Part shown: positions 1 through 64,000 of the stretch, piece after piece
Layout of the letters: each line of letters starts with the position of its first letter
Position numbering within the stretch: position 1 is the first letter of the stretch
From: Thermomonas flagellata
Lineage (GTDB): Bacteria > Pseudomonadota > Gammaproteobacteria > Xanthomonadales > Xanthomonadaceae
Length of the DNA: 64,000 bases
Direction of reading: 5' to 3'
Assembly: GCF_022419185.1 (NCBI RefSeq)
Contig: NZ_JAJOZK010000001.1
Coordinates: 248,001 to 312,000, forward strand
Translations under genes and position numbers: made by a program
The notes under the pieces: generated by a model
Told to the model about the DNA's origin: nothing
Seen by the model: only the letters and a program-made list of their open reading frames with translations
Database searches by the model: none

Positions 1-866
1 TCGAACGGCACGAAGTCGCGCGCGGCCTGTCCCATCTGCGTGCGCAGGAAGGTGATGTAGTCGCGGGTGAGGGTGGCGTCGCGCACCGGGTCGCGCGACA
101 CCGGGCCGTGCCCCGGCACCATCACCTTCGGTTGCAGCGCCAGCACCTTGTCGATCGCCTTGAGCCAGGAGCGGGTATCGGCATCGCCGATGAACGGCAC
201 CCGCCCGGCGTAGACCACGTCGCCGGAGTAGAGCACGCCGTCCTCCACCACCAGCAGCGCGGTGTCTTCCGGGGTGTGCGCCGGGCCGACGTGGCGCAGG
301 CGGAAGTGCAGCTGCCCCATCTGGAAGTCGACGTCGCTGTCCAGCCATACGTCGACCGTGGGCAGGGTGAAGGCTTTGCCCAGCCACGGCCCGATCAGCG
401 CTTTGCGCTCGGCCAGGCGCTCGCGCGCGGCGTCCGAGTGCAGGTACTCGCGGATGCCGCTGTTGGCCCAGACCTGGGCCCCGACTGCCTTGAACGCGGG
501 GATGCCGTAGAAGTGGTCGGCGTGGAAGTGGCTGAGGATGACCAGCTTGATCGGCTCGCGGGTGCGCTTGCGGATCTGTGCGATCAGCTGCTCGCCGAGC
601 GCCGGCGAGCCCAGGGTGTCGAACACCACCACGCCATCGCCGGTGACGACGAACCCGGCGTTGGCGATGAAGCCTTGGTTCTGGCGGGTCGCCTCGTCCA
701 GTACGCCCTGCACGTAGTAGGTGTGCGGGCCGACCTGCTGCACCTGCATCGGCACGCTGCTACGCGCCCAGTCGCCCGCATAGGCGGTGTAGACGGCGAC
801 CCAGAACAGCAGCCCGGCCAGCAGCAGCAACGCCAGCAGTTTGAGGTGCTTGCGCAGATGCTCCAT
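1..866 (-). CDS. MBL-fold metallohydrolase, SoxH-like (partial)
   Basis: This is a metallo-beta-lactamase-fold hydrolase whose C-terminus lies beyond the left window edge (288 codons visible). The ATG at 866 is followed by a hydrophobic N-terminal segment (residues about 8-28), so the protein is probably exported or membrane-anchored. The zinc-binding HxHxDH motif is present as SHFHADHFYG, followed by the later VPGHGPVSRDP histidine region. Proteins of this type sit next to soxB in several Sox clusters (SoxH-like) and in quinoprotein gene clusters. It starts 12 bases after the soxB stop, so it is probably the last visible gene of the same transcript. The substrate is unknown; a thioester, persulfide or glutathione-linked sulfur compound is inferred from the context only. 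Confidence 0.85.
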   Translation of the reverse strand, partial: MEHLRKHLKLLALLLLAGLLFWVAVYTAYAGDWARSSVPMQVQQVGPHTYYVQGVLDEATRQNQGFIANAGFVVTGDGVVVFDTLGSPALGEQLIAQIRKRTREPIKLVILSHFHADHFYGIPAFKAVGAQVWANSGIREYLHSDAARERLAERKALIGPWLGKAFTLPTVDVWLDSDVDFQMGQLHFRLRHVGPAHTPEDTALLVVEDGVLYSGDVVYAGRVPFIGDADTRSWLKAIDKVLALQPKVMVPGHGPVSRDPVRDATLTRDYITFLRTQMGQAARDFVPF

Positions 867-878
867 GCGGCGGTCGGC

Positions 879-2600
879 TCAGGCCCCGATGCCGGGGTTG
901 CCCTGCATCCCGACCAGGGTCGGGATGCTCGGGGTGATCGGCTTGACCGCACCGTGCCCGCGCAGGTGGCGCGCGACCACGTCCCAGATCGCTTCGCCCT
1001 CGATGCCGTCGCCCACCGGCGCCCAGCCGGCGACCTTGTAGGTCTTGTTGGGGTCGATCGGCTTGCCGCCCAGGCGCATGTCGCTGATGCGCTGGCCGGA
1101 CTCGGCGTTCGGGCTGCAGGTGTAGGTCATGCCGCCGACGCGCACCATGTCCCCGCCCTGCTGGTAGTAGGGGTCGGGGTTGAAGATGTTGTCGCACACG
1201 TCCTCCAGGATCGCCTTGATCTGGGTCCCGGTGAACTGGTTGACGGTGACCTGTGGGTAGGTGATCGCGGTCTGGTCGAGCACGCGTTCCATCGTGATCG
1301 GATCGCCCGGCAGCAGGGTGGTGCCCCAGCGGAAGCCCGGCGAGAACGCGATCTGCGCGTCCTTCTCCTTCAGCAGCGCCTGCAGGATCAGCTGGTCGAA
1401 GCTGCCGTTGAAGTTGCCGCGCCGGAACAGCAGGCCGTCGGTAGTGGCCAGCACTTCGTCCAGTTTGTCCGCATGCGGCTTGCGGTGGCGCTCGATCAGC
1501 GCGGCCATCGCCGGGTCCGGCGCCAGCAGGTTGGAGAACACCGGCAAGAGCTTGTAGCGCCAGTCGCGCACCTTGCCGTCCTTGACCTCGAAGTCGAGCA
1601 CGCCGAGGTACTTGCCATTGCTGCCGGCGTTGGTCACCAGGGTCTGGCCGCCGCTGTTCTTCACGATCACCGGCTGCGGCACGCCGTCGTGGGTATGGCC
1701 GCCGAGGATGGCGTCCAGCCCGTGCACGCGCGAGGCCAGCTTGAGGTCCACGTCCATGCCGTTGTGCGAGATCAGCACCACGACCTGGGCGCCCTTCTTG
1801 CGCACCTCGTCGATGACCTGCTGCAGGTGGTCGTCCTGGATGCCGAAGCTCCAGTCGGCCACGAACCGGCGCGGATGCGCGATCGGGGTGTAGGGGAAGG
1901 CCTGGCCGATCACCGCCACCGGCACGCCGTTGACCTCGCGCAGGCTGTAGTTGGGGAACACCTGGTCGCCGAAGTCGGTGGTCACCACGTTCTGGGCGAC
2001 GAAGTCGACCTTGCCCTGCTTGAGCGGGCCGTCCACCAGTTCCTTCACCCGCTCCATGCCGTAGGTGAACTCCCAGTGGCCGGTCATCACGTCCACCCCG
2101 AGCGCGACCTGGGCGTCGACCATGTCCTGCCCGCGCGTCCACAGCGACAGGCCCGAGCCCTGCCAGGTGTCGCCGCCGTCCAGGAGCAGCGCGCCCGGCC
2201 GCTCCGCGCGCAGCTGCTTGACCAGGGTGGCCAGGTGCGCGTAGCCGCCGACCTTGCCGTAGCGGCGCGCGGCCTCGGTGAAGTCCAGGTAGGTGAAGGC
2301 GTGCGCGTCGCGGGTGTTCGGCGCCATCCGGTAGTACTTCAGGAACGCCTCGCCGACCAGGTGCGGCGGCTGCCCGGCCATGCTTGCGACGCCGATGTTG
2401 TACTGCGGCTCGCGGTAGTAGATCGGGGTCAGCTGCGCATGGCTGTCGGTCATGTGCAGCAGGCTGACGTTGCCGAACCGCGGCAGGTGGTAGAACTCGC
2501 TGCCATCGCCGTGCGCGAACGCGCGGCGCGATGCCAGCGGCAGCCCGGCGGCGGCCGCGATGGCCAGCATCTGCAGGAATTCTCGGCGGTTGACGCTCAT
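879..2600 (-). CDS. soxB: SoxB, thiosulfohydrolase
   Basis: SoxB is the periplasmic dimanganese hydrolase that releases sulfate from the thiosulfonate bound to the SoxY carrier cysteine. The 573-residue protein has the normal family length. A Tat signal (NRREFLQ followed by an Ala/Leu stretch ending near residue 29) is visible. The 5'-nucleotidase-type metal motifs are present: HMTDSHAQ (D52, H54), the SoxB-typical TGHWEFTYG around residues 173-181, ISHNGMDVD, and GGHTHDG. It lies between soxX and the MBL-fold gene with short gaps (31 and 12 bases), fitting one minus-strand operon. The assignment is firm because GHWEF in place of the GNHEF of ordinary nucleotidases is diagnostic of SoxB. Confidence 0.97.
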   Translation of the reverse strand: MSVNRREFLQMLAIAAAAGLPLASRRAFAHGDGSEFYHLPRFGNVSLLHMTDSHAQLTPIYYREPQYNIGVASMAGQPPHLVGEAFLKYYRMAPNTRDAHAFTYLDFTEAARRYGKVGGYAHLATLVKQLRAERPGALLLDGGDTWQGSGLSLWTRGQDMVDAQVALGVDVMTGHWEFTYGMERVKELVDGPLKQGKVDFVAQNVVTTDFGDQVFPNYSLREVNGVPVAVIGQAFPYTPIAHPRRFVADWSFGIQDDHLQQVIDEVRKKGAQVVVLISHNGMDVDLKLASRVHGLDAILGGHTHDGVPQPVIVKNSGGQTLVTNAGSNGKYLGVLDFEVKDGKVRDWRYKLLPVFSNLLAPDPAMAALIERHRKPHADKLDEVLATTDGLLFRRGNFNGSFDQLILQALLKEKDAQIAFSPGFRWGTTLLPGDPITMERVLDQTAITYPQVTVNQFTGTQIKAILEDVCDNIFNPDPYYQQGGDMVRVGGMTYTCSPNAESGQRISDMRLGGKPIDPNKTYKVAGWAPVGDGIEGEAIWDVVARHLRGHGAVKPITPSIPTLVGMQGNPGIGA

Positions 2601-2631
2601 GCGGCGGCCTCGGTGCGGTTGCGCGGCGGGA

Positions 2632-3309
2632 TCACTGGTTGACGGGCGAGTCGGGGTCGAACAGCAGGGCCATCACGTCGCGGATCTGCTGCTCGGTGAG
2701 GATGCCCATGTGCCCGAAGCGCGGCATGTTGGAGCAGACCATCATGCCCTTGGTGTCGTAGATCTTGCCCCAGGTGTACTTGAGGATGGCTTCGGACTGG
2801 CCGCGCAGCTTGCCGTAGTTGTACAGCGACGGGCCGAGGGTGCCGTAGGCGACCTCGTCCTTGGCCAGCTGGTGGCAGGCGTAGCAGTTGCCGCCGGAGG
2901 GCACGTTGGGATCGTCGGAGTACTGCTTGCCGAAGCCGTCCTGCGCGATCTTCTCGCCCTGCTTCCAGTCGCCCAGGTACTTGCCGTCGGCCGGGTACCG
3001 GATCGCGGCCTGGTTGCGCTCCATCAGCTTGCGCACGATCGCCGGCGGCGGGTCGTCGGGGGCGTACAGCGAGCACTCGGCCTGGGTGTAGTCCTGCTTG
3101 AGCCGGTCCATCCCGGCCTGGCCGTGCGGCTTGAACGAGCGCAGCATGGCCTGGTAGGCCAGCGCGTTGCGGTCGGGCTTGCCCGCCTTGGCCGGCGCGG
3201 CGGGCTTGGCGGCCGGCTTGGCGGCGGCGGTGTCCTTGCCGGCGGCCAGCAGCATCGGAGTGGCAGCGGCGAGCAGCAGCGGAACGACGGCGATCATCAG
3301 GCGCTTCAT
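2632..3309 (-). CDS. soxX: SoxX, c-type cytochrome subunit of SoxAX
   Basis: SoxX is the electron-accepting cytochrome c of the SoxAX complex, which couples thiosulfate oxidatively to the SoxY cysteine. The 225-residue protein has a signal peptide followed by an Ala/Lys/Pro-rich spacer (residues about 25-45), one CxxCH heme motif (C142-C145-H146 in GNCYACHQL) and a likely axial methionine in SNMPRFGH near residue 195. A GGAG ribosome site lies 8 bases before the ATG. The gene begins 12 bases after the soxA stop, the usual soxA-soxX pairing. The low-complexity spacer makes it longer than minimal SoxX proteins. Confidence 0.95.
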   Translation of the reverse strand: MKRLMIAVVPLLLAAATPMLLAAGKDTAAAKPAAKPAAPAKAGKPDRNALAYQAMLRSFKPHGQAGMDRLKQDYTQAECSLYAPDDPPPAIVRKLMERNQAAIRYPADGKYLGDWKQGEKIAQDGFGKQYSDDPNVPSGGNCYACHQLAKDEVAYGTLGPSLYNYGKLRGQSEAILKYTWGKIYDTKGMMVCSNMPRFGHMGILTEQQIRDVMALLFDPDSPVNQ

Positions 3310-3321
3310 GGCGGCGGCTCC

Positions 3322-4146
3322 TCAACGCTTCAGGCCGGGGGCGGCCATCACGCCGCCTTCGGCGTTCTTGGCCAGGAACAGGGTGAGGGCGATCGGCACC
3401 TCGGAGGCGTAGATCATTTCCGGCAGGCGCTGCTGGCGGAAGCAGTCGCCGAGGCGCCATTCGAGGGTGCGCACCTCGCCCTGCGAGACGCGATAGGCCG
3501 GCCAAGTGGTCATCGCCTCCTTGGCGCCGTCGGCGGCGGCCAGGTCCGGCAGCTGCTGCAGGCGGATGCGCTTGCCCTCCTGGCTGTGGCAGGTGCTGCA
3601 GCCGAAGTCGTGGGTGCCGGCGCGGTAGTAGAACAGCGCCTTGCCCAGCGCGTAGGCCTGCTTCTCCTTGGGATGGGTGAGCGCGACCTTGATCGGCATC
3701 CCGCGCGACTGGTCGGCGATGTAGGCCGCCAGCGCCTCGATGTCGGACTTGTTGTCGCCGTCGCCGAAGCGGTGCGCGAGCAGGGTGTCGCGGTCCAGGC
3801 CCTGGTCGCGCACCATGCAGGTCAGCAGGCGCGAGTCCAAGTCCTCGACCTTGTCGCTGTCCTTGAAGTAGCGCGGCAGCTGCGCGTAGGCGCCCTTGAC
3901 CACGCCCTTGCCGAGGCCGAGGTCGCAGACCGCGGCCAGCGCCACGTTCTTCGGCCCGCGCGGCTGCTCCCACAGGTCCTTGCCGCGGCTCTGCCACAGT
4001 TCGGCGGGGTTGTCGTCGCCGAACATGGCGCGGTATTCGGCCACCGGGTCGTCCTTGGCCGACTGCGCGTAGGCCAGGGTGGCGGCGGCGCCCAGCCCGA
4101 GGGCCAGCCCGACGGCGGTGCGGATCGCGGTCTTGGTCAGTTTCAT
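3322..4146 (-). CDS. soxA: SoxA, monoheme type
   Basis: SoxA is the catalytic subunit of SoxAX, a periplasmic heme enzyme that forms the thiosulfate-SoxY conjugate. The protein has 274 residues with a signal peptide ending near AYA (residue 27). Only one CxxCH motif is present (CSTCH, C183-H187). The candidate active-site cysteine, the one modified to a persulfide in the family, is C235 in DCFRQQR. Two further cysteines, C74 and C110, sit where diheme SoxA proteins carry the N-terminal heme domain; in monoheme SoxA this pair is known to form a disulfide, and that is inferred here. The gene precedes soxX with a 12-base gap. Confidence 0.95.
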   Translation of the reverse strand: MKLTKTAIRTAVGLALGLGAAATLAYAQSAKDDPVAEYRAMFGDDNPAELWQSRGKDLWEQPRGPKNVALAAVCDLGLGKGVVKGAYAQLPRYFKDSDKVEDLDSRLLTCMVRDQGLDRDTLLAHRFGDGDNKSDIEALAAYIADQSRGMPIKVALTHPKEKQAYALGKALFYYRAGTHDFGCSTCHSQEGKRIRLQQLPDLAAADGAKEAMTTWPAYRVSQGEVRTLEWRLGDCFRQQRLPEMIYASEVPIALTLFLAKNAEGGVMAAPGLKR

Positions 4147-4207
4147 GCGTGCGTCCTCTTGCGGGTGGCCGGCGCGGCGGCCCGGGGCGGCCCTGCGCCG
4201 GGGCGGG

Positions 4208-4666
4208 TCAGGGCTTGATGTAAGCGTACCCTTCGCGGAACTGTAGGCGGGCGATCTCGGCCACGCCGGACGGCACCACCTGCAGCCCGTCGATCAGCTG
4301 CTTCGGCTCGAGCGCCAGGGCCTTGAGGGTGTTGGCACAGACCTCGAAGCGCACCCCGCGCCCCTGCAGGTCTTCGACCATCAGCTCGAGCGGATAGCCG
4401 CCGGGGGTCTGGGTGCCCTGTTTGAACGCGGTCACCGCCTTGCCATTGGCCACCACCACGATCTGCGCCTGCGGATCGGCGTCGAGGTGGTTGCGGATGT
4501 TGTTGATCCCGTGCACGACCTGGTCGAGGTCGCGGTCGAAGTGGTAGACCACCCGCACCGGGGCGGGTGTCGGCGCGGCAGCGGCGGCCGGCTCGGCGGC
4601 CTGCGCGGGCAGGGTGGGCAGCATCGCGAGCAGGCTGGCGGCGAGCAGGAAGGCGGGCGTGCGCAT
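4208..4666 (-). CDS. Secreted DsrE/DsrF-like protein
   Basis: This 152-residue protein has a clear Sec signal peptide (hydrophobic core, then AQAAEP near residue 24), an Ala/Pro-rich linker and a DsrE/YchN-type fold with the motif FEVCANTLKAL carrying one conserved cysteine. DsrE-family proteins relay sulfur as persulfides. Periplasmic members are often found in sox clusters, where they may bind or shuttle sulfane sulfur, but the function of this subtype is not established. It lies between soxZ and soxA in the same orientation, 61 bases before soxA and 56 after soxZ. The family call is good; the specific role is inference. Confidence 0.85.
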   Translation of the reverse strand: MRTPAFLLAASLLAMLPTLPAQAAEPAAAAAPTPAPVRVVYHFDRDLDQVVHGINNIRNHLDADPQAQIVVVANGKAVTAFKQGTQTPGGYPLELMVEDLQGRGVRFEVCANTLKALALEPKQLIDGLQVVPSGVAEIARLQFREGYAYIKP

Positions 4667-4722
4667 GCGGGTCGGGATCAGGGGACGTGCCGGCCCGCAC
4701 GGCGCGGGCCGGCAGGGCCGGG

Positions 4723-5034
4723 TCAGCTGATGGTCGCCTCGTCGGTGCGGGTGTCGCCCGCGGTGTCGGTCCAGGTCACGCTGATCTTGTCGCCCGCCTT
4801 CGGGCCCTTGAAGCGGAACGCCAGGAACGGGTTCTTCGATACCGCCGGGCCCCAGTCCGCGCTCAGCACGGTCTTGCCGTTCCAGGTCGCGGTCACCTTC
4901 TCGATGAACATCGCCGGCACCAGCTTGCCGCTGGCGTCCTTGCGCTGGCCGGTCTCCATCGGGTGCGACATCAGGATCTTCACTTCGGCCACGTCACCGT
5001 TCATGGTGGCGCGGATTCGCATCGGGTCTGCCAT
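4723..5034 (-). CDS. soxZ: SoxZ, thiosulfate carrier subunit
   Basis: SoxZ pairs with SoxY to form the periplasmic carrier on which sulfur intermediates are covalently held. I start it at the ATG at 5034 (MADPMRIRAT, 103 residues) because GGAGAGA lies just upstream; a further in-frame ATG at 5064 would abut the soxY stop and adds residues absent from typical SoxZ. The protein has no signal peptide, as expected: SoxZ is co-exported with Tat-targeted SoxY. Family features seen include the N-terminal RIRAT, the HPMETGQRKD segment and the conserved FIEKVTATWNG strand. It immediately follows soxY. Confidence 0.95.
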   Translation of the reverse strand: MADPMRIRATMNGDVAEVKILMSHPMETGQRKDASGKLVPAMFIEKVTATWNGKTVLSADWGPAVSKNPFLAFRFKGPKAGDKISVTWTDTAGDTRTDEATIS

Positions 5035-5064
5035 GGTCTCTCTCCGGGAAGTCGTAAGTCGCAA

Positions 5065-5538
5065 TCAGCCGCCGCAGCCGCCGAGGGTCACCTTCACCAC
5101 CTGGTCGGTGTAGAAGTAGCCCTGGTCGGTCTGCACCAGCGCGTACAGCTTGGAGGTCTCGGCGACCTTGACGCGGGTGGAGATGTACGGTTCGGTCCCG
5201 TCCGGGATCTGGAACTCGGCCGACAGCGCGTGCGGGTTCTTCTCCGAGAGGATCGCGATCATCTTGGTGCCCGGCAGCTTGCTGGTGATCTCCACCGGCA
5301 CGGTGGCGCCGTTCTCGGCGATCTCCGGGGCCTTGAGCACGATTTGGTCGGACTTCTGCGCGGCGTTGCCGCCCAGGGCCTTGACCACCTCGTCGAGGGT
5401 CTTGCCCTTGAACGCGGCGCGGTTCTCGACGAACTCGGCCGCCAGCGCGGAGACCGGCACCAGGCCGGCCGCGGCCATGGCCAGCAGGGCGGCGCCACCG
5501 GCGCTGGTCTTGAGGAAATGTCTGCGGGTGTACTGCAT
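5065..5538 (-). CDS. soxY: SoxY, sulfur-carrier protein
   Basis: SoxY carries thiosulfate-derived sulfur on a cysteine near its flexible C-terminus while the other Sox enzymes act on it. The 157-residue protein begins with a Tat signal (RRHFLKTSAGG, then an Ala-rich core to about residue 34) and ends in the diagnostic GGCGG, with the carrier cysteine at residue 155. It sits 45 bases after soxD and directly before soxZ, the invariable Y-Z order. Confidence 0.98.
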   Translation of the reverse strand: MQYTRRHFLKTSAGGAALLAMAAAGLVPVSALAAEFVENRAAFKGKTLDEVVKALGGNAAQKSDQIVLKAPEIAENGATVPVEITSKLPGTKMIAILSEKNPHALSAEFQIPDGTEPYISTRVKVAETSKLYALVQTDQGYFYTDQVVKVTLGGCGG

Positions 5539-5583
5539 GGAACGCTCCTGGGCGATGGGTGCTGGGGTCGGAGGGGAAGGGGC

Positions 5584-6558
5584 TTACTTGTCCGGGGCGC
5601 CGGCCAGCAGCCACTTGACGATGGTGTCGAGATCGCCGGCGGACAGGTTGGGCTGCGGTGGCATCGGCACCTGGCCCCAGACGCCGCTGCCGCCCTCGTG
5701 GATCTTCTGGTGCAGGTGCTTGCTCGCGGCCTCGGGGTCGGCCTTGTACTTCTCGTAGACCATGCGGAAGCCGGGGCCGACCACGGCCTCCTTCAGGCCG
5801 TGGCAGGCGGTGCAGCCGTTGTCCTGCACCAGCTGCCAGCCCTTGGCATCCCCGCCGCCCTCGGCGCTGGCGGTTGCCGCCGCGCTCGCCGGCGGGGCCT
5901 GGGTGTTCATGGTGTAGAGCGGATTGAAGTTGTCGCGGATGTCGCCGTACATGCTCTCGACGAAGCCGTCGGGCAGGCGCGCGGTCACCTTCACGTCCTT
6001 GGCGCAATCCTTCATGCAGGCCGTGTTGTGGGTGTCCGGCTTGCCGTCGATCTTCATCAGGCCTTCGAACAGGACGTACTTGGTCGCCGCCGGCATCTCG
6101 ACCTTGGGCAGGGTGTCCTTGTTGGCGACGAAGTCGGCCGGCACCCGGTCGTTGAGGTTCAGCACGTAGGCCGCGATCGCATAGACCTCGTTCGGGCTGA
6201 GCGACTTCGAGTGCGGGTAGGGCATCGCCCGGTTGATGTAGTCGTACAGGGTCGGCGCGGCGTTGAGATGCTTGCCGACGGTGCGGTCGCCGCCGCCGGC
6301 GATCGGGATGTAGTTGCTGCTCTCGCCGAAGGTGCCGTGGCACATGGCGCAGTGCTTCTCGTACAGGCCCTCGCCCTCGGAGACCGAGCCCTGGCCGGCC
6401 GGCAGACCGGTGCCGTCGGCGAGCACCTCGATGTCCCAGCCGGCGATCTCCTGCGGGGTCGCGGTGCGGCCGAGGCGGTAGTTGTTGGCGGCGGCGACCC
6501 CGGTGCCGAGGGCCAGGGCGATCGCGGCGACGATGGCGATGCGGTCAAACTTCGACAT
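5584..6558 (-). CDS. soxD: SoxD, diheme cytochrome c
   Basis: SoxD is the cytochrome subunit of the Sox(CD)2 sulfane dehydrogenase, taking the six electrons released when SoxC oxidises the SoxY-bound sulfane sulfur. It has 324 residues: an N-terminal hydrophobic segment (residues 7-24), a first heme motif CAMCHG (C70-H74) in an N-terminal cytochrome domain, and a second CTACHG (C248-H252) in a C-terminal domain. An additional CMKDC pair near residues 181-185 lies between the domains and has no heme histidine. An Ala/Gly-rich linker (about 223-238) joins the two halves. The start overlaps the end of soxC by 14 bases, indicating translational coupling of the two subunits. Confidence 0.95.
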   Translation of the reverse strand: MSKFDRIAIVAAIALALGTGVAAANNYRLGRTATPQEIAGWDIEVLADGTGLPAGQGSVSEGEGLYEKHCAMCHGTFGESSNYIPIAGGGDRTVGKHLNAAPTLYDYINRAMPYPHSKSLSPNEVYAIAAYVLNLNDRVPADFVANKDTLPKVEMPAATKYVLFEGLMKIDGKPDTHNTACMKDCAKDVKVTARLPDGFVESMYGDIRDNFNPLYTMNTQAPPASAAATASAEGGGDAKGWQLVQDNGCTACHGLKEAVVGPGFRMVYEKYKADPEAASKHLHQKIHEGGSGVWGQVPMPPQPNLSAGDLDTIVKWLLAGAPDK

Positions 6559-7897
6559 TGTGGACCTTCCCCTGTTCGTCGACCAACCAGGTCTGGATGG
6601 CGTTGAAGTGGTACACCGAGTTGGTGCCGCGCACCGCCCGCAGCTGCTGCACGGTGGGCTGCACGAAGCCGGTCTCGTCGATGCAGCGGCTCTGCAGCAG
6701 CGCCGGGCTGCCGTCCCACCACCAGTCGAGGCGGAAGCGGGTCAGCGCCTTGCTCAGCACCGGCTCCTGCAATTGCGCGGTCTTCCAGTTCTTGCCGCCG
6801 TCGGTGGACACGTCCACCCGCTTGATCTTGCCGCGCCCGGACCAGGCCAGGCCGGTGATCTGGTAGTAGCCGCCCTTGTCCAGGAGTTGCTGGCCGCCGG
6901 ACGGCGAGGTGATGACCGACTTGGCCTCCTGGATCCAGGTGTACTGGCGGGTGGTGCCGTCCGGCATCATGTCGGAGTACTGCAGGGTCTCCTCGCGGGT
7001 GTTGAACGGCACTTCGCTCAGCTTGATCCGGCGCAGCCACTTGACGTTGGAGACGCCCTGCACGCCCGGCACCAGCAGGCGCAGCGGATAGCCCTGCTCG
7101 GGGCGCAGCATCTCGCCGTTCTGGCCGTACACCACCAGCACGTCGCGCAGGGCGAAGTCCATCGGGATGGTGCGGGTCATGGCGGCGCCGTCGGCGCCCT
7201 CGGCCAGCAGGTACTTGGCGCGCTTCACATCCGCGCCGACGTCCTCCAGCAGCACCGCCAGCGGCACCCCGGTCCATTCCGCGCAGGAGAGCATGCCGTG
7301 GGTGTACTGCACGGTCGGCACCGCGGGGTTGGCCCATTCCATCGCCGAATTGGCGCCGCACTCGATGAAGTGGATCCGCGAGACCGACGGGAAGCGCATG
7401 ATGTCTTCCATCGTGTAGATCTTCGGGTTCTTCACCAGGCCCGGGAAGCCGTGGATGATCAGCCGGTGGTCGTAGGGATTGATGTCCGGGCGGCCGTTGT
7501 GGTCGCGCTCGAAGAACAGGCCGTTGGCGGTGATGATGCCGAACGAGTTCTGCAGCGGGGTGAACACCACCGAGGAGGTGTCGGTCGGGGTCAGGCCCGG
7601 GCTCTGGCGGCGGATGTTGTAGGCCTCGTAACGCGAGGGCTCGCCGTAGCCGACCTTCACCGGCTTGCCGAGCGCCTTCGACCATTCCGGCACGTTCGGC
7701 GGCAGGTTCTTCGGGTTGGAGGCCGGCGGTATGCCCTTGTCCTGCGCCAGCACGCCGCCGCCCATGCCCGCGGCGGCCACGCCGGCGGCGCCGGCGAGGA
7801 GCTTCTTGATGGCGTCGCGGCGTGCCACCTTGGGCACGGTGAGGAAGTTTTCCGGCGCCGGGATCAGGCGACCCGGGGTCTGCGAAGGTTGGTCCAC
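6545..7897 (-). CDS. soxC: SoxC, molybdopterin sulfane dehydrogenase subunit
   Basis: SoxC is the molybdenum-cofactor subunit of sulfane dehydrogenase, a sulfite-oxidase-family protein. With SoxCD present, thiosulfate can be oxidised fully to sulfate without storing sulfur. The 450-residue protein has a Tat signal (ARRDAIKKLLAGAAG). The molybdopterin-domain cysteine is probably the one in HFIECGANS near residue 180. The dimerisation domain follows, ending in RAVRGTNSVYHFN and a final DEQGKVHNVEV. Its 3' end overlaps soxD by 14 bases. Confidence 0.95.
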   Translation of the reverse strand: MDQPSQTPGRLIPAPENFLTVPKVARRDAIKKLLAGAAGVAAAGMGGGVLAQDKGIPPASNPKNLPPNVPEWSKALGKPVKVGYGEPSRYEAYNIRRQSPGLTPTDTSSVVFTPLQNSFGIITANGLFFERDHNGRPDINPYDHRLIIHGFPGLVKNPKIYTMEDIMRFPSVSRIHFIECGANSAMEWANPAVPTVQYTHGMLSCAEWTGVPLAVLLEDVGADVKRAKYLLAEGADGAAMTRTIPMDFALRDVLVVYGQNGEMLRPEQGYPLRLLVPGVQGVSNVKWLRRIKLSEVPFNTREETLQYSDMMPDGTTRQYTWIQEAKSVITSPSGGQQLLDKGGYYQITGLAWSGRGKIKRVDVSTDGGKNWKTAQLQEPVLSKALTRFRLDWWWDGSPALLQSRCIDETGFVQPTVQQLRAVRGTNSVYHFNAIQTWLVDEQGKVHNVEV

Positions 7898-7939
7898 GGT
7901 ACTCGCTCCTGCCTGCGGGTAGGGGGATAGGGTCTGGCG

Positions 7940-8905
7940 TCAGCGTGCCGGCAGCCCGGCCACCGGCCGGTCCTCGGCGGTCCACTCGTGCATCGAGCCG
8001 TCGTACAGCTTGCTCGGGGTGCCCAGCACCTCGTTCATCACGAACCAGGCCCCGGATGCCAGGTGGCCGGTGTTGCAGTAGGTGATGCTCGGCTTGTGCG
8101 GGTCGATGCCGAGGGTCTTGAGGATGTCCGCGTACTGCGCGCGGTCCAGGAATTCCTCGGCGCCGCCGGCCTGGCGGCTGCGCGCCTCCGGCGGGAAGTC
8201 GTGCGCGCCGGGGATGCGGCCGGCCTTGCTGGCGACCGGCTTCTTGGTCAGCCCCAGCCAGAACGCGACCGGGCGCGCGTCGATCAACTGCTCGCCGTGC
8301 TTGGCGGCCTCCGCGACCTGGCGGCTGTCGGCCAGGATCGCCTTGTCCTCGCCGGTGGCCACCCAGTCGCCCTTGGTCTTGGGCGCCGGATCCGAGCTGA
8401 CCGGGTTGCCGGCCAGCAGCCAGGCGGTGGTGCCGCCGTTGAGGATGGCCAACTGGCGCGCGCCGTAGTACTTGAGCGACCAGTACAGGCGCGCAGCCAT
8501 GTCGAGATCGTTGCCGCTGGCACCGGCGGACACGATCACGATCGGCTTGCCGGCCTGCACCCCGGCATCCTGCATCAGGCGCTGGAAGGTGGCGCGGTCG
8601 ACCAGCATGGCCTTGATCGTGCGGCCGTCGATCTTGCGGTCGGCGCGCAGGGCGTTGAAATCCACCATCAGCGAACCGGGGACGTGGCCGCCGACCTCGT
8701 CGAGCACCTGCTTGCCGTTGTCGGTGACGTACTTGGGGGCCGAGGTGAAGTCCTTCGGGTCTTCGACCACGGTCAGCACGTTCACCTCAGCGCGGTGCGC
8801 CGCCAGCCACTGCGGGGTGACCAGCGGACCAGGCAGTTCGACCGCTGCGGCGATGCCGCTGAACGCCAGCAGGGCAGTGGTCAAAAGCAGCATCAGGCGT
8901 TTCAT
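7940..8905 (-). CDS. Periplasmic rhodanese (thiosulfate sulfurtransferase)
   Basis: This is a two-domain rhodanese of 321 residues with a signal peptide (MKRLMLLLTTALLAFSGIAA, cleavage near residue 21). The catalytic cysteine is C277 in the TYCNTGHLAS loop of the C-terminal domain; the N-terminal domain lacks an equivalent cysteine, as is usual. It would move sulfane sulfur from thiosulfate or a persulfide to an acceptor in the periplasm. It lies 42 bases before soxC in the same orientation and probably belongs to the sox transcript. The physiological acceptor is unknown; SoxYZ, the DsrE-like protein or the Cys-repeat protein nearby are possible. Confidence 0.9.
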   Translation of the reverse strand: MKRLMLLLTTALLAFSGIAAAVELPGPLVTPQWLAAHRAEVNVLTVVEDPKDFTSAPKYVTDNGKQVLDEVGGHVPGSLMVDFNALRADRKIDGRTIKAMLVDRATFQRLMQDAGVQAGKPIVIVSAGASGNDLDMAARLYWSLKYYGARQLAILNGGTTAWLLAGNPVSSDPAPKTKGDWVATGEDKAILADSRQVAEAAKHGEQLIDARPVAFWLGLTKKPVASKAGRIPGAHDFPPEARSRQAGGAEEFLDRAQYADILKTLGIDPHKPSITYCNTGHLASGAWFVMNEVLGTPSKLYDGSMHEWTAEDRPVAGLPAR

Positions 8906-8959
8906 GGCAGGAACCTCGCAGGTGAGGGGCTAACGAACGCAACGTAGGGCGGAGGACGC

Positions 8960-9652
8960 TCAGGTCGTGGCTGCCAGCGCGGCGATCTGCGCCGGCAGGT
9001 CGATCCGGCACTGGCTGAGCACGCGGATGCGGCGGTCCTCCAGCAGCCGCTGCCGGCTGCGGCCGCGGCGCAGTATGCGCAGGCGCTGGTCGCGCCGCCG
9101 CAGCAGCGCGGCCAGCTGCGGGCGGAACAGCGCCAGCTGCGGCAGCAGCCAGCGCGTCAGCGGGTCCGGGTAGGCGCGCGCCGCGATACGGTCGGCGTCC
9201 GCCAGTACGGCCGCGGCCGGGACGAGCGTCTCGTCGGTGACCCAGCGGTTGGTGGTGAACAGCCGCCGCGGCCAGCCGACCGCATCCACCGCGACGCCGG
9301 CCAGATGGACGTGGTGGCCGTCCGCGCGGCGGGCGAACACATGGAAATGCCCGTGCTCGCCCGCCGGCGTCTCGCGCGCGTCGTGGCAGTGGTAGTAGTA
9401 CAGGTAGTCCGGGCCCTGCACCGGCGCGGCTGCGGGGTACTGCGCGAGCACCGCCGGCACGCTGTCGCCGATCAGCGCGCTGACCGGCGAAAGCCCGCGC
9501 CGGGCCAGCGCCTCCAGCCCGTCGAGCACCGACCGCGCCGCGCGCCGTGCCTGCCGGCGCGCACGGGCGGGCAGGCGGGCGGCATCCGCGTCCCAACGCA
9601 CCCAGCTGGAGGGCGGCGGGGCGGGCATCGCGCGGGCGGCGACAGCGGACAT
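8960..9652 (-). CDS. Conserved protein with GEHGHFH motif, unknown function
   Basis: I do not recognise a characterised function. The protein (230 residues from the ATG at 9652; a TTG at 9661 is an alternative start) has no signal peptide. It is Arg/Ala-rich at both ends. The middle is histidine-rich and looks conserved: DYLYYYHCHDAR, then GEHGHFHVFARR and HHVHLAGVAVD, which together could bind a metal. It may belong to a DUF6969-like family, but I am not sure of that name. The gene starts 16 bases after the Cys-repeat gene and is followed after 54 bases by the rhodanese gene, so co-expression with both is likely. A role in maturing or handling the Cys-repeat protein is speculation from position. 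Confidence 0.7.
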   Translation of the reverse strand: MSAVAARAMPAPPPSSWVRWDADAARLPARARRQARRAARSVLDGLEALARRGLSPVSALIGDSVPAVLAQYPAAAPVQGPDYLYYYHCHDARETPAGEHGHFHVFARRADGHHVHLAGVAVDAVGWPRRLFTTNRWVTDETLVPAAAVLADADRIAARAYPDPLTRWLLPQLALFRPQLAALLRRRDQRLRILRRGRSRQRLLEDRRIRVLSQCRIDLPAQIAALAATT

Positions 9653-9668
9653 CAGCGACAAGGGGAGA

Positions 9669-10064
9669 TCAGTCGCACTTGGCCTTCGGCGCGCACGGGT
9701 TGGCGGCCTTCTTCTCGTCGCACTTCTTGGCCGCCGGGGCGCAGGGGTTGGCCGCCTTCTTGGCGGCGGGCGCGCACGGGTTGCTGGCCTTCTTGGTCGC
9801 CGGGGCGCAGGGGTTGGCCGCCTTCTTGGCGGCGGGCGCGCACGGGTTGCTGGCCTTCTTGGTCGCCGGGGCGCAGGGGTTGGCCGCCTTCTTGGCGGCG
9901 GGCGCGCACGGGTTGGCGGCCTTCTTGCGCGCCGGCGCGCAGGGGTTCTGCGCCTGCGGGGCGGCGGCAGTGGCGGCCGCGACCGGGGCGACCGCGCCGA
10001 TCAGCAGTGCGGTGGCGGACAGGGCGGCGGCCAGCGAGGTCTTGCGGGAGGTCGGCTTACGCAT
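9669..10064 (-). CDS. Secreted Cys-repeat protein with eight NPCAP units
   Basis: This 131-residue protein starts at ATG 10064 with GAGGGA upstream. It has a signal peptide (residues about 8-34, ending VAAATAAAP). The mature part is almost wholly an 11-residue repeat, NPCAPA(A/T)KKA(A/S), present eight times: seven full units, the last carrying an insert CDEKK, and a final NPCAPKAKCD. The mature chain is rich in Lys, Ala, Pro and Cys with one Cys per unit, and has no aromatic residues. No enzyme fold is apparent. Possible roles are metal (copper, zinc) binding, storage of sulfane sulfur as persulfides, or a precursor peptide modified at its cysteines. It lies between the YeeE-type transporter pair and the His-rich protein, with a palindromic operator candidate of its own upstream. 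Existence and export are well supported; function is unknown. Confidence 0.8.
   Translation of the reverse strand: MRKPTSRKTSLAAALSATALLIGAVAPVAAATAAAPQAQNPCAPARKKAANPCAPAAKKAANPCAPATKKASNPCAPAAKKAANPCAPATKKASNPCAPAAKKAANPCAPAAKKCDEKKAANPCAPKAKCD
9748..9879. repeat. Two identical 66-bp tandem repeats
   Basis: Bases 9748-9813 and 9814-9879 are identical 66-base units, followed by a partial third copy from 9880. Each unit encodes two 11-residue NPCAP modules, one ATKKAS type and one AAKKAA type. Identity at the DNA level, including synonymous positions, indicates recent duplication by slippage or unequal recombination, so copy number may differ between strains or be collapsed in assemblies. 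Confidence 0.93.
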
Positions 10065-10102
10065 CGTCGTATCCCTCGGGGATGGGGGCGGTGAGGATAG
10101 CA

Positions 10103-10122
10103 GGATACCCGGGCGGGTATCC
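10103..10122. promoter_or_regulatory. Palindromic operator candidate, CsoR/CstR-like
   Basis: The sequence GGATACCCGGGCGGGTATCC is a perfect inverted repeat with 8-base arms and a 4-base centre. It lies 38 bases upstream of the Cys-repeat gene start, in the gap after the YeeE gene. Its TACCC-N4-GGGTA form resembles the G/C-rich pseudo-palindromes bound by CsoR/CstR-family repressors, some of which sense persulfides. No such regulator gene is visible in the window. Confidence 0.55.
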
Positions 10123-10138
10123 CGCGGGGGCAGTGGTT

Positions 10139-10717
10139 TCAATCGTGATCGGTGACGCCTGGCGCGGATTCGCCGCGGGTGAAGCGATTGACCAGCCAAG
10201 CGACGACGGCCAGCGCGAGGATGATCAGCCACGCCGGCAGGTGCAGCAGCTGCTGCAGGGTCTGGCCTTCCGGGCCTTCCGCCGCGGTCATCAGCGGCTG
10301 CAGCGGGTCGTAGAACCCGGCGAACACGATCGCGCCGAGCACCAGGCCGATGAAGAACACCACGCCGTCGATCCGGCCGGCGGCCGCGCCGACCACCGAG
10401 GTCCCCGGACAATAGCCGCCGAGCGCCATGCCGGCGCCGACCATCGCGCCGCCGAGCAGGGTGGCCCACAGGTAGGTGGTGGGCACGTAGACCTCCTCCG
10501 GCGACAGCAGGCCGACCGTCTCCAGCAGCCACAGCCCGGCCGCCGCGACCAGGATCGCGGTGAACATCACGTTGAACACCGTCCAGTCCTTGAAGCGCAA
10601 CTGGCCGGTCAGGCGGCAGCCATTGCCGAGGCCGCCGCGCTGCAGCACGTAGCCGAACAGGCCGCCCAGCACCAGGCCCGAGAGCGGGCCGCTCCAACCG
10701 ATCGGGAAGCTGCTCAT
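10139..10717 (-). CDS. YeeE/YedE-type sulfur transporter, subunit 2
   Basis: This is a 192-residue integral membrane protein of the YeeE/YedE (TsuA-like) family, with about four to five hydrophobic segments. Members transport thiosulfate or related sulfur species through conserved membrane cysteines. Here GNGCRLTG (near residue 33) and GGYCPGTS (near residue 100) are present. The ATG at 10717 overlaps the stop of the preceding YeeE gene (ATGA), so the two half-size proteins are made together and probably form one transporter. The position at the head of the sox region suggests import, export or relay of thiosulfate or sulfane sulfur. Confidence 0.88.
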   Translation of the reverse strand: MSSFPIGWSGPLSGLVLGGLFGYVLQRGGLGNGCRLTGQLRFKDWTVFNVMFTAILVAAAGLWLLETVGLLSPEEVYVPTTYLWATLLGGAMVGAGMALGGYCPGTSVVGAAAGRIDGVVFFIGLVLGAIVFAGFYDPLQPLMTAAEGPEGQTLQQLLHLPAWLIILALAVVAWLVNRFTRGESAPGVTDHD

Positions 10718-11226
10718 TTCCACCACCCCTTGGTCAACAGGCCGAACACCGCCCCGACCGCGAAGAAGCCGATCAGGAACACGAAGCCCGCGGTCGCCAG
10801 CACCGCCGCGCCGGACAGGCCGAGGCCGCTGGTGCAGCCGAGCGAGATGCGCGCGCCCACGCCGGAGATGATCCCCGCCAGCAGCGCCATGCCCAGGCGC
10901 GCGGGCGAACCGAGCCGGTCCGGCCCGTCGATGCGCAGGCGGAAGTGGCCGGAGGCGAACGCGGCGATCAGCGCGCCGAGCAGCACCCCGAGCACTTCCC
11001 AGCTGATCCAGTTGGTGAGCGGATTGGCGCCGTCGGCGACCATCCCGCCGAGATACTCGTTGCTGGCGGTCGCGGCCGGCGCGACCGCCTTGGCCGTGAC
11101 TGCTGCCACCGCGGTCGGCGCGCCGGAGGCGCCGAGGCCGTGGCCGGTCATGAGGAAGGTGAGCAGCAGCACCAGGCCGAGGATGACCCCGGTGAAGTGC
11201 GCATTCCAGATTGGACGTACGCGCAT
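10714..11226 (-). CDS. YeeE/YedE-type sulfur transporter, subunit 1
   Basis: This 170-residue membrane protein is the partner of the next gene, with an N-terminal segment (residues about 10-30), a polar Ala/Thr-rich loop (33-65) and three C-terminal segments. The family motif GARISLGCTSGLGLSG with its conserved cysteine is near residues 125-140. It overlaps the next gene by 4 bases. Single-chain TsuA has about twice this length; paired half-size proteins are common in sulfur-oxidising proteobacteria. It is the first gene of the minus-strand sulfur island, so its upstream region probably carries the main promoter. Confidence 0.88.
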   Translation of the reverse strand: MRVRPIWNAHFTGVILGLVLLLTFLMTGHGLGASGAPTAVAAVTAKAVAPAATASNEYLGGMVADGANPLTNWISWEVLGVLLGALIAAFASGHFRLRIDGPDRLGSPARLGMALLAGIISGVGARISLGCTSGLGLSGAAVLATAGFVFLIGFFAVGAVFGLLTKGWWK

Positions 11227-11267
11227 GGTCGGTTTCCTGTCGCACGGTCGCCGCGCCGGATGCGCGG

Positions 11268-11285
11268 CATACCCCGGAGGGCATG
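11268..11285. promoter_or_regulatory. Operator candidate upstream of YeeE pair
   Basis: CATACCC-CGGA-GGGCATG is an inverted repeat with one mismatch in 7-base arms and a 4-base centre, the same architecture as the perfect palindrome at 10103-10122. It lies 41 bases upstream of the first YeeE gene. A second, less regular palindrome (ATGACACCC-G-GGGTGGTAT on the minus strand) lies at 11293-11311. The shared form suggests a common regulator for both transcription starts. Confidence 0.45.
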
Positions 11286-11384
11286 AAAACGCATACCACC
11301 CCGGGTGTCATGTTGCGTTGCGCAAGAGCCGCCGGGCTTTCGCCCCAGATCACAGAATGGCAGGCCAAACCGGAGCGGCGCGTG

Positions 11385-11413
11385 AAAAACCCCCCGGCGG
11401 CGTCGCCGGGGGG
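11385..11413 (-). terminator. Rho-independent terminator of the btuB-type gene
   Basis: Read on the minus strand, a 10-base-pair GC stem (11390-11399 with 11404-11413, 4-base loop) is followed by five T. It lies about 50 bases after the receptor stop codon and separates that gene from the sulfur island downstream. Confidence 0.85.
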
Positions 11414-11461
11414 TGTGTTGGTGCGATCGCAGCGTTTGCGCGGCGGTGCCGCGCGCTGCCC

Positions 11462-13354
11462 TCAGCGCGGCTGCCAGTGCAGGCGCAGGGCGAACTCGCG
11501 GCCGGGCTGGTTGTAGTAGGCCGCGGTCTGGTAGCGGCGGTCGAACAGGTTGATCACGCTGGCCTGCAGCCGCCAGGCCGGAGCGAACTGCCAGTCCGCG
11601 CGCGCATCGACGGTGGCATAGCCGCCAACCCGCAGGGTGTTGGCCACGTCGTCCCAGCGTGCGGCCTCGGCGATCGCGGTCAGGCCCAGGTTCCAGTCGC
11701 CGAGGCGGCGGTCGAGATCGAGCCGCGCGCTGCGCGGGGGGCGGCGCGGTAGGCGGTTGTCGAAGTACGGCCCGCGGCTGCGGTTGCGCGCGTCCAGCCA
11801 GCCGAGTTGGCCGTGCACGGTCCAGTCCGCCAACTGCACCCGGCCGGTCAGCTCCAGCCCGCGGATGCGCGCTTTGTCGAGGTTGTTGGTGGCGAACAGG
11901 CGGCTGTCATAGGCGATCAGGTCGTCGATCACGGTCTGGTAGGCATTGAGTTGCACTTCCCAGTCCGCCGCGATCCGGCGCAGCGACAACTCGCTGCTGC
12001 GCGAGGATTCCGGGCGCAGGGCGGGGTTGCCGTAGTAGGGGTAGTACAGCTCGTTGAAGGTCGGCGTCTTGAACGCGGTGCCGTGGCTGGCCGCCAGCCG
12101 CCAGCCGGGCGCGAAGGTCCAGCCCCAGGCCAGGCTGCCGGTGGTCTTGCCGCCGAACTGGTCGTTGTCGTCATGGCGCAGGCTGGCCTGCAGCTCCTGC
12201 GCGTCGAACTGGCCGAGGTACTGCACGAAGGCGCCGCGGTTGCCGCGGCGGGCGGCGAACGGCGAGTACGCGGCCTGCACCCGGGCGCGATCGCGCAGCC
12301 AGTCGATCCCGCCGGTCAGGGACTGTCCGGGGGCCAACCGGGTCTCGCCCAGCAGGCTGGCGCTGTCGCGGGTGGAGTCGATCCGGCTGCTGAAGGCATG
12401 GCCGAGGAAGTTGGTGGTGTCGTCCTGGTTGCGGCCGAGGCTCAGTTGCACGCTGGTGCCCTCGCGCGGGGCCCAGCGCAGGCGCCCGCCGACCACCTGC
12501 TGGCGGTAGTCGTCGTTGTCGGAGTAGTCGCCGTCGTAGTCGTTGTGGCCGCTGGCGCGCAGGCCGTGCAGCTGCAGCAGCCAGGCCTCGTCCGGGCTGA
12601 AGTCGGCGCGCAGGCCGACGCTGTTGTTGCGGTAGCCGTCGCGGTCGGTGTGGGTGCCGGGGATGATGAAGCAGCCGGCGCCCTGCCAGGTCTGCGGGTT
12701 GAAATAGCCGCTGCACGCATTGATGCCGTCGGTGCGCTGGTGGGCCACCTCCAGTCCGATGCCGCCGCGCGCGCCGCGCAGGTCGAGCCCGGCGCTGGCC
12801 TCGCGCAGGCCGTGGCTGCCGGCGCCGACGCTGGCGCGGCCCTGCACCCCGGCCTGCCCGGGCAGGCGGCGGGTGAAGATCTGGATCACCCCGCCGATCG
12901 CGTCCGCGCCGTACAGCGAGGAGCGCGGCCCGCGCACGATCTCGATGCGCTCGATCTGCGCCAGCGGGATGTCCTGCAGCGCGGCCAGGCCGGCGGTGGT
13001 GGAGCCGATCCGCACCCCGTCCACCAGGACCAGCGTGTGGTCGGATTCGGTGCCGCGCATGAAGAGGCTGCTCAGCTTGCCCAGCCCGCCCTGGTTGACC
13101 AAGGTGATGCCGGGGCGGCCGCGCAGCAGTTCCGGCAGCGAGCGCGCCGGGCTGCGCGCGATCGCGTCGCGGTCGATCACCTCGACTGCGGCCAGCGAAT
13201 CGGCGACGGTGAGCGGGGTGCGGGTGGCGGTGACCTGCACGGTGTCGAGCTGGCGCGCGATGCCGTCGTCGCCGGCCTGCGCGGCGAGCGGGGCGAGGGC
13301 AGTCAGGAGTGCGGCGGCGAGCCGGCGCGGCGGGAGGGAGTGGATCGGCAGCAT
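11462..13354 (-). CDS. btuB: TonB-dependent vitamin B12 receptor, BtuB-type
   Basis: This outer-membrane TonB-dependent receptor has 630 residues from the ATG at 13354. The signal peptide (to about residue 27, PLAAQAG) is followed by a TonB-box-like DTVQVTATR, then the plug domain (ELLRGRPGITL, FMRGTESDHTLVLVDGVRI, IERIEIVRGPRSSLYG) and a beta barrel ending in an aromatic strand (ALRLHWQPR), typical for barrel assembly. The call of cobalamin as substrate rests on the cobalamin riboswitch directly upstream in the leader, which is the usual control of btuB. A longer in-frame extension upstream overlaps the riboswitch and is not coding. A terminator follows. Confidence 0.9.
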   Translation of the reverse strand: MLPIHSLPPRRLAAALLTALAPLAAQAGDDGIARQLDTVQVTATRTPLTVADSLAAVEVIDRDAIARSPARSLPELLRGRPGITLVNQGGLGKLSSLFMRGTESDHTLVLVDGVRIGSTTAGLAALQDIPLAQIERIEIVRGPRSSLYGADAIGGVIQIFTRRLPGQAGVQGRASVGAGSHGLREASAGLDLRGARGGIGLEVAHQRTDGINACSGYFNPQTWQGAGCFIIPGTHTDRDGYRNNSVGLRADFSPDEAWLLQLHGLRASGHNDYDGDYSDNDDYRQQVVGGRLRWAPREGTSVQLSLGRNQDDTTNFLGHAFSSRIDSTRDSASLLGETRLAPGQSLTGGIDWLRDRARVQAAYSPFAARRGNRGAFVQYLGQFDAQELQASLRHDDNDQFGGKTTGSLAWGWTFAPGWRLAASHGTAFKTPTFNELYYPYYGNPALRPESSRSSELSLRRIAADWEVQLNAYQTVIDDLIAYDSRLFATNNLDKARIRGLELTGRVQLADWTVHGQLGWLDARNRSRGPYFDNRLPRRPPRSARLDLDRRLGDWNLGLTAIAEAARWDDVANTLRVGGYATVDARADWQFAPAWRLQASVINLFDRRYQTAAYYNQPGREFALRLHWQPR

Positions 13355-13489
13355 GGTGGTGTCTCCGGCGCGCACGCCCGCGCGCCCAGGGATGGCAGGG
13401 CGGCGGCGGGACGGAAGGCAGGCCACGGACACGGCGTGCGGGCGCACGCGCGGAACCGCGCGACGCCCTCCGCATCGCCACCGGACATG

Positions 13490-13695
13490 CTCGGGGCCGG
13501 TCTCCGGGCTTGCGCGCGGAACATCGGGGATGTTCCCGGCCAGCGCCTTCCCATGCGGCATCGCGGGCGATGCGGGCACAGTGGCGGATGCTGGCGTCGA
13601 CGCGCCTACCGTTGCGGGGGCAGCGCCGGACTGGCGGTGGGGGCACCGCGGCACCGGCTTCCCGTTTCAACCCGCCGGACGCGCCGGCGGGTCAC
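13490..13695 (-). promoter_or_regulatory. Cobalamin riboswitch
   Basis: The minus strand shows the conserved cobalamin riboswitch elements in order: GAAACGGGAAGCCGGTG, then GTCCGGCGCTGCCCCCGCAAC (the B12 box CGCAAC), a variable arm, ATGGGAAGGC, and finally GCCCGGAGACCGGCC. It ends about 135 bases before the receptor start and is expected to reduce receptor expression when adenosyl- or other cobalamins bind. Boundaries are approximate. Confidence 0.95.
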
Positions 13696-13727
13696 CTCGA
13701 GCCACACCAGTGTACCCCGGCGCGGGC

Positions 13728-14105
13728 TCAGTCGCTGCCGGCCGCGCCGCGCTCGTCGTCGAACAGGCCGAGCGCCGGCGCGGCCTCGGCGTCCGGATGG
13801 CGGGTGGTGACCGGCGCCGCGGCCGGGCGTCCGCGCGGCGGGGGCAGTTCGGCCGCCGCGGCTTCGGCGGCCTGCACCAGTTCCGCGCGCCGCGCGTCCG
13901 GGACCTGCTGCCAGTGGCAGTCGCACAGCGCGCCCTCGAGCGCATACAGCAGGTTCAGGCTGGGCTTGAAGCCGGCGCGCTTGACCCGGATCCAGGCCCC
14001 GACCGCGCCGACCGCGGCCAGGTCCTCGCGGGTGCGCAGGCCGACCTGGCGCAGCCACGCCGCGGACTTCGGGCCGATGTTGCGCAGCCGCGGGGCGCCG
14101 CTCAT
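13728..14105 (-). CDS. TfoX/Sxy C-terminal-domain protein
   Basis: This 125-residue protein opens with the helix-hairpin-helix-like TfoX C-terminal domain (LRNIGPKSAAWLRQVGLRT, residues about 7-25, then a second helical segment to about 75), followed by an Ala/Pro-rich tail. Full TfoX regulates competence genes in Haemophilus and Vibrio; stand-alone C-terminal-domain proteins are common in Xanthomonads and their role is not settled. It overlaps the 3' end of msrC by 4 bases (ATGA), so the two are co-translated. Confidence 0.85.
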   Translation of the reverse strand: MSGAPRLRNIGPKSAAWLRQVGLRTREDLAAVGAVGAWIRVKRAGFKPSLNLLYALEGALCDCHWQQVPDARRAELVQAAEAAAAELPPPRGRPAAAPVTTRHPDAEAAPALGLFDDERGAAGSD

Positions 14106-14590
14106 GCCAGCGCCTCCAGGTAGGCGGCGGCGATCGCCTCCAGCCCCTGCTGGTCGTCGGCGCTGAAGCGCGCCGGGCGCGGGCTGTCGAGGTCGAACAC
14201 GCCGACCAGCGCGCCGTCCGCCGCGACCAGCGGGATCACCAGCTCGGAGCGGCTGGCGGCGTCGCAGGCGATGTGCCCGGGGAAGGCGTGCACGTCGTCC
14301 ACCCGCTGGGTCTGGCGGGTGCGCGCGGCGGCGCCGCACACGCCCTTGTCGAGCGGGATGCGCACGCACGCCGGCAGTCCCTGGAACGGGCCGACCACCA
14401 GCTCGGTGCCGTCGTAGAAGTAGAAGCCGACCCAGTTGAGGTCGGGCAGCGCACGGTAGACCAGCGCCGACAGGTTGGCGGCGTTGGCGATCCGGTCGCG
14501 CTCGCCGTGCAGCAGCGCGCGCGCCTGCGCCAGCAGCTGCGCGTAGCGTTCCGGCGGGCTGCCGGTCAGGGGTTCGAGGGCGAAGCTCAT
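14102..14590 (-). CDS. msrC: Free methionine-(R)-sulfoxide reductase (GAF type)
   Basis: This cytosolic GAF-domain enzyme reduces free methionine-R-sulfoxide. The 162-residue protein carries the three family cysteines C75, C85 and C109 with the same spacing as in E. coli fRMsr (84, 94, 118), and the signature VHAFPGHIACDAASRSE. Other visible motifs are NWVGFYFYDG and GPFQGLPACVRIP. It is transcribed away from bioD with a 65-base gap and overlaps the TfoX-domain gene downstream. Confidence 0.95.
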   Translation of the reverse strand: MSFALEPLTGSPPERYAQLLAQARALLHGERDRIANAANLSALVYRALPDLNWVGFYFYDGTELVVGPFQGLPACVRIPLDKGVCGAAARTRQTQRVDDVHAFPGHIACDAASRSELVIPLVAADGALVGVFDLDSPRPARFSADDQQGLEAIAAAYLEALA

Positions 14591-14655
14591 GCCGGCAGTC
14601 TAGCAAGCGCCGCGCGCCTGCTTACCATGGGCGCCCGCGACTGCGAGGACGCCCC

Positions 14656-15333
14656 ATGTTCGCCGTATACGTGACCGGCACCGACACCGGCATCGGCAAG
14701 ACCCTGGCCAGCGCGAGCCTGCTGCATGCGCTGCGCGCGCGCGGGCTGCGCGCGGCGGGGATGAAGCCGGTGGCCAGCGGCTGCGCGCGCGTCGAGGGTG
14801 AATGGCGCAATGCCGACGCGCTGGCGCTGCATCGCGCGGGCGAACCGGGGATCGCCTATGCCGACGTCAACCCGTTCGCGCTGGAGCATCCGCTGGCGCC
14901 GGAGCTGGCCGCGCGCGATGCCGGCGTGGAGGTCGCGCTGGGGCCGATCCTGGACGCGCACGCGCGGCTGGCGGCGCGGGTGGACGCGCTGGTGGTGGAG
15001 GGCGTGGGCGGCTGGGCCGCGCCGCTGTCGGCCAGCCTGATGCAGGCCGACCTGGTGCGCGCGCTGCGCCTGCCGGTGCTGCTGGTGGTGGGCCTGCGCC
15101 TGGGCTGCCTCAACCACGCCCTGCTGAGCGCGCGCGCGATCGCCGCCGATGGCCTGCACCTGGCCGGCTGGATCGGCTCGCACGTGGACCCGGCGATGGC
15201 GCGGGTCGAGGACAACCTCGCCATGCTGCGCGCGCGCCTGCCGGCGCCGTGCTGGGGCGTGCTGCCGCATGCGCCGGACGGCCAGCCGCAGGCGCTGGCC
15301 GCGCACCTGCGCGTGCCGACGTTGGCCGCCTAG
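14656..15333 (+). CDS. bioD: Dethiobiotin synthetase
   Basis: BioD forms the ureido ring of dethiobiotin from diaminopelargonate, CO2 and ATP, the penultimate step of biotin synthesis. The 225-residue protein has the P-loop GTDTGIGKT at residues 7-15, the substrate segment GMKPVASGC near 35-43, and VEGVGGWAAPL, the second family motif. No other bio gene is adjacent, so bioD stands alone here. A terminator hairpin follows. Confidence 0.96.
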   Translation: MFAVYVTGTDTGIGKTLASASLLHALRARGLRAAGMKPVASGCARVEGEWRNADALALHRAGEPGIAYADVNPFALEHPLAPELAARDAGVEVALGPILDAHARLAARVDALVVEGVGGWAAPLSASLMQADLVRALRLPVLLVVGLRLGCLNHALLSARAIAADGLHLAGWIGSHVDPAMARVEDNLAMLRARLPAPCWGVLPHAPDGQPQALAAHLRVPTLAA

Positions 15334-15355
15334 CGGCCGCGCGCGCAAATGCAGA

Positions 15356-15378
15356 CGCCCGGGCAGGCCCGGGCGTTT
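15356..15378 (+). terminator. Terminator after bioD
   Basis: A 9-base-pair stem (CGCCCGGGC, 2-base loop, GCCCGGGCG, 15356-15375) is followed by TTT. It sits in the 69-base gap between the convergent bioD and efflux-permease genes and may act on both strands, though the T tract is short. Confidence 0.6.
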
Positions 15379-15402
15379 GCGTGAGTGGCCATGCGCGCCG
15401 GC

Positions 15403-18400
15403 TCAGCCCCGTGGCGGCGACGCGGTGGTCAGCGGCGCGGCGTCCAGGGCCTCCACCTCGGCCTGCTCGGCGGCCAGGCGCTCGCGGTCGTGCGCGTGGT
15501 CGCGCGCCAGGTACAGGTAGAACGCCGGCAGCACGAACAGGGTGAACAGGGTGCCGATGGTCATCCCGGAGGCGATCGTCATCCCCATCGAGAAGCGCGC
15601 GGCGGCGCCCGGGCCCTTGGCCAGCAGCAGCGGGATCATCGCGAACACCAGCGCGGCGGTGGTCATCAGCACCGGGCGCAGGCGGATGCCGGCGGCCTGC
15701 TCGATCGCCTCGCGCTTGGACAGCCCCTGCGCCTGCAGCTTGTTGGCGAACTCCACGATCAGGATGCCGTGCTTGGAGATCACCCCGATCAGGGTGACCA
15801 GGCCGACCTGGGTGTAGATGTTGATGCTCATGCCCGGGAAGGCCTCGATCCCGGCGAACTGCAGCACGTTGGCGACCAGCGCCAGCACGTTGAGGGTGAG
15901 CAGCGCGCCGCTGATCGCCATCGGCACGGTCAGCAGCATGATCAGCGCGTCGCGGAAGCTCTCGAACTGGGCCGACAGCACCAGGTAGATCACGATCAGC
16001 GCCAGCACCAGGGTCAGCACCATGGCCGAGCCCTCCTGCATGAACTGGCGCGACTCGCCGGCGTAGTCCACCCCGTAGCCCTGCGGCAGCACGTCCTTGG
16101 CGGCCTGGTCGAGGATCGCCAGCGCCTCGCCCTTGCTCACGCCCGGGCGCGGGGCGAACGTGATCGAGACCGCGTTGAGCTGCTGGAAGCGCTTGAGCGA
16201 CTGCGGCTGCACGCTGTCCTTTAGGTGCACGATGGTGGACAGCGGGATCAGCTGGCCGTCGCGGGTGCGGGTGTAGTAGTTCTCCAGGTCGTGCGCGTTC
16301 AGCCGGCGCTCGCGCTCGACCTGCGGAATCACCCGGTAGGAGCGGTTCTGCATCGCGAACAGGTTGGAGTAGCCGCCGGCCAGCATCGCCGACATGTCCG
16401 CGGCCAGCGTGCGCATGTCGATGCCGAGGGTGGCGGCCTTGTCGCGGTCGATCACCACCTCGACCTGCGGCTTGTCGATCTTCAGGTCCTTGTCGAGGAA
16501 GATGAAGCGGCCGCTGGCGCGGGCCTTGGCCAGCACCGCATCCGCCAGCTCCGACAGCTGGCCGAGCTCGCCCACCCCGTTGATGATGAACTCGCCGCCG
16601 CCGGCGCCGCCGCCGGCGCTGGGCAGCGAGGGCGGCACCAGCGAGAAGATGTTCAAGCCGGTGACCTGCGCCAGCTTGGGCTGCAGTTCCTGCTGCAGCA
16701 CCTGGTTGGTGGAGCGGCTGCGCTGGCTCCACGGCTTGAGCACGAAGCCGCCCATCGCCATCGGGCTGGCGCCGCCGCCGCTGCCGCCGAAGCCGCCGTT
16801 GAACAGGAAGTAGTCCTCGATCTCCGGGATGCCCTTGGCGATCCGGTTGATCTCCTCGGTGTAGCGCTCGACGTACTCGAGGGTGGCGGTGGGGTCGGCG
16901 CTGGCGACCGAGAAGATGAAGCCCTCGTCCTCCAGCGGCGCCGGCTCCTTGGGCGCGGTGGTGTACAGGAACACGCAGCTGACCAGCACGATCAGGCCGA
17001 ACGCGGCGATCACCGGCTTGGTGTCCAGCGCGCCATGCAGGCGCCGCTGGTAGGCGTGGCGCAGGCGCTCGAAGCGGGCGTCCAGCCATGCCTCCAGCCC
17101 GCCCTTCGGGTGCGCCGGGTCGTGCGCCTTGAGCATGCGTGCGCTCATCATCGGGCTCAAGGTCAGCGCGATCACGCCGGACAGCAGCACCGACCCGGCC
17201 AGGGTGAACGCGAACTCGGTGAACAGCACCCCGGTGAGGCCGCCCTGGAAGCCGATCGGCAGGTACACCGCGACCAGGGTGGTGGTCATCGCCACCACTG
17301 GCCAGGCCAGCTCGCGCGCGCCGCGGATGGCGGCGTCGAACGGGGTCATACCCTCCTCGATGTGGCGGTGGATGTTCTCCAGCACGATGATCGCGTCGTC
17401 CACCACGATGCCGATCGCCAGCACCATCGCCAGCAGGGTCAGCAGGTTGATGGTGAAGCCGAGCACCAGCATCAGGAACAGGGTGCCGACCAGCGACAGC
17501 GGGATGGTCACCGCCGGGATCAGCACGCTGCGCAGCGAGCCGAGGAACAGATAGATCACCACGATCACGATCACCAGCGCCTCGACGATGGTGCGGATGA
17601 CCTCGTTGATGGCGTCGTTGATCGCCTCGGTGCTGTCGTACGGGATGGTCGCGGTGATCCCCTGCGGCAGCTGCGGCACGATCTGGCTGTCCCACAGCTT
17701 GCGCACCGCGCGGATCACGTCCAGCGAGTTGGCGTCCGGAGCGACGTAGATGCCCATGAAGGTCGCCGCCTGGCCGTTGATGCGCACCGAGGTGCCATAG
17801 CTCTCCGAGCCGAGCACCACGTCGGCCACGTCGCGCAGGCGGATGATCGCGCCGTCCTGCTCGCGCACCACCAGGTTGCGGAACTGCTCGGGGGTGCGCA
17901 GGTCGGTCCCGGCGGTCATGTCGATCGCCACCATCTGGCCCTTGGTCGAGCCGACCGCCGCCAGCACGTTGTTGGCCTGCAGCGCATTGGCCACGTCGCT
18001 GGCGGTGACCTTGAGCGCGGTCATCTTCTCGGGCTTGAGCCAGATGCGCATGGCGAAGGTGCCGGCACCGAGGATCTCCGCGCGCTGCACGCCGGGCACG
18101 GTCACCAGCTTGGGCTGGATCACCCGGGTCAGGTAGTCGCTGATCTGGTTGTTGTCGAGGGTGTCGCTGGCGAACGAGACGTACATCGCCGCGATCTGCT
18201 CGCCCTGCTGCAGGTCGATCACCGGGTCCTCGGACTGCGGCGGCAGCTGGCCGCGCAGCTTGTTGACCTTGGCGCTGATCTGGGTCAGCGCCTGGTTCGG
18301 GTCCTTGTCGAGGCGGATGTAGGCCTGGATGCTGCTCACCCCCGCCGAGCTGGTCGAGGCGATGTAGTCGATGCCCTCGGCGCTGGCGATCTCGCGCTCC

Positions 18401-18600
18401 AGCGGGGTGGTGATGAAGCCCTGGATCAGGTTGGCGTCGGCGCCGTAGTAGGTGGTGGTGACGTTGACCACCGCGTTGCGCAGCTCCGGGTACTTGCGCA
18501 CGTTCAGCTCGCTGAAGGCGCGCAGGCCGAACAGCAGGATGAACAGGCTGACGACCATCGCCAGCACCGGCTTCCTGATGAAGATGTCGGTGAATTTCAT
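15403..18600 (-). CDS. RND multidrug efflux permease (HAE-1 type)
   Basis: This inner-membrane proton-driven RND pump has 1065 residues and the full 12-helix, two-half layout with large periplasmic loops. Visible motifs are the N-terminal FTDIFIRKPVLAMVV, the TM4 region LAIGIVVDDAIIVLENIHRH with the paired aspartates of the proton relay, and the mirrored GLVTLIGVISKHGILIVEF in the second half. A Gly-rich stretch (residues about 600-670) occurs in the periplasmic porter part. It follows its adaptor gene by 37 bases. No outer-membrane channel gene is next to the pair, so it presumably uses a TolC/OprM-type channel encoded elsewhere. Substrates cannot be read from sequence. Confidence 0.93.
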   Translation of the reverse strand: MKFTDIFIRKPVLAMVVSLFILLFGLRAFSELNVRKYPELRNAVVNVTTTYYGADANLIQGFITTPLEREIASAEGIDYIASTSSAGVSSIQAYIRLDKDPNQALTQISAKVNKLRGQLPPQSEDPVIDLQQGEQIAAMYVSFASDTLDNNQISDYLTRVIQPKLVTVPGVQRAEILGAGTFAMRIWLKPEKMTALKVTASDVANALQANNVLAAVGSTKGQMVAIDMTAGTDLRTPEQFRNLVVREQDGAIIRLRDVADVVLGSESYGTSVRINGQAATFMGIYVAPDANSLDVIRAVRKLWDSQIVPQLPQGITATIPYDSTEAINDAINEVIRTIVEALVIVIVVIYLFLGSLRSVLIPAVTIPLSLVGTLFLMLVLGFTINLLTLLAMVLAIGIVVDDAIIVLENIHRHIEEGMTPFDAAIRGARELAWPVVAMTTTLVAVYLPIGFQGGLTGVLFTEFAFTLAGSVLLSGVIALTLSPMMSARMLKAHDPAHPKGGLEAWLDARFERLRHAYQRRLHGALDTKPVIAAFGLIVLVSCVFLYTTAPKEPAPLEDEGFIFSVASADPTATLEYVERYTEEINRIAKGIPEIEDYFLFNGGFGGSGGGASPMAMGGFVLKPWSQRSRSTNQVLQQELQPKLAQVTGLNIFSLVPPSLPSAGGGAGGGEFIINGVGELGQLSELADAVLAKARASGRFIFLDKDLKIDKPQVEVVIDRDKAATLGIDMRTLAADMSAMLAGGYSNLFAMQNRSYRVIPQVERERRLNAHDLENYYTRTRDGQLIPLSTIVHLKDSVQPQSLKRFQQLNAVSITFAPRPGVSKGEALAILDQAAKDVLPQGYGVDYAGESRQFMQEGSAMVLTLVLALIVIYLVLSAQFESFRDALIMLLTVPMAISGALLTLNVLALVANVLQFAGIEAFPGMSINIYTQVGLVTLIGVISKHGILIVEFANKLQAQGLSKREAIEQAAGIRLRPVLMTTAALVFAMIPLLLAKGPGAAARFSMGMTIASGMTIGTLFTLFVLPAFYLYLARDHAHDRERLAAEQAEVEALDAAPLTTASPPRG

Positions 18601-18637
18601 GCGGATCCTGCGCGTGCGGCGGGGCGGGGGCGGGCGG

Positions 18638-19831
18638 TCAGCGGTTCGGGACCTGCGGGTGCAGCTCGGCGGCCGGGCGGACGCTGTTGTTGATCGTCAC
18701 CTCGGCGTCGTTGCGCAGCTTCAAGAGCCCGGAGGACACCACCTGCTCGCCCGGCTTGAGCCCGGATTCGACCGCGATCAGGTCGCCACGGGTGGCGCCG
18801 GTCTTGATGAAGCGTTGGGTCACCACGAGCTTCTGCCCGGTCAGCGGCTTGCCCTGCATGTCGGTCTCGCCCGGCTTGCGCGCGACGCGGGTGACCACGA
18901 ACACCGCGTTGCCGTAGGGGTTGAAGCTGACCGCGGTCTGTGGGATCACCACCACCTCGCGCGGTGCGCCGAGGTCGAAGCGCACCCGGGCGAATCCGCC
19001 CGGGAGGGCGGTGCCGTCCGGGTTGCGCAGGCGCGCGCGCGCGGTGAGGTTGCGGGTCTGCGGGTCCACCTGCGGCTCGACCGCGGTGATCGTGCCGGCC
19101 AGCGGCTGGCCGGGCAGGGTGTCCAGGCTCGCCTCGATCGCGGTGCCGGGCACCAGCTTGCCGGCCAGTTGCTCGGGCAGGGTGAAGTCGAGGTCGATCG
19201 GATCGAGCTGCTGCAGGCTCACGATCGCGCTGCCGGGCGCGACGTACTGGCCGAGGTTGACCTTGCGGATGCCGAGCACGCCGGCGAACGGCGCGCGGAT
19301 GGTCTTCTGCGCGATCAGCGCGCGCTGCGCCTCGACCTGCGCGCGCGCGGTCGCGGCGGCGGTCTGCTTCTGCTGCACGTCGTCCTTGGAGACCAGCTGG
19401 TCCTGGCCGAGCTTGGCCCAGCGCTCGGCCTGCACCTGGGCCAGCCGCGCCGAGGCCTCCAGCGCCTTGAGCGTGGCTTCCTCGCTGGCGGTGTTGAGTT
19501 CCACCAGCAGCGCGCCGGCCGCGACCTTCTGCCCGGAGTCGAACGCGATCCGGCGCACCACTCCGCCGGCTTCGGTGGTGACCTCGGTGCCGTTGACCGC
19601 GACCAGCGTGCCGACCGCCTCGCCGCTGTCGGCCCAGCGCTCGGTGCGCGCGGTATAGGTGCTGACCGCGATCGCCGGTTGCGGCATGTGGTCGAAGAAT
19701 TCGTTGGTCTTGCGCGCGAATACCGCCTTGACCAGGAACACGCCGCCGAACACGACGGCCACGACCGCCAGCATCAGGATCCAGCGCAGGGCGACCTTCG
19801 GGGGGCGTTGGGGGGCAGTGGCAGGCGGCAT
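18638..19831 (-). CDS. RND periplasmic adaptor (membrane fusion protein)
   Basis: This 397-residue adaptor bridges the RND permease to an outer-membrane channel. It has an N-terminal membrane anchor (residues 16-36), a lipoyl half-motif (GGVVRRIAFDSGQKV), a coiled-coil hairpin (about 115-175), the second lipoyl half (RAPFAGVLGIRKVNLGQYV), then beta-barrel and membrane-proximal domains. There is no lipobox, so it is anchored by its helix. It is the promoter-proximal gene of the two-gene pump operon. Confidence 0.93.
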   Translation of the reverse strand: MPPATAPQRPPKVALRWILMLAVVAVVFGGVFLVKAVFARKTNEFFDHMPQPAIAVSTYTARTERWADSGEAVGTLVAVNGTEVTTEAGGVVRRIAFDSGQKVAAGALLVELNTASEEATLKALEASARLAQVQAERWAKLGQDQLVSKDDVQQKQTAAATARAQVEAQRALIAQKTIRAPFAGVLGIRKVNLGQYVAPGSAIVSLQQLDPIDLDFTLPEQLAGKLVPGTAIEASLDTLPGQPLAGTITAVEPQVDPQTRNLTARARLRNPDGTALPGGFARVRFDLGAPREVVVIPQTAVSFNPYGNAVFVVTRVARKPGETDMQGKPLTGQKLVVTQRFIKTGATRGDLIAVESGLKPGEQVVSSGLLKLRNDAEVTINNSVRPAAELHPQVPNR

Positions 19832-19860
19832 GGGATCCTCGGGCAGCGGCGCGAATTTAT

Positions 19861-19876
19861 TGAACCACTTGGTGCA
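19861..19876. promoter_or_regulatory. Operator candidate for the efflux operon
   Basis: TGAACCACTTGGTGCA is an imperfect palindrome (six of eight positions pair) 30 bases upstream of the adaptor start. Size and position suit a TetR- or MarR-type repressor site, as is common for RND pumps. No regulator gene lies next to the pump, so the partner is unknown. Confidence 0.35.
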
Positions 19877-20065
19877 CTATCGTCCCCCGCCGCGCGCAAC
19901 GCGCGCAAGCATGACCGATGGCAGGGGCTGCACCGGCATGATGCCTGCCCATTGGGGCTGGCCTCCATCACGCCGCATGCACGCGGCACGCACGAGGGGT
20001 TTACGCAGCAGGCGCGCGCGCGGAGGCAGAGCGGGCGCGGCCATGGGCGGACGCCGACCGGCATG

Positions 20066-20094
20066 AAAAAACCCGGCGGCCGTGGGCCGCCGGG
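20066..20094 (-). terminator. Terminator of the phasin gene
   Basis: On the minus strand a 10-base-pair stem (20072-20081 with 20085-20094, 3-base loop) is followed by six T. It lies about 60 bases after the phasin stop codon and isolates it from the efflux operon. Confidence 0.9.
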
Positions 20095-20153
20095 TGCAAA
20101 GCGCCGCGCCGCCGCAAGGCGGGGCGCGGGCGGAGGGGGAACGGGGCAGCGGC

Positions 20154-20549
20154 TTACTTGGCGGCCTTGGCGCCGACCTTGGCCGCCTTCTCGAGCTGCT
20201 CGCCGGCCTGCGCCGCGGCCTGCTCGAACTGGCCCTTGGCCAGCGCACCGAGCGCCTCGCCGGTCTTCATCATCTGCGCCAGCACCTGCTGGGTGACGCC
20301 GATGCCGCGCTCGAGGTTGCCGCGCGCGACCTGCAGCCCCTTCGGCAGCACGGCCTTGAGGGCGTCCATGTCGCGCACGTCGGCCAACTCGCCCCAGTAG
20401 GCGAAGGTGGCCTGGGTGGTCTCCTCGAGGGCGGACAGCTGCAGGCCGGCGGTCTTCTCCGCATGCGCCAGCATCAGGCGCTGGGCCTGCGCGGCGGCAT
20501 CGGCGAACTGGCGGGCGGCCTGGTTGAACTGCTCGTTGAACGCGTACAT
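20154..20549 (-). CDS. Phasin family protein
   Basis: Phasins coat polyhydroxyalkanoate granules or act as small helical surface proteins. The 131-residue protein starts at ATG 20549 (MYAFNEQFNQAARQF) behind GGAGA; an upstream in-frame ATG at 20660 would run through the operator region and is not favoured. It is almost entirely amphipathic helix, with an Ala/Lys-rich tail (about 110-131). No PHA synthase or depolymerase is in the window. Twin palindromes upstream fit PhaR-type control and a strong terminator follows, so it is a single-gene unit. Confidence 0.88.
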   Translation of the reverse strand: MYAFNEQFNQAARQFADAAAQAQRLMLAHAEKTAGLQLSALEETTQATFAYWGELADVRDMDALKAVLPKGLQVARGNLERGIGVTQQVLAQMMKTGEALGALAKGQFEQAAAQAGEQLEKAAKVGAKAAK

Positions 20550-20586
20550 GGCGGTCTCCTGCGTGGACGCCGGCAGGGGGTGCCGG

Positions 20587-20629
20587 GTTGTGCGGCGCAA
20601 CATAGCGGGGTTCTTGTTGCAATGCAACA
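20587..20629. promoter_or_regulatory. Twin TTGC-N7/N3-GCAA palindromes upstream of the phasin gene
   Basis: TGTTGCAATGCAACA (20615-20629) is a perfect 15-base palindrome, and GTTGTGCGGCGCAAC (20587-20601) a near-perfect one (six of seven pairs); their centres are 28 bases apart. Both lie 38 to 80 bases upstream of the phasin start. Their TGC-N3-GCA cores resemble sites described for the PHA-responsive repressor PhaR. The match is by eye. Confidence 0.5.
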
Positions 20630-20702
20630 TGCATCCGACGGGTGGTCGCCCGGCGTTCATCCCGGCCCGACTGGCGTGCCGCGCTGGCGGGGACGGCAGC
20701 CC

Positions 20703-21269
20703 TCAGCCGCCGCCGCGGCGGCCGAACCGACGCCACGGCCCGCGCGGGCGCGGCAGCAGGCCCTCGGCCGGGGGCGGGATCGCGCCCGCGCCGGCGACGC
20801 TGCGCGCCAGCGGGGCCAAGTGGTGCAGCGCGCGCGCATAGACCCCGCGCTTGAAGCTGACGACGTGCTGCGCCGGGTACCAGAAATCGACCCAGCGCCA
20901 CTGGTCGAATTCGGGTCGGTCGGTCGCATCCAGCCGCAGGTCGGCCTCCTCGCCGCGGAAGCGCAGCAGGAACCACACCTGCTTCTGGCCGATGCACGGG
21001 GGCGCCTCGTGCCGGCGCACGGCGCGCGGCGGCAGCCGGTAGCGCAGCCAGCCGGGGGTGTTGCCGAGCACCTCCACGTGCGCGGGCAGCAGCCCGGTCT
21101 CCTCGCGCAGTTCGCGCAGCATCGCCTCGCGCGGGGTCTCGTCGCTGTGCATCCCGCCCTGCGGGAACTGCCAGCCGTCGCGCTGCACCCGGCGCGCCCA
21201 GAACACGCGGCCGTCGTCGCGCATCAGCACGATGCCCACGTTGGGGCGATAGCCGTCCGGATCGATCAC
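20703..21269 (-). CDS. rppH: RNA pyrophosphohydrolase
   Basis: RppH removes pyrophosphate from the 5' end of mRNAs and so starts their decay. The 188-residue Nudix protein begins with the RppH-typical [13 protein letters not shown] and has the Nudix box [20 protein letters not shown] at about 39-58, completed by TGL. RppH features PGWLRYRLP and KQVWFLLRF follow. The start is GTG at 21269; alternative starts are unlikely because the conserved N-terminus begins there. The C-terminal 30 residues are a Pro/Arg/Gly-rich tail. The gene stands alone. Confidence 0.95.
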
Positions 21270-21345
21270 GATGCGGACTCCCGAAGGTCACTGGCCCCGA
21301 CTCTGCCAGCCTAGCGCCGCCTGCCGCAACACGGGGCGATGCGGA

Positions 21346-21374
21346 TTGACGCCCCGGCCCCCGGCATGAATAAT
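21346..21374 (+). promoter_or_regulatory. Sigma-70 promoter of tRNA-Met
   Basis: TTGACG (21346-21351), a 17-base spacer and AATAAT (21369-21374) give five of six matches in both hexamers. The predicted start, about 21381, is roughly 10 bases before the tRNA. Confidence 0.8.
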
Positions 21375-21389
21375 TCGCGATTCCCGCGT

Positions 21390-21466
21390 GGCTATGTAGC
21401 TCAGCCGGTTAGAGCACAGCACTCATAATGCTGGGGTCGGTGGTTCGAGTCCACCCATAGCCACCA
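21390..21466 (+). tRNA. tRNA-Met (CAT), elongator
   Basis: This 77-base gene includes an encoded CCA end. The acceptor stem GGCTATG pairs with CATAGCC; the anticodon stem CAGCA/TGCTG closes the loop CTCATAA with anticodon CAT at 21424-21426; the T arm has GGTTCGAGTCC. The overall sequence resembles E. coli elongator tRNA-Met rather than the initiator (paired first base pair G-C, no C-A mismatch). Confidence 0.97.
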
Positions 21467-21476
21467 GTCGCGACGA

Positions 21477-21497
21477 CCCGCCGCCCGGCGGGTTTTT
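21477..21497 (+). terminator. Terminator after tRNA-Met
   Basis: A 7-base-pair stem CCCGCCG/CGGCGGG with a 2-base loop is followed by five T, 10 bases after the tRNA end. Confidence 0.85.
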
Positions 21498-21527
21498 CGT
21501 GGCCGCCCGCCCGCGCCGGAGCCGCGC

Positions 21528-21881
21528 ATGGACATCTTCAAGGTCTTCACCATCGAGGCCGCGCACCGCCTGCCGAACGTCTCGCCCGGGCACAAGTGCG
21601 CGCGCCTGCACGGGCACTCGTTCCGGATCGAGATCCACGTCAGCGGCGAAGTCGGGGCCGATAGCGGCTGGGTCATGGACTTCGCCGACATCAAGGCAGC
21701 GTTCCGCCCGCTCTACGAGCAGCTCGACCACCATTACCTGAACGAGATCCCGGGGCTGGAGAACCCGACCAGCGAGCGCCTGGCGGTCTGGATCTGGGAT
21801 CGCCTGAAGCCGGTGCTGCCGGCGCTGTCGCAGGTGGTGGTGCACGAGACCTGCACCTCCGGCTGCCGCTACCGCGGCTGA
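21528..21881 (+). CDS. queD: 6-carboxytetrahydropterin synthase
   Basis: QueD makes 6-carboxy-5,6,7,8-tetrahydropterin in the queuosine/7-deazaguanine pathway. The 117-residue protein has the zinc ligands H13 (AAHRLPN) and H28, H30 (LHGHSF), the catalytic C24 (HKCARLHGH), and the ending [13 protein letters not shown]. Length and motifs match the family. It follows the tRNA-Met terminator and is read alone; queC and queE are not in the window. Confidence 0.96.
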
Positions 21882-21897
21882 ATGCGGCCGCAGATCG

Positions 21898-21927
21898 ATT
21901 GACAATCATTCGCGTTTGCGGTCTGAT
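21898..21927 (+). promoter_or_regulatory. bfd promoter with overlapping Fur box
   Basis: TTGACA (21899-21904), a 17-base spacer and TCTGAT (21922-21927) form a sigma-70 promoter. ATTGACAATCATTCGC (21898-21913) overlaps the -35 element and matches the Fur consensus AATGATAATCATTATC at 12 of 16 positions. This predicts iron repression of bfd and perhaps bfr. Confidence 0.65.
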
Positions 21928-21951
21928 CGCATCCACGATCAGGAAGCCGCC

Positions 21952-22155
21952 ATGTACGTCTGCATCTGCAACGGGGTCACCGAGCGCCAGGTCCGCGAAG
22001 CCGCGGAGGCCGGCTGCACCAGCGTGGCCGAACTGACCATGCGCACGGGCCTCGGGGCCACCTGCGGCAGTTGCCTGGGGCTGGCCGCGGAACTGCTGCA
22101 GGAGGCCCGCCAGCCGCGCAGCGTGCCCCTGCCGGTCCTGCCCTGCGCCGCCTGA
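21952..22155 (+). CDS. bfd: Bacterioferritin-associated ferredoxin
   Basis: Bfd is a [2Fe-2S] protein that delivers electrons to bacterioferritin to release stored iron. The 67-residue protein starts at ATG 21952 (MYVCICNGVT) behind AGGA. The Bfd cluster ligands C4, C6, C38 and C41 follow the C-x-C-x31-C-x2-C spacing. The last 15 residues are a Pro-rich extension. It lies 72 bases before bfr and behind the Fur-type promoter, which fits iron-starvation induction. Confidence 0.95.
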   Translation: MYVCICNGVTERQVREAAEAGCTSVAELTMRTGLGATCGSCLGLAAELLQEARQPRSVPLPVLPCAA

Positions 22156-22227
22156 TCGCGGCCGTCCGCGCCACGGGCGTGCCCGGCAGGCTAGAGTGGA
22201 GGCCCCGCGCGAACGAAGGAGCCGGCC

Positions 22228-22704
22228 ATGCAGGGCGACCCCAAGGTCATCGACTACCTCAACAAGGCGCTCTACAACGAGCTGACCGCGATCAACCAGT
22301 ACTTCCTGCACGCCAAGATGCTCAAGAACTGGGGCCTGAAGGAGCTGGCGGCGCACGAGTACCACGAGTCGATCGACGAGATGAAGCATGCCGATGCGCT
22401 GGCCGAGCGCATCCTGTTCCTGGAGGGGCTGCCGAACTTCCAGGCGCTGGGCCGGCTGCGGATCGGCGAGACCCCGCGCGAGCTGCTCGAGTGCGACCTC
22501 GCGCTGGAGCGGGACGCGGTGCCGCTGCTGCGCGAGGGGATCGCCCATTGCGAATCCGTGCGCGATTTCGTCAGCCGTGACCTGCTGGCCAGGATCCTCG
22601 CGTCCGAGGAGGAGCACATCGACTGGCTGGAGACCCAGCTGTCGCTCATCGCGCGCCTGGGCGAGGCGCAGTACCTGGCGCAGCACCTGCACCACGGGGA
22701 ATGA
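22228..22704 (+). CDS. bfr: Bacterioferritin
   Basis: Bfr forms 24-subunit heme-containing iron-storage shells. All standard residues are found at their canonical numbers in this 158-residue protein: ferroxidase ligands E18, E51, H54, E94, E127 and H130, and the heme ligand M52. It follows bfd, its electron donor partner. The short gap suggests a shared transcript, though an own start within the gap is possible. Confidence 0.97.
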
Positions 22705-22737
22705 GCCGGCCGCGCCGCAGCGGGTCGCCCGCGCGGC

Positions 22738-25010
<2,273 letters not shown>

Positions 25011-25014
<4 letters not shown>

Positions 25015-26681
25015 AGGGTGGCGTGCTGGAAGTCGAATTCGAGCGCCTGCTCGGCGCGCTGGACCAGGTTGCCCTGGATGAAGTCGATGCCGCCCATCCA
25101 CAGGGCGGCGGCCGCCTGCGGGTCCTCGACCCGCTGGCCGATCACCTGCAGACCGAGGCGGTGCGCGCGGTCGATCACGCTGCGCATCTCGTCGCGCAGC
25201 TCCGGCGGCAGCGGTTGGCGCGCGAAGTCCGGCGAGAGCCGGACGAAGCCCAACGGCAGCTGCGACAGCAACTGGCCGGCCTCTTCGCCGTCGCGGTACT
25301 GGCTGAGGCAGATCTGTACCCCGGCCGGGACCAGCCGCTCGCACACCTGGCGCAGCAGGATGGCGTGCACCAGCGCGTCCTCCAGGCGCAGGTCTATGAC
25401 CAGCGCGGTGCCGTCCATCGCCGCGGCCTCGAGCATGCGCACGAGCTCGTCGGCATAGCCGTCCTGCGCCAGCGTGCGCGGGGACTGCGAGACGAACAGG
25501 CGCACCGGGCGGCCCTCCGCACGCCGCCGTTGCAGGATCTGCAGCGATTTCGCCAGCACCTGGCGGTCGAGCGCCGGCAGCAGGCCGGCGGACTCGGCCA
25601 GCGGCAGGAATTCGCCGGCCACGTACTCCCGACCGTCGCCGTCGCGCAGCCGCACCAGGACCTGGAACTGGGCCTGGTCACCGCCGGCGACCGCCACGAT
25701 CGGCTGGAACGCCAGCACCAGCCCGTCGCCGTCGAGTGCGGTGCGCAGGGCATCCAGCAGGCGGTGCCCGGCGGCCGCCTCGGGCGGGGCATAGCAGGCG
25801 ATCCCGGCCGGATCCGTGCGCGCGGCGCGCAACGCGTCCTCGGCCGCGGCCAGCACCGCGCCACTGTCGGCAAAGCCGTGGGCCAGGCGGGTGCCGCCGA
25901 TCACAGCGCGCAGCCGCAGCGGCTCGCCGTCGCAATGGAAGTCGTGGTAGCCGATCCCGTCGCGCAGCTGGCGCGCAAGCGCGCGCAGGGCGTCCTCATC
26001 CTCCTCCGCGGCGAGCACCAGGAAGGCGTTGTCGCTCAGGCGTGCGGCCGCGTGCGCGCCGGTCAGTTCGCGCAGGCGGCGGCCGGCATCGTTCATCAGC
26101 GCCTCGAAGCCGGCATAGCCGTAGCGGTTGCGCAGCGCGCCGGCATTGCCGAGTTCCAGCAGCAGTACGCCCCCGCGGCCACCGGCCGCGGCCTCGCCCA
26201 CCCGGCGCATCAGCGCCGGGCGGGTCAGCAGGCCGGTGACCGGATGCTGCTCGTTCTCGGCGTCCGTCGCCGGCCGCCGCAGCAGCGCACGCGCGCGCCG
26301 GACCCGGCTCTGCACGGCGGCGATCAGGTGGCGCGGGCGCACCGGCTTGACAATGTAGTCGTCGGCGCCGAACTCCAGCACCTCCAGTTGCCGCTCGGGG
26401 TCCTGGTCGCCGGTTAGGAACACCACCGGCACGTGCGCGAAGCGCGGGTGTTCGCGGATCTGCACGGTCAGCGCGGTGCCGCTGATGCCCGGCAGGTGCA
26501 GGTCCATCAGCACCAGGTCGGGGTCGAAGCGCTCCATCGCCGCCATCACCTGCTCCGGCACCGCGACCACCTCCGCCTGCATGCCGGCCCCGCGCAGGAT
26601 GGCCTCGGCGAACAGCGCCTGGCTGCGGTCGTCCTCGACCACCAGGATCCGGTACGGGGGTTCGGCGGCGTGGGTGTCCAT
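25011..26681 (-). CDS. REC protein with degenerate GGDEF and EAL domains (FimX-like)
   Basis: This 556-residue protein has an N-terminal receiver (VVEDDRS, phospho-acceptor D60 in LMDLHLPG), a GGDEF-like domain in which the signature is LSDNA in place of GGDEF, and an EAL-like domain in which EAL is replaced by QVL (FQVLVRL). In the latter, the ELTES and DDFGTG motifs read DLRLED and LSQYRDGEE. Both catalytic functions are therefore probably lost. Such proteins, FimX being the known case, serve as c-di-GMP receptors controlling type IV pili. The closest reading is a FimX-like effector switched by phosphorylation; there is no PAS domain, unlike FimX. It is the first gene of a coupled pair with the hybrid kinase. 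Confidence 0.88.
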
Positions 26682-26780
26682 GGTGTGGCGCGGTCCGGTG
26701 GGGGCCAGGGCCGCTGCGCGTGCAGCGAGCCGGAAGGCTTCCAGTTTGACGCAAAACCCTAGTGCACGGGGCCAGCCGGC

Positions 26781-27362
26781 TCAACCCGTGCGCAGCCGGG
26801 CCAGCCCGCGTGCCAGCCGCCGCCACAGCCAGCGCACCAGCAGCGCCAGGGCCAGAGTGACTGCGACCGCCAGCACCAGCGCCAGCCAGGGATGGCTGAA
26901 CACCAGCGCCAGCGCGCCGACCACCAGCGCGTCCTCGGTCGCGGACGCCGTCCAGTTGCTCAGGGGTTCCGGCGAGGTGTTGATGGCCGCGCGGGTGCCG
27001 GCCTTGAGCAGATGGCTGGTGAGGGCGACCCCGGCGCCGGTGGCGAGCATGCCGACCCCGAGCTGGCCGTCCGGGGACATCGCGGCGGCCGCCAGGAAGG
27101 CGCCGGCCGGGATCCGCAGCAGGGTGTGCAGCAGGTCCCACAGCGAATCCACCCCGGGGATCTTGTCGGCGAAGAATTCCGCCGCCGCCAGCACCCCGGA
27201 CACTCCGAGCACCCACGGCGACTGGGTCGCCTGCAGCGCCTCCGGCAGTTGCAGCCACCCCAGCGCCCCGGCGAGGCCGACGCCGAACACCGTGAGGTAC
27301 ACGCGGATGCCCGCGAGCCAGGCCAGCAGCACTCCGATCGCGAACAGGTGCGCCTGCTCCAT
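26781..27362 (-). CDS. DUF4126 family membrane protein
   Basis: This 193-residue protein starts at ATG 27362 behind GGAGGG. It has about five hydrophobic segments (residues 5-30, 45-62, 85-120, 148-183) and ends in an Arg-rich tail. It matches the DUF4126 pattern, with AGIRVYLTVFGVGL near the start, FFADKIPGVDSLWD in the middle and THLLKAGTRAAINTSPEP-like residues after it. No function has been established. It is transcribed divergently from the DUF6776 gene and alone. Confidence 0.85.
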   Translation of the reverse strand: MEQAHLFAIGVLLAWLAGIRVYLTVFGVGLAGALGWLQLPEALQATQSPWVLGVSGVLAAAEFFADKIPGVDSLWDLLHTLLRIPAGAFLAAAAMSPDGQLGVGMLATGAGVALTSHLLKAGTRAAINTSPEPLSNWTASATEDALVVGALALVFSHPWLALVLAVAVTLALALLVRWLWRRLARGLARLRTG

Positions 27363-27420
27363 CGCCGCCCTCCGCGCCGCCCCGGCGCGCCTGCAGTGTA
27401 GCCGCCGCGGGGCGTGCGGG

Positions 27421-27449
27421 TTGACGCGGGCCGGGCGGACGGCGATAAG
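27421..27449 (+). promoter_or_regulatory. Promoter of the DUF6776-erpA-nudC operon
   Basis: TTGACG (27421-27426), a 17-base spacer and GATAAG (27444-27449) match the sigma-70 hexamers at five and four of six positions. The start codon at 27457 lies almost at the predicted transcript start, which would make a nearly leaderless mRNA; this weakens the call. Confidence 0.4.
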
Positions 27450-27456
27450 GGCGAGC

Positions 27457-28191
27457 ATGTCGATCGAGCATCCGCCGGCCTCGGTGCGCGATGCCGGCCA
27501 TCCGCGGCTGGCGCTCCTGCTGCTGGTGCTGGCGGCGCTGCTGCTGGGGGGCTGGGGGGCGTGGCGGAGCTTCGCGCCGCAGCCGGGCAACGCGCGCGAG
27601 ACCATCGCCGCGCAGCGCGCCCGGATCGACGCGCTCGAGCAGCAGGTGGCGACCCTGCGCCGCTCCGACCAGATCAGCCGCCAGGCCAACGCCGAATTGC
27701 AGGGCACCCTGGCCGAGCGCGACGAGGAGATCGCCAGCCTGCGCGCCGACATCGCCTTCTACGAGCGCTTCGTGGGCGCCACCGGCCAGCGCCATGGGCT
27801 CGCGGTGCACGAACTGCGGCTGGTGCCGCAGCGCGACCCGCAGCTGTGGCACTTCACCGCGACCCTGACCCAGAACCTGAGCCGCGACGCGGTCAACCGC
27901 GGGCGCCTGCAATTGCAGGTCGAGGCCAGCGACGGCCGTCGCCTGCGCAAGCTGGACTGGGCCACCCTGCGCCAGCAGCAGGATGCGCCCGGAGTGCCGT
28001 ATTCGTTCAAGTATTTCCAGCAGGTCGAGGGCGACATCCTGCTGCCGCCGGGGCTCAAGCCGGTGCGGGTGGTGGTGCGCCTGCAGCCGGACTCCGGCGC
28101 GGCGGTCGAGTCCGGCTTCACCTGGAGCGAGGCCACTGCGGGCGCGGCGCCGGCCGGCGGCGGCGCGCATCCCGCGCGCAAACGGCGCTGA
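27457..28191 (+). CDS. DUF6776-like membrane-anchored coiled-coil protein
   Basis: This 244-residue protein has one N-terminal membrane helix (about 17-36), a coiled coil (about 46-95, ending [13 protein letters not shown]) and a C-terminal beta-rich periplasmic domain ([17 protein letters not shown], then [20 protein letters not shown]). The pattern agrees with DUF6776 proteins found before erpA in Xanthomonads, where a bactofilin is often nearby; none is here. Function is unknown; an envelope role is inferred from topology. It lies 43 bases before erpA. Confidence 0.8.
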
Positions 28192-28234
28192 ATCGGCGGT
28201 TGAAGCGCGCTGCCGCAGGCCCCATGCTGCGCGC

Positions 28235-28606
28235 ATGGACACCACCCCCACTCTCGCCGAGGCGGCCGCGCCGTCCGCCCCGCTGCTGCACTTCACCCCC
28301 GCCGCGGCCGCCAAGGTACGCGAGCTGATCGCCGAGGAGGGCAACCCGGCGCTCAAGCTGCGGGTCTACATCCAGGGCGGCGGCTGCTCCGGCTTCCAGT
28401 ACGGCTTCGAGTTCGATCCCGGCCAGGAGCCCGACGACGCGGCGATCGTCACCGACGGCGTCACCCTGCTGGTCGACCCGCTGAGCCTGCAGTATCTGAT
28501 CGGCGCCACGGTGGACTACAGCGAGAGCCTGAGCGGGGCGCAGTTCGTGATCCGCAACCCGAACGCCAAGACCACCTGCGGCTGCGGCAGCAGCTTCACG
28601 GTATGA
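28235..28606 (+). CDS. erpA: Iron-sulfur cluster insertion protein ErpA
   Basis: ErpA is an A-type carrier that hands Fe-S clusters to apo-proteins. The 123-residue protein has the three cluster cysteines C51 (GGGCSGFQY), C115 and C117 (TTCGCGSSF) at family spacing. The start at ATG 28235 gives an N-terminal extension of about 15 residues before the conserved core. Its stop overlaps the nudC start (ATGA). Confidence 0.96.
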
Positions 28607-29550
28607 ACGCGGGGCGCATGCCGGCAGCGGCTTGCGCCTATGCCTTCGTCGACGGCGCGCTCGAGCGCGCCGAGCACCTGCGCGAGGACCCCGCGGCGCG
28701 GCTTGCGTTGTGGCCGCAGGCGCGGGTGCTGGTGCTGGACGACGCCGGCCGCGCACCGGCGGACGCGCAGGGCCGTCCGCTGGCGGTGCACGGCGCGCAG
28801 CTGGCGGCCGACCCCGCGCAGGCGACCTGGCTCGGGCTGGACGCACAGGGCCAGGGCTGGTTCCTGGCCGAGGACGTGGCGCCGTCGGCGCTGGCGGCCG
28901 CGCAGTGGCTCGACCTGCGCCGCGCCGCCGCCGCATGGCCTGCGGCCGAGGCCACTGCGTTCGCGCAGGCGCGCGCACTGCAGCACTGGCATCGCCGCCA
29001 TCGCCACTGCAGCGTCTGCGGCGCCGGCCTGCGCTACCTGCGCGCCGGCTGGCTGGCGCAATGCATCGCCTGCGCGGCCGAGCACTACCCGCGCACCGAC
29101 CAGGCGGTGATCGTCGCGGTCGGCGCCGGCGACCACCTGCTGCTGGCGCGCCAGGCGGCCTGGCCGCGTCGGCGCTGGTCGGTGATCGCCGGCTTCGTCG
29201 AGCCGGGCGAAACCCTGGAGCAGGCGCTCGCGCGCGAGGTACACGAGGAGACCGGGGTGCGCGTGCGCCCCGGCAGCGCGCGCTACTTGGGCTCGCAGCC
29301 GTGGCCGTTCCCCGGCGCGCTGATGCTCGGGTTCCTGGCCGAGGCGGACGCCGGGCCGGGCGCAGTCGCGGTCGGGCACGAACTGGAGGACGCGCGCTGG
29401 TTCCCGCGCGAGGACGTGCGCGCCGCGCTCGAGCGCGATGCCGACAGCGCCGACGTGCCCGGCGAGGGCATCGTGCTGCCGGCGCCGCTGTCGATCGCGC
29501 GCCACGTCATCGCGCGCTGGCTGCAGGACCGCGCCGGGGGCGCCGGCTAG
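28603..29550 (+). CDS. nudC: NADH pyrophosphatase / RNA decapping hydrolase NudC
   Basis: NudC hydrolyses NAD(H) and removes NAD caps from RNA. The 315-residue protein has an N-terminal domain, a four-cysteine zinc ribbon (CSVCGAG then [11 protein letters not shown]), the Nudix box beginning [20 protein letters not shown], and the NudC-specific SQPWPFP. The start overlaps erpA by 4 bases, indicating translational coupling. Confidence 0.96.
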
Positions 29551-29553
29551 CCC

Positions 29554-30435
29554 ATGGCCGCCGCGCTGCTGGCGATCCTGCTCGCGTTGGCCATCGGCTG
29601 GGGCGCGCCGCGCATGGTCGCCGGCCTGCGCCGCCCGCGCGCCGTGCGGGCGTGGTACGCCGCGCTGGGGCGGCGTGGCCCGCCGGCGGCGGGCCGGGCG
29701 ACGCGGATCGCCCGGCTGGCGCTGGCGGTGCTGCCGCCGGTGCTGGCGCTGGCATGGCTGCAGTGGACGCTGCCCGGCGCGGCTGCCGCGGCCCTGCTGG
29801 GCGCTCTGGTGCTGGCGTGGAGTTGGGATCCGCGCGGACTCGATCGCGACGTGGCGGCGGTCACCGCGGCCACGGATGCGGCCGGGCGGCATGCCGCGGC
29901 GGCCCGCCTGTGGCCGCCGGGCGCCGCGGCGCGGCAGGAGCCGTCGGCGCTGGTCGAGGCCCTGTTCGCCAGCGCCCGCCGGCGCTGGTTCGGACCGCTG
30001 CTGTGGTTCCTGCTGCTGGGCCCGGCCGGGGCGCTGCTGTACCGCCTGCTGGCACTCGCGGCGGCGGAGGAGTCGCCGATGCAGGCGGACGCGCGCCGCG
30101 GGCTGGCCCTGCTGGACTGGCCGGTCAGCCAGGCGATGGCCGTCGCGCTGGCAGTGGCCGGGGACACCGCAGCCGCGCTCGGCGCCTGGCGCGAACCCGG
30201 CGCCTTCGGCCTGCGCACGCGGGTGCTGGAACATGCCGCGCGCGCCGGCGTGCGCGGCCAGATCGCGGCGGAAGTCGCCGACTACGCCGAGTCCGGGCTG
30301 ACCCCCGCCACCGCGCTGGCCGAGGTGTTCGGGCCGTGCCCGTCCCTCAGCGAGGGCCGCCGCCTGCTGTGGCGGATGCTGCTGCTGTGGCTGGCGGTGC
30401 CGGCGCTGGTGGTGCTGGCGCGCGGGGTGGGCTGA
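29554..30435 (+). CDS. ampE: AmpE-like membrane protein
   Basis: This 293-residue multi-pass membrane protein is related to AmpE/CobD. The hallmark is the conserved segment RRWFGPLLWFLLLGPAGALL (about residues 149-168) preceded by ALVEALFASAR. AmpE is annotated as a sensory protein of beta-lactamase induction, but that role is weakly supported experimentally and ampD is not adjacent. It begins 3 bases after the nudC stop and converges on rpiA with a 15-base gap. CbiB/CobD of cobalamin synthesis is a less likely alternative because no other cob gene is near. Confidence 0.8.
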   Translation: MAAALLAILLALAIGWGAPRMVAGLRRPRAVRAWYAALGRRGPPAAGRATRIARLALAVLPPVLALAWLQWTLPGAAAAALLGALVLAWSWDPRGLDRDVAAVTAATDAAGRHAAAARLWPPGAAARQEPSALVEALFASARRRWFGPLLWFLLLGPAGALLYRLLALAAAEESPMQADARRGLALLDWPVSQAMAVALAVAGDTAAALGAWREPGAFGLRTRVLEHAARAGVRGQIAAEVADYAESGLTPATALAEVFGPCPSLSEGRRLLWRMLLLWLAVPALVVLARGVG

Positions 30436-30450
30436 GCCCGCCGCGCGCGG

Positions 30451-31098
30451 TCACCACACCCGCGGCGGTTGTCCGCCGACGATCACCACGTCGGCCGGAC
30501 GGCGTGCGAACAGGCCGACGCAGACCACCCCGGGGATCTGGTTGAGCTCGCGCTCCAGCGCCACCGGGTCGGTGATGGCCAGGTGGTGCACGTCCAGGAT
30601 CACGTTGCCGTTGTCGGTCACCACCCCGTCGCGCCAGACCGGCTGGCCGCCGCTGAGGCGCTGGATCTCGCGCGCGACCAGGCTGCGCGCCATCGGGATC
30701 ACCTCCACCGGCAGCGGGAACCGGCCCAGCACCTCGACCTGCTTGCTGGGGTCGATGATGCACACGAAGCGTTCGCTGGCCTCGGCGATGATCTTCTCGC
30801 GGGTGAGCGCGGCGCCGCCGCCCTTGATCAGGCGCTTGTGGCCGTCGCATTCGTCGGCGCCGTCCACGTACAGCGCCAGCGGGCCGGCGGCGTTGAGGTC
30901 GATCACCTCGATCCCGTGCGCCTTGAGGCGCGCGGTGCTCTGCTCGGAGCTGGACACCGCGCCGGCGATGCGGTCCTTCCAGGCCGCCAGCGCGTCGATG
31001 AAGAAGGCGACGGTGGAGCCGGTGCCGACCCCGACGATCATCCCGTCCTCGAGGTAGTCGAGCGCTTTCTCGGCGGCCAGCTTCTTCAGTTCGGACAT
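30451..31098 (-). CDS. rpiA: Ribose-5-phosphate isomerase A
   Basis: RpiA interconverts ribose-5-phosphate and ribulose-5-phosphate in the pentose phosphate pathway. The 215-residue protein shows the family motifs [12 protein letters not shown] (about 22-33), [27 protein letters not shown] (the catalytic acidic residues and lysine) and the conserved KTREK-like stretch [14 protein letters not shown]. Its length matches the family. It is followed upstream by the EVE-domain gene with an 18-base gap, in the same orientation. Confidence 0.97.
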
Positions 31099-31116
31099 GG
31101 CATCACTCCCATGGCA

Positions 31117-31584
31117 TCACTCGAGGGCGAGCAGCAGGCGGGCCTGGGCCGCGGTGACCGGCAGCACCGACAGCCGCGAGCCGCGCCGGATCAGGGCGAA
31201 GTCCTCGCCGAGCGCGTCGGCGTGGCGGCGGATCTCCTCCAGCGCGATCGGCCGCCGCAGATGGCGGACGTAGTGCACGTCGACCAGGTCCCAGCGCGGC
31301 TCGGCGCGGCTGGCCTTGGGGTCGTAGTAGTCCGAGGACGGATCGAATTGGGTCGGGTCCGGGTACGCGGGGCTGGCGACCTCGGCCAGGCCGTAGATGC
31401 CGGGCAAGGCGCAATTGGAGTGGTAGAACAGCACGGTGTCGCCGACCTGCATCTGGCGCATGTAATTGCGCGCCTGGTAGTTGCGCACGCCGGTCCACGG
31501 TTCGCGCCCGACCCGGGCGAGGTCGTCGATCGAGAACTCGCCAGGTTCGGACTTCATCAGCCAGGTCTTGGGGCGCGGGCTCAT
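31117..31584 (-). CDS. EVE domain-containing protein
   Basis: This 155-residue protein starts at ATG 31584, overlapping the 5-FCL stop by 4 bases. EVE domains resemble PUA/YTH folds and are thought to bind modified nucleotides in RNA or DNA. Family motifs visible are WLMKSEPGEFSIDDL, GVRNYQARNYMR, VLFYHSN and GIYGLAEV. It sits between 5-FCL and rpiA, the order seen in related genomes. A specific ligand cannot be given. Confidence 0.93.
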   Translation of the reverse strand: MSPRPKTWLMKSEPGEFSIDDLARVGREPWTGVRNYQARNYMRQMQVGDTVLFYHSNCALPGIYGLAEVASPAYPDPTQFDPSSDYYDPKASRAEPRWDLVDVHYVRHLRRPIALEEIRRHADALGEDFALIRRGSRLSVLPVTAAQARLLLALE

Positions 31585-32171
31585 GCGGGCGGTCGCTGCA
31601 GGGTGCGGGTCGGGGTGCAGAGGGCGTCCGGGCGCACGTCCCACGGTGCGTCCGGCGGCAGCTCCGCCTCCTGCTCGTCGAAGCCGACCCCGACCAGCAG
31701 CGGCGGCGCGGCTTGCGTGCGGCGGAACCCGAAGCTGCGATCGTACCAGCCGCCGCCCATGCCCAGCCGGCGGCCGTCGGCGGCGAAGCCGACCAGCGGC
31801 AGCACGGCCATGGCCAGTTCGCGCGCCTCCAGCAGCGCGCCGGGGCCGACGTCCGGCTCCGGGATGCCGTGGCGGTTGCTGACCAGGGGATCGCCCGGGC
31901 GCCAGGGGGCGAAGCGCAGGCGGCCGTCCGCATGCAGCACCGGCAGGCAGTAGACCAGGCCCGGCGGCAGCCGCAACTGCCAGGCGTGCAGGCCGATCTC
32001 GCCGTCCACCGCCCAGTAGCCGGCGACGTAGCCGCGCCGGGGGTGCGCGGGCAGCGCCAGCAGGCGTTCGCCGAGGGCCTCGGCGGCGGCGACCCGCTGC
32101 GCCGCGGACAGGCCGCGCCGGCGCTGGCGGAGCTGGCGGCGCAGCGCCGCGCGGTCGGCATCGGGGGTCAC
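31581..32171 (-). CDS. 5-formyltetrahydrofolate cyclo-ligase
   Basis: This enzyme converts 5-formyl-THF to 5,10-methenyl-THF with ATP. The 196-residue protein starts at GTG 32171 and has the N-terminal basic motif LRRQLRQRRRGLS and the signature RLGMGGGWYDRSF. It lies 24 bases after the 3' end of 6S RNA, the same arrangement as ssrS-ygfA in E. coli, so read-through from the 6S promoter probably drives it. Confidence 0.95.
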   Translation of the reverse strand: MTPDADRAALRRQLRQRRRGLSAAQRVAAAEALGERLLALPAHPRRGYVAGYWAVDGEIGLHAWQLRLPPGLVYCLPVLHADGRLRFAPWRPGDPLVSNRHGIPEPDVGPGALLEARELAMAVLPLVGFAADGRRLGMGGGWYDRSFGFRRTQAAPPLLVGVGFDEQEAELPPDAPWDVRPDALCTPTRTLQRPPA

Positions 32172-32194
32172 GCGGGTAGGGCCCGGACGCTGGG

Positions 32195-32382
32195 GAAGAA
32201 TGTCTCCGCCGTGGCGATGCGTGCGGAACGACCTTGAACCCGGGGTTCAAGTGGGAACGCGTGGCGGCCATCGGGCTTCCCGCTCGTGGCGGACTTGCAC
32301 TCCCGGCTGCCGGTGCGTCCCCGCGGTCGTCGTTAAGGGACAAGGCGAATGTTGCGCACGCTGTCGCTCACGGCAGAGGACG
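32195..32382 (-). ncRNA. ssrS: 6S RNA
   Basis: The intergenic region between zapA and 5-FCL contains a 6S RNA of about 188 bases. The ends pair (CCTCTGCCGT near the 5' end with ACGGCGGAGA near the 3' end). The 3' half holds the conserved hairpin CTTGAACC-CGG-GGTTCAAG (32233-32251), equivalent to the CCUUGAACC...GGUUCAAGG hairpin of E. coli 6S RNA. A good promoter lies directly upstream. 6S RNA binds sigma-70 RNA polymerase and lowers transcription in stationary phase. Ends are estimated from the promoter and the closing stem. Confidence 0.9.
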
Positions 32383-32387
32383 TGGCC

Positions 32388-32415
32388 AGTATAGGCCGGG
32401 GGCGGACGATGGCAA
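32388..32415 (-). promoter_or_regulatory. 6S RNA promoter
   Basis: On the minus strand TTGCCA (32410-32415), a 16-base spacer and TATACT (32388-32393) match the sigma-70 hexamers at five of six positions each. The predicted start, about 32382, agrees with the 5' end of the 6S stem. Confidence 0.8.
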
Positions 32416-32446
32416 CGCCATCCGTCGGTGCTGCCGTCGGGGCGGT

Positions 32447-32764
32447 TCAGCTGCAGCTGGCCAGCAGCGCGTCGAGCTTGCGGTTGGCCTCGGCCAGGAG
32501 CGGTTGCAGGCCGGCTTCCGCGGTCGCCGGGGCCTGCGCGCGCAGCTGCAGCAGTTCGTGCGCGAGGTTGAGCGCGGCCAGCACCGCCAGGCGGTCGACC
32601 GCCACCATGCGGTTGCCGCCGCGCAGTTCGCGCATGCGCGCATCCAGCAGGCGCGCGGCCGCGAGCAGCCCGTCGCGCTCGTCGCTGCCCACGCCGACCG
32701 TGTATTCGCGGTCGAGGATGCGGACGTTGACCGGCTCGCTCTTGCCGGCGGCGGGCGTGCTCAC
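32447..32764 (-). CDS. zapA: Cell division protein ZapA
   Basis: ZapA cross-links FtsZ filaments at the division site. The 105-residue protein starts at GTG 32764, overlapping the upstream stop by 4 bases. Seen are the N-terminal beta part VNVRILDREYTVGVGSDER and a C-terminal coiled coil (about 45-100, NLAHELLQLRAQ). It is followed by 6S RNA, the conserved gammaproteobacterial arrangement. Confidence 0.95.
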   Translation of the reverse strand: MSTPAAGKSEPVNVRILDREYTVGVGSDERDGLLAAARLLDARMRELRGGNRMVAVDRLAVLAALNLAHELLQLRAQAPATAEAGLQPLLAEANRKLDALLASCS

Positions 32765-32982
32765 GTGTGCTGCTCCAGCGACTTGAGCCGGCTGATCATG
32801 GCCTCGACCCGGCTGCGCGCCTGCTCCTGCTTGCCCAGCAGTTGCGCGCGCTCGGCCAAGAGCTGCGCCTGCTGCTGGCGCAGGTGGCGGTTCTCGTCCT
32901 GCAGGCGCTGCAGGTGCAGCGCGAGCGCATCCAGCCGCGCCAGCAGGGCGCGCAGTTCGGCATCGGCGGCACGCGGCTCCAT
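32761..32982 (-). CDS. Small ZapB-like coiled-coil protein (TIGR02449 type)
   Basis: This 73-residue protein starts at ATG 32982 and is a single coiled coil (LLARLDALALHLQRLQDENR, then RQQQAQLLAERAQLL). Proteins of this kind directly precede zapA in many gammaproteobacteria and are thought to be functional analogues of ZapB. The GTGA overlap couples its translation to zapA. Confidence 0.85.
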   Translation of the reverse strand: MEPRAADAELRALLARLDALALHLQRLQDENRHLRQQQAQLLAERAQLLGKQEQARSRVEAMISRLKSLEQHT

Positions 32983-33014
32983 GCGCGCATCATGGGCGCG
33001 CGCGGCGGCCGGGG

Positions 33015-35300
33015 TCAAGGCGCGGCCAGCGCCTGCCGGCGCGCGTCGCCGTCCCAGGCGCGGAGGAACTGCAGGCACGCGTCCGCGGGCATCGGCCGCG
33101 CCAGCCAGAAGCCCTGCACCACGTCGCAGCGGTGCTGGCGCAGGAAGCCGAGCTGGGCGTCGGTCTCCACGCCCTCGGCCACCACGCCCAGGCCGAGCGA
33201 GTGCGCCATCGCGATCACGGTGGTGGTGATCGCCGCGTCCTCGCCGTCGCCGGGCTGACCGAGGTCGTCGATGAAGGCCTTGTCGATCTTCAGCGTGGTG
33301 ATCGGCAGCCGCCGCAGGTAGGCCAGCGAGGAATAGCCGGTGCCGAAGTCGTCCACTGCGATCGCCACGCCCAGTTCGCGCAGCGCCTGCAGGCGCTGCG
33401 CGGCGAGGTCGGCGTTGGCCATCAGCATGCTCTCGGTCAGCTCCAGCTCGAGCGCGTCGGCCGATGCGCCGCAGGACTCCAGCGCCTGGCGCACGCTGCC
33501 GGCGAGGTCGCCGTGCAGCAGCTGCGCGGCGGAGATGTTGACTGCCATCGAGACCCCGTGGACGCCGGCCCGCTGCCAGTCGGCGAGGGTGCGGCAGGCC
33601 GCGGCGAGCACCCATTCGCCGATCGCGGGGATCAGCCCGCTCTCCTCGGCCAGCGGCACGAACTGCGCCGGCGGGATCTCGCCGAACTCGGCGCTGTGCC
33701 AGCGCAGTAGCGCCTCGACCCCGACGATCCGCCCGTTGCGCAGCGACACCTGCGGCTGATAGTGCAGTTCCAGTTCGCCGCGCTCGCAGGCGCGGCGCAG
33801 GGCGGCGACCAGGTTGGCGCGGCGCCGGCTGTGGCCCTCCATGCTCGCGTCGTAGCGGCGAAAGGTGCGGCGGCCGGCGGCCTTGGCCTGGTACATCGCG
33901 GTGTCGGCGTGCTTGAGCAGGTCGGTCGGCACCTGCGCGTGGTCGGGGTAGACGCAGATCCCGATCGAGGGCGTGATCACCATCTCCTGGTGGTCGTCCA
34001 GCCGCAGCGGCTCGTCGAAGCGCGCAATCAGCCGCTGCGCGCAGGTATCGGCCTGCTCGGGCGCCTCCAGGTCCTCCAGCAGCACGGTGAACTCGTCGCC
34101 GCCGATCCGCGCCACCGTCTGCCCGGGGCCGGCGGTCTCGCGCAGGCGCTGCGCCACCTGGCGCAGGATGCGGTCGCCCGCCGCATGGCCGAGCGAGTCG
34201 TTGATGTCCTTGAAGCGGTCGAGATCGATGAACAGCAGCGCCACCTTCGATTGCCGCCGGCGTGCGCGCACGATCGCCTGCGCCATGCGCTCGGCCAGCA
34301 GGGTGCGGTTGGGCAGGTCGGTGAGCGGATCGAAGTTGGCCAGGTAGCGCAGCTCCTGCTCGATCTGGCGGCGTTCGGTGATGTCGCTGGCGACCAGCAC
34401 GTACAGGCGCTGGCCGCTGCCCGGCTCGCTGATCGCGGTGCTCTGCACTGCGCACAGGAACTCGCTGCCGTCGCCGCGCCGCTGCCACATCTCGCCCTGC
34501 CAGCGGCCGCTCTCGGCCATCTGCCGGCGCGCCTCCTGGTAGAAGCCGGCGTCGTGGCGCGGGCTGTTGAGCAGCGCGCCGTCCTGGCCCAGCACTGCCT
34601 CCGCGGAGTAGCCGCTCATGCGGGTGAAGGCGTCGTTGACCGCGACGAAGCGGAATTGGGCGTCCAGTACCACCACCGCCTCGGCCATGTTGCGCATCAC
34701 CTCGGCCGCGATCCGGTGCTCGCGCAGTTGGCGCTGCTCGTGGCTGACGTTGCGCGCGGTCCCGGCGATCCGGGTCACCCGCCCCTGCGCGTCGCGGGCT
34801 ACCGCGCGTCCGCGCGCGCGGTACCAGTCCCAGCCGCCCGCGGCGTTGCGCACCCGGTGCTCGGACACGAACATCGGAGTTTGCCCGCGCAGGTGCGCGC
34901 GCAGGTCGGCGCGCACCTGCGGCAGGTCGTCGGGGTGGATCGGATGCGCGGGGTCGCGCTGCACCTGCGCCGCCAGCATGCCCCCGCGGCCGGGCACGAT
35001 GCGGGTGCTCTCGAGCGCATCGGTGGCCACGTCGTACTGCCAGAACACCTCGTCCGAGGCCCATAGCGCCAGCCGTAGGCGTTCCTGCTGCTCGGCGAGG
35101 TCCTGCTGCTGGCGCTGCAGCGCGCGCATGCGCCGGCGCAGCACCAGCAGCAGCCCGACGATGGTCGCGGCCAGGCCCGTCAGCAGCGCGAACCAGGCCG
35201 CGTCCGCCGGGGCGCCGAACAGCAGCGGCGCCAGCGCGCCGGTGGCCGGCCGGTCGCGACCGGCCATGCGATGCGGCAGGGAGCCGTGCGCGGGCTGCAT
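33015..35300 (-). CDS. PAS-GGDEF-EAL c-di-GMP enzyme
   Basis: This 761-residue protein has one N-terminal membrane helix (about 35-56), a coiled linker, two PAS-type domains (about 75-195 and 195-310, [17 protein letters not shown] in the second), an intact GGDEF domain ([15 protein letters not shown]) and an intact EAL domain ([49 protein letters not shown]). Both synthesis and breakdown of c-di-GMP are possible; many proteins of this layout act mainly as phosphodiesterases. It lies between the zapA unit and ygfB, 32 bases upstream of the ZapB-like start and in the same orientation. Confidence 0.94.
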
Positions 35301-35397
35301 CCATGCAGTGTAGGCAGCCCCGCCGGCCGCGCCAAGCGCGCGGCGATGGATGGGTTGCTACACTGGCCGCGACCGATGCGAAGCGGGACCTGACACC

Positions 35398-35946
35398 GTG
35401 GGCGAACACGCATTGCCGGCCTGGACCCAGGTGGCCGAGGACGCCGGCCGCCTGCGCTTGGCCGCCACCCCGTCCGAACTGCACGGCGCGCTGGCCGGCT
35501 GGCTGGCGGGCGGTGGCGACCCGGTCCCCGCGTGGCTGGCGCCGGTGCTGGCCGATCCCGGCCTGCCGCCGCCGCCGGAGGGCGGCGCGCTCGACCGCCT
35601 GCGCACGGCGACCGTGGCCCAGCTGGACGACCCGGCGTTCGGCTTCGGCCTGCTGCTGCCGGCGGAGGCGGAGGCCTCCACCGCGCAGCGCGCAGACGCG
35701 CTGTTCGCCTGGTGCCGCGGGTTCCTCGGCGGGTTCGGGCTGGCCCATGGCGACCGCCCGCTGGGCGAGGACGACCGCGAGGCGCTGGCCGACATCGCGC
35801 GCCTGGCCGCGGCGCGGATCGATGCCGGCGATCCGGAGGAGGACGCGGCTTCGCTGGCGGAGATCGAGGAATACCTGCGCATGGCGGTGCTGCTGCTGCA
35901 TGCCGACTGCGCGCGGCGCATGCCGCCGCGCCGGCAGCTGCACTGA
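35398..35946 (+). CDS. ygfB: UPF0149 (YgfB/YecA) family protein
   Basis: This 182-residue UPF0149 protein starts at GTG 35398. An in-frame ATG at 35350 is rejected because the likely -10 element TACACT (35359-35364) lies inside that extension. Features are an all-helical N-terminal half and the C-terminal segment LFAWCRGFLGGFGLAHG followed by EEDAASLAEIEEYLRMAVLL, typical of YgfB. In Pseudomonas YgfB influences ampDh3 expression, but no general role is known. It precedes pepP as in E. coli. Confidence 0.92.
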   Translation: MGEHALPAWTQVAEDAGRLRLAATPSELHGALAGWLAGGGDPVPAWLAPVLADPGLPPPPEGGALDRLRTATVAQLDDPAFGFGLLLPAEAEASTAQRADALFAWCRGFLGGFGLAHGDRPLGEDDREALADIARLAAARIDAGDPEEDAASLAEIEEYLRMAVLLLHADCARRMPPRRQLH

Positions 35947-35960
35947 ATGGAGCGCGGACG

Positions 35961-37274
35961 GTGGCGGCGGGCGAGCGCAAACCCTGGGCGCGCCGGCGGC
36001 GCCGGCTGATGGAGCTGGCCGGCGACGGCGCGATCGTGATCGTGCCGGCCGCACCGGAGCGCCTGCGCAGCCGCGACGTGCACTATCCCTACCGGCAGGA
36101 TTCGGACTTCTGGTACCTGACCGGCTTCGGCGAGCCCGAGGCCGTGCTGGTGCTGGTGCCGGGACGCGCGCACGGCGAGGCGATCCTGTTCTGCCGCGAG
36201 CGCGATCCGGCGCGCGAGCAGTGGGACGGGCCGCGGTTGGGGCCGGAGCGCGCGGTGGAGGCGCTCGGGCTGGACGATGCCTACCCGATCGCGGACATCG
36301 ACGACATCCTGCCGGGCCTGCTGGAAGGCCGCCGGCGCGTGCACTACCCGCTCGGGCGCGATGCCGACTTCGACCTCAAGCTGATCGGCTGGCTGAACCG
36401 GGTGCGCGCGCAGGTGCGCACCGGCGCGCAGCCGCCGCACGAGTTCCTCGCCCTCGGCCACCTGCTGGACGAGCTGCGCCTGTTCAAGTCGGCCGAGGAA
36501 ATCGCGCTGATGCAGAAGGCGGCGGACATCAGCGTGGAGGCGCACCGCGCGGCGATGCGCGCGGCGCGGCCGGGAATCCGCGAATACGCGCTGCAGGCCG
36601 AGCTGGAATGCGTGTTCCGCCGGCACGGGGCCGAGCCGGCCTACCCGAGCATCGTCGGCGGCGGCGCCAACGCCTGCATCCTGCATTACCGCGACAACCG
36701 CGCCGCGGTGCGCGCGGGCGAGCTGGTGCTGATCGATGCCGGCGCCGAGCACGCCGGCTACGCCGCCGACATCACCCGCACCTTCCCGGTGTCCGGCCGC
36801 TTCAGCCGCGCCCAGCGCGCCCTGCACAACCTGGTCTGCCGCGCGCAGGCGGCGGCGCTGGCGCAGGCCCGCCCGGGCCGCCCCTACGAGGCGGTGCACG
36901 AGGCCGCGGTGGAGGTGCTGGTGGACGGCCTGCTGGCGCTCGGGCTGCTGTCCGGCAGCCCGCGCGCGGTGCGCGAGTCCGGTGCGTGGCGGCGGTTCTA
37001 CCCGCACAAGACCGGGCACTGGCTGGGACTGGACGTGCACGACGTCGGCGAGTACCGGATCGACGGTGCCTCGCGCCTGCTCGAACCGGGCATGGTGTTC
37101 ACCATCGAGCCCGGGCTGTACATCCCGGCGGACGCCGCCGACGTGGCGCCGCACTGGCGCGGGATCGGCATCCGGATCGAGGACGACGTGCTCATCACCC
37201 GCGACGGCCACCGGGTGCTGACCGCCGCGCTGGAGCGCAGCGCGGACGAGATCGAGGCGCTGATGGCGGCCTGA
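35961..37274 (+). CDS. pepP: Xaa-Pro aminopeptidase (aminopeptidase P)
   Basis: PepP removes N-terminal residues preceding proline. The 437-residue protein (GTG start at 35961, GGAG 8 bases upstream) has an N-terminal creatinase-like domain and a C-terminal pita-bread domain with the dimetal ligands in LIDAGAEHAGYAADITRTF (two Asp), HKTGHWLGLDVHDVG (His), FTIEPGLYIP (Glu) and IRIEDDVL (Glu). Length agrees with E. coli PepP. It lies 14 bases after ygfB and converges on pepQ, leaving only 12 bases between stops. Confidence 0.96.
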   Translation: MAAGERKPWARRRRRLMELAGDGAIVIVPAAPERLRSRDVHYPYRQDSDFWYLTGFGEPEAVLVLVPGRAHGEAILFCRERDPAREQWDGPRLGPERAVEALGLDDAYPIADIDDILPGLLEGRRRVHYPLGRDADFDLKLIGWLNRVRAQVRTGAQPPHEFLALGHLLDELRLFKSAEEIALMQKAADISVEAHRAAMRAARPGIREYALQAELECVFRRHGAEPAYPSIVGGGANACILHYRDNRAAVRAGELVLIDAGAEHAGYAADITRTFPVSGRFSRAQRALHNLVCRAQAAALAQARPGRPYEAVHEAAVEVLVDGLLALGLLSGSPRAVRESGAWRRFYPHKTGHWLGLDVHDVGEYRIDGASRLLEPGMVFTIEPGLYIPADAADVAPHWRGIGIRIEDDVLITRDGHRVLTAALERSADEIEALMAA

Positions 37275-37286
37275 TCCGCCGCCGGC

Positions 37287-38597
37287 TCAGGCCGCGGCGA
37301 AGGCCTCGCGGGTCAGGTTGCGCGGCGCGTCCGCGGTGCAGGCCACGTCGTCCTCGATGCGGATGCCGCCGTACGGCCGCAGCGCCTCCACCCGCGCCCA
37401 GTCCACCGCGTTGCCGGCGCCGTGCGCGCGCAGCTCGTCCAGCAGCAGGTCGATGAAGTACAGGCCCGGCTCAATCGTCACCACCATCCCGGGGGCCAGC
37501 GGGCGGGTCAGGCGCAGCCAGGGGTGCCCGTCCGGGCGCGGCAGGGTGCCGCCGGCGTCGGAGGCGGCCAGCCCGGCCACGTCGTGCACCTGCAGGCCGA
37601 TGCCGTGGCCCAGCCCGTGCGGGAAGAAGGCGGCGGTCACGCCCTCGGCGACCGCGGCCTCGGGCGAGATCCGCACCACCCCGGCCTCGCGCAGCACGCC
37701 GGCCAGCAGCAGGTGCGCCTGCAGGTGCAGCGCGCGGTAGTCGGTGCCCGCGCGCACCTGCGCGCACAGCTGCTGCTGCACGGCGTCCACCGCGCGGATC
37801 AGGGCGGCGAAGTCGCCGTCCTCGGCCGCGTAGGTGCGGGTCACGTCGGCGGCGTAGCCGGCGTGGCTGGCGCCGGCGTCGATCAGCAGGCTGCGCGATG
37901 GCCGCGGCGGCAGGCGCTCGCGCGCGGTGTAGTGCAGCACCGCGGCGTGCCGGTTCAGGGCGACGATGTTGCCGTAGGGCAGGTCGTTGGCGTCCTGGCC
38001 GGCGGCCTGGCAATAGGCCAGGTGGATGCCGAACTCGCTGGCGCCGGCGCGGAACGCGCGTTCCGCGGCACGGTGCGCGCGCACCGCGATGCGGTTGGCC
38101 TGCCACAGCTGCTCCAGCTCGTAGGCGGTCTTGTAGGCGCGGTGGTAGTCCAGGTACTGCAGCACCGGGGCCGGGTTGTTCGGCGCGTAGTCGCCGAGCG
38201 CGGCCTGCGGCTCGCCGAGGATGGCGCAGCGCGCCGGATCCGGCGGCAGGTGGCGGGCGGCCTCCTCCGGCGTGCGCAGCACGCTGATGGCCCAGTGCTC
38301 GACCCAGCCCCCCGCCGGCAGTTCCGGCACGGCGTGCCAGTAGTCCTGTGGCTGCAGGAACAGCAGGCGGGGGCGCTGGCCCGGGGTGATCAGCAGCCAG
38401 CAGCCGGGCGCATCGGTGAGCGGCAGCCAGGCCTTGAACTGCGGATTGACCACGAACGGATAGGGCAGATCGTCGAACGCCTGCAGGTGCAGGCCGCCGC
38501 TGGGGATCAGCAGGTGGTCGTAGCCCGCGCGCTGCAGCGCCGTTTCGGCGCGCTGCAGCAGGGTGTCCAGATGGTCGCGGTAGAGGTCGGTGGGCAT
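37287..38597 (-). CDS. pepQ: Xaa-Pro dipeptidase
   Basis: PepQ splits dipeptides with C-terminal proline. This 436-residue M24 protein carries the dimetal ligands in LIDAGASHAGYAADVTRTY, FFPHGLGHGIGLQVHDVAG, TIEPGLYFID and GGIRIEDDV, plus the N-terminal segment FKAWLPLTDAPG typical of PepQ. It is a paralogue-like neighbour of pepP, in the opposite orientation. Possible organophosphate-hydrolysing side activity is known in the family and is not implied by anything special here. Confidence 0.94.
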   Translation of the reverse strand: MPTDLYRDHLDTLLQRAETALQRAGYDHLLIPSGGLHLQAFDDLPYPFVVNPQFKAWLPLTDAPGCWLLITPGQRPRLLFLQPQDYWHAVPELPAGGWVEHWAISVLRTPEEAARHLPPDPARCAILGEPQAALGDYAPNNPAPVLQYLDYHRAYKTAYELEQLWQANRIAVRAHRAAERAFRAGASEFGIHLAYCQAAGQDANDLPYGNIVALNRHAAVLHYTARERLPPRPSRSLLIDAGASHAGYAADVTRTYAAEDGDFAALIRAVDAVQQQLCAQVRAGTDYRALHLQAHLLLAGVLREAGVVRISPEAAVAEGVTAAFFPHGLGHGIGLQVHDVAGLAASDAGGTLPRPDGHPWLRLTRPLAPGMVVTIEPGLYFIDLLLDELRAHGAGNAVDWARVEALRPYGGIRIEDDVACTADAPRNLTREAFAAA

Positions 38598-38619
38598 GCG
38601 TGGAAGGAACCGGGGGAAG

Positions 38620-38970
38620 TCAGGATGGCTGGCCCGCGCCGGTGGCCGGCGCGCAGGCCCAGGCGCGGATGCGCGCCACGTCGTCGCCGGCGACGCAGAT
38701 GAAGCGCAGCCCGGTCCAGTATTGTCCGGGGGCCGCGGCCGGGTCGACCCACAGGATCTGGCAGCCGACCTCGATCGGCGCCATGCCCGGCTCCAGTGCG
38801 AAGCGCAGCTGGAACAGGCCGTCCTCCGGCAGCGGCCGGTTGGCGATCAGCAGCATGCCGCTGGCCGACAGGTTGCCGAGGGTGCCGAGCGGGGCCTCGG
38901 TCATGGCGTCGGCGACCACCACGGTGTCGGTGGCGGTGCGCCGCTGCGCGCGCCGCAGTTCCCAGCTCAT
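38620..38970 (-). CDS. PilZ domain protein
   Basis: This 116-residue protein is essentially one PilZ domain: the RxxxR-type switch LRRAQRRTATD near residues 5-15 and the second motif NLSASGMLL (about 33-41), then a beta barrel to LRFICV. PilZ domains bind c-di-GMP. The ATG overlaps the DUF1631 stop by 4 bases (38967-38970), so it is translated with that protein. The R-spacing in the first motif is compatible with, but does not prove, c-di-GMP binding. Confidence 0.9.
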   Translation of the reverse strand: MSWELRRAQRRTATDTVVVADAMTEAPLGTLGNLSASGMLLIANRPLPEDGLFQLRFALEPGMAPIEVGCQILWVDPAAAPGQYWTGLRFICVAGDDVARIRAWACAPATGAGQPS

Positions 38971-41402
38971 GCGCCTGCCTCCGCGGTCGCGGGCTGCCCG
39001 GCGAAGCGCTGCAGCGCCTGCACGGTCGCCTGCCAGGCGCGGTCGAGCAGGCGCGCCTGGCGCTGGGTCACCACCCGCGCCTGGCCGGCGGCCAGCAGCC
39101 GGGCCACGCTGTCTAGGGTCTGTTCCGCCACCCGCTGCCCGCGTTGGTTCACGAACAGCGCGTTGTCGGTCAGGGTGCTGTACCACGACAGCCGCCGCCG
39201 CACGCGGTCGCCCTGCTGGTTGACCGTGAACTCGAGCCAGGTGCCGAACGGCAGGGTGCGCAGCAGGTCGTAGGCGTCCTGCTCGGCGGCGGTGCGCGGC
39301 GGCAGCGGCTCGCGCTCGGCGCGCGGGGCGCCGGCCTGGCCCTCGCCGAGGCGGGCACGCTGGCGCAGCGTATGCGCTAGCGCGGTGCGCGCGGCGTCGT
39401 CGGCCTCCGTGTCCATGGCTCCGGGATGGCAGAGGTGGCCGGCGATGCGCTCGGCCTCCTCCGCGTGGTAGCCGATCTGCAGCAGGTCGCGGCGGATCGC
39501 GGTGGCCAGCGCCGGGTCGGGGGTGTCGGCCTCGCCGGTGAGCCTGGCCAGGATCTGCGCGGTGCGCGCACGCATCGTCTCCCAGGCCGCGGACTGCTCG
39601 CCCTGGCGCAGCAGGGTGAGGGTGAGCACGTCGCTCCAGGCCTGCTCCAGCAGGGTCGCGGCGAACCGCGGAAGCGCGCGGCCCGCACGCAGTTCCTCCA
39701 GCACCTCGCCGGCACGCTGCTTGGAGCGGGCCAGGCGCTCGCGCCCGCGCGCGGCCTCCACGTGGCGGCGCTCGCTGACTTCGGCGCGGTGCGCCATCAG
39801 CTCCTGCTGTTCCTGCAGGCCGCGGTTGGCTTCGGCGAACACCGCCACGTCGCCGTCGAAGCGGGCCACCACCAGCTCGACCGCCTGCCGCACCTGCTGC
39901 AGCCAGTGCGGATCGAGCTCGTCCTCGCCCAGCCAGCCCGCGCCGGCTTCGGCCACGGTGTTGAGCAGCTGCCGGGTCGGATGGTCGGAGGCGAGGAAGA
40001 AGCCGGGATCGTCCAGCGCGACCCGCAACACCGGCACCTGCAGCCGCGCCAGCAGGCTGCGTGCCGGGGTCCCGGCGCGCAGCTGCTGGCTGACCTGTGC
40101 GTACAGCAGCGACAGCAGTTCGAAGGTGTCCGCATCGCGGCCGGCGAGCGCCGCGCCGCGGCCGCTGGCCTGGCGGGCCTGCGCCAGCACCGTCTGCTTG
40201 AGGTCCTGCACCGCGCGCCCGAGGTCGCCGCTGCTCGGCGGCGGGGCCTCCTGCAGCCGCTGCAGGGCGCTGCGCAACGCCTGTGGCGGCAACTCGGCCG
40301 CGGCGGTGCTTGGCGTGGTCGCGGCCGGCCGGAACTTGTCGAGCATCGCGCGGCGACGCGCCAGCAGCGCATGCAGGGCGTCGAACGAGGGCGCGTCGGA
40401 TTCGCCTCCGGCGGCGCGGTCGCTGCCGGGGGGCGGCGAGGGGGCGCCGGTGCCGGTCGCGGCGGGCGCAGCGAGGGGGGAGGCCCCGGGCCGCATCCCG
40501 GGCCACTGCGCGAACACGGCATCGCCGCGACCTACGGCGGTTGCCGGCGTGTCCGACTCCGGTGCGGTGGCGGGCGCGGGTGCCGCCGGCACGCTCGGGG
40601 ATGGGGCGGCAGGGTCCGCATCCGCGGCGGCATCGTAGATCTTGCCGGCCTCGCTCGGCGCGCCGCGCGGCCCGCGCGCGCCCGGTTGCGCGCGCACGGG
40701 CACGTAGGTCAGCCCGGGCAGGATGCCCAGCTGCGAAAGGGTCTGGTTGAGCACCTCCGCCAGCGCCGGGTAGTGCGCCAGCACTTGGGTGTCGAAGGCG
40801 TGCAGCAGCACTTCGCGTGCCGGCCGCTCCAGCCCGAGCCGGGTCGCGGCGGCGTCCATGCACTCGCACAGCATGTGCGGGCCGAGCGGCACCCGTTCCG
40901 GATCGAACGCGCGGCTGCCGGCGAGCACGCCGAAGCGCTGGCCGAGCAGGTACAGCGCGAGGCTGGCGCGCGCCTGCTGGCGGCGGCCGAGGTCGCGGAT
41001 CAGGGCCTGGGCGTCGTCCGCGGGGTCCTCGGCCAGCCGCAGTTCGAGGTGGCCACCGGGTGAGCCTGCGACCTCCGCTTCTGTCTGCTGCACCCGCAGC
41101 GCGGCCAGCCGCGCCTGCAGTGCCTGCGCGAAGGCCGGCAGCAGCTCGCTGCGGCGGCGCGCCAGCTGGGTCTGCGCCTGCATCTGGCGCGCCTGCGTGT
41201 GGGCGTCGCGGGCGCGCTCGGCCTGGCGGAACAGCTGGCCCAGGGTGTGGTCGATCAAGGCGTCCTGATGGCGCGCCACCTCCTCGGTCACCACCGCGCA
41301 GGCACGCTCCAGTGCCTGCCGCACGCGCCCCGGCAATCCCGCCGCCTGCAGCGGCGCATCCGGTGCTCCCGGCTCCGTGTAACTGTCGGGCATCGACATC
41401 AT
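38967..41402 (-). CDS. DUF1631 family protein
   Basis: This 811-residue cytosolic protein is predominantly helical, with a disordered Pro/Ala-rich stretch (about 235-340), and belongs to DUF1631. Its C-terminal part ends with the conserved TWLEFTVNQQGDRVRRRLSW-like region (GTWLEFTVNQQGDRVRRRLS) and LFVNQRGQRV, which pairs in the family with PilZ-type sequences. No enzymatic motif is apparent. It is coupled to the PilZ gene by a 4-base overlap, suggesting that the two proteins act together in a c-di-GMP response. The start is at ATG 41402 (MMSMPDSY) with a G-rich site upstream; the third Met is possible. Confidence 0.85.
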   Translation of the reverse strand: MMSMPDSYTEPGAPDAPLQAAGLPGRVRQALERACAVVTEEVARHQDALIDHTLGQLFRQAERARDAHTQARQMQAQTQLARRRSELLPAFAQALQARLAALRVQQTEAEVAGSPGGHLELRLAEDPADDAQALIRDLGRRQQARASLALYLLGQRFGVLAGSRAFDPERVPLGPHMLCECMDAAATRLGLERPAREVLLHAFDTQVLAHYPALAEVLNQTLSQLGILPGLTYVPVRAQPGARGPRGAPSEAGKIYDAAADADPAAPSPSVPAAPAPATAPESDTPATAVGRGDAVFAQWPGMRPGASPLAAPAATGTGAPSPPPGSDRAAGGESDAPSFDALHALLARRRAMLDKFRPAATTPSTAAAELPPQALRSALQRLQEAPPPSSGDLGRAVQDLKQTVLAQARQASGRGAALAGRDADTFELLSLLYAQVSQQLRAGTPARSLLARLQVPVLRVALDDPGFFLASDHPTRQLLNTVAEAGAGWLGEDELDPHWLQQVRQAVELVVARFDGDVAVFAEANRGLQEQQELMAHRAEVSERRHVEAARGRERLARSKQRAGEVLEELRAGRALPRFAATLLEQAWSDVLTLTLLRQGEQSAAWETMRARTAQILARLTGEADTPDPALATAIRRDLLQIGYHAEEAERIAGHLCHPGAMDTEADDAARTALAHTLRQRARLGEGQAGAPRAEREPLPPRTAAEQDAYDLLRTLPFGTWLEFTVNQQGDRVRRRLSWYSTLTDNALFVNQRGQRVAEQTLDSVARLLAAGQARVVTQRQARLLDRAWQATVQALQRFAGQPATAEAGA

Positions 41403-41513
41403 GTCCGCCCCCCGTCATCTCGAATTGTGATTGATAGCACGTTGCAGGCGCCGCTGCAGCCGAGGGAACCCGGCGGCCCGACCGGTGGCGGCGACGCCTG
41501 CCGGCGGTCCTGC

Positions 41514-42677
41514 CTAGTCGGGCAGGAACAGGCCGAGCACGTCGTTGAGGAAGCGCCAGCCGAGGTCGGTGGTGCGCAGCCACGCCGGGTCCGGTGCCAG
41601 CCAGCCGCGCGCGCGCGCCTGCGCCAGCGGCGCGGCGATCGCATCCGCGGGCAGCCCGGTGCGGGCGCCGAACAGCACCAGCGGCACCCCGTCGCGCAGG
41701 CGCAGGGCATTGAGCATGAAGTCGAATGCCAGCCGCGCCGGGTCGAGCACCTCGTCGCCGCCGATCGCCGCCGGCGACCCGGCCTGCGCCAGGTAGGCCG
41801 CCGGATGGCGCTGCTTCCAGCGCCGCAGCACGCGCCCATCGGCGAGGGTCAGCTTGGCATGCGCCCCGGCGCCAAGGCCCAGGTAATCGCCGAACTGCCA
41901 GTAGTTGAGGTTGTGCCGGCATTGGCGCCCGGGTCGCGCGTAGGCGCTGACTTCGTACTGCGCCAGCCCGGCCGCGGCCAGCCGCGCCTGGCAGGCCTCC
42001 TGCATGTCCCAGGCGAGGTCGGGGTCCGGCAGCCCCGGCGGCGGCCGCAGCGCGAACAGGGTGTTGGGCTCGAGGGTCAGCTGGTAGTGGCTGAGGTGGC
42101 TGGGGCCCAAAGCAAGCGCACGCTCGAGGTCGTCCACCGCCATCGCCAGGGTCTGCCCCGGCAGCGCGTACATCAGGTCGAGGTTGATCTCGCCAAAGCC
42201 CGCATCCTGCGCCGCCTTGACCGCGCGTTCGGCCTCGCCGGCGGTATGGATGCGCCCGAGCCGCTGCAGGCAGCCGTCGTCGAAGCTCTGCACGCCGAAG
42301 CTGAGCCGGTTCACCCCGGCCGCGCGGTAGCCGGCGAACGGGCCGTGCTCGACCGTGCCCGGATTGGCCTCGAGCGTGACTTCGGCATCCGCGGCCAGCG
42401 GCAGGCGCGCGGCCAGGCCCTGCAGCACGCGCGCGATCGCCTCCGGCGGGAACAGCGAGGGCGTGCCGCCGCCGAAGAACACCGCCTGCACCGGGCGCGC
42501 GCCGGCCAGCGCGAGGTCGTGGTCGAGGTCGGTCAGCAGCGCGTCCACGTATTCCCGGATCGGCAGCGCGCCGCGCTGCGGATGCGAGTTGAAATCGCAG
42601 TACGGGCATTTGCGCACGCACCACGGCAGGTGCACGTAGACCGCGAGCGGAACGTCGGCCGGAACCAGCGGCATCAT
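41514..42677 (-). CDS. hemW: HemW, radical SAM heme chaperone
   Basis: HemW is a coproporphyrinogen-oxidase-like radical SAM protein that inserts heme into target proteins; the family is often misannotated as oxygen-independent HemN. The 387-residue protein has the cluster motif CVRKCPYCDFNSH near residues 20-32 (CxxxCxxC), the GGGTPSLF motif and the HemW C-terminal region. The extra cysteine at the N-terminal side needed by true HemN is missing. It is the last gene of the rph-rdgB-hemW unit, 10 bases after rdgB. Confidence 0.94.
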   Translation of the reverse strand: MMPLVPADVPLAVYVHLPWCVRKCPYCDFNSHPQRGALPIREYVDALLTDLDHDLALAGARPVQAVFFGGGTPSLFPPEAIARVLQGLAARLPLAADAEVTLEANPGTVEHGPFAGYRAAGVNRLSFGVQSFDDGCLQRLGRIHTAGEAERAVKAAQDAGFGEINLDLMYALPGQTLAMAVDDLERALALGPSHLSHYQLTLEPNTLFALRPPPGLPDPDLAWDMQEACQARLAAAGLAQYEVSAYARPGRQCRHNLNYWQFGDYLGLGAGAHAKLTLADGRVLRRWKQRHPAAYLAQAGSPAAIGGDEVLDPARLAFDFMLNALRLRDGVPLVLFGARTGLPADAIAAPLAQARARGWLAPDPAWLRTTDLGWRFLNDVLGLFLPD

Positions 42678-42687
42678 CCGCGTCCGC

Positions 42688-43281
42688 TCACGCGACGGTG
42701 CCGGCCAGCTGCGCCCGCAGCCGCGCCAGGGCGATCCCGCGGTGGCTGTCGCGGTGCTTCACCGCCGCCGGCAGCTCGGCCGCGCTGCAGCCGTGCGCCG
42801 GCGAGAAGAACAGCGGGTCATAGCCGAATCCGCCGCCGCCGCGCGGCGCCTGCAGGATGCGGCCTTCCCAGATCCCCTGCGCGATCAGCGGCAGCGGGTC
42901 GTCGGCGTGCCGCAGCAGCGCCAGCACGCACACGAAGCGCGCGCCGCGCGCGGCGTCGGGCACCCCGGCCAGCGCGCGCAGCAGGGCCTCGCGGTTGGCC
43001 GCGTCGTCGCCATGGCGGCCGGCATAGCGCGCCGAGTGCAGCCCGGGGGCGCCGCCGAGCGCGTCCACGCACAGCCCGGAGTCGTCCGCCAGCGCCGGCA
43101 GGCCGCTGGCGCGCGCGGCATGGCGGGCCTTGATCAGCGCGTTCTCGACGAAGCTGAGGCCTGTTTCCTCGGCGTCGGCGATGCCGAACTCGGACTGCGC
43201 ATGGACCTCGACCCCAGGCCCCAGCAGGGCGCGCAGCTCCGCCAGCTTGCCGGCGTTGCCGCTGGCCAGCACCAGCCTCAT
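42688..43281 (-). CDS. rdgB: XTP/dITP pyrophosphatase (RdgB/HAM1)
   Basis: RdgB clears non-canonical purine nucleotides such as dITP and XTP. The 197-residue protein starts with [18 protein letters not shown] and contains the catalytic [20 protein letters not shown] and [11 protein letters not shown] motifs. The ATG at 43281 overlaps rph by 4 bases. Confidence 0.96.
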
Positions 43282-44006
43282 GCCTGCGCCAGCGCCGCGC
43301 GCTGCGCCGCGAACAGTTCGGCGCAGCCCTGTTCGGCCAGCGCCAGCAGGGCGTCCAGCTCGTCGCGGCGGAAGGCATGGCCCTCGGCGGTGCCCTGCAG
43401 CTCGATGAAGCCGCCGCCGTCGTTCATCACCACGTTCATGTCGGTGTCGCAGGCGCTGTCCTCGGCGTAGTCGAGGTCGAGCACCGGCACTCCGCGGTAG
43501 AGCCCGACCGACACCGCCGCGACCGCGCCGTGCACCGGGTCGCGGGCGATCTCGCGCCGCGCCAACAGCCAGCGGCAGGCGTCCACCAGCGCCACGTAGG
43601 CGCCGGTGATCGCCGCGGTGCGGGTGCCGCCGTCGGCCTGCAGCACGTCGCAGTCGAGGGTGATGGTGCGCTCGCCGAGCGCCGCGCGGTCCACGCAGGC
43701 GCGCAGGCTGCGCCCGATCAGGCGCTGGATCTCCAGCGTGCGCCCGCCCTGCTTGCCGCGCGCGGCCTCGCGCTCGCCGCGGGTGTGGGTGGCGCGCGGC
43801 AGCATGCCGTATTCGGCCGTCACCCAGCCCTCGCCCTTGCCGCGCAGGAACGCCGGCACCTTGTTGTCCACGCTGGCGGTGCACAGCACGCGGGTGTCGC
43901 CGAAGCTGACCAGCACCGAGCCTTCGGCGTGGCGGGTATAGCCGCGCGCGAGCACGACGGGACGCAGTTGGGCCGGGGCGCGGCCGCTCGGGCGCTGGGG
44001 GGACAT
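43278..44006 (-). CDS. rph: Ribonuclease PH
   Basis: RNase PH trims tRNA 3' ends by phosphorolysis. The 242-residue protein carries the standard motifs [50 protein letters not shown] and [19 protein letters not shown]. It is the first gene of the rph-rdgB-hemW unit and diverges from yicC with a 65-base gap, the common bacterial arrangement. Confidence 0.97.
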
Positions 44007-44071
44007 CGGCGGGCCGGAAAAAAGCGGGGCGGTAGATTACCATTCGCGCTCCCTGCATCCCGGCCGTCCGC

Positions 44072-44929
44072 ATGATCCGCAGCATGACCGCCTTCGCCGC
44101 CGGCGAGCGCAGCACCGACTGGGGCGTGCTGGGCTGCGAGCTGCGCGCGGTCAACCACCGCTTCCTCGAGCTGGGCCTGCGCCTGCCGGACGAGCTGCGC
44201 GCGCTGGAGCCCGCGCTGCGCGAACGGGTCGCGGCGCGGGTCGCGCGCGGCAAGCTGGACCTGGTGCTGCGCCTGCGCCCGCGCGCGGACGCCCAGGGCC
44301 TGCAGCTGGACGCCGGGCTGCTGGAGCGGCTGGCCGGCCTCGCCGGCGAGGTGCGCCAGCGCTTCCCGCAGGTGGCGGTCTCGTTCACCGAGCTGCTGCA
44401 ATTCCCCGGCGTGCTGCAGGTGCCCGGGATCGATCCGGAGGCGCTGCAGCGCGCGGCGCTGGCGCTGCTGGACGCGGTGCTGGACGACTTCGTGGCCGCG
44501 CGCGAGCGCGAGGGCGCGCAGCTGGCGGCGGCGATCGGCGAGCGCGCGCGCGCGATCGCCGCGATCGTCGCCGACCTGCGCACCCTGCTGCCGCAGATCC
44601 GCGCCGGCCAGCGCCAGAAGCTGCAGGCGCGGCTCACCGAGCTGGCGGCCGCGGAGCCGGCGCGGCTCGAGCAGGAACTGGTGCTGTGGCTGCAGAAGCT
44701 CGACGTGGACGAGGAGCTGGACCGCCTCGACAGCCACCTCGCCGAGTTGCGGCGGGTGCTCGCCCGCCGCGAGCCGGTCGGGCGCCGGCTGGACTTCCTG
44801 CTGCAGGAGTTCAACCGCGAGGCCAACACCCTCGGCAGCAAGTCGGTGGATGCGCGCACCAGCAACGCCGCGGTCGAGCTGAAGGTGCTGATCGACCAGA
44901 TCCGCGAGCAGGTGCAGAACCTCGAATGA
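44072..44929 (+). CDS. yicC: YicC family endoribonuclease
   Basis: This 285-residue YicC protein opens with [15 protein letters not shown] and ends with the conserved C-terminal domain [20 protein letters not shown]. Family members act as endoribonucleases affecting small RNA stability (RyhB in E. coli). It lies 92 bases before gmk in the same orientation, as in many proteobacteria. Confidence 0.93.
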
Positions 44930-45021
44930 GCCCGCGCGCCGTGCAGGAGACCGCCATGCCCCCGATGCCCACCGTCCGCCGCCGTCCGCCGCGGCCCGCC
45001 GCGCCGCGCTGAGGATCGGGC

Positions 45022-45639
45022 ATGCGCGGAACCCTGTACATCGTCGCCGCGCCCTCGGGGGCCGGCAAGTCGAGCATCGTCAACGCGGTGCTGGCGCGCG
45101 ACCCGCAGATCAGCCTGTCGATCTCCTACACCTCGCGCCCGCCGCGGCCCGGCGAGTCCGAGGGCCGGCACTACCACTTCGTCAGCGCGCAGCAGTTCGA
45201 GGCGATGGTCGCCGCCGGCGACTTCTTCGAGTACGCGCGCGTGCACGGCGACTGGAAGGGCACCGCGCGGCAGTCGGTGGAGCCGCTGCTGGCGGCCGGG
45301 CGCGACGTGCTGCTGGAGATCGACTGGCAGGGCGCGCGCCAGGTGCGGCGGCACGTGCCGGACGCGGTCGGGGTGTTCATCCTGCCGCCGTCGCGGGCGG
45401 CGCTGGAGGAGCGCATGCGCAAGCGCGGCCAGGACAGCGAGGAGGTCATCCAGCGCCGGCTGGCGGCCGCGCGCGAGGAGATGAGCCATTACGACGAATT
45501 CGACTACGTGATCGTCAACGAGGAGTTCGACACCGCGGTCGCGGAGATGGCCAGCATCTTCGCCGCCAGCCGCCTGCGGCGCGGCCTGCAGGCGCAGCGG
45601 CATGCCGCGCTGATCGCCTCCCTGCTGCGCGAGGACTGA
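45022..45639 (+). CDS. gmk: Guanylate kinase
   Basis: Gmk phosphorylates GMP to GDP. The 205-residue protein has the P-loop [12 protein letters not shown] (about 7-18), the GMP-binding [20 protein letters not shown] and [14 protein letters not shown]. It heads the gmk-rpoZ-spoT-ridA-recG run, a well-known nucleotide-signalling neighbourhood. Confidence 0.97.
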
Positions 45640-45679
45640 ACCGATCCCGCCGCAAGTCCTTGATTGGAAAGGATGCGGC

Positions 45680-45708
45680 TTGCGGTGGCCGGCGCCCGCC
45701 GCTATCCT
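45680..45708 (+). promoter_or_regulatory. rpoZ promoter candidate
   Basis: TTGCGG (45680-45685), a 17-base spacer and TATCCT (45703-45708) lie 47 bases before the rpoZ start codon. Each hexamer matches at four of six positions. Confidence 0.5.
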
Positions 45709-45754
45709 ACACGGCCCCTGAACCGAGACGCGGCCGCGCGGCCGCAGGATGCCC

Positions 45755-46054
45755 ATGGCCCGGATTACCGTCGAAGACTGCCTGGAAGTGGTCGACAACC
45801 GCTTCGAGCTCGTGATGATGGCCGCCAAGCGTGCGCGTCAGCTGGCCAGTGGCGTGGAGCCGGTGCTGGACAACAGCGAGGCCAACGACAAGCCGACCGT
45901 GCTGGCCCTGCGCGAGATCGCCGCGCGCAAGATCGACCAGGCCTACATCGATGCGGTCGAGAAGGCCGAGCGCGAGCGCAAGGAGCGCGAGGCGATGGAA
46001 TGGGCCGCGGCCGAGGTGGTCGCCGGCGACGACGACATGAAGGGCGACGACTGA
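45755..46054 (+). CDS. rpoZ: RNA polymerase omega subunit
   Basis: Omega assists RNA polymerase assembly and forms part of the ppGpp site 1. I start it at ATG 45755 ([20 protein letters not shown]), which gives 99 residues, the length usual in Xanthomonads; an in-frame ATG two codons earlier is possible. The C-terminus is acidic (DDDMKGDD). A terminator follows, so it is probably monocistronic with some read-through to spoT. Confidence 0.97.
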
Positions 46055-46083
46055 GCGCCGCGCCCGCGCCGGTGTGCCCGACG

Positions 46084-46106
46084 ACGGCCCCGCGAGGGGC
46101 CGTTTT
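46084..46106 (+). terminator. Terminator after rpoZ
   Basis: An 8-base-pair stem ACGGCCCC/GGGGCCGT with loop GCGA is followed by TTT, 30 bases after the rpoZ stop. Confidence 0.8.
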
Positions 46107-46158
46107 CGTTGCGCCGGCCGCGTTGCGGGCCGCCGGGGGGCGGGGGTAGGCTCGCGCC

Positions 46159-48336
46159 ATGAGCCCCGGCGATCCCGCGCTCGCCCTGCCCGCCGCCGCG
46201 CCCGACGAGGCCGCGGTCCCGGACTACGTGCGCGCGCTCGAGCGGCAGGCGGACTACCTGCCGCCGGAACAGCGCGCGCTGCTGCGGCGCGCGTGGGCGG
46301 TCGGCGCCGCCGCGCACGCCGGGCAGACCCGCAAGTCGGGCGAGCCCTACATCACCCACCCGGTGGCGGTGGCCGGGGTGCTGGCCGAGCAGGGCCTGGA
46401 CGTGGAGACGCTGGTCGCGGCGATCCTGCACGACACCATCGAGGACACCCCGCTGCGGCGCGCGGACCTGGCGGCGCAGTTCGGCGAGACCGTCGCGGAG
46501 CTGGTGGACGGGGTCACCAAGCTGGACAAGCTGCAGTTCCGCGACCGCCAGGAGGCGGCGGCGGAGAGCTTCCGCAAGATGCTGCTGGCGATGGCGCGCG
46601 ACCTGCGCGTGATCCTGATCAAGCTCGCCGACCGCCTGCACAACATGCGCACCCTGGGCGCGCAGTCGCCGGAGGCGCGCCGCCGGATCGCGCGCGAGAC
46701 GCTCGACATCTACGCCCCGATCGCGCAGCGGCTGGGCATGAACCTGATCAAGTCGGAGCTGCAGGACCTCGGCTTCCGCGCCCTGTACCCGTGGCGGCAC
46801 GCGGTGATCGCGCGCCGGATCGCCAGCCAGCCGGTGGTGCGCCGCGAGGCGCTGGCGCAGATCGAGGCCAAGCTGGCGCAGCGGCTGGCGCAGGAGGGCA
46901 TCGGCCACCGCCTGGTCAGCCGGATCAAGACCCCGTGGAGCATCTACACCAAGATGCGCCAGGAGCAGAAGAGCTTCGCCCAGGTGATGGACGTGTTCGG
47001 GCTGCGGGTGGTGGTCGCCAGCGTGGCCGACTGCTACCACGCCCTCGGCGCGGTGCATTCGGTGTTCAAGCCGCTGGACGGGCGCTTTCGCGACTTCATC
47101 GCCATCCCCAAGGCGAACGGCTACCAGTCGCTGCACACGGTGCTGTTCGGCCCGTACGGCTCGCCGATCGAGGTGCAGATCCGCACCCGCGAGATGGACC
47201 TGATCGCCGAGCGCGGGGTCGCCGCGCACTGGGCCTACAAGACCGGCGAGGATCCCGGCGGCAGCGGCGCGCAGGCGCGCGCCGCGGCGTGGATCGCCAA
47301 CCTGGTCGAGAGCCAGCGCGGCGCCGGGTCCTCGCTGGAGTTCCTGGAGAACGTCAAGGTCGACCTGTTCCCGGACGAGGTCTACCTGTTCACCCCCAAG
47401 GGCGACATCCTCGCGCTGCCGCGCAACGCGACGGCGCTCGACTTCGCCTACGCGGTGCACACCGACGTCGGCAATCACGCGGTCGCGGCGCGGGTCGACC
47501 GCAAGCTGGCGCCGCTGCGCACGCGCCTGGTCAGCGGACAGACCGTGGAGATCATCACCGCGCGCGCGGCCGCGCCGGCCGCGCAGTGGCTGGAATTCGT
47601 GGTCACCGGCAAGGCGCGCACCGCGATCCGCCAGCAGCTCAAGCAGCTCGAGCACGAGGACGCGGTGCGGCTCGGCCACCACATGCTCGACCGCGCCCTC
47701 GGCGCGCTCGGCACCTCGCTCGACCGGCTGCCGCTGGCGCGCCTGGAGGCCTTCCTCGGCGAGCACCGCTATCCGCGGCTGGAGGCGCTGCTGGCGGACA
47801 TCGCGCTCGGCAACCGGATGCCGGCGCAGGTCGCGCAGGCGCTGGCGCAGGAGCCGAGCGGGCCGTTGCTGGGGCTGGCCGGCGAGGCGGCGCCCGGCGA
47901 GCGCATCCTGATCACCGGGGCCGAGCGCGGGGTGGTCAGCTTCGCCCAGTGCTGCCTGCCGATCCCGGGCGACGAGATCATGGGCTACCACACCGCCGGC
48001 AAGGGCATCGTGGTGCACCGCCTGGACTGCCCGCACGTGGCCGAGTACCGCAAGTCGCCCGAGCGCTGGGTCGCGATCGGCTGGGATCGCCAGGTCTCCG
48101 GCGACTTCGACGCCGCGCTGCGGGTGGAGGTGGACAACCGGCCCGGCGTGCTGGCGCAGGTGGCCGCGGCGATCGCGCAGGCCGAGTCCAACATCGACCG
48201 GGTCGAATACCTCGAACGCGACGACCGCATCGCGGCGATCCGCTTCGCGATCGAGGTCAGCGACCGCAAGCACCTGGCCGAGGTGATCCGGCGCATCCGC
48301 CGGCTGGCGGTGGTGCACGCGGTGCAGCGGTTGTAG
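46159..48336 (+). CDS. spoT: Bifunctional (p)ppGpp synthetase/hydrolase SpoT
   Basis: SpoT makes and degrades (p)ppGpp in the stringent response. The 725-residue protein has the hydrolase HD domain with the intact HDTIED motif (H91, D92, E95, D96), the synthetase domain (GLRVVVASVADCYHALG, then RFRDFIAIPKANGYQSLHT), a TGS domain (VYLFTPKGDILALPRNATAL), a zinc-finger/helical part (CCLPIPGDEIMGYHTAGKGI) and a C-terminal ACT domain (VEVDNRPGVLAQVAAAI). The intact HD motif distinguishes it from RelA. Confidence 0.97.
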   Translation: MSPGDPALALPAAAPDEAAVPDYVRALERQADYLPPEQRALLRRAWAVGAAAHAGQTRKSGEPYITHPVAVAGVLAEQGLDVETLVAAILHDTIEDTPLRRADLAAQFGETVAELVDGVTKLDKLQFRDRQEAAAESFRKMLLAMARDLRVILIKLADRLHNMRTLGAQSPEARRRIARETLDIYAPIAQRLGMNLIKSELQDLGFRALYPWRHAVIARRIASQPVVRREALAQIEAKLAQRLAQEGIGHRLVSRIKTPWSIYTKMRQEQKSFAQVMDVFGLRVVVASVADCYHALGAVHSVFKPLDGRFRDFIAIPKANGYQSLHTVLFGPYGSPIEVQIRTREMDLIAERGVAAHWAYKTGEDPGGSGAQARAAAWIANLVESQRGAGSSLEFLENVKVDLFPDEVYLFTPKGDILALPRNATALDFAYAVHTDVGNHAVAARVDRKLAPLRTRLVSGQTVEIITARAAAPAAQWLEFVVTGKARTAIRQQLKQLEHEDAVRLGHHMLDRALGALGTSLDRLPLARLEAFLGEHRYPRLEALLADIALGNRMPAQVAQALAQEPSGPLLGLAGEAAPGERILITGAERGVVSFAQCCLPIPGDEIMGYHTAGKGIVVHRLDCPHVAEYRKSPERWVAIGWDRQVSGDFDAALRVEVDNRPGVLAQVAAAIAQAESNIDRVEYLERDDRIAAIRFAIEVSDRKHLAEVIRRIRRLAVVHAVQRL

Positions 48337-48381
48337 CGTGGCGGCTACACTGGCGGCACGTCCCATCGCCCGACCGCCGCC

Positions 48382-48762
48382 ATGCCCCGCAGCCCGATCC
48401 ATACCGACGCCGCGCCCGCCGCCATCGGCCCGTATTCGCAGGCCACCCGCGCCGGGCAGATGGTCTTCCTCAGCGGCCAGATCCCGCTCGACCCCGCCAC
48501 CGGCGCGCTGGTCGAGGGCGACATCGGCGCGCAGGCGCGGCGTGCGTTCGACAACCTCAAGGCGGTGTGCGCGGCGGCCGGCGGCAGCATGGACGACATC
48601 GTGCGGGTCGGCCTGTACCTCACCGATCTGTCGCAGTTCGCCGCGGTCAACGCGGTGATGGGCGAGTACTTCGCGCAGCCGTATCCGGCGCGTTCCACCA
48701 TCGAAGTCTCCGCGCTGCCGAAGGGCGCGGCGTTCGAGGTGGACGCGATCATGGTGCTGTGA
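48382..48762 (+). CDS. ridA: RidA family enamine/imine deaminase
   Basis: RidA hydrolyses reactive 2-aminoacrylate-type enamines. The 126-residue protein has the motifs [20 protein letters not shown], the substrate arginine in ARSTIEV and the family ending [12 protein letters not shown]. It lies 45 bases after spoT, as in many Xanthomonads, and may be cotranscribed; a TACACT element lies just upstream of its start. Confidence 0.94.
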
Positions 48763-48870
48763 GGGCGGGCAGGCAGGCGCCATGGCGGGGCATGGCGTGA
48801 GCCGGCGGGTGGCGCGCCGCGCGCCGCGCGCGGCGTCCCTCGTTTCCCCCGCTGCGCACGCGTCGCCGGG

Positions 48871-50958
48871 ATGAGTGCTGCACCGAGCCCTGCGCTGGCC
48901 GAGACGCCCCTGTCGGTGCTGGCCGGGGTGGGGCCCGCGCTGCGCGAGAAGCTGGCCGCGCGCGGGCTGCTGACCCTGCAGGACCTCTGGCTGCACCTGC
49001 CGCGCGGCTACGAGGACCGCACCGCGCTGACCCCGATCCGCGCCCTGCAGCCCGGGGTGGCGGCGCAGGTGGAAGGGCGGGTGGAGGCGGTCGAACGCGG
49101 CTTCCGCTACCGCCCGCAGCTGAAGGTGGCGCTCACCGACGAGTCGCGCGCCACGCTGGTGCTGCGGTTCTTCCATTTCCGCGCGGCGCAGGCGGCGCAG
49201 TTCGCGGTCGGGGCGCGCGTGCGCGCCTACGGCACCCCGCGTGCGGGCGCGCTGGGGCTGGAGATGGTGCATCCCGGCTACACCCTGCTCGGCGCCGGCG
49301 AGCACGCGCTGGGGGAGGCGCTGGACCCGGTGTATCCGGCGATCGAGGGCATCGGCCCGGCCAGCCTGCGCAAGCTGGTGCGGCAGGCGCTGCGCCATCT
49401 GCCGCCGGAGGCGGCGCTGGAACTCTTGCCCGAGGACTGGCTGCGCGCGCTCGGCCTGCCGTCGCTGCGCACCGCCATCCTCACCCTGCACACCCCGCCG
49501 AAGGACGCCGACCTCGCCGCGCTGCAGGCCGGCCGCCATCCGGCGCAGCGGCGGCTGGCGCTGGAGGAACTGCTGGCGCACCAGCTCGGCCTGCGCCGGC
49601 AGCGGCTGGCGCTGCAGGCCGAGGGTGCGCGCGCGCTGCGCGGCGACGAACGCCTGGTGCGGCGGCTGCGCGCGGCGCTGCCGTTCGCGCTGACCGCCGC
49701 CCAGGAGCGGGTGTACGCGCAGCTGCGCGCCGACCTGCGGCAGCCGCGGCCGATGCTGCGGCTGGTGCAGGGCGATGTCGGCAGCGGCAAGACCGTGGTG
49801 GCCGCGCTGGCCGCGCTGCTGGCGGTGGCCGACGGCCGCCAGGCGGCGCTGATGGCCCCGACCGAACTGCTGGCCGAGCAGCACTTGGCCAACCTGCGCG
49901 CCTGGCTGCAGCCGCTGGGCGTGCAGGTGTGCTGGCTGGCCGGCAAGGTCACCGGCAAGGCGCGCGCGCAGGCGCTGGCGGCGGTGGCCTCCGGCGCGGC
50001 GCAGGTCGTCGTCGGTACCCATGCGCTGATGCAGGAGGGCGTGGCCTTCCACGATCTGGCGCTCGCCATCGTGGACGAGCAGCACCGCTTCGGCGTGCAC
50101 CAGCGGCTGGCGCTGCGCGACAAGGGCCGGCGCGGGGTGCCGCACCAGCTGGTGATGACCGCCACCCCGATCCCGCGCACCCTGGCGATGAGCGCCTATG
50201 CCGACCTCGACGTGTCGGCGATCGACGAGCTGCCACCCGGGCGCACCCCGGTGGCGACCGTCGCGCTGTCCGCCGAGCGCCGCCCGGAGCTGGTCGAGCG
50301 CATCCGCGCCGCCTGCGCCGAGGGTCGCCAGGCCTACTGGGTGTGCACCCTGATCGACGACTCCGACGAGGTGCAGGCGCAGGCCGCGCAGTCCACCTTC
50401 GAGGCCCTGCAGGCGGCGCTGCCGGGGGTGCGGGTCGGGCTGGTGCACGGGCGCATGAAGGCCGCGGAGAAGCAGGCGACCATGCGCGCGTTCAAGGACG
50501 GCGCGCTCGGCCTGCTGGTGGCGACCACCGTGATCGAGGTGGGCGTGGACGTGCCCAACGCCTCGCTGATGGTGATCGAGAACGCCGAGCGCCTGGGCCT
50601 GGCCCAGCTGCACCAGCTGCGCGGGCGGGTCGGCCGCGGGCGCGCGGCCTCCACCTGCGTGCTGCTCTACCAGCCGCCGCTGTCGGCGCTGGCGCGGCAG
50701 CGCCTGGACACCCTGCGCCAGACCAACGACGGCTTCGTGATCGCGGAAAAGGACCTCGAACTGCGCGGCCCCGGCGAGCTGCTGGGCACCCGCCAGACCG
50801 GGCTGGCCAGCTTCCGCATGGCCGACCTGGTGCGCGATGCCGACCTGCTGCCGCAGGTGCATGCGCTGGCCGACCGCCTGCTGCGCGAGGATCCGGCGCT
50901 GGCGGACCGGATCGTGGCGCGCTGGGTCGGCGGCAGCGCGCGCTATGCCTCGGCATAA
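48871..50958 (+). CDS. recG: ATP-dependent DNA helicase RecG
   Basis: RecG remodels stalled replication forks and branched DNA. The 695-residue protein has the N-terminal wedge domain (about 1-190, beginning with helix-hairpin-helix-like LAGVGPALREKLAARGL) and helicase motifs QGDVGSGKTVVA, LMAPTELLAEQHL, IVDEQHRFGVHQR, TATPIPRTLAMS and the RecG-specific LRGRVGRGRAASTCVLL. Its stop lies 7 bases before the nucleoside hydrolase start. Confidence 0.97.
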   Translation: MSAAPSPALAETPLSVLAGVGPALREKLAARGLLTLQDLWLHLPRGYEDRTALTPIRALQPGVAAQVEGRVEAVERGFRYRPQLKVALTDESRATLVLRFFHFRAAQAAQFAVGARVRAYGTPRAGALGLEMVHPGYTLLGAGEHALGEALDPVYPAIEGIGPASLRKLVRQALRHLPPEAALELLPEDWLRALGLPSLRTAILTLHTPPKDADLAALQAGRHPAQRRLALEELLAHQLGLRRQRLALQAEGARALRGDERLVRRLRAALPFALTAAQERVYAQLRADLRQPRPMLRLVQGDVGSGKTVVAALAALLAVADGRQAALMAPTELLAEQHLANLRAWLQPLGVQVCWLAGKVTGKARAQALAAVASGAAQVVVGTHALMQEGVAFHDLALAIVDEQHRFGVHQRLALRDKGRRGVPHQLVMTATPIPRTLAMSAYADLDVSAIDELPPGRTPVATVALSAERRPELVERIRAACAEGRQAYWVCTLIDDSDEVQAQAAQSTFEALQAALPGVRVGLVHGRMKAAEKQATMRAFKDGALGLLVATTVIEVGVDVPNASLMVIENAERLGLAQLHQLRGRVGRGRAASTCVLLYQPPLSALARQRLDTLRQTNDGFVIAEKDLELRGPGELLGTRQTGLASFRMADLVRDADLLPQVHALADRLLREDPALADRIVARWVGGSARYASA

Positions 50959-50965
50959 TGCGCGG

Positions 50966-51907
50966 ATGAGCGATACCCGCATTCCGCTGCTGATCGACAC
51001 CGACCCCGGGGTGGACGATGCCCTGGCCCTGCTGATGGCGTTCGCCGATCCGCGCCACGCCGTGGTCGGCCTGACCATCGCGGCCGGCAACGTCGGCCTG
51101 GCCCACACCGTCGCCAACGCGCTCAAGCTGTGCGAGGTGTGCGGGGTCGAGGTGCCGGTGTACCCCGGTGCCGCCACCCCGCTGGTGCACCCGGCGCGCG
51201 ATGCGGCCTACGTGCACGGGCGCGACGGCTTCGGCGATACCGGCTACGCCCCGGCCGCGCGCCGCGCCGAGGCCGAGCATGCTGCGCTCGCGATCCTGCG
51301 GCTGTCGCACGTGCATGCCGGGCGCCTGCTGCTGGTGGCCCTCGGCCCGCTGACCAACCTCGCGCTGGCGCTGCGGCTGGACCCGAGCCTGCCGCAGCGG
51401 ATCGCGCGCTGCGTGGTGATGGGCGGCGCGGTGACCGCGCACGGCAACATCACCCCGGCGGCGGAGTTCAACATCGCGTTCGACCCGGAGGCCGCGCACG
51501 TGGTGTTCGGCGCGTTCCCGCAGGTCGAGCTGGCCGACTGGGAGGCGGTGCTCGCGCACGGCCTGCTGCATGCCGACGTCGAGCGCTGGCTGGCCGCGGA
51601 CTCGCCGCGCGCGCGCTTCTACGCCGGGATCTCCGCGCACACCCGCGCCTGGTCGCGCGCGGCCGGCCGCGGCGAGCGCTGGCATGCCGCCGATGCCCTG
51701 GCGATGGCGCTGGCCCTGCGCCCGGACGGGGTACGCGAGGCCGAAGCCCGGCCGCTGGCGGTGGAGGTCGCCGGCATCCACACCCGCGGCGCGACCGTGA
51801 TCGACTGGAACCGCCAGACCGGGGACGCGGATAATGCCCGCCTGCTGCGGCGCTACGACCAGGCCCTGTTCGAGCGCCTGCTGGCCGAGGCGCTGGCCGC
51901 CCGCTGA
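50966..51907 (+). CDS. Inosine-uridine-preferring nucleoside hydrolase family
   Basis: This enzyme cleaves ribonucleosides to base and ribose. The 313-residue protein starts at ATG 50966 with the calcium-binding motif LIDTDPGVDDALALLMA (about 8-24). The nucleoside-binding NITPAAEFNIAFDPEAA, and the C-terminal TGDADNARLL-type end, are also visible. An in-frame ATG at 50945 lies inside recG and is less likely. It is adjacent to recG and probably on the same transcript. Base specificity cannot be deduced. Confidence 0.93.
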   Translation: MSDTRIPLLIDTDPGVDDALALLMAFADPRHAVVGLTIAAGNVGLAHTVANALKLCEVCGVEVPVYPGAATPLVHPARDAAYVHGRDGFGDTGYAPAARRAEAEHAALAILRLSHVHAGRLLLVALGPLTNLALALRLDPSLPQRIARCVVMGGAVTAHGNITPAAEFNIAFDPEAAHVVFGAFPQVELADWEAVLAHGLLHADVERWLAADSPRARFYAGISAHTRAWSRAAGRGERWHAADALAMALALRPDGVREAEARPLAVEVAGIHTRGATVIDWNRQTGDADNARLLRRYDQALFERLLAEALAAR

Positions 51908-51914
51908 GGGTGGC

Positions 51915-51944
51915 TTGCACCGGCGCTTGGGCTCTGGCTACAAT
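51915..51944 (+). promoter_or_regulatory. rpmE2 promoter
   Basis: TTGCAC (51915-51920), an 18-base spacer and TACAAT (51939-51944) match the sigma-70 hexamers at four and five of six positions. The predicted start is about 32 bases before the L31 start codon. Confidence 0.65.
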
Positions 51945-51982
51945 ACGCGGCTCCGCACCGCTGCGACCCAGGTTTCTGCGCC

Positions 51983-52225
51983 ATGAAAGCCGGCATCCAT
52001 CCCGAATACCGCGAAGTCGTCTTCCAGGACGTGACCTCGGACTTCAAGATCCTGACCCGCTCGACCCTCTCCAGCAAGGAGACGATCAAGTGGGAGGACG
52101 GCAACGAGTACCCGCTGATCAAGGTAGAGGTGTCCTCGTCGTCGCATCCGTTCTACACCGGCCAGCACAAGATCGTGGACACCAGCGGCCGGGTCGACAA
52201 GTTCCGCAAGCGCTACCAGAAGTAA
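51983..52225 (+). CDS. rpmE2: Ribosomal protein L31, type B
   Basis: This 80-residue L31 lacks the CxxC zinc ligands of type A L31 and carries the type B pattern [20 protein letters not shown] and [20 protein letters not shown]. The zinc-free type can replace zinc-binding L31 under zinc shortage; no Zur site is evident upstream. A hairpin follows the gene. Confidence 0.96.
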
Positions 52226-52258
52226 GCGCGCGGCGCGCGCTGCACGCGGTATGCACCT

Positions 52259-52283
52259 GACGGCCACCCTTGCGGTGGCCGTC
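52259..52283 (+). terminator. Terminator hairpin after rpmE2
   Basis: A 10-base-pair stem GACGGCCACC/GGTGGCCGTC with a 5-base loop lies 33 bases after the stop; the T tract (GGCGTTTG) is weak. Confidence 0.6.
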
Positions 52284-52365
52284 GGCGTTTGCGGGCGGTG
52301 CGGCCGGCGTCGCCCGCCGGCCCTCCCGCATCGGACCTTCGGGCAGGGGCCGCGGCGGAGGCCTG

Positions 52366-52374
52366 TGCGATAAT
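52366..52374 (+). promoter_or_regulatory. Extended -10 promoter candidate for gltA
   Basis: TGCGATAAT (TGn followed by GATAAT) lies 66 bases upstream of the gltA start; no convincing -35 element is present, as is usual for extended -10 promoters. Confidence 0.4.
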
Positions 52375-52440
52375 GGGTGATCCCATGCGCCGGCGCATGG
52401 CCGGCAGGCCGCGCGGCGCGTCCCCACAGGAGTCGCCCCC

Positions 52441-53730
<1,290 letters not shown>

Positions 53731-53804
53731 GCCGGCGCGCGCGCGGGGCAGCGCGGCCGTTGCCCCCGCGCTCTCAGGGTTGTGGTTGCCAGCGCACTTC
53801 CGGC

Positions 53805-54479
53805 TCAGCGCTCCCCGGCCTCGTAGCCGGCGATTTCGGCGTCCGCCAGCAGCGCGCGCACGCGGGCGATCCCGGCGCGCGCCATCGGCCGCTCGTCGAT
53901 CGGCGACAGCGGCGCCTGCCGCAGCGCCGCCTCCGGCAGCACGGTCAGGTCGAACGCCAGCCCGTCGGCGCTGAACAGCCAGACCGGGGCCTCCAGCGTG
54001 CGTTCGCGGTCCAGCCGCAGCTGGCGCCGGCGCGGCTGCGCCGGGATCCGGTGCTCCTGCAGCCAGCGCGCCACTGCCTCCGGGTCGTCGCTGTGCAGGT
54101 GCAGGGCGACCGGGCTGAGCGCGTCCGCGGTGCCATCCAGCACCGGCCCGACCAGCCGCGGCGAGAACGCCGCGAAGAACTCCAGCGCCGGCAGCGCCGC
54201 CGCGCGCCGCCGGCGCAGCTCGGCCGGCTGGTCGTGGCGGTGGAACAGGCGCTGGCGGGTGCGCAGGGCGTCCTCGATCTCGCGGTTGCGCGGCAGCGAG
54301 GCGTCGTCGTGGATGCCCAGCCGCTGCGCGGCCTTGCGCTTGGCCTGGTGGAAGTCGCGGATGCCGCCCTCGGCGATCAGCCGCGCGGCCTCGTGGGCGA
54401 CCCGCTGGCGGCGCTCGCGGGTGCGGGTCTGCGCGTGGGTGTGCGCATGCACGTTCGGGTGGGATCGGACGCCGGTCAT
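53805..54479 (-). CDS. Conserved protein of unknown function
   Basis: I do not recognise a characterised function. This 224-residue, Arg-rich protein opens with a His/Arg-rich start, then the conserved-looking HEAARLIAEGGIRDFHQAKR and KAAQRLGIHDDASLPRNREIE. The second half contains PVALHLHSDDPEAVARWLQEH and AFDLTVLPEAALRQ, a mixed alpha/beta pattern compatible with a nucleotidyltransferase-like fold. Xanthomonad relatives have sometimes been labelled as UDP-N-acetylmuramate-alanine ligase; nothing here supports that label (no ATP-grasp or Mur ligase P-loop). The gene stands alone, downstream of PBP1A in the same orientation. Confidence 0.7.
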   Translation of the reverse strand: MTGVRSHPNVHAHTHAQTRTRERRQRVAHEAARLIAEGGIRDFHQAKRKAAQRLGIHDDASLPRNREIEDALRTRQRLFHRHDQPAELRRRRAAALPALEFFAAFSPRLVGPVLDGTADALSPVALHLHSDDPEAVARWLQEHRIPAQPRRRQLRLDRERTLEAPVWLFSADGLAFDLTVLPEAALRQAPLSPIDERPMARAGIARVRALLADAEIAGYEAGER

Positions 54480-54555
54480 GCCTGTCCCCCGCTGCCGCCT
54501 GCGCCGACTCTACCCGAGCCGGCGCGCGGATGCACGGGGCCGCCGCGGGGCGCGG

Positions 54556-57003
54556 TCAGAAGATGTCGAAGGCCTCCTCCGCCGGCGCCTGTTCGGTGGC
54601 CGGGGCGGTCTCCAGCTCCTCGCGCAAGCGCTCGGCATCCTCGGCCTTGACCCACTCGGTCACGCCGTTGGCCGTCACCTGGACCATCCCGTCCGGCGGG
54701 TCGAGGTTGCGCTCCGGCTGGTCCTTGAGCGCCACCTGCATGTAGCGGATCCAGATCGGCAGGGCGGCCTTGCCGCCGTACTCGCGGTAGCCGAGCGAGC
54801 GGAAATCGTCGCGCCCGACCCAGACGGTGGTGACGTAGGGGCCGCCGAAGCCGGAGAACCAGGCGTCGCGGTGGTCGTTAGTGGAGCCGGTCTTGCCGCC
54901 GACGTCCTCGCGCCCGAGCACGCGCGCGTCGGTGGCGGTGCCGCGCTTGACCACGTCGCGCATCATCGACTGCAGCTGCCAGGCCACCCGCGGGTCGATC
55001 GCGCGCGGCGCGACCTTCAGCCCTTCCGGGGGCGCCGCCGCGGGCGCGGCAGGGGCGGGCTTGGCGGCCGGCGCCGGGCGCGCGGCGCCGGTGGAGGCGG
55101 TCGCCGGGCCGAGGTCGAAGCCATCGACCCGGGTCGGGGCGGGGGCTGCGGGCATGGCGGGCGCGCCGGCGGGGCCGGCGCAGGCCGGGCAGGCCACCGC
55201 CGGCTGCTCGCGGAAGATCTCGCGGCCCTCGCCGTCCTGCACGCGCTCGATGAACCAGGGGGTGACCAGGAAGCCGCCGTTGGCGAACGCGGTGTAGCCG
55301 CGCGCCACCGACAGCGGGGTCAGCGAGGCGGTGCCCAGCGACATCGACAGGTTCGGCGGCAGGCTGGCCTCGTCGAACCCGAAGTGGCTGATGTAGCGGC
55401 GCGCGTAGTCGACCCCGATCGCGTCCAGCAGGCGCACCGAGACCAGGTTGCGCGACTGCACCAGCGCCTCGCGCAGGCGCATCGGCCCGGCGAAGTTGCC
55501 GGAGTCGTTCTGCGGGCGCCACTCGTGGCCGCGGCGGTCCTTGAACACCACCGGGGCGTCGAGCACGATCGAGGCGGGGTTGAACCCGCGTTCGAACGCG
55601 GCCGCGTACAGGAACGGCTTGAAGCTGGAGCCGGGCTGGCGGCGCGCCTGGGTGGCACGGTTGAACTTGGACGCGGCGTAGCTGAAGCCGCCGACCAGCG
55701 CGCGCAGGGCGCCGGTGTCGGCATCCAGTGAGACCAGGGTGGCCTGCGCCTGCGGCACCTGGTCGAGCACCCACTCGCCGCTGCCGTCCTCGCGCCGGAC
55801 GCGCACCACGTCGCCGGGGCGGGCCAGCGCCGCCGCCGGCTTGCCGGTCCAGGCGATCGCCTTGCCACCGAGCGCCAGCGGGCTGCCGTTGGCGAGGACG
55901 ACCTGCAGCTGGCCACCGCTGCTGCCCGTAACCACGGCCGGGTGCAGGCCGCCCTCGACCGGCACGTGCCGGATCAGCGCACCGATCGCGGCATCGTCCG
56001 CCCCCGGCGGGATCTCGACGTGGCGGGTCGGGGTGCGCCAGCCGTGGCGGTGGTCGTAGACCCGCAGGCCGTCGATCACCGCCTTCTGCGCGGCCGCCTG
56101 CAGCTCCGGGTCGATGGTGGTGGTCACCCGGTAGCCCTTCTCGAGCACGTCGCCGCCGTAGCGCGCGACCATCTCCTGGCGCACCATCTCGGCCACGTAC
56201 GGGGCATGCACCTGGATCGCCGGCTCGTGCGGGCTGGCGTGCATCGGCACCGCCTTGGCGGCCTCGGCCTCGGCCGCGGTGACGAACCCGAGTTCGACCA
56301 TCCGCGGCAGGATGTAGTTGTCGCGGCGCATGCGCGCGCGCTCGGGGTTGCTGATCGGGTTGCCGCTGGAGGGGAACTTGGGGATGCCGGCGAGGGTGGC
56401 GGCCTCGTCCAGGGTCAGCTCGTCGAGTTTCTTGCCGTAGTAGTACTCGGCGGCGGCGGCGATCCCGTAGGCGCGGTTGCCGAAGAAGCTCTTGTTGAGG
56501 TAGAGGCCGAGGATCTCGTCCTTGCTCAGCTCGCGCTCCATCTTCATCGCCAGCAGCATTTCGGCCAGCTTGCGGGTGTAGCTGTACTCGCTGCTGAGGA
56601 AGAACTGGCGGGCGACCTGCTGGGTGATGGTGGAACCGCCCGGGACCCGGCGGTCGTCGGTGGTCGCCAGCAGCCACAGCGCGCGCGCGATGCCTTTCAG
56701 GTCCACCCCGTGGTGTTCGTAGAAATTGGCATCCTCCGCGGCCAGGAACGCCTGCTTGACCCGCAGCGGCACCTGGCGCACGTCCACCGGATAGCGGCGC
56801 ATCTCCCCGAACAGGCCCATCAGGCGGCCGTCGCGGGCGTAGACGAACAGCGGCTCCTGCAGTTCGACCGTGCGCAACTGCTGCACATCCGGCAGGCGCG
56901 CGGAAATGGCGTAGACCGCGACCCCGGCGGCGGCCACCGCGACCAGCCCAAGTGTGACGATGCCCAGCAAAAGCCAGCGCAGGAAGCGGGGGAGGCGGGG
57001 CAT
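54556..57003 (-). CDS. mrcA: Penicillin-binding protein 1A
   Basis: PBP1A polymerises and cross-links peptidoglycan. The 815-residue class A protein starts at ATG 57003. It has a membrane anchor (about 10-33), a glycosyltransferase domain with catalytic E90 in [14 protein letters not shown], an OB-like insert (about 300-410), and a transpeptidase domain with S459 in [11 protein letters not shown] and GGKTGSTND. An Ala/Pro-rich insert with CPAC (about 600-665) lies within the transpeptidase domain before the KTG box, longer than I expect for the family. It is divergent from pilM, the gammaproteobacterial arrangement (ponA-pilMNOPQ). Confidence 0.95.
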
Positions 57004-57170
57004 CGGCGGGATTTGCGATTGCGGGGATGGGGGGTGCGGAGTATAGAGTAGCCCTCGGTATCGACCCGCGCGCCGCCGGACACTGGGGCCGGTCGGCGGC
57101 GCAGGTTGCGTTGGGCAAGGGCGAGCGGTCCAGGGGAACGACCTTGCGGGGTGGCAAAAAGTGTCAGTGG

Positions 57171-57199
57171 TTGCCAATTCGTGAAAAGTCCGTTATTCA
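57171..57199 (+). promoter_or_regulatory. pilM operon promoter candidate
   Basis: TTGCCA (57171-57176), a 17-base spacer and TATTCA (57194-57199) give five and three of six matches to sigma-70 hexamers, 50 bases before the pilM start. I see no sigma-54 element (GG-N10-GC in the right context) here. Confidence 0.35.
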
Positions 57200-57225
57200 T
57201 GTGGCTCAGCACCAAGTGCGCGTAA

Positions 57226-58307
<1,082 letters not shown>

Positions 58308-58308
<1 letters not shown>

Positions 58309-58946
58309 TGGCCAGGATCAACCTCCTCCCGTGGCGCGCCGAACGGCGCAAGGCGCGCCAGCGCGAGTTCTACGGCATGCTCGGCCTGGCCGCCGCCGCC
58401 GGCGTGCTGCTGACCCTGCTGATCGTCTCGTTCTACAGTGCCCGAGTCAGCAACCAGGAGGCGCGCAACCAGTACCTGCGCGACCAGATCGCCCAGGTCG
58501 ACGCCCAGATCAAGGAGATCCAGGAGCTCGACAAGAAGAAGTCGCGGCTGCTGGCGCGCAAGGAGGTGATCGAGCAGCTGCAGGCCAACCGCTCGCAGAT
58601 GGTGCACCTGTTCGACTCGCTGGTGCGCACCATCCCCGACGGGGTGGCGCTGACCTCGATCAAGCAGGAGGGTGACATCCTCACCCTCAACGGGCGCTCG
58701 CAGTCGAACGCGCGGGTCAGCACCTACATGCGCAACCTCGAGAGCTCCGGCTGGATGACCCATCCCGACCTCAGCGTGATCGAGGCCAAGGAGGGCAACC
58801 CGAGCCTGCCCTACGAGTTCAACCTGAAGGTCAAGCTCGCCAACCCGAACGCCCCCGAGGACGGCAAGGCCGACGCCGGTAAGGCGGGCGGCGCCGCTGC
58901 GGCGGGCCAGGCGACCACCCCGGCGGCGGGAGGCCAAGGGCAATGA
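58308..58946 (+). CDS. pilN: Type IV pilus assembly protein PilN
   Basis: PilN is a bitopic inner-membrane protein that binds PilM through its short cytoplasmic tail. The 212-residue protein starts with the PilM-binding INLLPWR motif (ARINLLPWRAERR), has one membrane helix (about 24-43), a coiled coil and a ferredoxin-like periplasmic domain, then an Ala/Gly-rich tail. It overlaps pilO by 4 bases. Confidence 0.96.
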
Positions 58947-59683
58947 GCAAGAAGAAGATCAACCTAAAGGAGCTCGACCTCAACAACATCGGCAGCTGGC
59001 CGCGCGAGGCGCAGTGGGTGTTCGCCGGGCTGGTCGCGCTGCTGATCCTGGCCCTGGGCTGGTTCCTGTTCGTCAGCGACAAGCGCACCCAGCTGCAGGG
59101 GCTGGAGACCCAGGAGGCCGACCTGCGCAGCGAGTTCGAGCTCAAGCAGGGGCGCGCCGCCAACCTCGAGCCGCTCAAGCAGCAGCTGGCGCAGATGGAG
59201 CAGCAACTGCAGCAGATGCTGCGCCAGCTGCCCAGCCGCACCGAGATGCCGGATCTGATCGTCGACATCTCGCAGACTGCGCTGGCCACCGGGATCCAGA
59301 ACGAGCTGTTCCAGCCGGGCCCGGAGACCAAGAAGGAGTTCTACGCGGAGAAGCCGATCGCGCTGCGCATGCTCGGCACCTACCACCAGTTCGGCGCGTT
59401 CGTGAGCGGGGTGGCCTCGCTGCCGCGGGTGGTCATCATGACCATGCACGACATCTCGCTGACGCCCAAGGACGCCAAGAGCAACCCGAACGCGCGGATC
59501 GGCGCCAATGCGCCGCTGGAGCTGGCCGGCACGGTCAAGACCTACCGCTACCTGGACGAGGACGAAGCGTCCGCCGAACCGTCCGGCACGGCCGCGGGCA
59601 AGCCGGGCGCGCCCGCGGCGCCCGCCGCCCCGGCGCCGGCTCCCGCGAATCCGCCGCCGCAGCCGACCAAGGGAGGAGCCTGA
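58943..59683 (+). CDS. pilO: Type IV pilus assembly protein PilO
   Basis: PilO pairs with PilN in the inner membrane to form the periplasmic alignment platform. The 246-residue protein has a cytoplasmic KKKINLKELDLNNIGSWPRE start, one membrane helix (about 27-46), a coiled coil (about 50-100) and a ferredoxin-like domain, with a long Ala/Pro-rich tail (about 215-246). Downstream pilP starts immediately after its stop. Confidence 0.95.
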   Translation: MSKKKINLKELDLNNIGSWPREAQWVFAGLVALLILALGWFLFVSDKRTQLQGLETQEADLRSEFELKQGRAANLEPLKQQLAQMEQQLQQMLRQLPSRTEMPDLIVDISQTALATGIQNELFQPGPETKKEFYAEKPIALRMLGTYHQFGAFVSGVASLPRVVIMTMHDISLTPKDAKSNPNARIGANAPLELAGTVKTYRYLDEDEASAEPSGTAAGKPGAPAAPAAPAPAPANPPPQPTKGGA

Positions 59684-59684
59684 C

Positions 59685-60206
59685 GTGCGCAAGCTCGATG
59701 CAATCCGCACAGGCCGGGCGGGCGCGCTGGCGCTGCTCGCCCTGGCGCTGGCCGCCTGCGGCGGCAGCAAGGGCGACCTGGAGAAGTGGGTGGCCGAGGT
59801 GAAGGCGCGGCCGGCGCCGCCGCTGGAGCCGCTGCCGGTGATGAAGCAGTTCGAGACCTTCGAATACGCCGCCCAGGACCTGCGCGACCCGTTCAGCCAG
59901 AACTTCAGCAATGCCGACGGCAGCGGCCCGCGCCCGGATCCCAACCGACGCCGGCAGGTGCTCGAGCAGTACCCGCTCGACAGCCTGAAGATGGTGGGCA
60001 CCCTCGGCAAGGGCGCGGGCATGGTGGCCCTCGTGATGGCGCCCGACAAGGTGACCTACCGGGTGAGCCCCGGCAACTACATGGGCCAGAGCGACGGCCG
60101 GGTGACCTCGATCCACGAGGACCGGATCGACCTGGTGGAACTGGTGCCCGACGGCGCCGGCGGCTGGCTGGAACGCCCCGCCACCGTCGCGCTCGATCAC
60201 AACTGA
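59685..60206 (+). CDS. pilP: Type IV pilus lipoprotein PilP
   Basis: PilP is an inner-membrane lipoprotein linking PilNO to the PilQ secretin. The 173-residue protein starts at GTG 59685 behind GGAGG and has a lipobox LAACGG (C near residue 25), a short unstructured segment with the conserved RDPFSQ-like element DLRDPFSQNF, and a C-terminal beta domain (SLKMVGTLGKGAGMVALV). It follows pilO at once and precedes pilQ by 21 bases. Confidence 0.95.
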   Translation: MRKLDAIRTGRAGALALLALALAACGGSKGDLEKWVAEVKARPAPPLEPLPVMKQFETFEYAAQDLRDPFSQNFSNADGSGPRPDPNRRRQVLEQYPLDSLKMVGTLGKGAGMVALVMAPDKVTYRVSPGNYMGQSDGRVTSIHEDRIDLVELVPDGAGGWLERPATVALDHN

Positions 60207-60227
60207 TTCTGGAGTGGGGAGAGACCG

Positions 60228-62231
60228 ATGACCGTCACCAACGCCATGCGCCCGCGGCCCGTCCGGCGCCCCGTGTCCCGCGCTGCGCTCGCCCTCGGCC
60301 TGGCCGCCGGCCTGTACGCCGCTGCGGCCGCCGGCGGCCCGCAGACGGCGACCGCCAACCCCGCCCCCGCGGCGTCCGCGATCGGCAGCCAGGGCGATCC
60401 GGCCAAGCGCTCGCCGAACGCCGTCACCGTCTCCGCGATCGACTTCAAGCGCGGCGAGGGCGGCTCCGGCAAGCTGATCGTGCGCTTCAGCGGCGAGGGC
60501 GCGGTGCCCGACCTGCGCAACCTCGGCTCCAGCGTGGTGGTCGAGATCGGCAACGCGCAGCTGCCGGGCACCTTGCAGCGGCCGCTCAACGTCTCCGACT
60601 TCGCCACCCCGGTGCAGCGGATCGATGCCCGTGGCAGCGCCGGTGGCGCCCAGCTGGTGCTGGCCACCTCCGGCCCGTTCGAGTCGATGGCCTACCAGAC
60701 CGGCAGCGAGTACATCGTCGAGATCGTGCCGCGCCCGGCGACGGGCATGGCGGCCGCGGCCAAGGCCGGCAAGGCGGTCGGCGCCACCGGCGGCGACGCG
60801 GCGGCCGGCGCGCAGCCGCGCTACAGCGGCAAGCCGGTCACCTTCAACTTCCAGGACATCCCGGTCCGCACCGTGCTGCAGCTGATCGCGGAGGAGTCCA
60901 ACCTCAACATCGTGGCGGCCGACAGCGTGCAGGGCAACGTCACCCTGCGCCTGACCAACGTGCCGTGGGACCAGGCGCTGGACATCGTGCTGCAGGCCAA
61001 GGGCCTGGATAAGCGCCGCAGCGGCAACGTGGTCTGGGTCGCGCCGCAGAAGGAGATCGCCGACTACGAGCTGGCCAAGGAGGAGGCGCGGATCAACATC
61101 GAGGACCGCGCCGAGAAGGTCACCGAGTACATCCCGGTCAACTACGGCAACGCCGAGGACATCGCGCGCCTGCTGACCGAGGAGAGCAAGGGCAACGCAA
61201 CCGGCGGCATGTCGGGATCCAGCCAGAACATGCTCGACCGCGGCTTCCTGTCGCCGCGCGGCAGCATCAGCTACGACAAGCGCACCAACACCCTGCTGGT
61301 GATCGACATCCCGCCGCGGGTGGCCAACATCCGCCGGCTGGTGCAGCAGCTGGACAAGCCGGTCGACCAGGTGGTGATCGAGGCGCGCATCGTGATCGCC
61401 AACGAGAGCGTGGCGCGCGAGCTCGGCGCCCGCTTCGGCGTGAGCGGCAGCAAGGACAACGCCTACTTCAGCGGCAACCTCGAGACCAACACCGCCAACC
61501 GCAATTCGCAGGTGCAGGCGCAGCAGACCAACACCACCCTCATCAATAACTACAACGCTTGCCTCGCGGGCAGCAACCCGAGCGCGTGTGTCGCCCCGAC
61601 CCTGGTCAGCAGCAGCATCACCCGTGGGTTGATGACCAACCTGCCGGCCACCCTGAACAACCCGGCCGGTTCGCTGGCGCTGTCGATCCTCAACGCCGGC
61701 TACCTGCTGGACGTGGAACTGTCGGCGATCCAGGAGCAGGGCCGCGGCGAAGTGCTGTCCAACCCGCGGGTGGTCACCAGCAACCAGAAGGAGGCGGTGA
61801 TCAAGCAGGGCCGCGAGATCGGCTACGTCACCCTGACCGGCGCCGGTGGCAACCTGACCCCGACCGTGAACTTCAAGGAGGCGGTGCTGGAGCTGAAGGT
61901 CACCCCGACCATCACCAACGACGGCCGGGTGTTCCTCAACATGGGGGTCAAGAAGGACGAACTCGACGGCTTCGTCAGCGTCGGCACCTTCGGCCAGGTG
62001 CCGCAGATCGCCAAGCGCGAGGTCAACACCGCGGTGCTGGTGGACGACGGCCAGACCGTGGTGATTGGCGGCGTGTACGAGTTCAGCGACTCCACCGACA
62101 TCTCCAAGGTGCCGTTCCTCGGCGATGTCCCGATCCTCGGCAACCTGTTCCGCAACAAGAACCACACCAAGAGCAAGGCCGAGCTGCTGGTGTTCGTGAC
62201 TCCGAAGGTGATGCGGGTGGCGCAGCGCTGA
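60228..62231 (+). CDS. pilQ: Type IV pilus secretin PilQ
   Basis: PilQ is the outer-membrane channel through which the pilus passes. The 667-residue protein has a signal peptide (residues about 18-37), one AMIN-type domain (about 60-165), secretin N0 (PVTFNFQDIPVRTVLQLIAE), N1 (IPVNYGNAEDIARLLTEE) and the C-terminal secretin domain (VVIEARIVIAN, SNPRVVTSNQKEAVIKQG, VPFLGDVPILGNLF). One AMIN domain, where some homologues have two, is a visible variation. A terminator follows. Confidence 0.96.
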   Translation: MTVTNAMRPRPVRRPVSRAALALGLAAGLYAAAAAGGPQTATANPAPAASAIGSQGDPAKRSPNAVTVSAIDFKRGEGGSGKLIVRFSGEGAVPDLRNLGSSVVVEIGNAQLPGTLQRPLNVSDFATPVQRIDARGSAGGAQLVLATSGPFESMAYQTGSEYIVEIVPRPATGMAAAAKAGKAVGATGGDAAAGAQPRYSGKPVTFNFQDIPVRTVLQLIAEESNLNIVAADSVQGNVTLRLTNVPWDQALDIVLQAKGLDKRRSGNVVWVAPQKEIADYELAKEEARINIEDRAEKVTEYIPVNYGNAEDIARLLTEESKGNATGGMSGSSQNMLDRGFLSPRGSISYDKRTNTLLVIDIPPRVANIRRLVQQLDKPVDQVVIEARIVIANESVARELGARFGVSGSKDNAYFSGNLETNTANRNSQVQAQQTNTTLINNYNACLAGSNPSACVAPTLVSSSITRGLMTNLPATLNNPAGSLALSILNAGYLLDVELSAIQEQGRGEVLSNPRVVTSNQKEAVIKQGREIGYVTLTGAGGNLTPTVNFKEAVLELKVTPTITNDGRVFLNMGVKKDELDGFVSVGTFGQVPQIAKREVNTAVLVDDGQTVVIGGVYEFSDSTDISKVPFLGDVPILGNLFRNKNHTKSKAELLVFVTPKVMRVAQR

Positions 62232-62256
62232 TCCGCCTGCTTCACCGCAATCGTGT

Positions 62257-62286
62257 GCACGGGGGCTGCGGCCCCCGTGCGCGTTT
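62257..62286 (+). terminator. Terminator of the pilMNOPQ operon
   Basis: A 10-base-pair stem GCACGGGGGC/GCCCCCGTGC with loop TGCG (62257-62280) is followed by GCGTTT, 26 bases after the pilQ stop. Confidence 0.75.
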
Positions 62287-62375
62287 GCGGGCCTTGCCGG
62301 CGCCTTGACCGCGCCCGTGCGAACCTTCGGCCTCGGCCGCGGTCGAAGCGGTCGCACGCCTTGCTGGAGATGCCG

Positions 62376-63356
<981 letters not shown>

Positions 63357-63363
63357 GCCCGCC

Positions 63364-64000
63364 ATGGCCGCTCCGGTGCCGCCCCCCGCGTCCGATTCGA
63401 CCGGCATCGTCCCGCGCCTGGACGAGCTGCTGGCGCTGCGCGGCGTGGTGCTGGCGGGCCGGCGCGGGCGCGGCAGCGGCGCGCGCCAGGCACATGCGCT
63501 GTCGGTCCTGCGCGGGCGCGGGATGGAGTACGCCGAATCGCGCGAGTACGCGACCGGCGACGATGCCCGCCACATCGACTGGCGCCTGACCGCGCGCACC
63601 GGGCGCGCGCACACCAAGCTGTTCCAGGCCGAGCGCGACCGCCTGACCCTGCTGCTGGCGGACACCGCCCCGGCGCTCTACTTCGGCACCCGGGTGCGCT
63701 TCAAGTCGGTGCAGGCCGCGCGCGCGGGCGCGCTTGCGGCCTGGCAGGCGCTGGCCGACGGCGACCGCGTCGGTGCCCTGCGCGTCGCCGGCGAGGATGC
63801 GCTGGTGGCGCCGGCGGCGGGCCTGCGCGGGGTGCTGGGCGTGCTGCAGGCGCTGGTGCGCTGGTACGCGGCGGCCCCGGCCCACGACCCGGGGCTGCTG
63901 CCGCTGCTGGAGCACGCGCAGCGGCTGCTGCGCCCGGGGGCGCGCTGGGTGCTGCTGGCGGATCCGGCCAGCGTGCTGGCGGTCCCGCCTGCGCGCTGGT
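63364..64000 (+). CDS. DUF58 domain protein (partial)
   Basis: The first 212 codons of a DUF58 protein are visible; the rest lies past the right edge. The diagnostic motif [19 protein letters not shown] is present (about residues 61-79), followed by a von Willebrand-like segment ([14 protein letters not shown]). DUF58 proteins accompany MoxR ATPases and are of uncertain function. The start at ATG 63364 is 7 bases after the MoxR stop. Confidence 0.93.

Follow-up and report, generated by a model that had tools for sequence, protein, structure and literature searches.

What does a small, export-type protein built on a cysteine repeat do inside a sulfur-oxidation operon, and which partner does it have there? 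The gene in question lies at 9669-10064 on the minus strand of the whole stretch of DNA analysed here (the window, 64,000 nucleotides), and translates into 131 amino acids and a stop codon. The protein, which ends in NPCAPKAKCD, carries eight NPCAP units, with starts 11, 11, 11, 11, 11, 11 and 16 residues apart, and ten cysteines, two of them outside the units; its N-terminus, read by eye, is of the export type, with a basic start and then a hydrophobic stretch. TRF independently located an array at 9723-9947 (66-bp period, score 408). A first-pass annotation had described a secreted protein of eight NPCAP repeats and no other domain, and this description is borne out: translation and TRF agree on the repeat, the N-terminus fits by eye, and searches against Pfam and PHROGs returned no match for the protein, while its sole NCBIfam match was meaningless (E 0.26). 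N-P-C-A-P is identical in all eight units although the proline and alanine codons differ among them, and such fixity despite synonymous variation points to selection at the protein level. A strict repeat detector, which demands three or more [NSADTGK]PC[AGSNPKTVED] units with neighbours at most 30 residues apart, found one ORF in the 64-kb window against one across 20 mononucleotide-shuffled windows combined.

The Cys-repeat gene is the third in a same-strand series with gaps of only -14 to 74 nt, from which we infer a single transcript. On the minus strand throughout, the series opens with two YeeE halves, at 10714-11226 (matching the C-terminal half of the Sulf_transp profile, PF04143, E 3.3e-19) and 10139-10717 (PF04143, E 3.2e-19). 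After the Cys-repeat gene come a DUF6969 protein, the putative maturation partner (8960-9661; Pfam PF22308, 149.2 bits against a cut-off of 27), and a two-domain rhodanese with an export-type N-terminus by eye (7940-8905; PF00581, E 9.5e-17), which scores below the cut-off of the 3-mercaptopyruvate sulfurtransferase model. There follow SoxC (6545-7897; TIGR04555, 603 bits), a SoxD-type cytochrome (5584-6558; no NCBIfam match), SoxY of the GGCGG type (5065-5538; TIGR04488, 158 bits), SoxZ (4723-5064; TIGR04490, 136 bits), a DsrE-like protein, again export-type by eye (4208-4666; PF02635, E 7.8e-11), SoxA (3322-4146; TIGR04484, 237 bits), SoxX (2632-3309; TIGR04485, 90 bits) and SoxB (879-2600; TIGR04486, 889 bits). 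SoxC, SoxY, SoxZ, SoxA, SoxX and SoxB all score above their NCBIfam cut-offs. The neighbours named in the first-pass annotation, namely a YeeE pair, a His-rich protein (the DUF6969 protein), a rhodanese and soxCDYZ, are therefore the right ones, SoxD by position and CxxCH motifs only. The YeeE pair is of the split PmpAB type; pmpAB of Hyphomicrobium denitrificans showed no thiosulfate response and were set aside as unrelated to sulfur oxidation, so that a split YeeE pair alone is no proof of a role in that process (PMC11582611).

Upstream of the Cys-repeat gene, at 10105-10120, lies the palindrome ATACCCGGGCGGGTAT (0 mismatches), a possible CsoR-family operator. The pattern ATACCC-N4-GGGTAT has four matches in the window against 0.21 expected, weaker copies at 11269-11284 and 11293-11308 standing before the first YeeE gene and the fourth match elsewhere in the window; operator-like palindromes showed no clear conservation in relatives. 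A CsoR-family repressor gene (G000:C7:247603-247839) is found 161 bp outside the window, past the gene that follows soxB, and its best match is a copper-sensor model, far below cut-off (38 against 175 bits).

Searching directly with the repeat protein, as had been proposed earlier, reached only its own genome among 151 genomes of the order (E 1e-6) and nothing among plasmids (E 0.01). Since a repeat of such low complexity defeats direct search, relatives were reached through the conserved neighbour DUF6969. This family, of which the protein at 8960-9661 is a clear member and whose name carries no assigned function, was present in 26 of 274 genomes of the class, 8 of 299 of the order and 20 of 398 of the phylum (the window's genome being counted in each), and in at least 563 confirmed stretches of the species-level genome_contigs collection. 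The best 80 of these stretches were used, and they lean to one subtype since they were ranked by similarity to the first sequence of the query. With the window and 52 further loci they make 133, reduced to 130 by leaving out L089, L104 and L108, which fail the DUF motif; one locus is counted twice among the 130 (L095 and L136, with identical DUF6969). The family-sampled part comprises 53 loci (the window, 25 and 27), two of them from genome G916.

The DUF6969 gene regularly stands beside a gene for a Cys-repeat protein. In the family-sampled set, 47 of the 53 loci have such a partner by eye within about 2 kb, that of L039 being cut by the contig end; the six lacking one are L041, L042, L058, L094, L101 (where DUF6969 sits at the contig start) and L104. 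A strict repeat ORF occurs no more than 4 kb from DUF6969 in 93/130 loci and farther away in 3/130, with flank lengths that vary with contig ends, and an exported-type partner is seen by eye in 23 of the 26 class-level genomes. Where the repeat ORF is codirectional and upstream, the median distance to the DUF6969 start is 60 nt (63 cases, some with an intervening gene); in the window, the Cys-repeat stop codon is followed after 7 or 16 nt by the DUF6969 start (TTG at 9661 or ATG at 9652, respectively). The partners are diverse. Several loci outside the strict count have a Cys-repeat ORF of another type directly upstream of DUF6969: CAATCAAT in L045, CCGCCG in L046, forms with only two NPC or SPC units in L051, L087, L088 and L090, KCGAKC-type partners in L091 and the left-out L089 and L108, and CCAAEG and ACAAG lipoprotein-like forms in L106, L107 and L109. 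'Exported' is a reading by eye, apart from a hydrophobicity rule that flags 64 of 116 Cys-repeat ORFs, and an N-terminal LLS-type motif was found in only 32 of 106 precursors. The repeat detector found no repeat around soxY in 30 loci, a weak control, the stretches being so short that the window's own misses its repeat gene.

The pairing extends to named plasmids of Sinorhizobium meliloti R28, Ciceribacter thiooxidans and Burkholderia glumae; near the DUF6969 gene of an Azospirillum lipoferum plasmid no clear Cys-repeat partner was seen. On pSymA of Sinorhizobium meliloti (L225, 7493-7996, plus strand) an ORF with PCAAG repeats behind an anchor-like start, missing from the ORF table, lies directly upstream of DUF6969. 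Plasmid bglu_2p of Burkholderia glumae BGR1 (L228) carries DUF6969 and a KCGAKC/KCAPKC export-type ORF within an arsenosugar biosynthesis cluster. In the literature searched, no paper was found for the DUF6969 name, the PF22308 accession or NPCAAK strings; the Cys-repeat gene and DUF6969 form a widespread gene pair that is apparently undescribed.

What kind of protein is DUF6969? None of the 130 members has a hydrophobic N-terminal stretch, so the protein is probably cytosolic. Across 72 aligned rows Y87, H88, H90, E99, H100, G101, H102, F103, H104, H116, G126 and N135 are invariant; part of this invariance is built in, because the rows were collected with a motif demanding the HxH and EHGHxH letters, outside which H116, G126 and N135 lay. 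The three loci that failed the motif, L089, L104 and L108, still show HxH and GHxH, L104 with Ile for H100. No cysteine is fixed (even in the best column, 45 of 72 rows carry one), which makes DUF6969 look unlike a sulfur carrier. The AlphaFold model is confident (pLDDT 92.3, pTM 0.89). The alternating histidines, presumably on neighbouring strands, suggest a putative metal site. Neither fold nor sequence matches point to catalysis: Foldseek of the model against the PDB gave nothing at E <= 1e-3 (best 0.7), and a PDB sequence search nothing usable (best E 0.63).

The repeat type follows the DUF6969 lineage. Six repeat classes over 107 rows require 7 changes on a quick DUF6969 tree, built with no bootstrap and with a long-branch warning that includes the window row, against a shuffled mean of 30.0, and 0 of 200 shuffles were as low. 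The membrane-anchored PC[GS]L class forms one side of a branch, and the NPCxP class, to which the window is assigned, needs three changes. The residue after the cysteine is A, G or S in 65 to 88% of cases, whichever the class. Tails of NPCAx and NPCxP have a median charge of +6 and those of PC[GS]L one of -7, so that the lysines flanking the repeat, mentioned in the first-pass annotation, are not conserved family-wide; nor are eight thiols a requirement, since L087, L088 and L090 have two NPC units. Across the family, then, the cysteine persists while lysines, charge and repeat number vary.

How far does the family belong to sulfur metabolism? The two repeat classes nearest the window together comprise 23 loci (13 PC[GS]L and 10 NPCxP, grouped by class and not by clade), of which 21 have YeeE nearby and 20 a rhodanese, compared with 18 and 1 of the 107 other loci. 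Of the 36 rows in the tree set that contains the window, 13 belong to other repeat classes, and those of the 13 that could be placed are mostly free of YeeE and rhodanese. The soxC and soxD profiles occur in the same six of 130 loci (the window, L087, L088, L090, L111 and L112), and the closest sox-operon relatives have only two NPC units. At genome level, SoxB is found in 20 of 26 DUF6969 genomes of the class sample, one of them below the family cut-off, against 95 of the 248 remaining genomes (Fisher p 2.4e-4, kinship ignored), SoxB being common in that sample (115/274); in the order sample SoxY is present in 5 of 8 DUF6969 genomes against 28 of 291 others (p 5e-4, kinship ignored). The association with sulfur genes, for which the first-pass annotation had proposed a co-occurrence test, is thus tight for YeeE and rhodanese in the two nearest classes and appears genome-wide as an enrichment of SoxB, but soxC and soxD profiles are confined to those six loci.

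Within 2.5 kb of DUF6969, SoxA/TsdA-type cytochromes occur in 34/130 loci, many of them repeat-flanked, and P460-like cytochromes, DUF302 and DUF2336 in 14, 14 and 10, the names of neighbour families resting on one to three representatives each (P460-like 1/3 and YeeE 5/5 pass the Pfam cut-off). NPCA repeats border SoxA/TsdA-type cytochrome domains, on one side or on both, in L035, L036, L044, L098, L100, L122 and others; for the L122 protein, the one of these searched against Pfam, the domain scores E 3e-11, and a PDB sequence search with the repeat-flanked cytochrome of L098 brought nothing better than weak matches to cytochrome c peroxidase (best E 0.015). The P460-type ORF of L157 has 40 PC units. 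In 27/130 loci DUF6969 has an FGE/SUMF1-like gene no farther than 2.5 kb away, on the same strand in 25 of the 27, and many of these records are titled Alphaproteobacteria. Widespread homologues with no link to sulfur genes had been named in advance as evidence against a sulfur role, and in part this is what we find, since the homologues are widespread and mostly stand beside other genes: cytochromes, FGE/SUMF1-like proteins, MNIO or, on a single plasmid, arsenosugar genes. The sulfur link is real but limited, most of the family not being beside sox, YeeE or rhodanese.

The explanation that we prefer, tentatively and with slightly less than even confidence, draws on these sequence comparisons: the Cys-repeat protein and DUF6969 would be one functional unit, in which DUF6969 matures the poly-Cys tail and which, near the window, handles sulfane sulfur. 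The repeat protein would be made with an export signal or a membrane anchor, and cytosolic DUF6969 would act on its tail before or during export; maturation before export best explains a cytosolic-looking protein with a near-fixed His/Glu set beside export-type Cys partners. We infer that DUF6969 is most likely a metal-dependent enzyme, whose HxH...EHGHxH...H cluster would modify the cysteines in a RiPP-like maturation. The finished protein could be a flexible envelope arm that carries reactive sulfur sites. Its most likely part near the window would be to accept or relay sulfane sulfur from thiosulfate, with the periplasmic rhodanese as a possible donor and the YeeE transporter as a possible importer; the presence of rhodanese and YeeE on either side in the nearest classes makes sulfane sulfur the likeliest cargo. 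What the comparisons themselves show is the pairing of the genes, the conserved Cys of the partner and His/Glu set of DUF6969, and a gene order that is conserved near the window. The modifier could instead be an MNIO, for which the window's genome has a single match, on another contig. MNIO is found in 35 of 51 DUF6969 genomes; being absent from the other 16, it cannot be the general partner. The first-pass annotation had offered three ideas for the protein, and of these the modified precursor gains from the DUF6969 partner, the plain sulfane-sulfur buffer is weakened by the two-unit relatives, and metal binding persists as a rival.

In that rival, a serious alternative which we nonetheless think unlikely, the Cys-repeat protein, perhaps after modification by DUF6969, would have a bufferin-like function and bind copper or some other soft metal in the envelope; the sulfur genes would adjoin since the stresses that reactive sulfur and soft metals bring about are linked. 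Bufferin-type MNIO, DUF2063 and DoxX genes in 9, 8 and 8 of 130 loci are consistent with it, as are the MNIO genes adjoining DUF6969 in L089 and L108 (outside the 130), the likeness of KCGAKC-type partners to described MNIO precursors (PMC12452194), nearby ECF sigma and zf-HC2 genes, the arsenosugar genes on one plasmid, and the CsoR-family repressor with its best, far sub-threshold match to a copper sensor (38 of 175 bits). Yet the recurrent neighbours in the two nearest classes are rhodanese and YeeE, no metal transporter appears among the gene clusters named by family (others were left unnamed), MNIO is missing from 16/51 DUF6969 genomes, and cysteines spaced as CxC or CxxC are absent from the window protein.

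Less probable again is an unmodified thiol buffer, in which the repeat protein itself stores sulfane sulfur or keeps thiols available, while DUF6969 serves in regulation, as a chaperone or in metabolism. The many cysteines of some members (the 40 PC units of L157) and the rhodanese adjoining in the window's nearest classes would suit such a role, but the two-unit NPC/SPC relatives (L051, L087, L088 and L090) speak against bulk storage, and it leaves unexplained why a His-cluster protein is paired with the repeat across repeat types. That the repeats form an envelope scaffold, cross-linked by disulfides or anchoring SoxA/TsdA-like and P460-like cytochromes at the membrane or surface, seems quite improbable: repeats and cytochrome domains do share ORFs, and membrane-anchored and lipoprotein-like forms exist (by eye), but many partners are small with no other domain (by eye), and of 130 loci only 7 have a thioredoxin gene and 5 a DsbD gene no farther than 2.5 kb away. 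A chance low-complexity ORF or repeat-array artefact, as high-GC tandem repeats and long ORFs in other frames might suggest, is scarcely credible given the synonymous variation with fixed NPCAP, the operon position and the recurrent partners in other genomes.

Returning to maturation by DUF6969, a broader form of the proposal can be put forward, although we regard it as doubtful: DUF6969 may represent a new class of metal-dependent maturases, distinct from the MNIOs, which convert the cysteines of genetically encoded poly-Cys tails into reactive sulfur or redox groups, giving RiPP-like envelope arms in sulfur-oxidising and other Pseudomonadota, with both free small proteins and the tails of SoxA/TsdA-like and P460-like cytochromes as substrates. 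The pairing offers DUF6969 a testable role.

Several known systems invite comparison. Metallothionein-type metal binders have clustered CxC/CxxC spacing, whereas the array of the window protein has one Cys per 11 residues and the protein contains neither CxC nor CxxC. The SoxYZ sulfur carrier likewise brings to a sox operon a Cys arm that may take up sulfur from thiosulfate (PMC11582611), but the Cys-repeat protein has many cysteines in place of one, no SoxY domain by Pfam or NCBIfam and no GGCGG C-terminal arm, and the true SoxY is encoded separately at 5065-5538. If DUF6969 modifies cysteines, Sox-type sulfur oxidation could gain an additional carrier. In YeeE-type sulfur import, a YeeE-like SoxT lies beside sox genes and PmpA/PmpB form half-length pairs; the window's YeeE pair likewise starts its gene series, and the passages at hand on SoxT/PmpAB mention no Cys-repeat protein (PMC11582611).

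The closest likeness is to the MNIO (DUF692) systems, bufferins and oxazolins with EGKCG-repeat precursors, in which an exported Cys-rich precursor, sometimes with a long repeat, is encoded beside its modifier (PMC12452194); of these features the window protein has a certain Cys repeat, an N-terminus that looks hydrophobic by eye and, in DUF6969, a putative modifier next to it. The window differs in that neither MNIO nor DUF2063 was found near its DUF6969, that DUF6969 is a different Pfam family, and that the repeat motif is NPCAP, with no EGKCG of the oxazolin type; family-wide, 3/130 loci have MNIO (PF05114) no more than 2.5 kb from DUF6969. Bufferin-type sets, in which MNIO is frequently joined by DUF2063 and DoxX, are seen near DUF6969 in L038, L089, L091, L108, L114, L131 and others. 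If DUF6969 does modify cysteines, it would constitute a second protein lineage, beside the MNIOs, acting on exported Cys precursors.
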